The notes beneath the pieces were generated by a model. That model ran no database searches. It saw nothing but the letters and a program-made list of their open reading frames with translations, and was not told the DNA's origin. Of a stretch of 45,526 bases of DNA, positions 1-45,526 are shown piece by piece. The stretch's first letter is position 1, and every line of letters starts with the position of its first letter. The DNA lies in contig JANYKG010000069.1 of NCBI GenBank assembly GCA_025358205.1, positions 1 through 45,526 of the forward strand. The letters run 5' to 3'. Origin of the DNA: Armatimonadota bacterium. GTDB lineage: Bacteria > Armatimonadota > UBA5829 > DTJY01. The translations under genes and the position numbers were made by a program.

Positions 1-1924
1 TCGCCGGGCACTCTGCGTCAAGCATCAGCGGTCCGCCGTGTACCCATCGGACCGCGTCCGTCAGCAGCGACTGGTACTCGCTCATCCTGTACCGCCCGTA
101 GAACTCGCCCGCCAACCCCGCGAAGTACGCCGTCCGCCCACCGTGTTCACACAGCGCCAGTGCGGGGTAGTCCGTCTCGCCCTTCAGCGCCGAGTACAGC
201 CGCCCGATCTGTTCCATGAACACAATCGGCGACTGCGAATCGTCTGCCGGTTTCACGCGAAGAGAGTAGGGGGTACGCGCAAGAAGCTGTCCCTGGCTGA
301 AAGCGCGTGTCGTCTGGTGCGCGGTCTTGACCTTTACGTACTCCTCGCCATGTGATGGCGGCATCGCGCTCTCGATGGACTTCACGCCCAGCACATCGGC
401 CAGAGGGTTGGACGGTCGCTTGCTACCGCGTTCGTCGTACTCACCGGTCTCGAACTCCGCCACCAGTCCGCCGCCGCGCTCCACGAACTCCCGCACCGCC
501 TGTGCCTGCTCGTCGGAGAGGCACGCGGCGTTCGGCATGATGAGCGTATTGTACTTGGTGAGGCCTTCAGTGGTCAGCCCCTTGTCCAGAATCACGTCGA
601 ACGGCACGTGCTCGCGAGTCAGCGCGGTGAACCACCCCAGGTACGAGTTACCGCAAATCTGGTCGGTCATCTGCTTGCGCTTCTTCCAGTCAACTATTTT
701 CTGTCCGGTGCCCATGTCGGCTATCAGGTCGCGTTCCTGCCCGGAACCCCTGTCGCCGAAAATTTCGTCCTGCTCGCTCATCCAGTAGGTTGCGGCCTGC
801 CGGGAGTAGAGCAGCGCAATGTCCGCACATGACCTGGTGTTTGTGTAGTATTCCTCGTTCTTCGCCAGGAAGCCCTGGATGTCACGCACGCCTCCCAGCG
901 CCAGATCGCGGCTGTGGTCGAGCGCGTAGTCGAACACCGCGAACCACGGGTTTGACCCGCACGCGGCGGTCTGCGCGATGGCGAGTTGGCACTCAATCGG
1001 CGGAAGCGGAATGTAGTGCCATGATCCCAGCGCGTGATGGCTGAACACCACGGACGGCTTGCCGCCGCCCGAGAGGTGCTTGGCCGCCGTGGCCCAGAAG
1101 TGGAGGACTTGCTCCCTCGGTCCGGGGTGGAAGAATGCCTCTGCGCCGTTGAAGTCCTCGTAGTCGCCCACCTTCTCGATGTCGCGAGCCACCCTCCACG
1201 CGCCGGCGTGCCAGCTTCCGCCGTTCAGGAAGATCACGCCATCGGGGTCAACGCTCTGCATGGCGGCCCGGCAGTCGCGCAAGAACTCCGCCATGGAATC
1301 CTCGCGGAACTCGATGAAGTTCTTCCAGTTCTCGTCCGACCAGTCCTCGTTTTCGGGGATTTCGGCGTTGTACTGCTGGCGGAACTGCTCGCGGCAGGAT
1401 GCGCAGTAGCACGCGCCGGGGAAGATCACTGGGCCGTCGAGGAAGACTCCGTCGAGGCCGGTCTTCATGATCTCGACGATCATTTCCTGCGCCCAGTCAC
1501 GCCAGCCGGAGTTCACGCACAGGGTAGTGCCGCCGCCGTAAAGCGGGCTTACCCGACCGTATGGCGTGCCGTCCGCCAGAAGCTGCTCCCAGTCGGGGTG
1601 CTGCGCCGCGAAGTCATAGGAGAACCAGTGCATGTTCGTGTAGGCGAGTACCTTGATGCCGTACTTGCGGGCGTGTGGCAGGTACTTGCGGATCAGGTCC
1701 CAGTCGCCCAGATCGGCATATTTCTCGAACTTATCCGTGTTGAAGGTGGTCAGGTAGCCCAGCCCCGGCGCGATGCCCGGTGTGCCGATAACCCACTCGC
1801 AGTTGACGTGCCAGTCCTCGGCTTTCGACCGCGCGAGGGCATCCAGATCGGCGTCCATCATGCGCCCCAGTTGGTCCAGATAATCCAGCCGCATCATCCG
1901 CACCGGCCGTTCATGCCACTTCAT
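1..1924 (-). CDS. GHL6-type glycoside hydrolase with beta-galactosidase trimerisation domain (3' end outside window)
   Basis: An open minus-strand frame runs from ATG at 1924 off the window edge, giving 641 codons without a stop. The start follows AAGGAGA by about six bases. The first ~330 residues look like a TIM-barrel hydrolase of the GHL6/GH42-like kind: conserved stretches include YTNMHWFSYD, a LDGVFLDGP segment and the Cys-rich CYCASCREQF typical of this group. Residues ~370-600 (YNTLIMPNAACLSDEQAQAV, then FVERGGGLVAEFETG) match the flavodoxin-like beta-galactosidase trimerisation domain. No signal peptide is seen, so it is probably cytoplasmic and acts on an oligosaccharide; the substrate cannot be told. 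The C-terminus is missing only because the window ends. A 302-residue plus-strand frame over the same DNA is a shadow. Confidence 0.85.
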   Translation of the reverse strand, partial: MKWHERPVRMMRLDYLDQLGRMMDADLDALARSKAEDWHVNCEWVIGTPGIAPGLGYLTTFNTDKFEKYADLGDWDLIRKYLPHARKYGIKVLAYTNMHWFSYDFAAQHPDWEQLLADGTPYGRVSPLYGGGTTLCVNSGWRDWAQEMIVEIMKTGLDGVFLDGPVIFPGACYCASCREQFRQQYNAEIPENEDWSDENWKNFIEFREDSMAEFLRDCRAAMQSVDPDGVIFLNGGSWHAGAWRVARDIEKVGDYEDFNGAEAFFHPGPREQVLHFWATAAKHLSGGGKPSVVFSHHALGSWHYIPLPPIECQLAIAQTAACGSNPWFAVFDYALDHSRDLALGGVRDIQGFLAKNEEYYTNTRSCADIALLYSRQAATYWMSEQDEIFGDRGSGQERDLIADMGTGQKIVDWKKRKQMTDQICGNSYLGWFTALTREHVPFDVILDKGLTTEGLTKYNTLIMPNAACLSDEQAQAVREFVERGGGLVAEFETGEYDERGSKRPSNPLADVLGVKSIESAMPPSHGEEYVKVKTAHQTTRAFSQGQLLARTPYSLRVKPADDSQSPIVFMEQIGRLYSALKGETDYPALALCEHGGRTAYFAGLAGEFYGRYRMSEYQSLLTDAVRWVHGGPLMLDAECPA

Positions 1925-2012
1925 AGTGTATCTCCTTGGTGACTGACGTTCTCAATTCCCTTTGGCCGAACCCAGGCGCTTTTCCTGCTTGCGTATTGCA
2001 GCCCGAATGGTA

Positions 2013-2120
2013 TCACACGTCTTCCCATCGTCTACGTTCTCGCATCTTGATCATCAATTCGAGATATCCTTCTGCCCAATCTGTGCGAATGTGTTCCCAA
2101 TCGTTTGAGCATCCTTGCAT
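2013..2120 (-). other. Small 35-residue reading frame, possible gene relic
   Basis: A minus-strand ATG frame of 35 codons reads plausibly protein-like, with WEHIRTDWAEGYLELM and then a basic run MRERRRWEDV. It has an in-frame TAG just upstream and no ribosome site. It lies between the GHL6 gene and the UroD promoter, which overlaps its start. It may be the tail of a lost gene, a tiny gene or chance. I do not recognise it. Confidence 0.2.
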
Positions 2121-2133
2121 ATTCTGCTAAAAT
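2105..2133 (+). promoter_or_regulatory. sigma70-type promoter for the UroD-family gene
   Basis: TTGAGC (2105-2110), a 17-base spacer and TAAAAT (2128-2133) preceded by TGC (extended -10). Transcription would begin near 2140, giving a ~33-base leader with GGGAGG before the ATG at 2173. Confidence 0.65.
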
Positions 2134-2172
2134 GAAGGGCAACGAACATTTTGCTATCCGGGGAGGATGTAC

Positions 2173-3105
2173 ATGGCTCAGATGACGAGACGAGAACGGT
2201 GTTTGGCGGCGGTACACAACCAGCCGGTTGACCGGACGCCGGTCGGATTCTGGTACCATTTCAAGCTCGATCACCCGTCCGCCCAGCCGCTGGCTGAGGC
2301 CGAACTGGCCTTCGCGAAGAAGTACGATCCGGATTTCTTGAAGGTTATGCACGACCTGTGGCTTGATCTTCCGGACGGCCTGACGCTCATCGAGGACCCC
2401 GAGGACTGGCGCAGACTGAGGCCGCTGAACCCGCGCGAGGGCAACTTCGCCGAGCAGATCAAGGCGCTCAAGGCCATCAAGCAGGGCCTCGGGAGCGATG
2501 CGCCGGTCATTGACACGATATTCAACCCCTACGCGTCCGCCAACAAGCTGTGCGGCAAGAAGCTCATGGAGCACTTCCGCGCCAACCCCGAGGCAGTGAA
2601 GCAGGGGCTTCGGGCGCTATCCATCTCGCTGGCCGATTATGCGGATGCATGGGCTGCGGAAGGCGGCGACGGAATCTACTACGCGTTGGACGGAGCGCAG
2701 ACCACCACCATGACCGAGGCCGAGTACCGCGAGGTGTTCATGCCGCTGGACAAGATGGTGCTGGACCGAATCATGAGAGCCGGCGAGTTCAACCTGCTGC
2801 ACATCCACGGCGAAAACATCATGTTCGACATGCTTCACGATCTGCCGAGCAGCGTTCTGGTGTGGAGCGACAAGCTGACGCCGCCGAGCCTGCGCGAGGG
2901 CAGGGGAATGCACAAGGGCTGCATCGCCGGCGGGATCAACGAGATGACCTTCCACGAGAAGACGCCTGCGCAGGTGACCGCCGAGGCGCTGGATGCGATC
3001 TCGGAGGCCGGGTCAACCGGGTTCATCCTTACACCTGGATGTGCGATCTCAACCGACAGCCCGGAGGAGAACATCCTCGCGCTGAGGCAGTCCGTCGGTG
3101 CATAG
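2173..3105 (+). CDS. Uroporphyrinogen decarboxylase-family protein (probable corrinoid methyltransferase type)
   Basis: 310 residues. The start ATG 2173 is preferred over ATG 2167 because GGAGG (2162-2166) is then six bases upstream instead of abutting. The N-terminal RRERCLAAVHNQPVDRTPVGFW and the C-terminal LTPGCAISTDSPEENI are typical of the UroD superfamily that includes MtaA/CmuA-like methyltransferases. The heme enzyme hallmark RQAGRY is absent, and no other heme gene is near, so true HemE is unlikely. These proteins are single TIM barrels that move methyl groups between corrinoid and thiol or folate cofactors, often with Zn held by His/Cys. Here HIHGEN and the CAISTD tail could supply ligands (inference). 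The next gene encodes an MTHFR_C protein, consistent with one-carbon metabolism. Confidence 0.85.
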   Translation: MAQMTRRERCLAAVHNQPVDRTPVGFWYHFKLDHPSAQPLAEAELAFAKKYDPDFLKVMHDLWLDLPDGLTLIEDPEDWRRLRPLNPREGNFAEQIKALKAIKQGLGSDAPVIDTIFNPYASANKLCGKKLMEHFRANPEAVKQGLRALSISLADYADAWAAEGGDGIYYALDGAQTTTMTEAEYREVFMPLDKMVLDRIMRAGEFNLLHIHGENIMFDMLHDLPSSVLVWSDKLTPPSLREGRGMHKGCIAGGINEMTFHEKTPAQVTAEALDAISEAGSTGFILTPGCAISTDSPEENILALRQSVGA

Positions 3106-3108
3106 CCG

Positions 3109-3138
3109 TTGACAACATCGTTGCACAAGCACTAGAAT
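3109..3138 (+). promoter_or_regulatory. sigma70-type promoter for the MTHFR_C gene
   Basis: Perfect TTGACA (3109-3114), an 18-base spacer and TAGAAT (3133-3138). It lies directly after the UroD stop codon, so the MTHFR_C gene can be transcribed alone as well as by read-through. Confidence 0.7.
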
Positions 3139-3184
3139 ATGCGTGCGTCCAAGCGTTTTGTACCCGCGAAAGGATTCTAAGAGC

Positions 3185-3556
3185 ATGGCAAGAGAGTGGC
3201 TGAACAATCCGTTAATATACTACCCCATCCTGTGGTCGGAAAAGATATTCAAGAAGCCGGTGTTCGGCTGCCATGAGTGCGGCCAGTGCGTGCTCAGTTA
3301 CACTGCGCTCACTTGTCCCATGAACTGCCCGAAGCAGCTCCGAAACGGCCCCTGCGGCGGCACTCGTCCCGGCGGGAAGTGCGAAGTCCACCCGGAAAAA
3401 GCCTGCGTGTGGAACAAGATCTACAACCGCGCTAAGAAGTCCGGGCGCATGCACCTGATGGAGGAGATTCAGCCGTGCGTGGACTGGACCCTCGAAGGCA
3501 CGTCCGCGTGGGTGAACGTCTTCCAGGGCAAGATCAAGCCGCCTCGGTGGCGATGA
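3185..3556 (+). CDS. Methylenetetrahydrofolate reductase C-terminal domain-containing protein (MetV-like)
   Basis: 123 residues from ATG 3185, with AAAGGA about ten bases upstream. An upstream ATG at 3143 lies at the predicted transcription start and is rejected. Eight cysteines are dense and regularly spaced (C29, C32, C35, C44, C48, C57, C66, C74), including FGCHECGQC and GPCGG, which is the signature of the MTHFR_C family (PF12225). Such proteins (MetV) partner MetF-type reductases in acetogens and carry an Fe-S or metal site. Here it is a stand-alone protein with no MetF gene in the window. Its neighbour is the UroD-type methyltransferase, so a role in methyl transfer or folate one-carbon metabolism is likely but not shown. 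Confidence 0.8.
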   Translation: MAREWLNNPLIYYPILWSEKIFKKPVFGCHECGQCVLSYTALTCPMNCPKQLRNGPCGGTRPGGKCEVHPEKACVWNKIYNRAKKSGRMHLMEEIQPCVDWTLEGTSAWVNVFQGKIKPPRWR

Positions 3557-3560
3557 TTTC

Positions 3561-3690
3561 ATAGGTGTTAGGTGTTTGGTGGTAGGTGGTAGGGCGGGAG
3601 ACGAACATCGAACTCCCAACGCCGAACTTCCAACCTCGAACAAGAGACCGGCAAACCTGATATCGCCTAACACCAATCACCTAACACCTT
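3561..3690. repeat. Composite short-tandem-repeat palindrome
   Basis: This intergenic stretch contains nothing gene-like. AGGTGTTAGGTG (3563-3574) is exactly complementary to CACCTAACACCT (3678-3689). Further GGTGGTAGGTGGTAGG words follow the left arm. The middle holds alternating GAAC and CCAAC words (3613-3640). Similar words recur at 35629-35739 inside a gene. Confidence 0.8.
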
Positions 3691-3744
3691 TCCCTGAATG
3701 TGTCGCCCTCGTCAGCCGATAATGCTGATTGAGGAGAGTGGCAC

Positions 3745-5694
3745 TTGATCCGCATTTCACAGAGCATGCTACACAACACCGAACAGGCGCTGAGCAGAGA
3801 GTGGCTGGTCACCAACGGCACGGGCGGCTATGCGTCGTCCACCATCATCGGCGCCAACACCCGCCGCTACCACGGGTTACTCACTGCCGCTTTTCAACCA
3901 CCGCTCGAACGCCAGGTCGTGCTCTCCAAAGTAGACGAAGAACTGCTTATTGATCGGGGGAGCCATCCGCTCGGCTCAAACGAGTACGTGGGCGGCGTAA
4001 TTCACCCGGACGGATACCATCACCTGCGATCATTCCGCCTCGATCTCGGCATCCCCACATGGAAGTATCAGGTTGGCGACGTGAAGTTGACGAAATGGGT
4101 TTGGATGGAGCGCGGCAAGAACACGGTGTACGTCCTTTATCGGCTGGATTCGTCGCCGGAAGACGTGAAGCTGATGATTCGTCCGTTCTGCGCTTTCCGA
4201 GGCTACCATCACGACGACATCCGGGCCGCGCAGGACGACTTTCTGACCGATCAGCACGGCGCGGATACGATCAACGTAGAGTCGAGCCGGACAGCGTATC
4301 ATCTGAAGATGCACATGCCGTTCGCGTCGTTTCACGCCATGCCGGACTGGTACATGAACTTCTATCACCGCGAGGAGCAGGAGCGCGGGTTTGACTGCAC
4401 GGAGGATTTGTACGCGCCGGGCGTGTTCGTGCTGAGCCTTTCGGTCGGTGAGTCGGCGGTCTTCGTCGCCACCTGTGAGCGCGAGCAGCCGGACGATGAC
4501 TGGGAGTCGGCATGGGTGCGCGAGATGTCACGGCGGAAGGCGCTTGTCTCGGGCGAAACAGATGATCTCCGCAAGGCGCTTCTTCTCTCGGCAGACCAGT
4601 TTGTTGTACGCCAACCATCCGGCGACGCCCACCAGTCGTCCATTCTCGCCGGCTATCACTGGTTCACGGACTGGGGCAGGGATACCATGATCAGCCTGCC
4701 GGGCCTGCTGCTTTCCACCGGGCGGTTTGACGAGGCGAGGGAGATTTTGCTCAGGTACGCCGAGTGCGCGGACGGCGGCATGATCCCCAACAGATTCAAG
4801 GACGACGGCTCCGTGGAGTTCAACACAGCCGATGCCACGCTCTGGTTCTTCCAGGCTCTGCACGCGTACGTGAATGCGAGTGGCGATGATGAGATCATTC
4901 CACAGCTTTTCCCTACGCTGGTCGGGATGATTGATCGGCACATCAGGGGCGTCAGGTACGGCATACACGTGGACCCGGATGACGGTCTGCTGCACGCCGG
5001 ACGCGAGGGTAGCCAGCTCACATGGATGGACGCCTGCGTGAACGGTTGTCCGAGTACGCCGCGCATAGGTAAGCCGGTCGAGATCAACGCGCTGTGGTAC
5101 AACGCGCTCAGTCTCATGGCGGAGTGGGCTGACGCAGTGGGCGTGGACGATCACCTTTTCAAATTTGCCGCCGAACGATGTAAGATCAGTTTCAACCTCA
5201 AGTTCTGGAACGATGCCTCCGACTGCCTGTACGACGTGGTTGACGGCCCCACCGGCAACGATCCGTCTATTCGTCCCAACCAGATCATGGCGCTCTCCCT
5301 GGCTCACACCGTCCTCGATTCCAGCCTGTGGAAGTCCGTGGTGGACGTGGTGGAGCGAGAGCTTCTCACGCCTTACGGTCTGCGCACGCTCTCGCCCGCG
5401 GCCCCGGCCTACGCAGGCGAGTATAGAGGCGGCCCGGCGAAACGCGACACGATCTACCACCAGGGGACGGTCTGGCCGTGGCTGCTGGGGCAGTTTGCCG
5501 ACGCCCACCTCAGGGCTTATGGAGACACGGACCGCATCGCGGAGATGATAGCTCCGTTCCGCGCGCATCTGCTTGAGGCTGGTCTGGGAAATATCAGCGA
5601 AATCCTGGACGGAGACGCCCCTCATCGCCCTGCGGGATGCATAGCGCAGGCGTGGAGTACCGCCGAAATCCTGCGAATCCTGTCGAGCCTCTAG
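3745..5694 (+). CDS. Amylo-alpha-1,6-glucosidase (glycogen debranching enzyme)
   Basis: 649 residues from a TTG start (3745), with GAGGAG eight bases upstream; no ATG in frame precedes it. The N-terminal ~20-225 (EWLVTNGTGGYASST, NTRRYHGLL) is the bacterial/archaeal GDE N-domain. Residues ~270-645 are the (alpha/alpha)6 GDE C-domain, with WFTDWGRDTMISLPGLLL, GMIPNRF, DATLWFFQALH, NALWYNAL and YHQGTVWPWLLG. It would hydrolyse alpha-1,6 branch points in limit dextrins in the cytoplasm, so it belongs to glycogen turnover. Length matches the single-function bacterial type. A weak GATAAT at 3718-3723 could be a -10 box. The preceding repeat block separates it from the MTHFR_C gene. Confidence 0.92.
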   Translation: MIRISQSMLHNTEQALSREWLVTNGTGGYASSTIIGANTRRYHGLLTAAFQPPLERQVVLSKVDEELLIDRGSHPLGSNEYVGGVIHPDGYHHLRSFRLDLGIPTWKYQVGDVKLTKWVWMERGKNTVYVLYRLDSSPEDVKLMIRPFCAFRGYHHDDIRAAQDDFLTDQHGADTINVESSRTAYHLKMHMPFASFHAMPDWYMNFYHREEQERGFDCTEDLYAPGVFVLSLSVGESAVFVATCEREQPDDDWESAWVREMSRRKALVSGETDDLRKALLLSADQFVVRQPSGDAHQSSILAGYHWFTDWGRDTMISLPGLLLSTGRFDEAREILLRYAECADGGMIPNRFKDDGSVEFNTADATLWFFQALHAYVNASGDDEIIPQLFPTLVGMIDRHIRGVRYGIHVDPDDGLLHAGREGSQLTWMDACVNGCPSTPRIGKPVEINALWYNALSLMAEWADAVGVDDHLFKFAAERCKISFNLKFWNDASDCLYDVVDGPTGNDPSIRPNQIMALSLAHTVLDSSLWKSVVDVVERELLTPYGLRTLSPAAPAYAGEYRGGPAKRDTIYHQGTVWPWLLGQFADAHLRAYGDTDRIAEMIAPFRAHLLEAGLGNISEILDGDAPHRPAGCIAQAWSTAEILRILSSL

Positions 5695-5758
5695 CCTCTT
5701 GTTTATCCTGTGTTTGCTTTGGGTATAAGCTCGTCACCGATGCCCATAGGAGGACGAG

Positions 5759-5896
5759 ATGGTGAAACAGAAACGCGCTGGAGTAAGCGGAAAGAAGGGC
5801 GGCTCCATCATCAATGCGGAGCTGAACAGCTCTTCTCCGAGTCCCAAGAAGAAGGCCTCGAGCAAGAAGGGCAAAAAGGCCAGTCGGGGCAAGTGA
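5759..5896 (+). CDS. Small lysine-rich basic protein
   Basis: 45 residues starting MVKQKRAGVSGKKGG and ending in Lys/Ser-rich KKKASSKKGKKASRGK. About 14 lysines and almost no acidic residues make it strongly basic, and it looks disordered. An ideal AGGAGG (5748-5753) lies five bases before ATG, which argues that it is translated. The tail resembles histone H1-like or nucleic-acid-binding tails found in some bacteria, but no family is recognised. It sits 64 bases after the debranching enzyme and before a hairpin with a T-run. Function unknown; DNA, RNA or polyanion binding is an inference from charge only. Confidence 0.7.
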   Translation: MVKQKRAGVSGKKGGSIINAELNSSSPSPKKKASSKKGKKASRGK

Positions 5897-5903
5897 ACTG
5901 ACA

Positions 5904-5960
5904 CAGGGGTCGGGTTTGGGCCTTCTACCCCCTAGCGCCCAGCCGACCCCTGAATTTTTT
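5904..5960 (+). terminator. Possible Rho-independent terminator / palindrome
   Basis: CAGGGGTCGG (5904-5913) pairs with CCGACCCCTG (5943-5952), followed by AATTTTTT. The loop is long (~29 bases) and the right arm overlaps the last codons of the convergent GH123-like gene. It could serve the lysine-rich gene, or be a dispersed palindrome. Confidence 0.5.
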
Positions 5961-8688
5961 CAATTGTTTCGGCCACGTCCTGCCGGTATTTCAGCAGCGC
6001 GTCCGGGTTCTGCGTATACTCGGTGAGTGATTTCACGACCCCGTCGCCCACCGAGAGGAGCTTCTTCGCCTTCGCGAGCAGCGCTTTGTCCGCTTTCGGG
6101 TTGTTCTCCGCCTTCTTCACCACATCGCCGAGCAGGTAGAACATCTCGTAGTCCTCGATGCCGTCGCGGATGCACTCAAACCTGATTGAGCTGAGGAGCC
6201 TGCCGTTCGGGCCGGGGTAGACCAGGTGCCCGTCGCCGTTGAACTGCCCGAATGTCCAGGTGTTCCACGGTACTTCCGGCCAGCGCTTGCCAGCCTTGAT
6301 AGCCGCCACCGCAGCGGGGTCATCGTGCGGCAGCCTGCTCGTCGGCAGGTTCTCCACCAGGCGGTTGCTGCTCCAGTTTGTGATCTGATAGTAGAGCATT
6401 CCCGGCACGTGGTATTTCCAGTTCATCCACGAGAGAATTCGCGGGTCAATCGCCGGGTAGTCAATGAAGTAGTTCGCATAGGGATGCAGCGGCGTGCAGC
6501 AGACGTACCACCACACCTCGTCGCCGCGTTTGGTGAACTTCTCGGCAACGTCTGCGCGCCAGCCTTTGGTCAGCGGAACCCAGATGTCCACATACTTGTC
6601 CAGCGTGTCGTTCGGCACGACCGTACACATGGTGGGCAGATCGGGGAACTGCTGCTTCACGAAGCCGAACATGTCTATCAAGTCAGCGTAGTTGGGCTGC
6701 TTGATCTCATCGAAGCCGTAGACATACGCCAGGTTCCAGAGACCCTTCGGCTTCAGGAATGCGCGGTATTCGTTGATGAGATCGGTCAGCTTGGTCTTGT
6801 CGGTCTCCTTGCGGATGTAGGAGAGGTTGAAGCCGGTCAGCCCGCGATCAACGCAGAACTGCAGGTTTTCCTTCGTCGGCACCGGCACATTGGAGTACAG
6901 ACTCATCGGGCTGATGCGGTGGTCGAGCAGGAACTGATAGGCGTTCAGGCGCATTTCCTGGGTCAGTTCGCCGTACCAGTTGCGCATATCTGCCTCGCTG
7001 AAGGTGAAGGCGGTCTTGAGGTGATTCTCCTTCGACAGCGCGAAGTTCCACACCCTGACCTCGATTGGCATCGTGGTCTTCGGCGCGTTTGCAGGAGTGA
7101 TGGTTACCGTTCCCTTGTACAGCCCCGCCGGTGTCTGCTCGGTGGGATGAACCGTGATCCAGACCGGCTGGATGCCGCCCTTCACGAGATCGAACGGACG
7201 GATATCCATGAGCGGGTCCGGCCACCAGCCAACGTAGTCCACCGGGTAGACAGGCTTGCGGGTCTTCACGTAGTCCACGAGATTCAAGGTCAGACTGCCT
7301 GAGGGAATGATGCCGTTTGCGCTTTTCAGGTCCGATACACTGACGGAGACGCCGGTGAGATCTCGGTCGTACGCCATCACAGCAACCTGTGCGGCCTCGT
7401 AGTCGTTCTTCGCGGCGCTTATCCTGGCCTGTCCGCCGAGCGTTCCTTCGAAGAACCTGTCACGCATTATCTTTCTAAGCGGGGTCTCGAAGCCGACCGC
7501 GTACCCGCACCCGGTTGTATCGGAGCACGCGTACTGCGCGTGGTTCAGCACGGGTTCGAGCGTGGCCAGCCTGACTCCGAGTTGCGCCCATGCCTCGTTA
7601 CTGCCGGTTGCCCTGCCGGCGAACGCTTCCGCCTCCGTCAGCGACTTCAGCAGCGATGAGCGTTCACCGGCAGCCGACGGGGTCTTCGGGGCAAGCGCAG
7701 TCAGCGCCCTGCGGTATCTCATCAGCGTGGCCTTGTGCTCGGGGATGTTGGCGAGTGCGTATGACCGGAGAATGGGCTTGCCGGTCTTCTCATCCTTCAC
7801 CGTCACAGTGACCATGTGCCTGCCCTCGTCCCGCAAGTCCACATGGAACTCCTGGCGCATCTCCTCCTCGGCCCCCGCGTTCGACCGGAACTGCGACACT
7901 GGTTTGCCGTCAAGCTGGACGCTGGTCTGGGTGTTTACTTCCGCTGTGCCGGTGACCATCTGCAGTGTGAACGTGTGCTTGCCCGGCGACGCAATAGGCG
8001 TCCGCTCCACCGCCGCCACCGCAGACTTCCTTCCGCCGAAAACGATCTCGCCGAACCGCTCGGGCGAGTGGAAACCGGGGCCGATTTCCGTCCAACTACT
8101 TGTCTCCACAAGCCGCGTCTCATGCCTCGCGAAGTTCATGCCCCAGACCGTGCCGTCCGTCGGCTTGGTTATCCCGAGGCTCTTGAATGGAATGGTGACA
8201 GTGGCGCTCCATCCGTCGTCCGCCTCATCGGTTTGGACCGACCAATCGCCGTCCCAGGATTTCGGGGTATTGACCTTGTTCATCTCGTCATACATGGCCC
8301 CCGCGGCGTTCACGACGATGTGGTAGTAGGTCTTGCGATCGTGCTTCGTGTCCAGGAAGATCTCGACCGAATCGTCGGTGTAGATGCGCGAATCCCGTTC
8401 CGCCGGGGTTGCCCGAAGTTTGGACATGTCGGCTTCCCAGCATTTGAAGTAGAGGTAGAGGTTCGTGTTATCGTAAGCCATCCAGACGTTCGTCGGCTGA
8501 GTAGGAACCCTGTCACCCTCGGGGGTCGTGTCCAGGAGGATAGGCGTGAGGCCATACGGTATGGATTCCACGGACAGATTAGGCATCAACTCACTGACGG
8601 CGAACACCGGCGGAACGAAGGGCCCCGCAAACGCGGGGAAGGCGAGCGCCAGTGTAGCGATGAACGTGCGGATTGCTTTACCCAACAT
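5932..8688 (-). CDS. Secreted CBM9-like / DUF4091 (GH123-like) glycoside hydrolase
   Basis: 918 residues from ATG 8688, preceded by GAGGAGGA; a longer frame to 8769 begins upstream of the promoter and is rejected. MLGKAIRTFIATLALAFPAFA is a Sec signal peptide. Residues ~40-220 (VWMAYDNTNLYLYFKCWE, DDSVEIFLD, WSATVTIPFKSLG) form a CBM9-like domain. A middle beta-rich part follows, then residues ~500-890 match DUF4091/GH123, with YVYGFDEI (the DE pair is the expected catalytic site), MLYYQITNWSSN and RFECIRDGIEDYEMFYLL. Known GH123 enzymes are beta-N-acetylgalactosaminidases, but DUF4091 proteins are broad and the substrate is open. It is exported or periplasmic, has its own promoter and lies after the oxidoreductase operon. 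Confidence 0.85.
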   Translation of the reverse strand: MLGKAIRTFIATLALAFPAFAGPFVPPVFAVSELMPNLSVESIPYGLTPILLDTTPEGDRVPTQPTNVWMAYDNTNLYLYFKCWEADMSKLRATPAERDSRIYTDDSVEIFLDTKHDRKTYYHIVVNAAGAMYDEMNKVNTPKSWDGDWSVQTDEADDGWSATVTIPFKSLGITKPTDGTVWGMNFARHETRLVETSSWTEIGPGFHSPERFGEIVFGGRKSAVAAVERTPIASPGKHTFTLQMVTGTAEVNTQTSVQLDGKPVSQFRSNAGAEEEMRQEFHVDLRDEGRHMVTVTVKDEKTGKPILRSYALANIPEHKATLMRYRRALTALAPKTPSAAGERSSLLKSLTEAEAFAGRATGSNEAWAQLGVRLATLEPVLNHAQYACSDTTGCGYAVGFETPLRKIMRDRFFEGTLGGQARISAAKNDYEAAQVAVMAYDRDLTGVSVSVSDLKSANGIIPSGSLTLNLVDYVKTRKPVYPVDYVGWWPDPLMDIRPFDLVKGGIQPVWITVHPTEQTPAGLYKGTVTITPANAPKTTMPIEVRVWNFALSKENHLKTAFTFSEADMRNWYGELTQEMRLNAYQFLLDHRISPMSLYSNVPVPTKENLQFCVDRGLTGFNLSYIRKETDKTKLTDLINEYRAFLKPKGLWNLAYVYGFDEIKQPNYADLIDMFGFVKQQFPDLPTMCTVVPNDTLDKYVDIWVPLTKGWRADVAEKFTKRGDEVWWYVCCTPLHPYANYFIDYPAIDPRILSWMNWKYHVPGMLYYQITNWSSNRLVENLPTSRLPHDDPAAVAAIKAGKRWPEVPWNTWTFGQFNGDGHLVYPGPNGRLLSSIRFECIRDGIEDYEMFYLLGDVVKKAENNPKADKALLAKAKKLLSVGDGVVKSLTEYTQNPDALLKYRQDVAETIEKIQGSAGR

Positions 8689-8740
8689 GCCGGTATCCTC
8701 CTCGACAGATGCATCCTCATGGACTGCTGAAGCCGTGATG

Positions 8741-8769
8741 AGTATACCAAAGGGACACGCGTGTGGCAA
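8741..8769 (-). promoter_or_regulatory. sigma70-type promoter for the GH123-like gene
   Basis: Read on the minus strand: TTGCCA (8769-8764), a 17-base spacer and TATACT (8746-8741). Transcription would start near 8734, ~45 bases before the ATG. Confidence 0.65.
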
Positions 8770-8804
8770 CTGCCGAAGAGGACATCCGGTGTGCGCCGAC
8801 TTTG

Positions 8805-9455
8805 CTAGATATGTCTATCTGCTTCACGCCATGCGGCCTTTTCCTCGCGACTCAATTCTACGTCAAACCGTTGCAGGTGAAAACATACACCGAATACCAA
8901 CCAATGCTGTTGCCGTTTCAGTGCTCCAGATAGTATTTGTCTCATCCGTGATGCCCACATATCGAGGGTCTCACCATCACGTGGCCCACCAAAGATTTCG
9001 AAATGCTCTACAATCTTTGGCCACACTGAGAAGTCTCCCAAAAGCATCGGGCGACAGTACTGCTCCAGCAGGTCAAGCTGCCGCATAATCTCCTCGCGGG
9101 TCTTCATAACGTTGCCTATGCGGCCCTCCTGAAAAGGCAACTCCGGGTCCAGAACATACAGTATCTCACCTAAGGACTTATTGCCCCAAATGGGATTCTT
9201 CACCCCGTCCCACACCGGCGATTCAGCATCAGCGTAGTACGCAGGCACGATGGAGATGTGAATGATGCTTGACATTCGCTCATGGCTGATACTTATGCGG
9301 ACGTGCTCTGAATCGCAGAACACGACGTCTCCCGGTACTGGAGTAAGCTTGATGCCGTATTTGTCGAAGAACGGCGACAGCGAGGTAGCTGCGACGGAAA
9401 GTGGGCTATCCGACATCTGCTCGCGAATATACCGTACTATCTCTTTCAGTTTCAC
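8805..9455 (-). CDS. Conserved-looking protein of unknown function
   Basis: 216 residues from a GTG at 9455, with GGGAGGT seven bases upstream; the longer frame to 9557 would overlap the ferredoxin gene and has no ribosome site. The protein is soluble with no signal peptide. It begins MKLKEIVRYIREQM and has PFFDKYGIKLTPVPGDVVF, an aromatic middle (IHISIVPAYYADAESPVW) and a helical C-terminus with LKRQQHWLVFGVCFHLQRFD. I do not recognise the family. It is the last gene of an operon with the ferredoxin (22 bases apart) and the Gfo/Idh/MocA oxidoreductase. Slightly lower GC than its neighbours by eye. Confidence 0.7.
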   Translation of the reverse strand: MKLKEIVRYIREQMSDSPLSVAATSLSPFFDKYGIKLTPVPGDVVFCDSEHVRISISHERMSSIIHISIVPAYYADAESPVWDGVKNPIWGNKSLGEILYVLDPELPFQEGRIGNVMKTREEIMRQLDLLEQYCRPMLLGDFSVWPKIVEHFEIFGGPRDGETLDMWASRMRQILSGALKRQQHWLVFGVCFHLQRFDVELSREEKAAWREADRHI

Positions 9456-9477
9456 CTGCGCTACCTCCCGGCGGTGA

Positions 9478-9669
9478 TCACAGCTTCTGCTCAATACCCA
9501 GTGCGCCGGTGGGGCACGTCTTGGCGCACTCACCGCAGTCGGTACACAGGTCGGCATCCACCTCCGGCGCCAGCAGACCCTCCTGAGACAGCGCTTCGAC
9601 GGGGCATACCAACACCGCCGGGCATTTGTGGTTCTGCGGACAGAGATTTGCTGTTATTGTGACAGCCAA
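9478..9669 (-). CDS. 2[4Fe-4S]-type ferredoxin
   Basis: 63 residues from a TTG start, with AGGAGA five bases upstream. Cysteines C10, C16 and C22 (CPQNHKCPAVLVCP) and C42, C45, C48 and C52 (CTDCGECAKTCP) are spaced for Fe-S binding. The second motif is the classic CxxCxxCxxxCP. The first is the spread CPQNHxCP form seen in many short ferredoxins, leaving seven cysteines in all, so the first cluster may be 3Fe-4S or an incomplete site. It would carry electrons in the cytoplasm. Its place between an oxidoreductase (16 bases upstream) and an unknown protein suggests co-expression, but Gfo/Idh/MocA enzymes normally use NAD(P), so a direct partnership is unproven. Confidence 0.88.
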   Translation of the reverse strand: MAVTITANLCPQNHKCPAVLVCPVEALSQEGLLAPEVDADLCTDCGECAKTCPTGALGIEQKL

Positions 9670-9685
9670 TTTTGTCTCCTGTTAC

Positions 9686-10834
9686 CTACTTGAACGAAGT
9701 AGTGATATCCTCATCGCGATTCTGGGCGGTAGTCTTCTGGAATCTGGATGTCGCAATCCGCTCTTTCAGGGCGGTTTCGTACCCCACCGCGTCCAGCGGA
9801 AGCTCGACCGTGGTGTCCGTCCATGTCGAGTAGAGCATGCAGTTCGCCAGCTCCACCGACCGTATCCCGTCCGCTGCCTCTGCTATCAGCGGGGTGCCGT
9901 CGAGAACCGCATTCACGAAGGCCTGAGTGATGTTCTGATGCTTGCAGGGCGGTCCGCCGAACGGAATCTCGCAGTTCCAGCGGTCGGGCATCGCGAATCC
10001 CTTGTCGGTAGTGCGTGAGAACTCGGTCATCTGGATCTCGTTTCGGATGAAGGTGATCTTGCCGCCCTCAGCCACAAGCTTGCCCTGCTCGCCTGCTATC
10101 TCCAGGCGGTTCGTGCCGGGCGCCTCGCCGGTGGTGGTGATGAATGTGCCGGTCGCGCCGTTTTCATACTCCAGGTACGCGGTGACCTGGTCTTCCACCT
10201 CGATGTCGTGCTTTGCGCCGAACTTGCAGAACGCCCTGACCTTCGTCGGCATCCCGAAGAACCACTGCATCAGGTCGAGGTTATGCGGGCACTGGTTGAG
10301 CAGCACTCCGCCGCCCTCGCCGCTCCATGTGGCTCGCCATCCGCCGCTGGCATAGTAGGCCTCAGTGCGGAACCAGTCGGTGATGATCCAGTTGATGCGG
10401 TTGATCTCGCCCACAACACCTGCGTCCAGCAGCTTCTTGATCTTGATGTTGATTGGGTCGGTGCGGCACTGGAACATCGCACCGAAGACGAGGTCAGTAC
10501 CCTTGTGCGCGTCTATCATGCGCTGGCAGTCGGCCTTGTGGACGGAGATCGGCTTCTCCGTGAGCACGTGGATTCCCTGCGAGAAAGCGTCAATGCCGAT
10601 GGTGGTGTGGTCGTAGTGCGGGGTGGCGATGATAACCGCGTCCATCAGGCCGGAGCGGAGCATCTTCGCGCTGTCTGTGAAGTGCGGGATGCCATCCCAA
10701 TGCGCGAGCTTGCTCTCGTCTACATCGCAGACCGCCGCCAGTTCGCAGCGCTTGATCTCGCCGGCCTTCAAATATCGAGCATGATGCCCGCCCATTCCGC
10801 CAACGCCGATAATGCCAAGTCGTACTTTGTCCAT
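9686..10834 (-). CDS. Gfo/Idh/MocA family oxidoreductase
   Basis: 382 residues, ATG 10834 with GGGAGGG upstream. The N-terminal Rossmann fold has LGIIGVGGMGGHHARYL (dinucleotide loop) and EKPISVHKADC, with the conserved Lys of the EKP motif. The C-terminal alpha/beta domain has GGGVLLNQCPHNLDLMQWFFG, which contains the usual H-x-x-D pair. Family members oxidise sugars or inositols with NAD(P). The length is normal. It is the first gene of a minus-strand operon with the ferredoxin and the 216-residue unknown. The first 89 bases of the gene, starting exactly at the ATG, occur again at 11826-11914. Confidence 0.92.
   Translation of the reverse strand: MDKVRLGIIGVGGMGGHHARYLKAGEIKRCELAAVCDVDESKLAHWDGIPHFTDSAKMLRSGLMDAVIIATPHYDHTTIGIDAFSQGIHVLTEKPISVHKADCQRMIDAHKGTDLVFGAMFQCRTDPINIKIKKLLDAGVVGEINRINWIITDWFRTEAYYASGGWRATWSGEGGGVLLNQCPHNLDLMQWFFGMPTKVRAFCKFGAKHDIEVEDQVTAYLEYENGATGTFITTTGEAPGTNRLEIAGEQGKLVAEGGKITFIRNEIQMTEFSRTTDKGFAMPDRWNCEIPFGGPPCKHQNITQAFVNAVLDGTPLIAEAADGIRSVELANCMLYSTWTDTTVELPLDAVGYETALKERIATSRFQKTTAQNRDEDITTSFK
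10746..10834 (-). repeat. Direct repeat copy A (start of oxidoreductase gene)
   Basis: 89 bases identical to 11826-11914, 1080 bases apart in the same orientation. The match begins with the ATG and stops inside codon 30. Five more bases (10741-10745) match with one mismatch; beyond that the flanks differ on both sides. Confidence 0.95.
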
Positions 10835-10910
10835 GAAACACCCTCCCGAATGAACTGATGATATCTGCGTTACTATTCATCCGAGAGTATCGTTAATCCT
10901 CCAGGGTGGA

Positions 10911-10929
10911 CACAAGTCGGCGACTTGTG
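10911..10929. promoter_or_regulatory. 19-base perfect palindrome between divergent genes
   Basis: CACAAGTCG, a central G, then CGACTTGTG. It lies 77 bases upstream of the oxidoreductase start and 39 bases upstream of the membrane-anchored gene. It may be an operator for a dimeric repressor, or a dispersed hairpin like others in this window. Confidence 0.5.
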
Positions 10930-10967
10930 CGATAGTATGGCAGAATCCAAATAAGCGGAGGCGCAGT

Positions 10968-11666
10968 GTGGGCAAGCTCTCAAGGAAGAAGATGATGACG
11001 GTCGTCAAGGTGATCCTGGTGGTATTCGCAATATGGGCGGTCCCTACTGCCTACAACGAGATCGGCATGTACCGAACGGATAAGTATTGGGCCTCATGGG
11101 AGCGCACCTTCAAGGCCGAGATGGAGAACAAGTGGCACATGAGCTTCCGCGACATTAAGGATTGGTCCGGTGACGTGATCGGCACAAAGGGCGATAACCA
11201 TGATGCGAGGTCGGGGTTGGATATTGTATGCGATATCCGCGTGGAGATAGGCAAGTACGGCCCGACAATGGAGCGTGTTGTGATCGTCGCTCGTGGGATG
11301 GATGAGAAGACGCTCGACAAGGCCGCCCGCGACCTGTTCAAGGAGGCGGCGAATGCACCGCTGGCAATCCCGGACTATGACCGAGCGAGGGTCGACGAAT
11401 GGATTCAGTCTCAACTCGAGGGCCCGGGTTCCGACAAGACGACGATAGGCGATACAGGCGTGTTTGTGTGGCTGGGGCGCGCGCAGAAGATACTGGCGAT
11501 CGGCTATGCAGACGACATTGCGCAGACGGCTAGGGGACTGAGGAGTGAGAAGGCGGTTCCGTCCTCTCCGCGTCTCCCATCCCCGAGTGCCTCCTCGCCG
11601 TGCCTCCGTGTTGAGGGTTCCCAAAGAACAAAGAGCCCGGGATTCCTCCCAGGCCCTTCTGACTAA
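10968..11666 (+). CDS. Membrane-anchored protein of unknown function with repeat-derived C-terminus
   Basis: 232 residues from a GTG (10968), with GGAGG six bases upstream. After MGKLSRKKM an N-terminal membrane segment (~residues 9-27, MMTVVKVILVVFAIWAVPTAY) anchors a soluble domain of ~165 residues outside the membrane. No family is recognised. From ~residue 190 the composition changes to Ser/Pro-rich SSPRLPSPSASSPCLRV. This part is encoded by a dispersed-repeat-like block (11541-11666), so the original stop has probably been replaced and the native protein was about 190 residues. The gene is divergent from the oxidoreductase operon. Confidence 0.65.
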   Translation: MGKLSRKKMMTVVKVILVVFAIWAVPTAYNEIGMYRTDKYWASWERTFKAEMENKWHMSFRDIKDWSGDVIGTKGDNHDARSGLDIVCDIRVEIGKYGPTMERVVIVARGMDEKTLDKAARDLFKEAANAPLAIPDYDRARVDEWIQSQLEGPGSDKTTIGDTGVFVWLGRAQKILAIGYADDIAQTARGLRSEKAVPSSPRLPSPSASSPCLRVEGSQRTKSPGFLPGPSD

Positions 11667-11697
11667 CTGATCTACTGACCAGCTGACCTACTGCTAT
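11541..11697. repeat. Dispersed-repeat block at a gene 3' end
   Basis: CTCC/GCCTCC words (11570-11610) are followed by a terminator-like imperfect hairpin AGAGCCCGGGA/TCCCAGGCCCT (~11631-11660), then CTGAC/CTACTG words (actgatctactgaccagctg and similar, 11661-11693). These read through the end of the upstream gene and abut the chimeric relic. Confidence 0.55.
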
Positions 11698-11914
11698 GCT
11701 GCGATCGTCTTCGGCTTGGTCACGCTCCAGTCGCCTTTCTCGCCCCTGGACGTCACCCAGCGCAGCGCGTAATACACCTTCTTGCCCGCGTCCGCGTCCG
11801 GGTACGTGATGTCGTGGCTCGTTCTCAGCGCTTGATCTCGCCGGCCTTCAAATATCGAGCATGATGCCCGCCCATTCCGCCAACGCCGATAATGCCAAGT
11901 CGTACTTTGTCCAT
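11694..11914 (-). pseudogene. Chimeric gene relic: oxidoreductase start joined to an unrelated C-terminal fragment
   Basis: From ATG 11914 the DNA encodes the same first 29 residues as the Gfo/Idh/MocA gene and then a TGA. Beyond the junction another frame encodes a ~40-residue tail ending KVYYALRWVTSRGEKGDW and then VTKPKTIAA. This resembles the C-terminus of small Fn3-like proteins, recognised only loosely from memory. The relic has its own ribosome site (AGAGGA before the ATG), so a 29-residue peptide could still be made. Best explained by duplication followed by deletion joining two genes. An assembly artefact must be excluded. Confidence 0.75.
11826..11914 (-). repeat. Direct repeat copy B
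   Basis: Exact 89-base copy of 10746-10834. The upstream flank differs completely from that of copy A (a T-rich tract here, a GGGAGGG ribosome site there). Confidence 0.95.
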
Positions 11915-11932
11915 TTTTTCCTCTACCTCGTG

Positions 11933-11962
11933 TTGAGTTTGGTCTGCTTAACTTGTTATACT
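11933..11962 (+). promoter_or_regulatory. sigma70-type promoter for the rhamnosidase
   Basis: TTGAGT (11933-11938), an 18-base spacer and TATACT (11957-11962). Transcription would start near 11969, giving a ~145-base leader that contains the palindromic element at 12035-12089. Confidence 0.6.
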
Positions 11963-12034
11963 CAGGTAACAGGCAGTCCTGCGCGTTTTTTGCATAGGAT
12001 ATGGGACGCCTGGGTCGGTTCGTTATGATCTGTG

Positions 12035-12089
12035 GTAGCCGCACCCTTTATGGGTGCGTTCCGTTACGCAGGCTGAAGCCTGCGGCTAC
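12035..12089. repeat. Three-way-junction palindrome in the rhamnosidase leader
   Basis: Outer arms GTAGCCGCA (12035-12043) and TGCGGCTAC (12081-12089) enclose two perfect hairpins: cgcaccctttatgggtgcg (12040-12058) and gcaggctgaagcctgc (12068-12083). The element ends 13 bases before AGGAGG (12103-12108), so in RNA it would fold just upstream of the ribosome site. Confidence 0.85.
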
Positions 12090-12113
12090 AGGTAGAGCAA
12101 CTAGGAGGCTCTT

Positions 12114-14297
12114 ATGCTGGACAATACACGTGTGGAACCTGCGGCCCCGACGGGGTTGATATGCGAACTTCTCAGTCACCCCCAGACCACCGTTATCACC
12201 AACCCGCGCCCGACGTTCGGGTGGATTGTGAATGACTGCAGGCGCGGCGCAGTTCAGAGCGCGTACCAGATCATGGTGGCGTCGAGCGAAGATAAACTTA
12301 AGAATGCGCCGGACCTATGGGACTCAGGCAAGGTCGCGTCGGATGAGTCGGTCAACGTGCGTTACGATGGAAAGCCATTACCCGTGAACTCAGTGTGCTG
12401 GTGGTCGGTGCGAACTTGGGATGGACAGGACAAATCCAGCCCGTGGAGCGCGCCGCAGCAGATCAACACAGGAGAAGCGCCCGCCGGTGAGCCGTTCTAC
12501 TCGGAGCAGTGGGTGGACGTGACGCCCGGCGACTCGACTAACCGGGTTCGCGCGAACCGTCATCCTCTTGAAGTACACCCGTTTCCGCCGGTTGTGCTGA
12601 TCTGCAAGAAGCCAGGGCACTATCTCGCAGACTTCGGACGCGCGGCGTTCGGCACTATCACCGTGCCTATCACGAGCAAGATGGATGGCGTCGAGGTTGA
12701 AATCCGTCTGGGCGAAAAGCGCGGTGCGGATGATACGGTTGAGACCAACCCCGGCGGTTCGGTCGTCTACCGGAGCGTGCGCCTGACGCTGAAGAAGGGG
12801 ACACATACCTACAAGGTCGTCTTCCCCACCTCCAACTATGGGATTCGCATGCCGGAGCACATCGGCGAGGTCGTGCCGTTCAGGTACTGCGAGATCATCG
12901 GAAGTCCGAGCGAGATCCGCGACGAGGACTTGGTCCAGTTGGCGGTGTTCTACAAGTTCGACGACTGTGCCTCGTCGTTCGTCAGCTCTGACGACACGCT
13001 CAACGATGTGTGGGAGTTGTGCAAGTACTCGATCAAGGCGACGAGTTTCCTGGGCATCTACGTGGACGGCCAGCGCGAGAGGCTGCCCTACGAGGCCGAT
13101 GCGTTCATCAACCAACTCGGGCACTACTGCGTGGACCGCGAGTATGCCATGGCGCGGTACAGCCACGAGCACCTGATTGACCACCCCACCTGGCCGACGG
13201 AGTGGATTCTGTTCTCGGTGCTGATCGCCTGGGAAGACTACATGTACACGGGTAACGCTGATTCTCTCCACCGCCGATACGACGACCTGGCCGCGAAGAG
13301 CCTGCCATCGCTTGCCCGTGAGGACGGCCTGATCAGCACCCGCACCGGGTTGATGACGCAGGCTGTTCTGGATTCCGTACACTTCAAAGGCAAGGAACTG
13401 CGTGATGTTGTGGACTGGCCGCACGGATCGGAGACCGACGGCTACGATTTCGCCGAGGTGAACACGGTCGTCAACGCGTTCCACTACCGCGCGCTGATGC
13501 TGATGAAGAGCATCGCAGAGGTAGTAGGGCGTAGGGATGACGCCGCCAAGTATGGCGAACAAGCCGAGCGGGTGCGTGTTGCCTTCAACGAGAAGCTCTT
13601 CGACTCCGCAAAGGGTGTGTACCGAGACGGTGAGGAGACCGACCATGCCTCGCTTCACGCAAACATGTTCGCGCTGGCCTTCGGGTTGGTAGATGATGAG
13701 CGGAAGCTTTCGGTCGTGAAGTTCATCAAGAGCCGCGGGATGGCGTGCAGCGTCTACGGCGCGCAGTTCCTCTTGGAGGCGCTGTACGGGGTCGGAGAGG
13801 GTGACGCCGCGCTCGACCTGATGACGAACAGCAGCGACCGAAGCTGGCCTCACATGATATACAACATCGGCACTACGGTCTCCCTTGAGGCTTGGGACGC
13901 CAAGTACAAGCCGAACCTGGATTGGAACCACGCATGGGGAGCCGCGCCCGCGAATATCATTCCTCGCCTGTTGGTCGGTGTGGAGCCGATTGAGCCGGGG
14001 TTCCGCGTGGTGCGCCTCAGGCCGCAGGTAGGATCGCTCAAAGAAGTTAGCGCCGAAATGCCGACCATTCGAGGAAAAGTGGGTATAACGATAACGAGGG
14101 ATGCCCAGACCTATCGCCTGAAGTGCATAATCCCGGCCAACATGACGGCGGAAGTGCATTTGCCGACGACCGATTCATCAGCCGTCACGGAGAGCGGTCG
14201 CCCTGCCGCGAAGTCAGAGGGCGTGAAGTTCGTGGGGTTGTCCGACGGCAGATCGGTCTTTGCGGTCGGAGCAGGGGAGTATGATTTCTCGGTGTGA
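12114..14297 (+). CDS. Alpha-L-rhamnosidase family protein (GH78)
   Basis: 727 residues; ATG 12114 follows AGGAGG by five bases. Residues ~8-120 form an Fn3-like N-domain (PRPTFGWIVND, SAYQIMVAS, WWSVRTWDGQ) typical of GH78. The (alpha/alpha)6 catalytic domain spans ~285-610, with YVDGQRERLPYEADAF (the region supplying catalytic acids), WPTEWILFSVLIAWEDYMYTG, SLEAWDAK and NHAWGAAPANIIPR. A C-terminal beta-domain follows (GFRVVRLRPQVG). It would release L-rhamnose from glycans. It is shorter than usual (900-1000) because the N-terminal extra lectin-like domain is missing. No signal peptide, so probably cytosolic. It has its own promoter and a structured leader. Confidence 0.88.
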   Translation: MLDNTRVEPAAPTGLICELLSHPQTTVITNPRPTFGWIVNDCRRGAVQSAYQIMVASSEDKLKNAPDLWDSGKVASDESVNVRYDGKPLPVNSVCWWSVRTWDGQDKSSPWSAPQQINTGEAPAGEPFYSEQWVDVTPGDSTNRVRANRHPLEVHPFPPVVLICKKPGHYLADFGRAAFGTITVPITSKMDGVEVEIRLGEKRGADDTVETNPGGSVVYRSVRLTLKKGTHTYKVVFPTSNYGIRMPEHIGEVVPFRYCEIIGSPSEIRDEDLVQLAVFYKFDDCASSFVSSDDTLNDVWELCKYSIKATSFLGIYVDGQRERLPYEADAFINQLGHYCVDREYAMARYSHEHLIDHPTWPTEWILFSVLIAWEDYMYTGNADSLHRRYDDLAAKSLPSLAREDGLISTRTGLMTQAVLDSVHFKGKELRDVVDWPHGSETDGYDFAEVNTVVNAFHYRALMLMKSIAEVVGRRDDAAKYGEQAERVRVAFNEKLFDSAKGVYRDGEETDHASLHANMFALAFGLVDDERKLSVVKFIKSRGMACSVYGAQFLLEALYGVGEGDAALDLMTNSSDRSWPHMIYNIGTTVSLEAWDAKYKPNLDWNHAWGAAPANIIPRLLVGVEPIEPGFRVVRLRPQVGSLKEVSAEMPTIRGKVGITITRDAQTYRLKCIIPANMTAEVHLPTTDSSAVTESGRPAAKSEGVKFVGLSDGRSVFAVGAGEYDFSV

Positions 14298-14370
14298 AGT
14301 GGGAGCGCGGGTGTCCCCACCCGCATCCCCCTCCGGAAAGAATCACGTGAGGACACGTGCGCTCCCAACT
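14298..14370. repeat. Three-way-junction palindrome after the rhamnosidase gene
   Basis: Outer arms AGTGGGAGCGC (14298-14308) and GCGCTCCCAACT (14359-14370, one extra A) enclose hairpins GCGGGTG/CACCCGC (14307-14324) and CACGTG/CACGTG (14344-14359). It starts at the base after the stop codon and may help end transcription, although no T-run follows. Confidence 0.8.
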
Positions 14371-14454
14371 TCGCCGTACTTTCGCTTTTCAACCAAATAC
14401 CCCGGGTATGATAAGATGTAGGCGAGAAATACAAACTATCTACGGAGGAACGCC

Positions 14455-14910
14455 ATGCTTAATACCAAAGCAGTTGACATCATGACGAAAAAGGTGAAGA
14501 CTCTCACCGAGGATGCCACTCTTCGCGAGGCGGCTGAGCAGATGGTCTGGCACAAGATCAGCGGCCTGCCGGTAGTAAACGACGCCGGGGTACTGGTCGG
14601 GATTATCACCGAAGCCGACCTGATGAGCGAGGATAAGCGCAAGGCGGCAATCCCCCGGATGGCGCTCTACGGCCTCTACATCATTCCCGAAGAACTCTTG
14701 GAGAAGTCCTACCACGAGGGGTTTTCACTCATGGTCAAGGACGTCATGACCAAGAAGGTGATCACCGCCGGCCCAGACGCATATGTTGAGGAACTCGCCG
14801 AGATCATGGTCCACAAGGGCATTAACCGAATACCTATCGTGGAAGACGGCAAGCTGGTCGGCGTGGTCAGCCGGAACGACATCCTCAAGGCGATGAGCAA
14901 CGCGTCGTAG
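14455..14910 (+). CDS. CBS-domain pair protein
   Basis: 151 residues from ATG 14455, with GGAGG seven bases upstream. It is almost entirely two CBS motifs: residues ~8-65 (DIMTKKVKTLTEDATLREAA, then GLPVVNDAGVLVGIITEADL) and ~95-148 (DVMTKKVITAGPDAYVEELA, then RIPIVEDGKLVGVVSRNDIL). Such pairs form a Bateman module that binds AMP, ATP or SAM and acts as an energy or ligand sensor. No enzyme domain is attached, so the partner is unknown. It is convergent with the methyltransferase gene, only 12 bases apart. A possible -10 TATGAT lies at 14407-14412. Confidence 0.9.
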   Translation: MLNTKAVDIMTKKVKTLTEDATLREAAEQMVWHKISGLPVVNDAGVLVGIITEADLMSEDKRKAAIPRMALYGLYIIPEELLEKSYHEGFSLMVKDVMTKKVITAGPDAYVEELAEIMVHKGINRIPIVEDGKLVGVVSRNDILKAMSNAS

Positions 14911-14922
14911 TCTGAATGCGCG

Positions 14923-15666
14923 CTATCTCACCGATACTTCTAAGCCTTCGCCGTCAAAGATGACGTTCACGCTCGCGCGGAAGTTGGCCTCGTCGCGGAC
15001 GAACTCCAGGTAGTACGCCAAGCGCTCGGCGCAGTTCACGCTGTTATGCGCGAGGACCACGGTTCCATGCGGGAGGCGGTCGAGGCATGCTTCCGTTATG
15101 TCCAGGTAGACGCCCTTCCCGCGTCCGCCCGCGCCGTCTGCGTCTAGGTAGAGCAGGTTGATCGGCTCAGGGAAATCACGCGCGAACTCCACTGCATCAG
15201 CCGCGACGATTCGCGCGACTCCGGTGGGGTCAATCTTGCGCACGTTCCGTTCCGCGCGCTCCGCTTCCTCCGGCTTGATCTCAATTCCGATCAGGTTCTT
15301 CGCTGTGTAGACCGCCCCCGGCCCGACCGCCGCACCCGCGTTCGAGATGAACGTGTTCCCGCAGTAGACCCCGGCGGCGATCATGTTCTGCGGCTGAGTG
15401 ATCGCATTGATCGCCCAGATCAGCCTCTGCATACGCGGCGTGATAGCGGTCCAGGGTATCTCGAACAGCTCCTTCACGGCATTGCGGAAGAGCAGGAATC
15501 TGCCCTGGTCGTACATGGTATGCGGAATGATGCCGGCCAGGTTCAGGGCCTTCAGCGCGGCATCCACGGCGCTGATCTCCTCGCCCGGCGGCTCAAGCTC
15601 CACAAACGGGTTGTGGATATCCATGCGGTATGTATCCCAGTCGGCGCTCTGAAACGTGCAGTTCAT
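14923..15666 (-). CDS. Class I SAM-dependent methyltransferase-like protein
   Basis: 247 residues from ATG 15666, with GCGGAGG six bases upstream. After an ~85-residue helical N-part, the Rossmann-like core shows NMIAAGVYCGNTFISNAGA (glycine-containing SAM loop), LIGIEIKPEEAERAERN (acidic end of strand 2), VAADAVEFA and PINLLYLDADGAGGRGKG (strand 4 with metal-type Asp residues). It resembles O-methyltransferases of the caffeoyl-CoA type, but the substrate cannot be told. Soluble and cytoplasmic. It is transcribed away from the PPC gene and toward the CBS gene. Confidence 0.78.
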   Translation of the reverse strand: MNCTFQSADWDTYRMDIHNPFVELEPPGEEISAVDAALKALNLAGIIPHTMYDQGRFLLFRNAVKELFEIPWTAITPRMQRLIWAINAITQPQNMIAAGVYCGNTFISNAGAAVGPGAVYTAKNLIGIEIKPEEAERAERNVRKIDPTGVARIVAADAVEFARDFPEPINLLYLDADGAGGRGKGVYLDITEACLDRLPHGTVVLAHNSVNCAERLAYYLEFVRDEANFRASVNVIFDGEGLEVSVR

Positions 15667-15721
15667 TGGAAACCTCCGCTAACCGTTTCGCCCCTCTGGT
15701 GCATATCACCTTCCCGGATGG

Positions 15722-15750
15722 TTGCTTCATGCTGGAGATTGCGTTATCAT
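15722..15750 (+). promoter_or_regulatory. sigma70-type promoter for the PPC-domain gene
   Basis: TTGCTT (15722-15727), a 17-base spacer and TATCAT (15745-15750); the start codon lies 69 bases downstream. Confidence 0.55.
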
Positions 15751-15780
15751 CATGGGGGTAGACCTAGATGCAGAGGCTTT

Positions 15781-15798
15781 CGAGTACGAGTACGAGTA
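15781..15798. repeat. CGAGTA tandem triplet
   Basis: Three perfect copies of CGAGTA in the leader of the PPC gene. Related AGTAAGAGTA words occur at 24642-24665, at the start of the ceramidase-like gene. Confidence 0.75.
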
Positions 15799-15818
15799 AG
15801 ATACACGAGGGGAAGCAA

Positions 15819-16262
15819 ATGAAATACACACAAGGCACACTCGGTCGGGTTTTCGTCGCCAAACTGGATGACGGAGACGCGATCTACGATTCGATACTGG
15901 AGATTGCGAGCAAGGAAGGGATCAAGTCCGGGTTCGTGATGGCGGTCGGCGGCATACGGAGCGGCAAGGTGGTCACCGGGCCTGAGGACCCGAACACCGA
16001 AGTGGTCCCCGTCGTCACCGATTTCAACGACGCCAGGGAACTGGTCGGCTTCGGCACAATTTTCCCGGCGGACGGAAAGCCGACGCTTCACATGCATGCG
16101 GGGATTGGCAACCATGAGCATGTGATGATAGGCTGTCCGCGCATCGCGGCGAACGTCTACCTGGTGCTTGAAGTCGTTATCGTCGAGATGCTCGGTATCG
16201 AGGCGACTCGGGAGTATGACCCGAAGTGGGCGGTGCATGTCCTCTCGCTGGTCGGAGTCTAG
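15819..16262 (+). CDS. PPC/DUF296 domain-containing protein
   Basis: 147 residues. ATG 15819 is chosen because GAGGGGA lies five bases upstream; the longer frame (15768) begins within the repeat-bearing leader. The whole protein is one PPC (plants and prokaryotes conserved, PF03479) domain: LGRVFVAKLDDGDAIYDSI, SGFVMAVGGIRSG, GFGTIFPADGKPTLHMHAG and a NHEHVMIGC segment. The clustered histidines (HMHAGIGNHEH) match the metal-binding site seen in bacterial members. Plant relatives are AT-hook DNA-binding proteins, but bacterial single-domain forms lack a DNA-binding tail, so the role is unclear. It has its own promoter. Confidence 0.88.
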   Translation: MKYTQGTLGRVFVAKLDDGDAIYDSILEIASKEGIKSGFVMAVGGIRSGKVVTGPEDPNTEVVPVVTDFNDARELVGFGTIFPADGKPTLHMHAGIGNHEHVMIGCPRIAANVYLVLEVVIVEMLGIEATREYDPKWAVHVLSLVGV

Positions 16263-16326
16263 GTAGTCAAACCTTTCGAGCAAGCGCCGCGTAACAGGTA
16301 TTTGTACTAGTTTATCCGATTTTCCC

Positions 16327-16355
16327 TTGCGTATCAGCCTCCTCCGGGCTATACT
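16327..16355 (+). promoter_or_regulatory. sigma70-type promoter for the GHL10 giant gene
   Basis: TTGCGT (16327-16332), a 17-base spacer and TATACT (16350-16355). The ATG at 16453 is ~90 bases downstream of the expected start site. The frame open upstream to 16327 would begin inside the -35 box and is rejected. Confidence 0.7.
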
Positions 16356-16452
16356 AGTAATAAGTGGTAATGTCGCAATACTCACTGCAACGGTAAATGT
16401 CAGGCCAGTGAAGCCCCGACACCCCGCTGTACAATCGCCGGAGGAGAGATCA

Positions 16453-19400
16453 ATGCGTAGACTCGTCTTGCCGATACTGATTCTGGCAGCAATCATTGCT
16501 TCATCCGCAATATGCTTTGCAGCCGCCGATGAATACCGTGCATTCTGGATTGATGCATGGGGCACGGGCGTACTAAGCCAAACAGAGGTGAACAACCTGC
16601 TGGGTACCGCCGGCACTAGTCAAAAGGGCCAGATTCGGGACGCCAACTGCAATATGGTAATCGTTCAGGTGCGGCGGAACTGCGATGCCAACTACCCGTC
16701 GTCAATGGGTGAGCCGTACATGTCAGGCCTCAGCCCTGCGCAGTTCAACTCTTTGCAGGCGGTCATCAACGCGGCGCACGACACAACCGGCGGCAAGCAG
16801 CGAGTCGAAGTACACGCATGGATGGTTACGTACCGCACGTCCGGGGGGGCAGTATACGCTGCTCACAGCAGCGCCCCAACCGGCAGCCTCACTACTCTAG
16901 ACAACTACTGGCCGTCGAGGGATGACACCGGCGCTGAGGTTTCCGATAAGGCGTTCGACCCGGGCCATCCTCTCGCGGAGGAGTACACCGTCAATGTTTT
17001 CATGGATGTGGTGAACAATTTCGACATAGACGGTGTTCATTACGACTATATCCGCTTCACAGCGAACAATCAGGGTTATAACCCCACCAGCATAGCTCGG
17101 TATAATGCGCGTTACGGCTTAACCGGACAACCGGCTGCGACCAACGAGCAATTCAAGCAGTGGCGGAGAGATCAGGTTTCCGCTACAGTACGCAAAGTAT
17201 ACGCCAAAGTGCAGGCCAGCAAGCCGAACGTAAAGGTATCAGGCTCGTTTGTCACTTGGAATCCAGCTCCTACCACCTCTACGCGTGCCGGATTCCAGGC
17301 AACACGCCCTTACTATGATGTTTATGCAGACTGGGATTCGTGGATGCAGGAAGGGATTGTTGACGTAGCCGTTCCCATGACCTACTACAACTATGCTTCA
17401 CTGCCGACTGACTGGACGAAGTGGATCAACTATGAAAAGGACCGCCATGGGAACAGGCATATGATTATCGGTCCGGGGATCTACCTGAACTCTCTGTCGA
17501 ACGCGATCCTTGAGATTCAGCAGACTCGCACCGCTTCACCATCCGGCAACTACGCTCAGGGATTCAGCGGGTATTCATACCGTGTGCCTTACGTCAGCGG
17601 CACATGGGCCGGTTTTGCCCCTTCGCTTCTTGCGCAGGTAACTCCCACGACTGCTAATCTGCCTGCTATGCCGTGGAAGACCGCTCCCACCAAGGGACAC
17701 ATCAGCGGCACAGTCACCATCGGAACCCCGCGGCCCACAGGTGCGTGGGCTGATGGCGCCACGGTATCAATCACCGGCCCTGAAACGCGAAGCATGCTGA
17801 CCGACGGCACCGGTTTCTATGCGTTTATTGACCTGACTCCGGGTTCATACGTGGTCACCGCCGCGAAGAGCGGATACCCAAATCAGCAGAGGAATGTGAA
17901 CGTGGGCATTGGCTCTGTTACCGGCAATATGTATGTCAACGATTTCGTGATGGGGAGCGGCACTCCGGCGCCGACTATCACGGCCGTTTCGTCTTCAGGA
18001 GTGACGACCAATGCAGCCACCGTCACCTGGACTACGGACCAGGCATCTTCGTCGTGGGTGGAGTATGGAACAACCACAAGCTACGGCAGTTCCACCAATC
18101 TTAACCCTGGTCTGGTAACTTCTCACTCACAGGGGATCACCGGACTGACACCGGGAATCACTTATCACTATCGAGTCACCTCAGCAAACACGAACGGCTC
18201 AACCACTTCGGGTGATTACACATTCACCACAGTGGGACCGCCGGCCATATCGAACGTAACGGCGACCGGCATAACCAACAACGCGGCCACCATCACGTGG
18301 ACTACAGACCAGGCGTCATCGTCACAGGTTGGGTATGGTACTACTACAAGTTACGGCAGCAGTTCAGCGTTGGACAGCGCTCAGGTCACATCGCATTCAG
18401 TGACAATTTCAGGGTTGTCTGCCAACACTCTGTATCACTACCGAGTACTCTCCGGGAACGCGAATGGTACTCGGACTTCGATAGACTTCACGTTCTCAAC
18501 GTTCGGACCGCCGACGATTACGTCTCCGTCGGCTAATAATATCACGGCAACCTCGGTGGTCATCACGTGGACTACCAGTTCACCGACTAATGGAACCGTC
18601 AATTACGGAACCACTGCGAGCTATGGGAACGCCACGACTGACACGAACACCAGCACGACGTCGCACAGCGTGACGTTGACGAATCTGAGTCCGACAACAA
18701 CCTATCACTACCAGTGCGTTTCGGCAAACGCATACGGCACTGCTCAGACCACCGACCTGACCTTTACTACTATAGCCGTTGCGAATGAAACCATTGTTGA
18801 CAACACCGATCCTGGGTGGACCAATACCGGAAACAGCGGTGGATGGACGTCCGGCTCCTACGCGGGTGTTCCGAGAATCGGTAGCAACTACGTGTATTTT
18901 GCGGGTGACGGCACGACTACCGAGTCTTCCATTACACGCAAGTGCCGTTGGACGCCCAGTCTTCCTGCGACAGGCACATACGATGTGTATGCCTTCTACC
19001 AGGTCGGAACAAACCGCAACACCGCCGCGCCGTTCGTTGTGCATTACAATGGCGGAATTCGTACCAGCATACAGAATCAGTACGGTAGTTCAAGCGCAAG
19101 CGGTTGGTTCCTGGTCGGGCAGGATCTGCCGTTCCTCGCCGGGACAGCAGGGTATCTTGAATTGACCACGCTCAGCGCCGACACAAAGCTGGTCAGCGCA
19201 GACGCCGCGAAGTTTGTGCTCAAGTCATTGACGGATACCACCGCTCCGGTAATGTCCAGCGTCACCGGCAACGGTCCGTATACAACCTCCACGACCACAT
19301 TGAACGGAACGTGGAGCGCAACGGACCCGGAGACGGGCATTCAGCGCTACGAATACGCGGTCGGCACCACCGCTGGCGGAACAGAGACCAAGGGCTGGAC

Positions 19401-20496
19401 TAGCGCCGGCGTAGCGACTTCTGCCGATATCACGGGTCTGTCGCTAACTTCCGGTACCACCTACTACATCAGCGCGCGTGCGGTGAACGGCGCGAACCTG
19501 ACATCAGCGCCTATGACCGCAAGCGGCGTGATGGTAGATACCACCGCCCCGATGATGGGAACACTGACCGACGAGATGTACACACTCTCCACCACAAGCC
19601 TGCAGGCATCGTGGACCGGCTCCGATCCGCAGAGCGGTATCCTACGCTACGAATACGCGCTCGGCGACACGCCTACCGGATCCGAGATCAGGGGTTGGAC
19701 GGGCGTTGGTACATCCACGTCCACAACCATCAGTGGTCTGTCGTTGGTGGTTGACGGAACCTACTACATCAGCGTCCGCGCTGTAAACAATGCAGGCCTG
19801 ACTTCGGACCCCGTAAGCTCTATGGACGGTGTAACGGTGGCCACTCCGGTTGCCGGAATAGCCGCAGCGAAGAGCTATGATAATGAGAAGGCAGTCTATC
19901 TGCCTGCGCGAACCATCACCGCGAAGTTTGCCAACCGATTCTACGTCGAGGAAGCAGATAGGCTGTCCGGTATCTGTGTGGATGCCACAACCACCTCGAC
20001 AGTTGGCCAGAAGATACCGATCTTCGGTAAGCTCGGGCTGTTGGATGGTGAGCGCGCTTTGCGGCACTGCAAGGTTATTGAGCCGGGCAGCGCCGGTGCG
20101 GACATAGACCCGTTGGCGATGATCACTCGGTCCATCGGTGGTGGTGTACTCGGCTATCAGGACGGCGTGTGGAGTTTGGATTCCGTGAAGACTCCAGATG
20201 AGGGGTTTGTCAATGAATGGCTGCAATCAATGGCTCTGAATAACATCGGACTCTTGGTTACTACATTCGGCAACGTGACCTATGCAGGCGACGGGTATTT
20301 CTATGTAGATGACGGTGCGATGGTGATTGACGGCTCTGGCCACTCCGGCGTGAAGATACTCGCGGCAGGGCTGACGTTCCCGTCTACGGGGATGGTCAGG
20401 GTGACTGGAATATCCTCATGCGATCTGAACGCTGAGGGAAAAATCGTCCGGATGATTCATGCGAGGAGCAACTCCGATATCGCCGTTATAAACTAG
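16453..20496 (+). CDS. Secreted multidomain GHL10-family glycosyl hydrolase-like protein
   Basis: 1347 residues; ATG 16453 with GGAGGA seven bases upstream. MRRLVLPILILAAIIASSAICFA is a signal peptide. Residues ~28-395 are a GHL10/DUF187 TIM barrel (EYRAFWIDAWGTG, VHYDYIRF, VAVPMTYYNY). Next come a carboxypeptidase-regulatory-like beta-sandwich (~417-495), three Fn3/purple-phosphatase-N-like repeats (~505-775, each with TWTT...VEYGTT-type words and YHYRV), a golvesin-like module (~777-920), two more Ig/Fn3-like repeats (~925-1125, beginning DTTAP) and a C-terminal beta-domain (~1130-1347) ending in GMVRVTGISS. The architecture fits a secreted or surface glycan-binding hydrolase. It is Thr/Ser-rich and is monocistronic between a good promoter and a terminator. 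Confidence 0.88.
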   Translation: MRRLVLPILILAAIIASSAICFAAADEYRAFWIDAWGTGVLSQTEVNNLLGTAGTSQKGQIRDANCNMVIVQVRRNCDANYPSSMGEPYMSGLSPAQFNSLQAVINAAHDTTGGKQRVEVHAWMVTYRTSGGAVYAAHSSAPTGSLTTLDNYWPSRDDTGAEVSDKAFDPGHPLAEEYTVNVFMDVVNNFDIDGVHYDYIRFTANNQGYNPTSIARYNARYGLTGQPAATNEQFKQWRRDQVSATVRKVYAKVQASKPNVKVSGSFVTWNPAPTTSTRAGFQATRPYYDVYADWDSWMQEGIVDVAVPMTYYNYASLPTDWTKWINYEKDRHGNRHMIIGPGIYLNSLSNAILEIQQTRTASPSGNYAQGFSGYSYRVPYVSGTWAGFAPSLLAQVTPTTANLPAMPWKTAPTKGHISGTVTIGTPRPTGAWADGATVSITGPETRSMLTDGTGFYAFIDLTPGSYVVTAAKSGYPNQQRNVNVGIGSVTGNMYVNDFVMGSGTPAPTITAVSSSGVTTNAATVTWTTDQASSSWVEYGTTTSYGSSTNLNPGLVTSHSQGITGLTPGITYHYRVTSANTNGSTTSGDYTFTTVGPPAISNVTATGITNNAATITWTTDQASSSQVGYGTTTSYGSSSALDSAQVTSHSVTISGLSANTLYHYRVLSGNANGTRTSIDFTFSTFGPPTITSPSANNITATSVVITWTTSSPTNGTVNYGTTASYGNATTDTNTSTTSHSVTLTNLSPTTTYHYQCVSANAYGTAQTTDLTFTTIAVANETIVDNTDPGWTNTGNSGGWTSGSYAGVPRIGSNYVYFAGDGTTTESSITRKCRWTPSLPATGTYDVYAFYQVGTNRNTAAPFVVHYNGGIRTSIQNQYGSSSASGWFLVGQDLPFLAGTAGYLELTTLSADTKLVSADAAKFVLKSLTDTTAPVMSSVTGNGPYTTSTTTLNGTWSATDPETGIQRYEYAVGTTAGGTETKGWTSAGVATSADITGLSLTSGTTYYISARAVNGANLTSAPMTASGVMVDTTAPMMGTLTDEMYTLSTTSLQASWTGSDPQSGILRYEYALGDTPTGSEIRGWTGVGTSTSTTISGLSLVVDGTYYISVRAVNNAGLTSDPVSSMDGVTVATPVAGIAAAKSYDNEKAVYLPARTITAKFANRFYVEEADRLSGICVDATTTSTVGQKIPIFGKLGLLDGERALRHCKVIEPGSAGADIDPLAMITRSIGGGVLGYQDGVWSLDSVKTPDEGFVNEWLQSMALNNIGLLVTTFGNVTYAGDGYFYVDDGAMVIDGSGHSGVKILAAGLTFPSTGMVRVTGISSCDLNAEGKIVRMIHARSNSDIAVIN

Positions 20497-20521
20497 CTGC
20501 TAAGTCGGAATATCAGAAAAC

Positions 20522-20562
20522 AAAAAGCGGGGCGGGTGGACTTATCCACCTGCCCCGCTTTC
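20522..20562 (+). terminator. Rho-independent terminator (bidirectional type)
   Basis: A 16-base stem, AAAGCGGGGCGGGTGG (20524-20539) with CCACCTGCCCCGCTTT (20546-20561), has one G-T wobble and a six-base loop. It is flanked by an A-run and a short T-run and lies 26 bases after the GHL10 stop. It can also stop minus-strand transcripts. Confidence 0.85.
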
Positions 20563-20570
20563 TAATGTGT

Positions 20571-20612
20571 CGCTAGCGATCCCAGAGAAGTCGGCAAACT
20601 GCCGGCGCTACC
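20571..20612. repeat. Partial hairpin element, GCCGGC/GCTACC type
   Basis: tcggcaaactgccggcgcta (20591-20610) resembles the right half of the element at 40901-40957. The left arm is not intact. Confidence 0.45.
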
Positions 20613-20613
20613 T

Positions 20614-20709
20614 CTAGACTTCCAGATTCAGCCACTTCACCTCATCGGGCGTCAGTTTCATCCACCCCACCTTCAGTGAGATGTGCATCTCCTCGGGAGT
20701 CGCCGGCTC
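20614..20709 (-). pseudogene. C-terminal relic of an aldo/keto reductase
   Basis: The minus-strand frame between an in-frame TAG (20712-20710) and a stop at 20616-20614 encodes PATPEEMHISLKVGWMKLTP followed by DEVKWLNLEV. This matches the last ~29 residues of the Gfo/Idh-AKR fusion (PATPEEMHISLKALDVTLTP, then EEVKWLNLE) at 21581-21670. No start codon and no other AKR motif remain. It is a leftover of a second AKR copy, diverged by several substitutions. Confidence 0.8.
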
Positions 20710-20722
20710 CTAATCCCCAATG

Positions 20723-21565
20723 TCATGCCTGCGGCAACAGCTCGGCGAGCCTGGCCTTGGACATGAAGGTCGCCTCTCTGCCTGCCAGTTCCATGCTCCA
20801 GTAGGCGTTGATCCCGAGCCTGAGCACTTCGGCGATGGACGAAGCGTAGTCGATCTCGCCCCACCCCAGGCCCTGGTGATCATCCTTGGCGCCCTTGTTG
20901 TCGTGCAGGTGCAGGACCCAGACCTTCTCCCTGAGCTTCCCGAGAATGCTCTTCATCATGACCGTCCGGTCCGGCAGTGGGCGGTCGTTGTAGTTCAGAT
21001 TGTGGTGACCGAAGTCGAAGGTCAGCCCCAGATTCGGGCAGTCAAGGTCGGCGAAGAAGCGGACGAGGTCCTCCTCCTTGCCCATGAACCAGGGCATCAT
21101 GTTCTCGGTGCAGATCCGGACACCAAGCGGCTGGGCGAAGGTGACCAGTTCCTCGTACGACCTGAGCATCATGTTCCAGAACACGTCCCTCGGATACCAT
21201 TTGGCGTGCCCGGACGGCGTGCCCGGATGGATTGTTATCGTATCACACTCAAGGTCGTGGGCAAGCTCGATCTCGCGTTTGAACTGGCGGACGGCTTCGG
21301 CCCTGGTATGGTCGTTGATGAAGCAGATGTTAAGGGACATGAAAGATCCATGCACGAGCAACTTCACACCGAGGGACTGAGCCAGTGCCAATGCATTGCG
21401 CCGGCGTTCGGGCGTCAGCACGTCCGGTGTCTGCTCCAGATACTCCGGGCAGAACTCGAACATGTCGAGCCCCAGTTCCGCGATACCGCGGATCATGTCC
21501 TCGAAAGACGGGAAACCGCCCTCTTCCCTATGAAACGTGTCCTGGTTGATTCCGATATGCGGCAT
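20723..21565 (-). CDS. Sugar phosphate isomerase/epimerase-like TIM-barrel protein
   Basis: 280 residues, ATG 21565 after AAAGGACG. It is a single AP-endonuclease-2/xylose-isomerase-like barrel (PF01261). Metal-ligand segments are visible: HGSFMSL, TIHPG, ICTENMMPW (Glu), LTFDFGHHN (Asp, His), VLHLHDN and SMELAG (Glu near the C-terminus). This set fits the divalent-metal site of the family. It would isomerise or epimerise a sugar or inositol derivative in the cytoplasm. It is 15 bases downstream of the Gfo/Idh-AKR fusion gene and surely co-transcribed, which pairs dehydrogenation with isomerisation of one substrate (inference). Confidence 0.88.
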   Translation of the reverse strand: MPHIGINQDTFHREEGGFPSFEDMIRGIAELGLDMFEFCPEYLEQTPDVLTPERRRNALALAQSLGVKLLVHGSFMSLNICFINDHTRAEAVRQFKREIELAHDLECDTITIHPGTPSGHAKWYPRDVFWNMMLRSYEELVTFAQPLGVRICTENMMPWFMGKEEDLVRFFADLDCPNLGLTFDFGHHNLNYNDRPLPDRTVMMKSILGKLREKVWVLHLHDNKGAKDDHQGLGWGEIDYASSIAEVLRLGINAYWSMELAGREATFMSKARLAELLPQA

Positions 21566-21580
21566 CGTTACGTCCTTTCA

Positions 21581-23563
21581 TCACTCGAGGTTCAGCCACT
21601 TGACCTCTTCGGGGGTCAGGGTGACGTCTAGGGCCTTCAGTGAGATGTGCATCTCCTCGGGGGTCGCCGGACCGAACAGCGCGAACGTCGGGAACGACTG
21701 GCACAGCACGTAGGCCATCGCGATCACCACGGGCGTCACACCCTTCTTTGCGGCCAGCTCCTTCGCGCGCGCCAGCCTGCGGAAGTTGTCCTCGCTGTAC
21801 CAGCACGAAACCAACCCGCTGTCAGAGGTGTTGTTCTCATCGCCGTATACGAAGAATCCTTTCGCCGTACTCGACCAGGACATGATGGGCATGCGCGAGT
21901 TCTCGAACCAGGTCCTCGATTCGATATCCGATGAGGCTATGCAGCCCGCCCACGGCGCTTCCACCATCCGCGCCAGGCTGAAGTTGTTGCTGACGGCCGA
22001 GATACCCCTCAGGCTCTTCGACGCAGCGTAAGCATTGGCGGACTTGATGCGCTCGACCGACCAGTTCGACACGCCGAACGCCTTCATCTGCCCCGCCCGG
22101 CTGTGCTGGTTCATCACGTCAATGAACTCGCCGACCGGGATTTCCGGGTTGTCTCTGTGCATCATGTAGATGTCCACATAGTCCATCTGCAGACGCTCCA
22201 GGGTCTCCAGGAACTGCTTGGAGAGATTGACCGGATCGCAGTTCGGGGTGTGCGCGCCCTTCGCGAGGACAACCACCTGCTCGCGAACGTTGCGGTTCTT
22301 GACCCACTGGCCGATGGTAGCGTCACTGGTGCCGTAAATGTACGCCGTGTCGAAGCAGTTGCCTCCGCATCGGAAGTACTCGTCGAACATGACGGACGAG
22401 TAGGGCAGTCCGTTCCCGCCGGGCGTGCCCATTACCAGTTTGGATACCGGCTTGTCCAACCCTTCGATGCTGCCGTACTCCATGCCGGCGTCTACTCGAA
22501 CCCTCAGCGGTCGGCCGTCCACGGTCGGGAAGTCCGCGCCGGGTTTCTCCACGTCATAGGCCTGACCGATGCCCTGCCGCCACTGGTCCAGCGTGCGGAT
22601 GTTGCCGAGCGAGTCGCCCCACGACATCTCAGGCGCCTGGCGGTTCTCGATATTGGCGGCAACAACGTCGGCTTCGAGAGCGTACAAGCTGTTCGCGTAG
22701 GCGTCTACGATAATCTCTTCGGGCTCCTTGCCGTTCTTGTTGACGATGATCTTACCCACCGCCGCAAATCTGCCGGGATTCCAGGGAATCGGTATGAAGA
22801 TGCTGCCCTCTGTGCCGAAGATGCGGACCACGTTTTCCTGGCTCAGGCGAACACCGGTGGCGACCTGCGCGATGATATCCCCAGGGAATCTGAGAATGCC
22901 CACGGTGTACTCGTCAACGCCCGTCTCGCCGATGTGACCGGCGGCCTTCACTTCAATCGGCTCAGCGTACGGTTTGCCGGTTGCCTCACCAGCCACGAGT
23001 CGGGCCATGGAAGTGGCGTAGCACCCTACGTCCAGGATTCCGCCGCCGCCCAGCGCGTTCGAGAACAGCCGTCCCTCCGGGTTCCAGCCTGCGTAGAAGC
23101 TGAACGTCGCCTGGATGATCTTGACGTCACCGATGACCTTCTCACGGAGCAGTTCGCGCAGTTTCGCGGTCTGCGGATGGCAGCGGTACATGAACGCTTC
23201 CATGAAGAAGACATCGTGCTGTCTGGCCGCCTCGATCACAGCCATCGCCTGCGGGTAGTTGAGCGTTACGGGCTTCTCGCAGAGGATGTGCTTGCCCGCC
23301 TCCGCGCACTTGATCGCCCACTCGGCGTGCAGGGGATGCGGCGGGGCGATGTAGACGGCCTGTACGTCCTTATCCGCCAGCAGGTCTTCGTAGCAGGCGT
23401 ATCGGCGCGGCACGCCGAACTCCTCGCCGAACTTGTCAGCGGATGCCTGCGACCGGCTTCCGACGGCTAGCAGTTCGCCCGTCTTCGATTCCGCGAGACC
23501 TTTGGCGAACATGCCTGCGATGCGGCCCGTGCTGAGAATGCCCCATTTCAACTTGTCTGTCAC
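21581..23563 (-). CDS. Gfo/Idh/MocA oxidoreductase-aldo/keto reductase fusion
   Basis: 660 residues. GTG 23563 is chosen because GGAGG lies eight bases upstream. The in-frame ATG 23578 carries that GGAGG inside its own codons and lacks a ribosome site. Residues ~1-335 are a complete Gfo/Idh/MocA protein (KWGILSTGRIAGMF, EKPVTLNYPQAM, GGGGILDVGCYATSMARL). A linker leads to ~375-660, an aldo/keto reductase with the full catalytic tetrad: Asp and Tyr in NCFDTAYIYGTSD, Lys in VVLAKGAH and His in DIYMMHRDN; FGVSNWSVERI also fits. One polypeptide thus joins two NAD(P)-dependent sugar redox enzymes. The sugar isomerase gene follows. A strong promoter lies upstream. Confidence 0.9.
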   Translation of the reverse strand: MTDKLKWGILSTGRIAGMFAKGLAESKTGELLAVGSRSQASADKFGEEFGVPRRYACYEDLLADKDVQAVYIAPPHPLHAEWAIKCAEAGKHILCEKPVTLNYPQAMAVIEAARQHDVFFMEAFMYRCHPQTAKLRELLREKVIGDVKIIQATFSFYAGWNPEGRLFSNALGGGGILDVGCYATSMARLVAGEATGKPYAEPIEVKAAGHIGETGVDEYTVGILRFPGDIIAQVATGVRLSQENVVRIFGTEGSIFIPIPWNPGRFAAVGKIIVNKNGKEPEEIIVDAYANSLYALEADVVAANIENRQAPEMSWGDSLGNIRTLDQWRQGIGQAYDVEKPGADFPTVDGRPLRVRVDAGMEYGSIEGLDKPVSKLVMGTPGGNGLPYSSVMFDEYFRCGGNCFDTAYIYGTSDATIGQWVKNRNVREQVVVLAKGAHTPNCDPVNLSKQFLETLERLQMDYVDIYMMHRDNPEIPVGEFIDVMNQHSRAGQMKAFGVSNWSVERIKSANAYAASKSLRGISAVSNNFSLARMVEAPWAGCIASSDIESRTWFENSRMPIMSWSSTAKGFFVYGDENNTSDSGLVSCWYSEDNFRRLARAKELAAKKGVTPVVIAMAYVLCQSFPTFALFGPATPEEMHISLKALDVTLTPEEVKWLNLE

Positions 23564-23606
23564 TGTTCCGTCCTCCATGAAAACTTAGAGCGATGATACT
23601 GGTGAG

Positions 23607-23636
23607 ATTCTACCTCTGTGCAGTCCGCAGTGTCAA
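23607..23636 (-). promoter_or_regulatory. sigma70-type promoter for the fusion gene/isomerase operon
   Basis: Minus strand: perfect TTGACA (23636-23631), an 18-base spacer and TAGAAT (23612-23607). It is divergent from the cysteine synthase promoter 29 bases away. Confidence 0.7.
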
Positions 23637-23664
23637 CGAAATGACCGCCCCTGAGTAAACAAAC

Positions 23665-23694
23665 TTGAACATTCTTGTTCCTCGGCCATATAAT
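23665..23694 (+). promoter_or_regulatory. sigma70-type promoter for cysteine synthase
   Basis: TTGAAC (23665-23670), an 18-base spacer and perfect TATAAT (23689-23694). The ATG is 38 bases after the -10 box. Confidence 0.75.
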
Positions 23695-23731
23695 GTCGGT
23701 GTCCGACCAAACTTCAGGGAGAAGAGAACGC

Positions 23732-24619
23732 ATGCTGACTGACAACATTCTGACCTTGATTGGCAACACACCGCTCATTCGGCTGAAGGGCGAGAACATA
23801 TACGCGAAGTGCGAGTTCCTGAACCCCGGAGGCAGCATCAAGGACCGGGTCGCCCTTGCCATGCTGGAAGGCGCGGAACGGGACGGGCGGCTGAAACCCG
23901 ATTCCATCATCGTGGAGCCGACCTCCGGCAACACCGGCATCGGCATCGCGCTGGTTGGGCGGATGAAGGGCTACAAGGTGCGCATTGTCATGCCCGAGGG
24001 GATGAGCGAGGAGCGGAAGAAGATCATCCGCGCGCTGGGCGCCGACCTGATTCTGACGCCTGACGAGGAGAGCATCGGCGGAGCGGTTCAGCGAGTGGAG
24101 GAAATGGCGGCGGCAGACCCCAAGGTCTTCGTCCCTCAGCAGTTCGAGAACCCGGACAACCCGCGGGTCCACTACGAACAGACCGCGGCTGAGCTTTGGC
24201 GGCAGATGAACGGCGACATCTCATGCTTCGTGGCGGGCGTCGGCAGCGGCGGGACACTTCAGGGCGTTGGCCGGTTCCTCAAGGAGCACAAACCGTCGGC
24301 CCGAATAGTCGCGGTTGAACCGAAGAACGTATCAGCGCTGCTGGGTCATGAGCCAGGCCTGCACCAGATACAGGGCATCGGCGACGGGTTCATCCCGGCG
24401 ATACTTGACCCGGCAATGATTGACGAGGTGGTGGAAGTCACTGACGACGACGCCATCCGCACGGCGCGCTCGCTCGCGAACGACTTCGGCCTGCTGGTCG
24501 GCACCTCCGCCGGCGCGAACATCTGGGCGGCGCGGGAACTGGCAACGCGGATTGACGGCAATGTGGCGACGGTGCTCCCCGACCGCGCGGAGCGGTATTT
24601 TAGCACGGCCCTGCTCTGA
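23732..24619 (+). CDS. cysK: Cysteine synthase (O-acetylserine sulfhydrylase)
   Basis: 295 residues from ATG 23732. An upstream in-frame ATG (23675) lies inside the promoter and is rejected. It is a fold-type II PLP enzyme with LIGNTPLIRL, the Schiff-base lysine K37 in NPGGSIKDR, the substrate loop TSGNTG and the phosphate loop GVGSGGTLQG. QIQGIGDGFIP and LVGTSAGAN near the C-terminus are typical of CysK. It makes L-cysteine from O-acetylserine and sulfide in the cytoplasm. The length is close to CysM/CysK norms, slightly short at the N-terminus. No serine acetyltransferase gene is near. Cystathionine beta-synthase-like activity cannot be excluded by reading alone. Confidence 0.9.
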   Translation: MLTDNILTLIGNTPLIRLKGENIYAKCEFLNPGGSIKDRVALAMLEGAERDGRLKPDSIIVEPTSGNTGIGIALVGRMKGYKVRIVMPEGMSEERKKIIRALGADLILTPDEESIGGAVQRVEEMAAADPKVFVPQQFENPDNPRVHYEQTAAELWRQMNGDISCFVAGVGSGGTLQGVGRFLKEHKPSARIVAVEPKNVSALLGHEPGLHQIQGIGDGFIPAILDPAMIDEVVEVTDDDAIRTARSLANDFGLLVGTSAGANIWAARELATRIDGNVATVLPDRAERYFSTALL

Positions 24620-24641
24620 TGCTGCACCGTGAGACGGCGGG

Positions 24642-24665
24642 ATGAGTAAGAGTATGAATAAGAGC
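24642..24665. repeat. AGTAAGAGTA-type repeat at a gene start
   Basis: Degenerate GAGTAAGAGTATGAATAAGAG words overlap the first codons (MSKSMNKS) of the ceramidase-like gene. They recall the CGAGTA repeat at 15781-15798. Confidence 0.5.
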
Positions 24666-25880
24666 GGGAGCGCATATACCGTCGGCTACTGGAAAACTGA
24701 TATTACACCGCCTATCGGAATGCCGTTTCTGGGCTGGCGGCCAAGGCATCAACCGATCAGGGGAATCCACGATTCGCTGTTTGCGCGTGCGGCGTACATC
24801 AAGGCGCGGGGCGAAAGGGTCATCATCATCAGCGCGGATACTCTCGGCTTTGCGGGCGGTCTCCTGGGTCCGGGGCGGAGCTTCATCGGCGAGGTGAAGG
24901 CCGAGATCGAGCGTATAACCGGCATCCCCGGTACCCACATTCTCATCGCAAGCAACCACATTCACTCCTCCGCTGAGACGCTCGGCTTCCGTCCGCTCAC
25001 CGCCGAATACCCCGAGGCGCTCACCTGGCTGGAAGGTCTGCAGAGGTCGCTGGTGGAGTGTGCGGTCAATGCGTGCGGGGCGACCTTCGAGGCCGGTCTC
25101 AAGATCAACAACGGCTCTGTCTCCGGCATCGCGAAGAACAGGCGAGGGGATGACTGCCTGGATCAGGAGGTCATTGCACTCACGTTCGAGTCTGATCGCG
25201 GGCCGGAGCTTGTGATGGTCAACTACGCCTGCCATCCGGTGATTCTCCAGGTCTGGGACCAGGTCTCGGCGGACTACGTGGGCGCGGTGTGCAGGCACGT
25301 GGAGGAGGGCATCGGCGCGAATTGCATGTTCCTCATGGGCGCGTGCGGCGATATCAACCCGATCAAGGCGGACTCCAGGGATTACGCCGATTCCGATGCC
25401 ATGGGGCGCGTGATTGCGGACAAGGTCCTCAGGCTGGTGGCTGATGACCACCCCGCCGAGCCTGCCGTCGTGAGAGCCGCATCCACCTTTGTGGACTTCC
25501 CGTCTCGCTCGTTGCCGTCCGTGGACGAACTCCCGCCGGATGGAGACAATGCGGAGGCGCTGGTCAGAATCGCTGAGGGAACCGGGCCGTTCACCGGGGA
25601 GGTTCAGGCGATCAGGGTGGGGGACGCGGTTCTCGTCGGCATGCCCGGCGAGGTATTCTGCGCGACCGGCATGGCGATCAAGGAGATATGCAAGCCGCTC
25701 ACGGGCATCCCGGTCGGCTATGCAAACGGCTATCTCGGATACTTCATTCCGCCGGACGCCTGGCAGAAGGATACCTACGAAACCCGCCTCGGCCCCTGGT
25801 CAAAGGTAGGAGCCGAAGCGGTAGAAATGCTGCTGGATACAGTGCGACAATTCGCATGCGCCATGATGAGTGATGAGTGA
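24642..25880 (+). CDS. Neutral/alkaline ceramidase-like hydrolase
   Basis: 412 residues. ATG 24642 or 24654 may be the start; neither has a strong ribosome site. The protein matches the N-terminal metallo-domain of neutral/alkaline non-lysosomal ceramidases (PF04734): WKTDITPPIGMPFLGW, ISADTLGF, SNHIHSSAETLG (zinc His residues), MVNYACHPVIL (His) and FLMGACGDINP. The C-terminal Ig-like half of true ceramidases is missing, and no signal peptide is seen. In polysaccharide-degrading bacteria such short forms are common and may hydrolyse other amides or esters. Both ends lie in repeat words: AGTAAGAGTA at the start and TGATGAG repeats giving the last codons (MMSDE). Confidence 0.8.
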   Translation: MSKSMNKSGSAYTVGYWKTDITPPIGMPFLGWRPRHQPIRGIHDSLFARAAYIKARGERVIIISADTLGFAGGLLGPGRSFIGEVKAEIERITGIPGTHILIASNHIHSSAETLGFRPLTAEYPEALTWLEGLQRSLVECAVNACGATFEAGLKINNGSVSGIAKNRRGDDCLDQEVIALTFESDRGPELVMVNYACHPVILQVWDQVSADYVGAVCRHVEEGIGANCMFLMGACGDINPIKADSRDYADSDAMGRVIADKVLRLVADDHPAEPAVVRAASTFVDFPSRSLPSVDELPPDGDNAEALVRIAEGTGPFTGEVQAIRVGDAVLVGMPGEVFCATGMAIKEICKPLTGIPVGYANGYLGYFIPPDAWQKDTYETRLGPWSKVGAEAVEMLLDTVRQFACAMMSDE

Positions 25881-25933
25881 TACGTGAACTATGCTCGACG
25901 ATTCCTCGTCGTCCCCATCAGCCATCAGCCATT
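25863..25933. repeat. TGATGAG and CATCAGC tandem words
   Basis: atgatgagtgatgagtgat (25863-25881) supplies the last codons and the stop of the ceramidase-like gene. catcagccatcagccatt (25916-25933) ends four bases before the stop of the convergent alpha-galactosidase gene. Complementary TCACTCA words are inside the gene at 35285-35310. Confidence 0.7.
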
Positions 25934-25936
25934 CCC

Positions 25937-27919
25937 TCATTTTTCAGGAGTGCCGATTTTCACCATGCATGCTGCGTGCGGGAGAACCTCTGCCGTGAAC
26001 GAATCAGTGCGAACCCCCAGGTCCTTCTTGCGCCACAGATCGCGGACCGGCTGCGGGCCACTGATACCCAAGTCCGACCACTGAATCGTGAGCTTGCTCT
26101 TCTCGCGCCCAAGGTTGAACAGACCTACCGCCATCGTTCCGTCTGCAAGAGGACGTCCCCAGATCTCCACGCCGTTTGCCTGCTTGATTCGTCCGGCCGC
26201 CTTGCCCAGGGTGTCCTGGTCAATAGCAAGCACCTCGTCGTTCGTGAGCACGTCGTAGGTGAACTCGTCCATCTGCAGAATGTCACCGCCGATCAGGAGC
26301 GGTGCGGCGAGCAGACTCCACAGCGTCATCTGCGAAATCTGCTCGTTCTGAGAGAGTCGCGACGGACGAAGGTTGCCGAATCCCACCTTGCCGATGCAGA
26401 GCATATCCGGATCGTTCCAGTGCCCCGGCCCGGCATACTTTTCGCGCCCGGCGTTGCTGAATCCGATCTTGGCCATGTTGCCCCAACTGTCCAGCAGGTC
26501 GCCGGTTGTCCGCCACATGTTCGCGCCGACCAGTTCGCCCCATTCCCACACGTTGCCCATACCGTACTGACACAGGCTGTAGACGATGTCCCTGTCCGCC
26601 GTGTCCAGCGCGGTTCTCATTATCGCGTAAGGCTTCTGCAACTCGGTGAGGCTGTGGCCCTTCGCAATTCCGCCGTAGGTACACCAGTCGTGTTTGAAGA
26701 AATCCACGCCCCACTTGGCGTATGTCTGTGCGTCCTGAACCTCGTGCTGGTAAGTACCCTCAAATCTCGCACAGGTCTGGGGTCCGGGGGATGAGTAGAG
26801 ACCGAACTTCAGCCCTCTGTTGTGGATGTAGTCCGCCATCGCCTTCATGTCCGGGAACCGCTCGTTGGTCTGAATCTCGCCGTTTGCGTCTCGACCCGCT
26901 TCCCAGCAGTCGTCTATGTTCACGTACTGGTAGCCGTGACCTGCCAGCCCGGTCTTCACCATCACGTCGGCGTGCTTCATCATTATGTCGGCGGTTATCT
27001 GGCGGCCCCAGCAGTACCATGAGTTCCACCCCATGGGCGGAGTGAGCGCGAGTTTCCGTGTACCGCCGACGATAGTGAGGGTGCCGCTCGCGGAGCGCTT
27101 GGCGTCTCTAACCGTCAGCTTCACATCCCACTTGCCTGCTTCCTTGAGCGCACCGGATATCACTCCAGTCGCGGAATTCAGTTCCAGCCCTGCCGGGAGT
27201 CCCTTCGCTGAGTAGGTCAGAACGCCGCTGCCGGTTGCGGGTATGAGGAACAGGAAAGGCCGCCCGGGGGTTGCTCCGGTGATGCGCGGGCTGTTGATCG
27301 CCAGCCTGTTTTTGTCGGTATGCGCTATCTGCATCGGGGTCATGGCGAACTGGTTGACCGTCTGCGGGTACTGCGCCTTATCCGTGCCTGGCGATACGTA
27401 GAAGCGCGCATCCGCCCAGTCGGCGTGATCGTTGTTGATATTGTCCCCGGCATCCTCGATACTGAGAACCATCGTCTTCGCGCCGTCGAGCTTAGCGCCG
27501 ATCAGAACCGGCTTATCGCCGCCCTTCATGACCGCTGTTCTGGCGGCCATCTTGCCGTCAACCGAGATGTTGAAGACTACCGATCCCTGGCCTGCTGTTT
27601 CGTCGTCCACGCCCACCATAGCCGTGAAGAGCTTCGCGTTGCCCTTGAGGTCAATGGTCACCTCACTGGTCGCGTGCGAGCCGATGCCGTGCTCGTACAC
27701 GGTCCCGCCTAGTGTAAGCGGCTTGCCGATAACAGACTTTCCGACTTGCGGGGTGCCGTAGTCCTGGGTCATCTTGATCAGATCCAGGCTCTCGAGTGGG
27801 ACGATTGTCCATGAAGGCTCCGGCGTCGGCAGCTCGGGTATGAACGCGGTTATGTTTGCGCCTGCCGGAATTTGCAGTATGCACAGTAACATCATCATGC
27901 AGATAAGTCGTCTCATCAC
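25937..27919 (-). CDS. Secreted alpha-galactosidase (GH27) with NPCBM domain
   Basis: 660 residues from GTG 27919 (an ATG follows at the next codon), with AGAGGATG 7-10 bases upstream. MMRRLICMMMLLCILQIPAGA is a signal peptide. Residues ~35-175 form an NPCBM lectin-like domain (YEHGIGSHATSEVTIDL, HADWADARFYV). Residues ~215-285 form a small Ig-like/He_PIG module (GLPAGLELNSATGVISG). The GH27 barrel follows at ~295-560: TPPMGWNSWYCWG, YVNIDDCW, the nucleophile Asp in FFKHDWC (~404) and the acid/base Asp in GHWNDPDML (~501). A C-terminal beta-domain completes it. It would remove terminal alpha-galactose outside the cytoplasm. It is divergent from the GH2 gene, 111 bases apart, so possibly co-regulated. 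Confidence 0.93.
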   Translation of the reverse strand: MMRRLICMMMLLCILQIPAGANITAFIPELPTPEPSWTIVPLESLDLIKMTQDYGTPQVGKSVIGKPLTLGGTVYEHGIGSHATSEVTIDLKGNAKLFTAMVGVDDETAGQGSVVFNISVDGKMAARTAVMKGGDKPVLIGAKLDGAKTMVLSIEDAGDNINNDHADWADARFYVSPGTDKAQYPQTVNQFAMTPMQIAHTDKNRLAINSPRITGATPGRPFLFLIPATGSGVLTYSAKGLPAGLELNSATGVISGALKEAGKWDVKLTVRDAKRSASGTLTIVGGTRKLALTPPMGWNSWYCWGRQITADIMMKHADVMVKTGLAGHGYQYVNIDDCWEAGRDANGEIQTNERFPDMKAMADYIHNRGLKFGLYSSPGPQTCARFEGTYQHEVQDAQTYAKWGVDFFKHDWCTYGGIAKGHSLTELQKPYAIMRTALDTADRDIVYSLCQYGMGNVWEWGELVGANMWRTTGDLLDSWGNMAKIGFSNAGREKYAGPGHWNDPDMLCIGKVGFGNLRPSRLSQNEQISQMTLWSLLAAPLLIGGDILQMDEFTYDVLTNDEVLAIDQDTLGKAAGRIKQANGVEIWGRPLADGTMAVGLFNLGREKSKLTIQWSDLGISGPQPVRDLWRKKDLGVRTDSFTAEVLPHAACMVKIGTPEK

Positions 27920-27963
27920 AGTGGGCCATCCTCTCGTCTGTCAGGTTTATATGTGTGGACCGC

Positions 27964-27993
27964 TTGCCCGCATGCCGCACACTAATATAGAAT
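27964..27993 (+). promoter_or_regulatory. Possible promoter for the GH2 gene
   Basis: TTGCCC (27964-27969), an 18-base spacer and TAGAAT (27988-27993); the ATG is 37 bases downstream. The -35 box is weak. Confidence 0.45.
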
Positions 27994-28030
27994 ATACGAA
28001 AGATGCTATCTTACGCAACAGGAGACACAT

Positions 28031-31000
28031 ATGCGAAAGTCGCTATTCATGACGATTCTTGCTATCTTGGCTGCCGGTATAGGTTCCGCCGCATTCTCTG
28101 CGGATGCGCCGACCGGGGCGCGCACCATAATATTCAGCGCTCCGGGTTACGTCCCGACTGCGGATGTCACCGCGAACGACGGAAGCGTGTACTCTGCTGA
28201 GCGGCGCATGGGTTGGGATAAAGACCTAAGGGGACAGACCCGCAAGCGGGCCGACGGCGCCATGGGCGTTGCTCTAATGGACAGGGCCATCAGCCAGGCG
28301 ACGTTTACGATTGATTTGCCCGACGGTGAATACATTTTTACGGTGAAAGCAGGCGACTCTGATTTTGCGGCGGGGTTGGCGATAGTGCAGGACGGCATGT
28401 TCATGCTGCCGGCGGTGCGTCTGCCCGCCAGGGAGTTCGCCACCCAAGACGTGCCGATAGTCAGCAAGGACGGCAAGGCGCGCATCACCTTCGCGGGCGG
28501 TCAGCAGGGCCTGCCGAACTCCATGATAAACAGCATTGTGATTACCCCGGCATTTGCGGACACTGCGAAGTGGACCAGGATAAGCGATATCTCCAACGCG
28601 TACAGGAAGACCAACAGAGAACTCTTTGACACGAAAACAGCTAAACGTCGGCGTGACAGATTCGCCTATCAGCCTTTGGTTCTCACCGATCAGTCCGCTG
28701 CAAGGCAAGTTGCGGACCTCTGCGGCAAGTGGCTGTTCCTGCCGTCCCAGGAACTCGCCTCGGCGGATGGCGCATCCCCTACACTCGATGATTCGCCGTG
28801 GCATGTGCTCGGCGTTCCCCAGTTCTGGAACCCCATTGAGTGGTGGATCTACATGAGCGTGAACGGCACTTCGCACAACTTCCTTCGCCAGGAGATAGAA
28901 CGGTGCGAGAACTTCACTTTCGACTACGGCAACACTTCCTCCGGCTGGTACCGCCAGTGGATTGACGTGCCTGCCTCGATGAAGGGCAAACGTCTCGTTC
29001 TCAAGTTCGACGCAGTCGCGAGCATGGCGCAGGTCTACTGGAACGGCAAGCCCGTGCGCAACCATGTCGGCATGTTCGGACCGTTCGAGTGCGAGGTCAC
29101 CCCATACGTGAAGTTCGGGGAGAAGAACCTCCTCGCGGTGATGGTGGCGGGTAGCAAGACGGACCCTGCCGCGGCGAAGGATGTGGCGGCGGTGGCGGTC
29201 ACCGTGAACGTGACCAGGGAGATGCTGAACTCACTGCCCAAAGGCTGCTACAAGGCCGGGATGGCGGGCATCTGGCAGCCGGTTCGTTTGGAGATAACCG
29301 GCAAGTCCAGGATCGAGGATGTCTACTTCCAACCCAAGCTGGACTGCGCGAAGATCACGACCTCCATCAGCGGGGCCGCCGGGCTGGAATGGGGCGTCAG
29401 GCACGCTCTGGTTGACGCCGGGACCGGAGCGGAGTTGAAGGCGGAATCAAGCGGGATATCCTATTCGGAAGACAAGGTGGCCCAGGTGCATAGCATGTGG
29501 CTAGGCGAATGTAGACCCAAGCTCTGGTCACCGGAGCATCCCAACTTATACCGCCTCAAAACGCAACTTCTGGTGAACGGCAAAGTCGTGGATGAGAAGA
29601 CCACGACAGTCGGCTTCAAGACCTTCGTGGCGAAGGGAGACAGGCTCTACCTGAACGGCAAGCCGTACTTCATTCGAGGCGCAGACCAGCCGCCGCACGG
29701 GCTGACACCGAACGAAAAGCCTCTCGCCGACAAGTTCATGAAGATGATGCATGACGGCAATACTATGGTCACGCGCTTCCACGTTGCCCCGCCGAGTCAG
29801 GTCTGGCTGGATGCCGCCGACAAGTACGGCGTTGGCTCCAGCGTCGGCGAGGATTGGCCGTGGGTGCTGATGGGAACCACGCCGCTTCCCGACAGCAAAG
29901 CGCTGGCCGTCTGGAAAAGCGAGTTCGCGGAGATTGTGAAGGCGAACAGAAATCATCCCAGCCTGATGCTGTGGACGATCAGCAACGAGAGCTATTTCCA
30001 GGGCGACGAGGACGCGAACAGGCGGCAGGAGAAGTATCGCCTCTTCTCGGACATCATCAAAGACACCAGGAAGCTCGCTCCGGGCATACCCATTGTCCTG
30101 CACTCCGGCTACACGCGCAACAAGGACTACTACGAGAAGACCATGAAGCCGAACGAGCTTGACGACGGCGACGTGGACGACGGGCATTTCTACTTCGGTT
30201 GGTACGAGAAACACCCGTTCCGTGTGAACGTTCCGATGGATGTGGAGCGCCGTTCGCAGACCCCCAGGCCGTTCATCAGCCAGGAGGCGTCAACCGGATA
30301 TCCGGACAACGACACCGGGCACCCGACTGAGTCCTACATCCGCGACCACGTTGTCCCCCAGGCCTGGGTCGGCAAGTACGGCACCTACGCCGAGCGGCCT
30401 GACAGCTTCCTGGACATTCATTCGCAGATCACCAAGGAGTACCTGGAGACCATCCGCCGCAACCGCACGTTCCTGTCAGGCTGGATGATCTTCTCGAACA
30501 CCTGCTGGTTCAAGGATGTGTACGATGCCGAGCGGATCACGCCTTACCCGGTGTACGGCGCGGTGCAGAAGGCATGGTCACCTGTCCTCGTCTCGCTCGT
30601 TCGTCCCGACCGCCACTTCGAGGCCGGGCAGAGGTTCATTAGCAAGGTGGTTGTGTGCAATGACGACCCGGATCGCCCGAATCTGACGAACCTGACGCTG
30701 AAGTGGCACATCTACGGCAAGTCGTCCGACATGGGCGCTTCGGGAACGCTCGCATTCCCGGACTGCGCGTATGACGGCAAGAGCCAGACGACGGTGGAGT
30801 GCGTTGTTCCGGACAAGCTTCCGCAGCCCAGGGCTGACATGACCCTGGAACTCCAACTTTTCCAGGGCGACGAGCTGATCTCCCGCAACGATTACCCACT
30901 GATCTGTGCGGCGAGGGAGTGGTCAACCGTTGGCAAAGGCAAGCTGATAGTCCTCGAAAACGATTCAACGGCTGGCGCCTACCTGAACGGTCTAGGGTAT

Positions 31001-31534
31001 GAGTGTGAGACTGCGAAGAGCGCGGACTTTGCCTCGCTCTCTGCGGATGCGGTTGTCATTGCCGCTCCGTCGGTGGATGGGCAGGGGATGCTTGACCCGC
31101 TGAGCGCCTTCGTGCAGCGCGGCGGAAGGGTTCTTTTCCTTGCACAGCCCACAGCAGGTTTGCCGAATCTTTCTGCGGATAAGAAGCTGGTTGACGCATC
31201 GGGTGATTTCGCCGATGTGCTGGAGCCTTCGCTGCTCGACGGCATGGACCCGATGGACATGCACTGGTGGAACGCGGAGAGCGGCGATGTGCCGAGGGTC
31301 TGCGCGAAGGCCTACAAGTTATCGGACGGGCAAGGGATCACAAAACTCGTTCAGCACATCCAGCCGCACGGGTATCTGCACGGCGCAAATGCGATAGATG
31401 AATTCACCTCGTGGCCGGTGTTTGAGTACACAGTGGGCAAGGGGCGTATTATGGTTAGCAGCATGCGCCTGGCCGATGACCCGATCTCAAAACGATTCAC
31501 CGCGAATCTGTTGCGGTATCTGATGAGACCATAG
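28031..31534 (+). CDS. Secreted glycoside hydrolase family 2 protein
   Basis: 1167 residues; ATG 28031 with AGGAG six bases upstream. MRKSLFMTILAILAAGIGSAAFSA is a signal peptide. An N-terminal beta-sandwich (~30-175) of the exo-glycosidase-associated type precedes the GH2 sugar-binding domain (~285-395, GWYRQWIDVPASMKGKRLVL, QVYWNGKPV). Next are an immunoglobulin-like domain and the TIM barrel (~540-860), with the acid/base Glu in WTISNESYF (~651) and the nucleophile Glu in FISQEAST (~750). The last ~180 residues look like a glutamine-amidotransferase-like/trimerisation fold (GKLIVLENDS, FVQRGGRVLFLAQP). It would cut a beta-linked galactoside, mannoside or glucuronide; substrate unknown. Confidence 0.9.
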   Translation: MRKSLFMTILAILAAGIGSAAFSADAPTGARTIIFSAPGYVPTADVTANDGSVYSAERRMGWDKDLRGQTRKRADGAMGVALMDRAISQATFTIDLPDGEYIFTVKAGDSDFAAGLAIVQDGMFMLPAVRLPAREFATQDVPIVSKDGKARITFAGGQQGLPNSMINSIVITPAFADTAKWTRISDISNAYRKTNRELFDTKTAKRRRDRFAYQPLVLTDQSAARQVADLCGKWLFLPSQELASADGASPTLDDSPWHVLGVPQFWNPIEWWIYMSVNGTSHNFLRQEIERCENFTFDYGNTSSGWYRQWIDVPASMKGKRLVLKFDAVASMAQVYWNGKPVRNHVGMFGPFECEVTPYVKFGEKNLLAVMVAGSKTDPAAAKDVAAVAVTVNVTREMLNSLPKGCYKAGMAGIWQPVRLEITGKSRIEDVYFQPKLDCAKITTSISGAAGLEWGVRHALVDAGTGAELKAESSGISYSEDKVAQVHSMWLGECRPKLWSPEHPNLYRLKTQLLVNGKVVDEKTTTVGFKTFVAKGDRLYLNGKPYFIRGADQPPHGLTPNEKPLADKFMKMMHDGNTMVTRFHVAPPSQVWLDAADKYGVGSSVGEDWPWVLMGTTPLPDSKALAVWKSEFAEIVKANRNHPSLMLWTISNESYFQGDEDANRRQEKYRLFSDIIKDTRKLAPGIPIVLHSGYTRNKDYYEKTMKPNELDDGDVDDGHFYFGWYEKHPFRVNVPMDVERRSQTPRPFISQEASTGYPDNDTGHPTESYIRDHVVPQAWVGKYGTYAERPDSFLDIHSQITKEYLETIRRNRTFLSGWMIFSNTCWFKDVYDAERITPYPVYGAVQKAWSPVLVSLVRPDRHFEAGQRFISKVVVCNDDPDRPNLTNLTLKWHIYGKSSDMGASGTLAFPDCAYDGKSQTTVECVVPDKLPQPRADMTLELQLFQGDELISRNDYPLICAAREWSTVGKGKLIVLENDSTAGAYLNGLGYECETAKSADFASLSADAVVIAAPSVDGQGMLDPLSAFVQRGGRVLFLAQPTAGLPNLSADKKLVDASGDFADVLEPSLLDGMDPMDMHWWNAESGDVPRVCAKAYKLSDGQGITKLVQHIQPHGYLHGANAIDEFTSWPVFEYTVGKGRIMVSSMRLADDPISKRFTANLLRYLMRP

Positions 31535-31543
31535 AAGAAAGGT

Positions 31544-31634
31544 GTCGGTTTTTGGGTGCGGGTGTCGGGTCAGACCAGCCATTTGTCGTGGATCATTCTC
31601 TGTCCAGACACCCGAAACCTGAAACCTGGCACCC
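31544..31634. repeat. Nested GGGTGTCGGG-type palindrome
   Basis: CGGGTGTC (31559-31566) pairs with GACACCCG (31607-31614), and GGGTGC (31554-31559) with GCACCC (31629-31634). GAAACCT is duplicated (31614-31627). It lies between the convergent GH2 and sulfotransferase genes and ends two bases before the sulfotransferase stop. Confidence 0.7.
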
Positions 31635-31635
31635 G

Positions 31636-32436
31636 TCACCACGTGTCATTCGCGACGTAGCCATACTCGATCAGCATGTCGCCGGCGATTCTCTTGACCA
31701 GGTCTTTCTCGTCCTCGGTCAGGCTCTTCCACCGGCCTCTGCCGTCGAAAAGCGGCTGGTTCACCTGCCAGTTGCGGTACTGCTCGTGGTTGGCTCCAAC
31801 GGGGCTGGTCGGACGTTTCATGCTTCGGGGGTAAAGCGACTTGTGGACCTTGTGGTATTCCCGCAGCCCCTCCTCAAACTCCTCGCTCAGGAAACTCAAC
31901 GCGGTCGAGATTGTCGCCTCGAAGCTCTCGATCATGTCCTCGTATCGCATCACGTGAACACTTGGGTGGTTCCAGTAGGACTGTCCGGCGCGGTTGTCCT
32001 CCACCCACCGGTTGATGCCTTCTCTGAGGTCACCGGTCCGCGACTGGATGGACCATGCGACATCGCGGCCGTCCCTGATCAGAATCATTATCTTGGCATC
32101 CGGGCGCATCGTTAGCAGCTTGTCAATGCAGTGGATGTGCCGAGGGGTCTTCTCCGCCCAACGGGGTTTGCCTTCCGCGATCGCCCATACGTCGAACGAT
32201 CTCAGCAAGGAGCCGGGGTTCTCGCTGAAGCAGAACTTGGTTTCATAGGGGACAGCCGCAATCCTGGAGTGAGCGTCAAGTACTCTTAGCAGCAGCGAGG
32301 TTCCGCTGTGTCCGCAGCCCACTAAGAAGATAGGCGGACCGGTTGCAGCACACCCTTTCATATACCGGTTGACCAGGTATCTGGGCCAGAGTGCGGCGCG
32401 TAAAGCCCTTTTGCGTATTGCGGATTGGATATGCAT
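31636..32436 (-). CDS. Sulfotransferase family protein
   Basis: 266 residues from ATG 32436, with a weak CGGAAAG ribosome site. The PAPS 5'-phosphosulfate loop is GCGHSGTSLLLRVLDAH (residues ~40-56) and the 3'-phosphate region is ILIRDGRDVAWS. HPSVHVMRYEDMI matches the conserved later part. It would move sulfate from PAPS to a hydroxyl group, probably on a polysaccharide, glycolipid or protein tyrosine; the acceptor is unknown. It has no signal peptide and a Arg/Lys-rich N-terminus. The gene has a strong separate promoter. No PAPS-synthesis genes are nearby, although cysteine synthase lies 8 kb away. Confidence 0.87.
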   Translation of the reverse strand: MHIQSAIRKRALRAALWPRYLVNRYMKGCAATGPPIFLVGCGHSGTSLLLRVLDAHSRIAAVPYETKFCFSENPGSLLRSFDVWAIAEGKPRWAEKTPRHIHCIDKLLTMRPDAKIMILIRDGRDVAWSIQSRTGDLREGINRWVEDNRAGQSYWNHPSVHVMRYEDMIESFEATISTALSFLSEEFEEGLREYHKVHKSLYPRSMKRPTSPVGANHEQYRNWQVNQPLFDGRGRWKSLTEDEKDLVKRIAGDMLIEYGYVANDTW

Positions 32437-32471
32437 TGGCTTTCCGATACTCCATGATTGCTTGCATGAAC

Positions 32472-32500
32472 ATGTTATCAGTGGAGATGGTGCGTGTCAA
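32472..32500 (-). promoter_or_regulatory. sigma70-type promoter for the sulfotransferase
   Basis: Minus strand: perfect TTGACA (32500-32495), a 17-base spacer and TAACAT (32477-32472). The start codon is ~29 bases past the predicted start site. Confidence 0.7.
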
Positions 32501-32540
32501 CAACAGGAATGGCTGCATCTATACCGCTGACCGGCCAATA

Positions 32541-32549
32541 TGCTAAAAT
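32541..32549 (+). promoter_or_regulatory. Extended -10 box giving a probable leaderless transcript
   Basis: TGCTAAAAT is an extended -10 with only six bases between it and the ATG at 32556, so transcription would start at the A of the ATG. No Shine-Dalgarno sequence is present. The same nine bases form the -10 region of the UroD gene. Confidence 0.45.
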
Positions 32550-32555
32550 GCCGCC

Positions 32556-33530
32556 ATGAGCAAGCCGGACATTACATCGAACGATGTCATTGAGTGGGAT
32601 TTCCGGATTCCGATGGTGACAAATGGGTTCGTCATGGGCGACATGTTCAAGGTCGTCGGCCTATCGGTGGGTTTCTCATGCCTCCTCATGCTGGCGATCG
32701 GCGCGTTCCAGGGGCGAGACGGCTTTGTGGACATGTTGCACATCGTACCAGTGTTCCTCGTCTGCCTGGTCATGTTTGCCCACGGTTTTCCCGTCAGGTT
32801 CACCGTCAGCAAGACCGGTGTGACCTATGAGGTGACGCGCAGCCAGCGGAAGATGAACAGCGCGATACTGTGGATGGGCATACTCTCAGGCGGACCGGGT
32901 GTAGCCGGCTCCGCGATGCTGGCCCAAAGCCAGGAAGCCGGTTCCTACGGCTGGGAAAACGTCTACCGGGTTGACCTGTTCCCGCGCAAGCGCACGGTGG
33001 TACTGCGCAACTCCTGGCGTACCATCCTGAGGGTCTACTGCACTGCTGAGAACTACGGGCCGGTGGCGCACATGGCCGTGGACGGTGTGGAGGCTCATGC
33101 GGACGAGCGAAGCAAGAACTGCACTGAAGCGAAGACCCTGAGACACAGCATATTCGAGAGTGTGTTCAACCGCTGGTCTGCGCTCGCGTTCGTGTCGGGC
33201 ATTCTGGTCACAGCCTCGCCGTTCATTGATATGGACGATTCCGCGGGATTGGTGCTTACGATTGGCGTGGTTGTGCTCTTCGGCGGCATGGCATGGCGAG
33301 GGCTGCGAACGGCGTTGGGGGTATTCGGGCTGGTGGGGTGCGTGTTTTTGATCGTGCTAATGGCGGTCGAAGCCTCGCGCACCGGGTTCACAATCGCATC
33401 CACGGTCTTCTCAAACTGGGACATCGCCGTGGACAATCACAAGGGGTTGCTGATCACATCCATAGTCGGGTTGCTGGGCATGATTGCGTGCAGCATCCGA
33501 AGCATCGTGACCGGTCGAGCAACCAGGTGA
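32556..33530 (+). CDS. Multi-pass membrane protein of unknown function
   Basis: 324 residues from ATG 32556. About seven hydrophobic segments are visible: ~33-52, 58-78, 102-120, 210-228, 234-252, 258-276 and 297-316. Between the third and fourth is a ~90-residue soluble part (WENVYRVDLFPRKRTVVLRN and SWRTILRVYCT), which resembles bacterial PH-like beta structure by pattern only. I do not recognise the family. There is no ribosome site, and an extended -10 box touches the start, so translation is probably leaderless. The six-hairpin glycosidase gene starts 31 bases after its stop and may be co-transcribed. Confidence 0.7.
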   Translation: MSKPDITSNDVIEWDFRIPMVTNGFVMGDMFKVVGLSVGFSCLLMLAIGAFQGRDGFVDMLHIVPVFLVCLVMFAHGFPVRFTVSKTGVTYEVTRSQRKMNSAILWMGILSGGPGVAGSAMLAQSQEAGSYGWENVYRVDLFPRKRTVVLRNSWRTILRVYCTAENYGPVAHMAVDGVEAHADERSKNCTEAKTLRHSIFESVFNRWSALAFVSGILVTASPFIDMDDSAGLVLTIGVVVLFGGMAWRGLRTALGVFGLVGCVFLIVLMAVEASRTGFTIASTVFSNWDIAVDNHKGLLITSIVGLLGMIACSIRSIVTGRATR

Positions 33531-33561
33531 GTTCAAGTTTCCTCGTGCAGGAGGACTGATA

Positions 33562-36264
33562 ATGTGTCTTGACATCAAGTTGGCTGTGGCGATGTGCGTT
33601 GTGCTCCTGACAGGACTGGGTGATAAAGCTTTCGGGGCGAAGCTGTCGAATGGCTTCTTCAGCCTTGATATCAGCGGCACAGGCATCACCCGCATGCAGG
33701 TTGACCCGCTGGGCAAGAACCCGCGGAGTATGAGCTTTGCCAAGGACCTCCGCTCGGAGTTCTTCCGCGAAACCCCGGCTACGAAGGTCACCGTCAGCGG
33801 TCACAAGGCGACGATATCGAATCTGGAGATAGCGGAATACCGGGGCCTCGCCACCAGCGTCGGCACGGACAATGCGATCAAGCTGGAGCAGGGCCACACC
33901 CTGGGCCAGACCTTCCGCCTGCCTGCGGGTGCACAGCTTTCCTTCGTGGAGGTCAGGCTGCCGACCTGGAACTCCAACACCCACGGCTGCACCCTTAGCC
34001 TATACCGTGACGGCAAGCTTGTGGCGTCGAAGAAGCTCGCGAACGTCCCCGACAACTCCTGGCAGCAGATCGCGCCGGACAGCCCGCAGTTCGAGGGTCT
34101 GTACACCGTGGAGATCTCCGATCCCAACGGCGACATCGGCTGGTGGACCAGCAAGACGGGTGTGGACTCGATCGGCGAGGCGCTGGTGGACGGCAAACCC
34201 GTTGACGGTGATCGCGCGCTTCAGGTTCACTCCAACCAGACTGTCGGCAAGGGGAGCCTGATCTACACGCTGGACGGGAGCAGTCTCCACATGGACGCGG
34301 AGTTTACGCCGACCGCCGACATGCAGTACAAGACCTTCCCCTGGCGCTGGAAAACTACCTGGACTAAGGACGGCTACGACTGCACGCCTAAGTCCGGCAC
34401 GGTCTTCAGCCGCTTCTTCACGGACAACCTGCGCTACCTGAACATCCAGTGGTTCAAGCGGCGCGACACGGGCGCGTATGCGTTCGACGGCTGCAAGTGG
34501 ATCGAGATGGACGGCACGAAAGACGCCGACTTGCGCGTGGAAGGCGACAGAATGCACCTGCACTGGGAACTCAAGCCGGACGAGATGCACCTGCGGCTGG
34601 ATACTCCGCTGGAGCATGTCGGTGATGTAGTCAAGTCACGTTTGACCATCGTGGCTCGGAAGCGCGATGATACCGTTCCGCCGGAGTACCCACGGTTCAC
34701 ATGCTCCGACAAGGCAGTCGAGAAAGACCTGAACACCTTCTGGTGGGAGCGGGGATTCTCGTACCCCTACCCGCCGAATACGTCCGTCGAGTGGACGGAG
34801 TGGACCGCGCTCACTCGTGCGTGGTTCGACGACTGCAGCCGTGACGCGCAGATCAAGATGCTGGACGACTATCCGATGACGGCGGAGGGATACGTCAACA
34901 CATACGGCGATATCGTCGGCTGGCCGCTGGTACCGAACCGCGACACGAGGCATTTCGACACCAATGCGCGGTTCATCCTGGCGTACTGGCGGAACTACCT
35001 CTGGACCGGCGACAAGCAGATTCTGATACGGAACGCGGACCGGCTCCGCAAGGCGATGAACTACCAGCTTGAGGTTCTCAAGGGCAAGGACGGACTGATC
35101 TGCACCCCGGATTTCAAGACCGGCCGCCACGAGGATCTGAGCGACAACTACTGGGACATCCTCCCTTTCGGCCACCTGGATGCGTTTGCCAACGCGGCGT
35201 ATTATGGATCGCTGAATGCGATGGCAGCCGTGGAAGAAGTTCTCGGCAAATCCGAAATCCGAAATCCGAAATCCGAAATTCCGGATCACTCATCACTCAT
35301 CACTCATCATCCGCCGTCCTTCTACCGTGATCTGGCCCATAAGTCCCACAAGGCCTACGATGCTACCTTCTGGCTCGAAGACAAGGGCCGGTATGCCGGG
35401 TGTGTGGACATTGACGGTGTGAAGCACGACTACGGTTTCACGTTCGTCAACCTGGAGGCGCTGTTCTACGGCCTCGGTGACGCGGAGAAGGCCAGGCGCA
35501 TCTACCACTGGATGGAAACCGAGCCGACCTCGTCCGGCAAGGCGGATACGTACACCAAGTGGATCTTCGCCCCGCGCGCCAACACCATCCACAACCCGGT
35601 GTGGCGAGACGGAAACGGGCCGATTCCGGTGAACAGTGAACAGTCAACCTCTTCGACAAGCTCAGGGCAGGCAGTGAACAGTGACCAGCAGTCCATTGAC
35701 CCTCCCCAGCCTACCACCTACCACCCAACACCTAACACCGGCCCCGTTCCGGGGCCCTGGTGGACCTACTGGTGGTGGGGAACCAAATACGGCGATCAGT
35801 GCCAGGACGGCGGCGCGATACTGTACACCTCGTTCCACGATCTCATGGACCGCGTGAAGTACCGAGGCGCGGACAACGCCTGGCAGCGGTTCACCGAGAT
35901 TCTCGGTCGCTATCGCATGCCGGACCGCCTGTGCGGTGGCTCGCCGCTCTACCGTGGCGAGATACCCCAGCAGGAGGGTGCCGGCGCAGTGGGCGTTGAC
36001 ATGCCGTTCCCCGAAAGCGGGCTGGTTCCGCTGTACTATCTCTACGGCGTTATCGGTCTTCACGCGTCGGACGATGGGTTGGTCGTCTCGCCTGCCTTGC
36101 CGAAATCGCTCTCGTACGCCGGTGTCCAGGGCGTCTACTGGCACGGTATGCGGCTGAACATCCGCATCACCCGCACGTCTGTCGAGCTAAGAGGCGCCGA
36201 CGGCGCGGGTAAACGCATAGACCGCAGGTTTCCCTACAAGCCAGGCCAAAGCATAACATTCTGA
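33562..36264 (+). CDS. Secreted six-hairpin glycosidase-like protein with two in-frame repeat insertions
   Basis: 900 residues; ATG 33562 with AGGAGG seven bases upstream. MCLDIKLAVAMCVVLLTGLGDKAFGA is a signal peptide. The N-terminal ~25-380 is beta-rich, with an exosortase-like lectin pattern around residues 105-200. The (alpha/alpha)6 catalytic-type part follows (~390-840: EWTEWTALTRAWFDDC, YGDIVGWPLVPN, ARFILAYWRNYLWTG, DNYWDILPFGHLDAFAN, WWTYWWWGTKYGDQCQDGG). Family number is uncertain; it recalls GH63/GH78/GH95-like clans. Two foreign low-complexity pieces interrupt it: ~562-583 (KSEIRNPKSEIPDHSSLITH) and ~689-726 (VNSEQSTSSTSSGQAVNSDQ, then a Pro/Thr-rich run). Both are made of tandem repeat words and keep the frame. 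Without the second, GNGPIPV would join PGPWW smoothly. Confidence 0.82.
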   Translation: MCLDIKLAVAMCVVLLTGLGDKAFGAKLSNGFFSLDISGTGITRMQVDPLGKNPRSMSFAKDLRSEFFRETPATKVTVSGHKATISNLEIAEYRGLATSVGTDNAIKLEQGHTLGQTFRLPAGAQLSFVEVRLPTWNSNTHGCTLSLYRDGKLVASKKLANVPDNSWQQIAPDSPQFEGLYTVEISDPNGDIGWWTSKTGVDSIGEALVDGKPVDGDRALQVHSNQTVGKGSLIYTLDGSSLHMDAEFTPTADMQYKTFPWRWKTTWTKDGYDCTPKSGTVFSRFFTDNLRYLNIQWFKRRDTGAYAFDGCKWIEMDGTKDADLRVEGDRMHLHWELKPDEMHLRLDTPLEHVGDVVKSRLTIVARKRDDTVPPEYPRFTCSDKAVEKDLNTFWWERGFSYPYPPNTSVEWTEWTALTRAWFDDCSRDAQIKMLDDYPMTAEGYVNTYGDIVGWPLVPNRDTRHFDTNARFILAYWRNYLWTGDKQILIRNADRLRKAMNYQLEVLKGKDGLICTPDFKTGRHEDLSDNYWDILPFGHLDAFANAAYYGSLNAMAAVEEVLGKSEIRNPKSEIPDHSSLITHHPPSFYRDLAHKSHKAYDATFWLEDKGRYAGCVDIDGVKHDYGFTFVNLEALFYGLGDAEKARRIYHWMETEPTSSGKADTYTKWIFAPRANTIHNPVWRDGNGPIPVNSEQSTSSTSSGQAVNSDQQSIDPPQPTTYHPTPNTGPVPGPWWTYWWWGTKYGDQCQDGGAILYTSFHDLMDRVKYRGADNAWQRFTEILGRYRMPDRLCGGSPLYRGEIPQQEGAGAVGVDMPFPESGLVPLYYLYGVIGLHASDDGLVVSPALPKSLSYAGVQGVYWHGMRLNIRITRTSVELRGADGAGKRIDRRFPYKPGQSITF
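35249..35312. repeat. In-gene tandem repeats ATCCGAA and TCACTCA
   Basis: Four copies of atccgaa (35250-35279) are followed directly by three to four copies of tcactca (35285-35310), inside the six-hairpin glycosidase gene and in frame. Confidence 0.92.
35629..35739. repeat. In-gene composite repeat block
   Basis: GTGAACA words (35629-35650 and 35674-35690) flank cttcgacaagctcagggcag (35651-35670). CCTACCACC and CCTAACACC words follow to 35739. The last type matches the palindrome arms at 3561-3690. The whole block is in frame. Confidence 0.9.
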
Positions 36265-36320
36265 TGGCTTCCAAATCCGTGGATGCCAGTTTTCATCCCG
36301 CTATGAAAGAGCTTTTCCCG

Positions 36321-38609
36321 TCATCCGTCGTCCCCGTCGATGGGTGGATCAACCAGTTCCTTCATCTGCAAGAAATGTCTTTCGTCTTCTGCTCTTATTA
36401 GATCGAGTAGATCGCTCATTACCTGTTTCGTTTCTGTCAGTACGGATTGGTCTTCACCTGTCCCGTCGAAGGTGGCACTATGCGAATACGTATGAAGGAA
36501 ACGCAGAATTCTTGTCTTTTTCGTCTCATCGAAACCAATCAGAGCTAACTGCTGAGTCAGCGCCCCGGTACTGGATGGCTGTCGAAACGCAAGAAAGGTC
36601 TCCAGTAGCCGTCGAGCGATGTTAGGCAGATGATAGCAGTCATCCAAAGATGCGAAAGACACGGCGCTAGACGCCTGATATACACGCTCAAATAAATAAT
36701 GATATTCTGATTCGTATTCGTGAAGCAAGCTGTCCAGTTTTGCGATTGATGAAACCCTGCAACCATTGTCGACGCTGCAACTCAGCATGTAGAAACGAGC
36801 TGGGCGTTGATCGGGGTTCTTCTTGTTTTGTCCCTCCAGATGGTTGAACCAGTTCTTCGCTTGGCGGAAGAATGAATGGCTGTGGGTAAGTATGAACAAC
36901 TGCTTGGCATGCTTTGTCCGCTCTTTCATGAACGCAAACGCGTGAAAAAGCCCGTTCGTATCTAGACTTGAAATGGGATCATCTATGACAACTATCCCAT
37001 CGCTCATGTTGAAATCCTTGTCATTCAGAGATTTCAAGAAGTAGAGAAAAGCAATTGCGGTTTTCTCGCCTTCGCTCAGATTCTCAGCAACTGAGCCGTC
37101 TCTGCTGATTTGGTATCCACCGCCGAGTACCGTGAATGCAATGTCATCCCTGCCCAAATAGGCTTGAAGATCAGAATTGAGTTCATCTGCGGGCTTGCGA
37201 TGCTCTTCGATTTCCTTTTCAATGTGCTCAATTTGAGACGCCAGATCGGCGATTAGCTCCTCGCTGTGACTAAGGTTGGCCTCTGCAGCCGAAACGGCTG
37301 TCTTCTTTGCCACATAATCCGCGTATGATTCGGCAAGGCTCGATTCCTCTAGCTTCCGTCTCGCATCACTGACGGTTGCCAGGAAATCATCCGTCTGTTT
37401 GTTGTGCAGGCTGATGACCTCATTGGCTTCCCGTATGGTCGAGTCGTCAAACAGTGGAGGAGATATGTCGAGGTCCAGGCGTTGGAACGGCTGACCTTTC
37501 TTGGTTTCCAGGGCGGTTATCAGTGACTTCAGAAAGTCTGCAAGGCGATCTACCTGTTCCCGTGCGTTATCAACATTGCTCTGATACCTCTGCTGCAAGT
37601 GAGGATAAAGGTTGGCCTTGTCTGGAGCCTGAAAGGATGAAACACGATCGCGCTGAGACTGGATTTCATCTCTGAGTTCGTCACATTTCTCCAAAAACTG
37701 AATGTATTCCTCATTAAAATGAGCTTCGAGGTCGTTAAGTCTCCCTCTTGGCAGGATTTGCCCACAGAATAAGCACGTCGTCGCTGATTCCTCACGATGC
37801 TTGTCTAGGCCGGTCTTTGTCCACGCAGCCAAATCCTGGTCGTTCTTCAACGCTTCAATTGCCTTGGCTAAAACAGTCTGTTCCAGCAGATGCTTGACCT
37901 GATTGAGCAGGAACGAGGCTTTTGGGATCGCGAATACAAGGCCGGGTATCTTCTCCTTCGACGTTGACTCCTTCTGTTTCTGCAACAGACCCTTGTCCGC
38001 GAGACAAAGCTGTTTGGACGCGATTTCAGCGTGGGTTAGGTCTGACAGCCGGTCATATGCCGATTGGAGGGACCTCATAGTGTAGTTGTTGTATGGATTG
38101 CCTCCACCAGATGAACTCAACAGGTCCTTGATGGTCTTGGCTTTGCTGACCTTGAATTCCTCGAGAGCCTTTTCGCAGCGTTTCTTCTCTTCATCCTCCC
38201 TCGCCGCTTCTTGCTTGGCCGAACGGACTTCTGCTCTGAGAGACTCTACTCTCCTTTGCTTCTCTATACTGTCTTCTCCGATGAAGAATATGGGTGTGAC
38301 CCCGCCATCCGCCGTAAATACACTCTCTGTAACGAAGTCTCTATTGAAGACCCGAACCTGTGGAAGTGCGTGGCTTGTTGCTATCTCGGCTCCGGTGATC
38401 CTTGTGCCTGAGATGGTGATTTCGATATCAGCTTCTGGAATAGGTTCTCGCTTTTCCACAGCGCGGAAGATATTGGAGAGCGTAGACTTTCCAGTGCCAT
38501 TCCACCCATAGATCAGGTTCTTCGCCTTGAAATCCGATAGCTCCGCAGGCCAGGTGAAGTCCTGAAAGATTCGGTACTTCTTGATTCTGCTAATGCGTTC
38601 GATTGTCAT
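36321..38609 (-). CDS. RloC/PrrC-like AAA ATPase with zinc-hook and HEPN-like nuclease motifs (defence candidate)
   Basis: 762 residues from ATG 38609 (GGGAG ten bases upstream; a GTG at 38618 overlaps it). It has an SMC/Rad50-like ATPase split by coiled coils: Walker A GWNGTGKST (35-43), CxxC in TCLFCGQ (C279, C282) inside the coiled coil, signature NLSEGEK (510-516), Walker B IVVIDDP (539-545) and switch His576 in ILTHSHS. This is the AAA_13 (PF13166) layout. The C-terminal part has R666-x3-E670 (ARRLLE) and R703-x6-H710 (RFLHTYSH), which fit HEPN-type anticodon nucleases of PrrC/RloC. It would cleave tRNA upon phage attack, with ATP hydrolysis controlling the nuclease. No type I restriction genes are near, so RloC is the closer model. 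A hand-counted line is 47% GC against 63% next door, suggesting transfer. Confidence 0.8.
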   Translation of the reverse strand: MTIERISRIKKYRIFQDFTWPAELSDFKAKNLIYGWNGTGKSTLSNIFRAVEKREPIPEADIEITISGTRITGAEIATSHALPQVRVFNRDFVTESVFTADGGVTPIFFIGEDSIEKQRRVESLRAEVRSAKQEAAREDEEKKRCEKALEEFKVSKAKTIKDLLSSSGGGNPYNNYTMRSLQSAYDRLSDLTHAEIASKQLCLADKGLLQKQKESTSKEKIPGLVFAIPKASFLLNQVKHLLEQTVLAKAIEALKNDQDLAAWTKTGLDKHREESATTCLFCGQILPRGRLNDLEAHFNEEYIQFLEKCDELRDEIQSQRDRVSSFQAPDKANLYPHLQQRYQSNVDNAREQVDRLADFLKSLITALETKKGQPFQRLDLDISPPLFDDSTIREANEVISLHNKQTDDFLATVSDARRKLEESSLAESYADYVAKKTAVSAAEANLSHSEELIADLASQIEHIEKEIEEHRKPADELNSDLQAYLGRDDIAFTVLGGGYQISRDGSVAENLSEGEKTAIAFLYFLKSLNDKDFNMSDGIVVIDDPISSLDTNGLFHAFAFMKERTKHAKQLFILTHSHSFFRQAKNWFNHLEGQNKKNPDQRPARFYMLSCSVDNGCRVSSIAKLDSLLHEYESEYHYLFERVYQASSAVSFASLDDCYHLPNIARRLLETFLAFRQPSSTGALTQQLALIGFDETKKTRILRFLHTYSHSATFDGTGEDQSVLTETKQVMSDLLDLIRAEDERHFLQMKELVDPPIDGDDG

Positions 38610-38769
38610 TCTTGGCACTCTCCCGTCACATCGTTTAGGTCGGCGATACGGCTATGCCTGCGAAAATCTGTGTCGGCTACACTAGCTTTTCACCTGTTAT
38701 TAGCCGCTCAATTCATCAGGCAACTCTATCACAGCCGGCCTCAATGCGTCAAACTTGAGCCTCAATGCC

Positions 38770-38798
38770 TTGATTTCGTGGACCTAATCAAGGATAAT
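38770..38798 (+). promoter_or_regulatory. sigma70-type promoter for the first metallophosphoesterase-PQQ gene
   Basis: TTGATT (38770-38775), a 17-base spacer and GATAAT (38793-38798), 28 bases before the GTG start. The ~160 bases upstream, toward the ATPase gene, hold no gene that I can see. Confidence 0.6.
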
Positions 38799-38826
38799 AG
38801 TGCCATACCGTAATATGGAGGCCGCC

Positions 38827-40905
38827 GTGAAACTGCGCAGTATCCTCATTCTCGCACTCATACTCATCTCGTCATGTACCTACGCCGTTCAGCCGTTCAC
38901 CTTCATCCACATCACGGATGTCCACGTGAACTCAGCCGGTAAGAACACCGATCTGCTGAAGAACATCGCGGAAGAAGTGAAGGCGATGAACCCGAAACCT
39001 GAACTCGCAGTCTGTACCGGCGACCTAGTCGAGATCGGCTTCGAGTCGGAGTTTATGAACTACAAGACGGCGATGGAGACCTTCGGTATGCCGGTTTACA
39101 ACGTCCCCGGCAACCACGAGACCAAGTGGTCGGACTACGGCAAGCTTGGCCCAAAGCGGTTCCTCGGCCAGCCTCCGTACTACAGCTTCGATCACAAGGG
39201 TATCCACTTCGTCGCCATGGACAGCACCCTCTGGCTTGAGCACTACGGCATACTCGATCAGAGTGAACTCGCTTGGCTGAAGAAGGATTTGGACAAAGCA
39301 GGCAAGAGTACCCCTTCAGTCCTCTTCTATCACCACATGCCCGGGTTTATCCCGAACGAGGCGGAGCTTCTGCGCGTCATTCGCCCGTACAATGTGAAGC
39401 TGATTCTGGTCGGGCACGGTCACAACTTCAAGACCTGGAAGAAGAACGGCGTGCTTTTCCAGGAGGGCAAGGGCGTGATGAACAACCCCGGAGGCTACCG
39501 GATTCTTGAGGTCACCCCCACCGAGATCAAGAGCTTCACGGTCGTGACCGGCTCCGGTGAGAAAAAGCCCGACGGAGTCGTCTCCCTCGCGCCGATTCCT
39601 AATCCGGTGACGCTTGTTCGTCCGCGCACCGGCGAGAGCATCAACGGTCAGGTGAGCATCCAGGCCACCGTCAAGAGCCCCATGGAGAAGGTTGAGTACG
39701 CCATTGACGGCGACTACCAGCCGACCACTCCGGACGCCAAAGGCCTATGCGATGTGAAGGCGGACTTCTCCGGTTTCCCAGGCTGGCACACGGTTTCCAT
39801 CAAGGCGACCGACAAGGACGGCATGGAGTGGACGGACACCGCCTCAGTCCGCATTGGTCCCCCCGTCCCCCCATCTCCCCATCCCCCCGTCGCTTTCTTT
39901 CCCCAGGAGGTCTGGCATCGGAGTGTTTCAGGCGCGATCGAGCGCCCGATTCGCGCGGCGGGTGACAGGCTCTACCTCGGTACACTGGGCGGCGATATCT
40001 ACTGCCTGGACGCGAAGACCGGCAAGGATATCTGGAAGCACAACGTCGGCTCGGACAGCATCAGCCAGCCGGCGGTTGGTGACGGCTTCGTGTACGTCAG
40101 TTGCGTCGGCGGAGATATCATCGCGCTCTATAAGAAGACCGGCAAGCAGGCATGGAAGTACCACACCGACGGCCCGGTGGTCGGCTCGCCAACCCTCGGC
40201 GAGGGCAAGGTCTTCTGCGGTACCGGCGACCGCGGGTTCTGCGCCCTGGATGCGAAGACGGGTTCCTTGCTCTGGAGGTATCCTCTGAAGCACATGTGCC
40301 AGGTTGTCCCGCTCTACATGAACGGCGTGATCTACTTCGGCGCATGGGACGGCATGTTCCACGCGGTGGATGCGAAGACCGGCAAGGATGTGTGGACGTA
40401 CAAGACCGGCGACACGCTCTACTGGTCGCCCTCCAATTCCGATCCCGCCACGGACGGCAAGAGCATCGTCGTTACCGCCTACCAGGGCGAGGGGAACGTG
40501 CCGGACGTGTTCTGCTTCGACGTGAAGACCGGCGCGCTGGTGTGGAAACGAAAGAACCCCGGCGAGAAGGCGCTGGCCATCTTCAACAGCCCGTATGTCG
40601 TCGGCGACAAGTTCTTCCTCCCGGACACCGGCGGTGGGCTGTACTGCATGCAGATGGCGGACGGCAAGGAGGTCTGGCGCACGACAATCGGCCAGACGTG
40701 CTATGACAACTGGCCGGTGGTCTCAGGCGGCAAGCTGTACGTGTGCGGCCTGCGCGGGAACATCGTGCGCTTCGAGGCGGCAACCGGAAAGAAGGAGTGG
40801 ACGTACTCCACAGGCAACGGTTACTTGCTGGCCGCACCGACGGTCTGGAAGGATCTGGTGATCGTGCCGTCAATGGATGGAACGGTGACGGCGGTCCACC
40901 GGTAG
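38827..40905 (+). CDS. Exported metallophosphoesterase-PQQ beta-propeller protein (paralogue 1)
   Basis: 692 residues from GTG 38827, because GGAGG (38817-38821) is five bases upstream; the ATG at 38815 overlaps that site. The N-terminal signal ends LISSCTYA, giving either a lipobox (ISSC) or a Sec site. Residues ~25-240 form a calcineurin-like phosphoesterase with ITDVHV, CTGDLVE, VPGNHE, YHHMPG and GHGHNF, the full two-metal set. An Ig-like domain follows (~255-345). A propeller (~360-690) shows repeats with DAKTGKDIWK-type ends, usual for PQQ-like/WD quinoprotein folds. A C-rich block (39857-39904) inserted a Pro-rich linker, GPPVPPSPHPPVAFF. The gene ends inside the hairpin element at 40901. 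Periplasmic or lipid-anchored; substrate unknown. Confidence 0.88.
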   Translation: MKLRSILILALILISSCTYAVQPFTFIHITDVHVNSAGKNTDLLKNIAEEVKAMNPKPELAVCTGDLVEIGFESEFMNYKTAMETFGMPVYNVPGNHETKWSDYGKLGPKRFLGQPPYYSFDHKGIHFVAMDSTLWLEHYGILDQSELAWLKKDLDKAGKSTPSVLFYHHMPGFIPNEAELLRVIRPYNVKLILVGHGHNFKTWKKNGVLFQEGKGVMNNPGGYRILEVTPTEIKSFTVVTGSGEKKPDGVVSLAPIPNPVTLVRPRTGESINGQVSIQATVKSPMEKVEYAIDGDYQPTTPDAKGLCDVKADFSGFPGWHTVSIKATDKDGMEWTDTASVRIGPPVPPSPHPPVAFFPQEVWHRSVSGAIERPIRAAGDRLYLGTLGGDIYCLDAKTGKDIWKHNVGSDSISQPAVGDGFVYVSCVGGDIIALYKKTGKQAWKYHTDGPVVGSPTLGEGKVFCGTGDRGFCALDAKTGSLLWRYPLKHMCQVVPLYMNGVIYFGAWDGMFHAVDAKTGKDVWTYKTGDTLYWSPSNSDPATDGKSIVVTAYQGEGNVPDVFCFDVKTGALVWKRKNPGEKALAIFNSPYVVGDKFFLPDTGGGLYCMQMADGKEVWRTTIGQTCYDNWPVVSGGKLYVCGLRGNIVRFEAATGKKEWTYSTGNGYLLAAPTVWKDLVIVPSMDGTVTAVHR
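39857..39904. repeat. In-gene CCCCATCTCCCCATCCCCC block
   Basis: Degenerate C-rich tandem words lie in frame between the Ig-like domain and the propeller of paralogue 1. The matching place in paralogue 2 reads CVNAGAKEAW with no such block. Confidence 0.88.
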
Positions 40906-40957
40906 CGCCAGCGTCTCGCTGGCATTGTGGAAAAGCCGGCAAGATGCCGGCGCTACC
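40901..40957. repeat. Three-way-junction palindrome between the metallophosphoesterase paralogues
   Basis: Outer arms GGTAGCGCC (40901-40909) and GGCGCTACC (40949-40957) enclose hairpins GCCAGCG-tct-CGCTGGC (40907-40923) and GCCGGC-aagat-GCCGGC (40935-40951). The left arm contains the TAG stop of paralogue 1; the right arm ends four bases before AGGAG of paralogue 2. Confidence 0.9.
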
Positions 40958-40972
40958 ATAAGGAGTAGACAT

Positions 40973-43021
40973 ATGTTTTCAGCAATTCGTATGAGGATTC
41001 TTCTTGCCTTGTTGGTTCTGGCAGCTCTTTCCGTGTCTGCCCAGGCTGCCGACACGTTCACATTCGCGCATATCTCGGATACGCACATCACCGCATCGGG
41101 GGCGTTTTCAGGCAACCTGAAGGCCATCGCGAGTGAGATGAACGCGCTGAACCCTAAGCCCGCCTTCGTCCTCGCAACCGGCGACCTGACCGAGATGGGC
41201 TTCACCGAGGAGTACGCCAAGTACAAGGAAGCGATCTCCGGGTTCACCATGCCGGTCTACAGCGTGCCCGGCAACCACGAGGTCAAGTGGTCGAACTGGG
41301 GCAAGCTCGGCCCGAAGCAGTTCATGGACCAGGCGCCCTACTACAGCTTCGATCACGGCGGCATCCACTTCGTCGGGATTGACTCCAGCATGTGGCTGGA
41401 ACACAACGGCTTCATTGACGAGAGTGAGCTTGCCTGGATCAAGGCCGATCTGGACAAGGCGGGCAAGTCCGTGCCGGTCGTGCTCTTCTATCACCACTGC
41501 CCAGGGTTCCTGCCGAACGAGCAAGCGCTTCTGCGCACACTCCGCCCGTACAATGTCCGGCTGGTACTCGTGGGCCACGGTCACAGTTTTTCCACATGGC
41601 AGCGCAACGGCATCCTGTTCCAGGAGTGCAAAGGCGCGATGAACGACCAGGGCGGGTTCCGCATCCTGGAGGTCACCGGCGACGAGATCAAGAGCTACAA
41701 GAAGCTGGTCGGCAAGGATAGAGAAGTGGACGGCTCGGTCTCGCTGAAGCCGGTCGCGCAGGCGGTGGTGCTCCTCCAGCCCATGCCCGACCGAAAGTTC
41801 GAGGACCAGGTACACATCCGCGCGATGGTGATGAGTCCGATGGAGAAGGTGGAGTACCGAATTGCGGGGGCTTACCAGCCGATCACCCCGGACGCGAGCG
41901 GGATCTGCGATATCAAGGTGGACTGGACCGGGACACCCGGCTGGCACACGGTCTCCATTAAGGCTACCGACAAGGACGGCGTGGAGTGGTACGACTCAGC
42001 TCCCATCTGCGTCAACGCAGGCGCGAAGGAAGCGTGGAAGCTGAAGGTATCAGGTGCGGTTCAGCGGCCCGTGCGCGCGGTGGGCGATCGGCTCTACTTC
42101 GGCGCGTGGGGCGGCGATGTCTACTGTCTGGATGCACGAACCGGCGGCATCATCTGGCGGAAGAACGTCGGCTCTGATGTGATCAGCGAGATCGCGGTGG
42201 CGAACGGTACGGCATATGTGGGAGCGACCGGCTACAGTGTATTTGCGCTGGATGCCAACACCGGCGAGCAGAAGTGGGAGTTCAAGACCGGCGGACCGAT
42301 TCAGGCTTCACCCGTGGTCGGCGGCGGCAAGGTCTTCGTCGGCTCAGGCGACGAGTCGTTCTACGCGATTGACGCGAAGACCGGCAAGCAGGTTTGGAAG
42401 CACGAGATGACGCACATGACCCAGGAGTTGCCGATCTACATGAACGGGGTTGTCTACTACGGCTCCTGGGATGACTATTTCTACGCGCTGAACGGCGCGG
42501 ACGGCAAAGAAACATGGAAGTTCAAGACCAGCGAGTCCGTCTACGCCTCCCCGTCAAACTCCAACCCGACGACCGATGGGCAGCGCATATTCTTCGGCAT
42601 GAATACCCAGAAGGACAAGGGCGACGTTTGGTGTCTAGACGCTACGGCGGGGAAGATTCTGTGGACCGCCAGAACCCAGGGCAAGTCGGTTTGTTCGTTC
42701 AACAGTCCATTCGTTTCCGGCGGCAAGGTCTACATCACGGACCTGAGCGGCTGGCTTTCGTGTCTCTCCGCTGTTGACGGCAAGCAGGTTTGGCTGGCAC
42801 AGACCGGTCAGGCGGCGTACGATGATTCGCCGGTGGTGGCGAACGACAAGGTGTACATCGGCGGGCTGAGCGGCGGGCTGTTCTGCTTCGATGCACAGAC
42901 CGGCAAGCAGGATTGGTCATACTCAACCGGTGAGGGCTACAACTTCGCCTCGCCGACGGTGTGGAGGAACCTGGTCATCATTCCGTCCACCGACGGCACT
43001 GTCACGGCAGTCAGAAGATAG
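40973..43021 (+). CDS. Exported metallophosphoesterase-PQQ beta-propeller protein (paralogue 2)
   Basis: 682 residues from ATG 40973, with AGGAG (40961-40965) seven bases upstream; an earlier in-frame ATG (40925) lies inside the hairpin element and is rejected. MFSAIRMRILLALLVLAALSVSAQA is a Sec signal peptide. Order of parts as in paralogue 1: phosphoesterase (ISDTHI, ATGDLTE, VPGNHE, YHHCPG, GHGHSF), Ig-like domain and PQQ-like propeller with DAKTGKQVWK-type repeats. Many stretches are identical between the two, so this is a tandem duplication with later divergence. It lacks the C-rich linker and is probably soluble in the periplasm, whereas paralogue 1 may be lipid-anchored. Substrate unknown. 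Confidence 0.9.
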   Translation: MFSAIRMRILLALLVLAALSVSAQAADTFTFAHISDTHITASGAFSGNLKAIASEMNALNPKPAFVLATGDLTEMGFTEEYAKYKEAISGFTMPVYSVPGNHEVKWSNWGKLGPKQFMDQAPYYSFDHGGIHFVGIDSSMWLEHNGFIDESELAWIKADLDKAGKSVPVVLFYHHCPGFLPNEQALLRTLRPYNVRLVLVGHGHSFSTWQRNGILFQECKGAMNDQGGFRILEVTGDEIKSYKKLVGKDREVDGSVSLKPVAQAVVLLQPMPDRKFEDQVHIRAMVMSPMEKVEYRIAGAYQPITPDASGICDIKVDWTGTPGWHTVSIKATDKDGVEWYDSAPICVNAGAKEAWKLKVSGAVQRPVRAVGDRLYFGAWGGDVYCLDARTGGIIWRKNVGSDVISEIAVANGTAYVGATGYSVFALDANTGEQKWEFKTGGPIQASPVVGGGKVFVGSGDESFYAIDAKTGKQVWKHEMTHMTQELPIYMNGVVYYGSWDDYFYALNGADGKETWKFKTSESVYASPSNSNPTTDGQRIFFGMNTQKDKGDVWCLDATAGKILWTARTQGKSVCSFNSPFVSGGKVYITDLSGWLSCLSAVDGKQVWLAQTGQAAYDDSPVVANDKVYIGGLSGGLFCFDAQTGKQDWSYSTGEGYNFASPTVWRNLVIIPSTDGTVTAVRR

Positions 43022-43068
43022 TCTGCAGTCATGGGCATCTGAGAGAAATGGCGTAAGGGAGCACTTGG

Positions 43069-44535
43069 GTGAGTAAGAAAAGTTCAATACTGCTGTTCGC
43101 GATAAGCGCTTTCAACCTGATCTATAATTCGTCTCTTCCGCTGCACCCGGACGAGGCATATTACTGGGCCTGGTCGAAGCATCTTCAATTGTCCTACTTC
43201 GACCATCCGCCCATGATTGCGTATCTTATCAAGCTTGCGACCTTCGTAAGCAGCAGTGAATCTGCCATCCGGCTGGTGGCGGTGGTGTGTATGACCATCG
43301 CAGCATGGGTGGTTTATCAACTCGCGAAGAGGTTGTTCGACGAACAGGTGGCCGATATCGCCTTGCTGATATTGCTTTTCATGCCTGCCACCCAGGCAGG
43401 GTATTTGATCGTAACCCCCGACGCCCCGCTCATCCTGTTCTGGTCGCTGACGTTATACTGCGCATATCGGGCAGTGTGGGAAGGCGAGAATCGCTGGTAC
43501 TATTTGGCGGGCATCTGCGGCGGATGCACTCTATTGTCCAAGTACACGGGCATACTGCTTTTCGCCGGACTGGGATTGTTCCTTCTTGCGTCAAAGTATC
43601 GTACCGTCTTGCGGCGCAAAGAGATATACTTCACCATGCTCATGGCGCTCGTCATCTTCACGCCCGTGATTCTGTGGAATGCCCAGCATGACTGGGTTTC
43701 CTTTCGGTTTCAGTTGATGCATGGGATGGGCGGCGCAAAGGTCTTCAAGCTGAAATATCTTGCTGATTTCGTAGGCGGTCAGGCGCTCACCATGAATCCC
43801 GTATTCCTATTTGCGCTCTTGTACTATGCAATCCGGCATTTCAGAGCGAACCTGCGGGATGAGAAGACAGCCTTTCTTTTCTGGCCTTTCCTCATCACGT
43901 TTGCATTCTTTCTGTATGGGGGACTGTTCAAGAAGAGTGAGGCGAACTGGGCTGTACCGGCATACATTTCCGGCGCGATACTGCTGGCGTATTGGATCAG
44001 AAAGTGCAATCACCGATGGGTGTACTATGCGGGAATCAACCTAACGATCCTCATGGTTGCGCTGGTGAAATACCCCGAGGTTTTTCCTCATCTGCCAAAG
44101 AAACTGGTTATGAAGCAGCAGTTTATGGGATACAAGGAGATTTTCCGGCAAGCGGGCAGGTACACGGAGAACCCCGACACGGTCATACTATCCGATAGTT
44201 ACCAGCATGCCTCAGAAGCATGGTACTATCTGCCCGGGCGACCCGAAGTGCATATCCTCACTCCGACACGTATTTCCATGTACGATTTCTGGCTGGGCGA
44301 TCTCGCAAAGAGACCGTTGAAGGATGCTGTTTTCTTTGGCAGCGACGAAAATGCCATGGCGCTGCATCGCTTCTATGCTCATGTTGATTTGATTGACTCT
44401 CTGCGCTATAAGAACCGGTATGTTGAACGTGAAATTAGAGTATACCGGTGCGCCAACTTGCCCGCATTATTCATGAACAGCATGAATAATGCTCAGAAAG
44501 CTGCGGATTATGCGGACATGCATAACCCGCGCTAG
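43069..44535 (+). CDS. Glycosyltransferase family 39-like membrane protein (ArnT-type fold)
   Basis: 488 residues from GTG 43069, with AAGGGAG about eight bases upstream. The first periplasmic loop has LHPDEAYYWAWSKHL, the DE motif of the PMT_2/ArnT family (PF13231), and FDHPPMIAYLIKLAT. About ten membrane helices follow (~8-350), and the last ~130 residues form a soluble periplasmic domain. Such enzymes move a sugar from a polyprenyl-phosphate carrier onto lipid A, a glycolipid or a protein at the outer face of the inner membrane. Donor and acceptor are unknown. GC is lower than in the neighbours (48% in one counted line). The PHP gene's ribosome site overlaps this stop codon. Confidence 0.88.
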   Translation: MSKKSSILLFAISAFNLIYNSSLPLHPDEAYYWAWSKHLQLSYFDHPPMIAYLIKLATFVSSSESAIRLVAVVCMTIAAWVVYQLAKRLFDEQVADIALLILLFMPATQAGYLIVTPDAPLILFWSLTLYCAYRAVWEGENRWYYLAGICGGCTLLSKYTGILLFAGLGLFLLASKYRTVLRRKEIYFTMLMALVIFTPVILWNAQHDWVSFRFQLMHGMGGAKVFKLKYLADFVGGQALTMNPVFLFALLYYAIRHFRANLRDEKTAFLFWPFLITFAFFLYGGLFKKSEANWAVPAYISGAILLAYWIRKCNHRWVYYAGINLTILMVALVKYPEVFPHLPKKLVMKQQFMGYKEIFRQAGRYTENPDTVILSDSYQHASEAWYYLPGRPEVHILTPTRISMYDFWLGDLAKRPLKDAVFFGSDENAMALHRFYAHVDLIDSLRYKNRYVEREIRVYRCANLPALFMNSMNNAQKAADYADMHNPR

Positions 44536-44547
44536 GAAGGTCCTTGA

Positions 44548-45345
44548 GTGGCTGTTCATAACAATTCATGGAATTTGTCTCTGAAGGCCGCAGAGCGTCA
44601 CGTGGTCGGCGCAAGTGTAAGCGCCCTGATCCGCTGCTGCGGTCTGCCGAAGATTGTGACTCCTCCGGGTTGCATTGCAATAGATCCGCATGTACACACC
44701 TCATTCTCCAAGTGCAGCATCTCTCAGGTCGAACAGATCATCATGCGCGCCGTGCGTATGGGACTGCGCGCAATCGGCATTATGGATCACAACATTGTGA
44801 CGGGCGCCGGGTATGCGGTAACCTGCGCGGACGAATTGAAGCGGCGGAAGCTCATACCGGAGGATTTCTTGATCATTCCGGGTACGGAAATCGCTTGCGG
44901 CTCCGGGCAGCACATCGGCGCGCTTTTCCTCGAAGAGCCGATTCCGAAGAAGCAGGGTGTGGATGCGACGGTTCAGAAGATTCATGACATGGGAGGGCTT
45001 GCGGTCGCGGTGCATCCATACCTGTCGTCGGGAATCGGAGATGCTTTGTTCGATGCGCCCTTTGACGCGGTGGAGATCGAGTCCGGGTCCGTCCTTCGGC
45101 ATGATGCCGCTGAGAGAGCACATCTGTTGGCGAATGACGACAGGCTCGGAAACCTGGCAAAGCTTGGGTCGAGCGACGCACACCATGTTGTTGCTCTTGG
45201 AATGTGTTATACGGTTATCAGGACGGACAGCGTTACTCTGGAATCACTGCGAAGCGCCATTACCCAGGGTCTGTCAACGCCTCACACTTCTGGAACCTAT
45301 GTGAAGCTCAGGAAATTGGCGTACAGGCTACCCGCGTTGCGGTAG
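44548..45345 (+). CDS. PHP-domain metal-dependent phosphoesterase
   Basis: 265 residues from GTG 44548, with AGGAAGG (44534-44540) seven bases upstream. Starting after residue ~45, the PHP barrel shows its metal ligands in order: DPHVHTSFS, GIMDHN, PGTEIACG, AVHPYLS and GSSDAHH. This is the 3',5'-nucleoside bisphosphate/oligonucleotide phosphatase type (as in YciV/RNase AM-like and PHP phosphoesterases). The extra ~40 N-terminal residues are basic and helical. It would hydrolyse phosphoesters in the cytoplasm, but the substrate is unproven. It forms a two-gene unit with the GT39-like gene, 12 bases apart. Confidence 0.87.
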   Translation: MAVHNNSWNLSLKAAERHVVGASVSALIRCCGLPKIVTPPGCIAIDPHVHTSFSKCSISQVEQIIMRAVRMGLRAIGIMDHNIVTGAGYAVTCADELKRRKLIPEDFLIIPGTEIACGSGQHIGALFLEEPIPKKQGVDATVQKIHDMGGLAVAVHPYLSSGIGDALFDAPFDAVEIESGSVLRHDAAERAHLLANDDRLGNLAKLGSSDAHHVVALGMCYTVIRTDSVTLESLRSAITQGLSTPHTSGTYVKLRKLAYRLPALR

Positions 45346-45362
45346 AGGAGGGGTCGGAGCGC

Positions 45363-45526
45363 TTACCACCGGAACGCAGAGTCCGGTATGCCGGTGTTGA
45401 TCTTCACCTTTTCATATAACGTGGTTCCAGCAAGCTTCTTGTCCCGGCTGTACACGTCAATGCGACTCGGCACCCAGATGCCGCTAACGCGCTTATGATT
45501 GGAGTAGACGTACGTCGCTATCGGTC
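45363..45526 (-). CDS. LolA-like outer-membrane lipoprotein-sorting protein (C-terminal fragment at window edge)
   Basis: A minus-strand frame enters from the window edge and ends at TAA (45365-45363). The 53 visible residues read YVYSNHKRVSGIWVPSRIDV and later KVKINTGIPDSAFRW. The closing beta-strands and the xxSxFRW end resemble LolA-like proteins, which sort lipoproteins or bind lipid in the periplasm. The gene is convergent with the PHP gene, 17 bases apart. Too little is seen to be sure. Confidence 0.55.
   Translation of the reverse strand, partial: PIATYVYSNHKRVSGIWVPSRIDVYSRDKKLAGTTLYEKVKINTGIPDSAFRW

Follow-up and report, generated by a model that had tools for sequence, protein, structure and literature searches.

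How does a gene for a glycosidase-like enzyme come to contain two stretches of seven-base repeats and still keep its reading frame? The gene lies within a window of 45,526 nucleotides, which is the whole stretch of DNA that was analyzed. Its 900-aa protein gave weak matches to a GH116 catalytic region and a GH65 C-terminal domain, and no PDB relative was found by sequence. The gene and the parts of its two repeat blocks are as follows:

33562 to 36264, + strand: host gene, glycosidase-like, 900 aa, with a GH116-like catalytic region and a GH65 C-terminal-like domain
35248 to 35279, + strand: block 1a, (AAATCCG)4.6 array (TRF 100%), encoding KSEIRNPKSEI
35285 to 35309, + strand: block 1b, (ATCACTC)3.6 array (TRF 100%), encoding HSSLITHH
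35629 to 35648, + strand: block 2a, GTGAACA heptads (TRF ×2.9), encoding VNSEQST
35651 to 35671, + strand: block 2b, the word CTTCGACAAGCTCAGGGCAGG flanked by heptad arrays, its first 15 bases present as five exact copies in the genome
35710 to 35739, + strand: block 2c, CCTACCA/CCTAACA heptads (TRF CCTAACA ×4.3), encoding PTTYHPTPNT

A preliminary description had claimed two in-frame stretches of heptad words in this gene, and this was borne out, with TRF arrays at both places and a reading frame that is unbroken across 35248 to 35309 and 35629 to 35739. Block 1b is the C-arm of the commonest heptad family in the genome. In block 2b, CTTCGACAAGCTCAG is matched exactly at 35651 to 35665, while shuffles of the window give 0.10 matches with up to two mismatches. 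Neither block is palindromic. It had also been predicted that homologues would pass through both places without an insert. In an alignment of 12 homologues (one own-genome paralogue, G000:C64, with 11 proteins encoded in nine further genomes of this phylum), none has the peptides KSEIRNPKSEI or HSSLITHH, and block 2 is absent from all 11 homologues of other genomes, as predicted. The site of block 1 is a linker whose length differs among the 12 homologues, therefore the boundaries of this insert are inexact and its length is not exactly definable. At the block-2 site, the own-genome paralogue contains another repeat-derived stretch made of other words.

The blocks are not confined to this gene. 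When their words were counted genome-wide, as the preliminary description had proposed, exact copies numbered 35 for (ATCCGAA)2, 56 for (TCACTCA)2, seven for (CCTAACA)2, three for (GTGAACA)2 and five for CTTCGACAAGCTCAG, compared to 0 for each reversed-order control. The remaining four copies of CTTCGACAAGCTCAG are all intergenic (L105:3644, L119:232, L064:15873, and L118:4319), and the L105 copy is flanked by heptads of a single array. Arrays were further characterized in a sample of 1.18 Mb of the 4.08 Mb genome, taken mainly around word hits, of which 85.7% was predicted to be coding by a simple gene finder made for the analysis. This sample contained 129 exact period-7 runs vs 6 in a Markov simulation, and 155 scored segments of period 7 vs 25 of period 6 and 18 of period 8; because it is centered mostly on word hits, array densities and the period-7 excess overstate the genome average. 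Among 135 clusters, 72 are intergenic, 37 lie at gene edges and 26 within genes. Only 32 of 127 exact arrays fall in genes, far fewer than the coding share of 0.857 would give (p = 5e-53). The excess over other periods in this biased sample and the dispersed, mostly non-coding distribution are those of heptanucleotide tandem repeats (LSSR/STRR class), and several word families neighbor each other within one block. It is therefore probable that both blocks belong to a population of seven-base arrays, of several word families and dispersed over the whole genome, whose copies in genes are kept where the frame stays open. The observations taken together in this reading are dispersal, the period-7 excess, arm pairs, retained frames, a stop-codon bias and absence from most orthologues.

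The window contains three further heptad clusters, none assigned to a strand:

3562 to 3689, unstranded: intergenic heptad cluster, outer GGTGTTA and TAACACC arms around AACATCG-type heptads
25864 to 25932, unstranded: gene-edge heptad cluster, the G-arm TGATGAGTGATGAGTGATACGTGA followed by CCATCAG heptads
31604 to 31640, unstranded: gene-edge heptad cluster of ACCTGAA type

The claim that the words also lie between genes in the window is correct for the first cluster. It does not hold for 25864 to 25881, which is not simply intergenic because predicted gene 24642 to 25880 takes the TGA of this array as its end, the G-arm TGATGAGTGATGAGTGATACGTGA thereby containing the stop. No unusual folding was found at the cluster 25858 to 25960 (z −1.3). 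Separately, the window has a period-8 GTCCCCCC array at 39857 to 39891, within ORF 38800 to 40905, and a period-8/16 CCTACTGA array at 11655 to 11693, at the end of ORF 10968 to 11666.

A large part of the population is made of inverted arms. In the 1.18 Mb sample, the GTGATGA family, the commonest, gave 97 matches (up to five mismatches) to its 24-nt arm, in which the interruption is constant. These arms form 27 pairs with the G-arm preceding the C-arm and none in the opposite order, and ~40 arms have no partner. Most pairs (24 of 27) lie between co-directional genes; among the 26 measured, 23 start no more than 22 nt from the gene end and 14 provide its stop codon. The hairpins fold at −26 to −48 kcal/mol, and for the five that were refolded the z-scores lie between −5.3 and −7.2. 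The asymmetric internal loop of the hairpins is mostly oriented with transcription. Stability, orientation and position all favor the explanation that these are functional RNA hairpins at 3′ ends kept by selection, with the copies in genes as rare by-products. However, a conserved interior is absent, the unpaired arms and the many word families do not fit such a role, and most copies in genes consist of one arm, which makes this explanation a less probable one. Co-evolution of the two arms was rejected, with paired arms mismatching at 5.07 positions vs 4.28 when shuffled, an excess arising because one arm usually has GA and the other AC; greater complementarity of arms to their own partner than to arms of other pairs was not found. 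A long inverted repeat of heptad DNA with arms of ~70 nt (L120:50-120 and 509-579) lies near a contig end and could have been produced by the assembly.

Inverted arm pairs with variable spacers also resemble REPINs, and the genome has three Y1_Tnp genes, so the arms could in principle be mobilized by a Y1 transposase in a RAYT/REPIN or MITE system. Against this, no period-7 array lies within ~1.5 kb on either flank of the two Y1_Tnp genes that were inspected, and a different inverted repeat, AAATGGGGACAGACACAATT, is found near them. Moreover, G028 has 11 ATCCGAA pairs and no Y1_Tnp match, and the spacers of the 27 pairs differ in both length and sequence, with no conserved interior of the MITE kind found between the arms. 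A Y1 transposase flanked by the heptad repeat was not found at these two of the three genes, and as they adjoin another repeat the RAYT link was rejected; mobilization of this kind is very improbable. The inverted AAATGGGGACAGACACAATT repeats near Y1_Tnp genes (L139 and L146; G000:C117 and C128) constitute a separate REP-like family of the source genome. No mobility enzyme for the heptad arrays was found.

Other genes of the genome carry blocks of this kind. In-gene blocks interrupt M16 peptidase, sulfatase, SbcC/Rad50, AcrB-like and leucyl-tRNA synthetase genes, and are also present in an IspDF linker, ABC permease/binding-protein, trmFO and a GH38 gene with two. Both arms occur within a gene at L094 and L114 and, in other genomes, at L239 and L187. 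When leucyl-tRNA synthetase and TrmFO are aligned with their PDB relatives, gaps fall at the block positions. In the sister-genus sequences that were compared, the blocks are absent at the TrmFO, SbcC, M16, sulfatase and GH38 sites and at two sites of heparinase-like type. In the sister-genus genome G003, different repeat-like stretches occupy the TrmFO and M16 sites (L314, L323). The idea that an array caused the ispD-ispF fusion was rejected: the gene is fused in all 12 relatives searched, therefore the array altered the linker only. The M16-M16 junction is likewise joined in the four sister genomes.

The leucyl-tRNA synthetase gene has a different history. Its G003 counterpart has two CAACCAT units vs four in the source genome (a comparison between genera at one site), and native AIGS residues of the G002 and G004 enzymes persist between the arrays of the source genome. 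With the shorter CAACCAT seed shared by G003, the block is an old one that was extended where it stands, so that not every block calls for copying between sites. This site supports the alternative of pure in-place slippage, in which every array grew from a chance heptad at its own site with no seeding, and heptads are thought to be slippage-prone according to passages of PMC4679880 and PMC4692102 that cite Mrazek 2007. Yet this alternative is unlikely to account for all arrays: a handful of words are found at dozens of sites each while reversed controls give zero, the interrupted 24-nt arm is repeated throughout the sample with its pairs in a single order, and differing word families adjoin within one block.

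The placement of in-gene copies tracks stop-codon content, as expected if selection filters insertions. For words that are stop-free on both strands, 15 of 36 exact arrays lie in genes, compared to 10 of 64 for other words (Fisher p = 0.007), and for ATCCGAA 10 of 20 do so vs 4 of 47 for TCACTCA (p = 4e-4); these p-values are indicative because only commoner words were used and the word groups were formed after the counts had been seen. All four in-gene TCACTCA arrays are in the stop-free orientation. In the dispersed-population reading, arrays would arise or be copied at many sites, probably by short-range template copying and slippage rather than by a transposase, and would lengthen by steps of seven bases. 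They would persist mainly between genes, where many are arranged as inverted arm pairs that fold into hairpins. In genes, they would persist in linkers and loops, in orientations and frames that leave the reading frame open; such sites are presumably tolerant loops, and survival would be decided by selection and not by targeting.

The same words extend beyond this genome. Within the phylum, (ATCCGAA)2 has a patchy distribution, occurring in 21 of 291 genomes. The four other genomes of the family all lack it, while the TCACTCA word is found in one of these four. At least 118 stretches contain (ATCCGAA)3, and among the matches listed are Acidobacteria, Verrucomicrobia, Planctomycetes, Chloroflexi, Bacteroidetes, Deltaproteobacteria, candidate phyla, and others. 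In viral contigs, three window words gave 25, 30, and 15 stretches, and two ATCCGAA permutations gave 2 and 4. Ten ATCCGAA-bearing proteins were scanned and have the word in frame, with domains of a LolD-type ABC ATPase, PheT, HypF, CCA enzyme, ValRS, PolX-like polymerase, and others; the LolD case is less clear because a homologue retains some residues at the word position. The in-frame word of the CCA enzyme, where the alignment has a gap, comes from CP011210.1, which is titled a complete genome. This, the independent assemblies, and the differing block flanks in many genes make an assembly or sequencing artefact close to negligible, even though the source genome is a 200-contig draft.

Peptide KSEIRNP is carried by unrelated genes across many phyla. 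We tentatively raise the less probable possibility of a class of heptad-arm hairpin elements, with words common to many phyla, that spreads by copying and inserts in frame into one core gene after another, giving unrelated proteins the same peptides. Homologues from other lineages with the same peptides had been named as what would refute the proposed seeding; none of the peptides occur in homologues of the window gene, whereas the G003 leucyl-tRNA synthetase shares part of one block and KSEIRNP recurs in unrelated genes. The proposal of seeding anywhere followed by selection stands in part. It agrees with the homologues of the window gene that lack the peptides, the genome-wide words, the absence of most in-gene blocks from sister genera and the stop-codon pattern, and the old leucyl-tRNA synthetase block and the widely shared KSEIRNP count partly against it. 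Repeat DNA has reshaped conserved enzymes that are probably essential (tRNA synthetases, SbcC/Rad50, CCA enzyme) while keeping the frame. That distant phyla have a word in common raises the question whether it spread horizontally or whether they share a bias of replication toward certain heptads.

A search of literature text for six DNA words and six peptides gave no match in this context, the lone match being a yeast paper. The nearest description found is that of TAACTGA heptamer direct repeats in marine Beggiatoaceae, some Cyanobacteria and Bacteroidetes, for which mobility is suspected (MacGregor 2015, PMC4679880). Those are also dispersed arrays, mostly intergenic and patchy over phyla, some of which overlap stop codons, and stops limit their in-gene orientation. 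However, they consist of one word that usually lies immediately ahead of start codons, and their copies in genes are chiefly at the ends of the proteins, whereas here there are several words, often 3′ of genes and often in inverted arm pairs, with blocks within conserved enzymes. The GGGAATC and GGGGA(C/T)T heptamers of Xanthomonas and Nostoc (PMC4692102) similarly form genome-wide arrays over-represented in non-coding DNA, but are G-quadruplex-forming; the words here differ and often serve as complementary arms. REP/REPIN elements with RAYT transposases share the short inverted arms and spacers between genes, unlike which the arms here are heptad arrays and the genome's own Y1 transposases adjoin another repeat. 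For repeat DNA retained in frame, the nearest case is that of Rickettsia palindromic elements (reviewed in PMC10969869), which, like the heptad blocks, lie within unrelated coding genes. These elements are ~150 bp palindromic units with a conserved peptide, whereas the heptad blocks are arrays of varying composition, the two in the window gene are not palindromic, and most others in genes hold a single arm.
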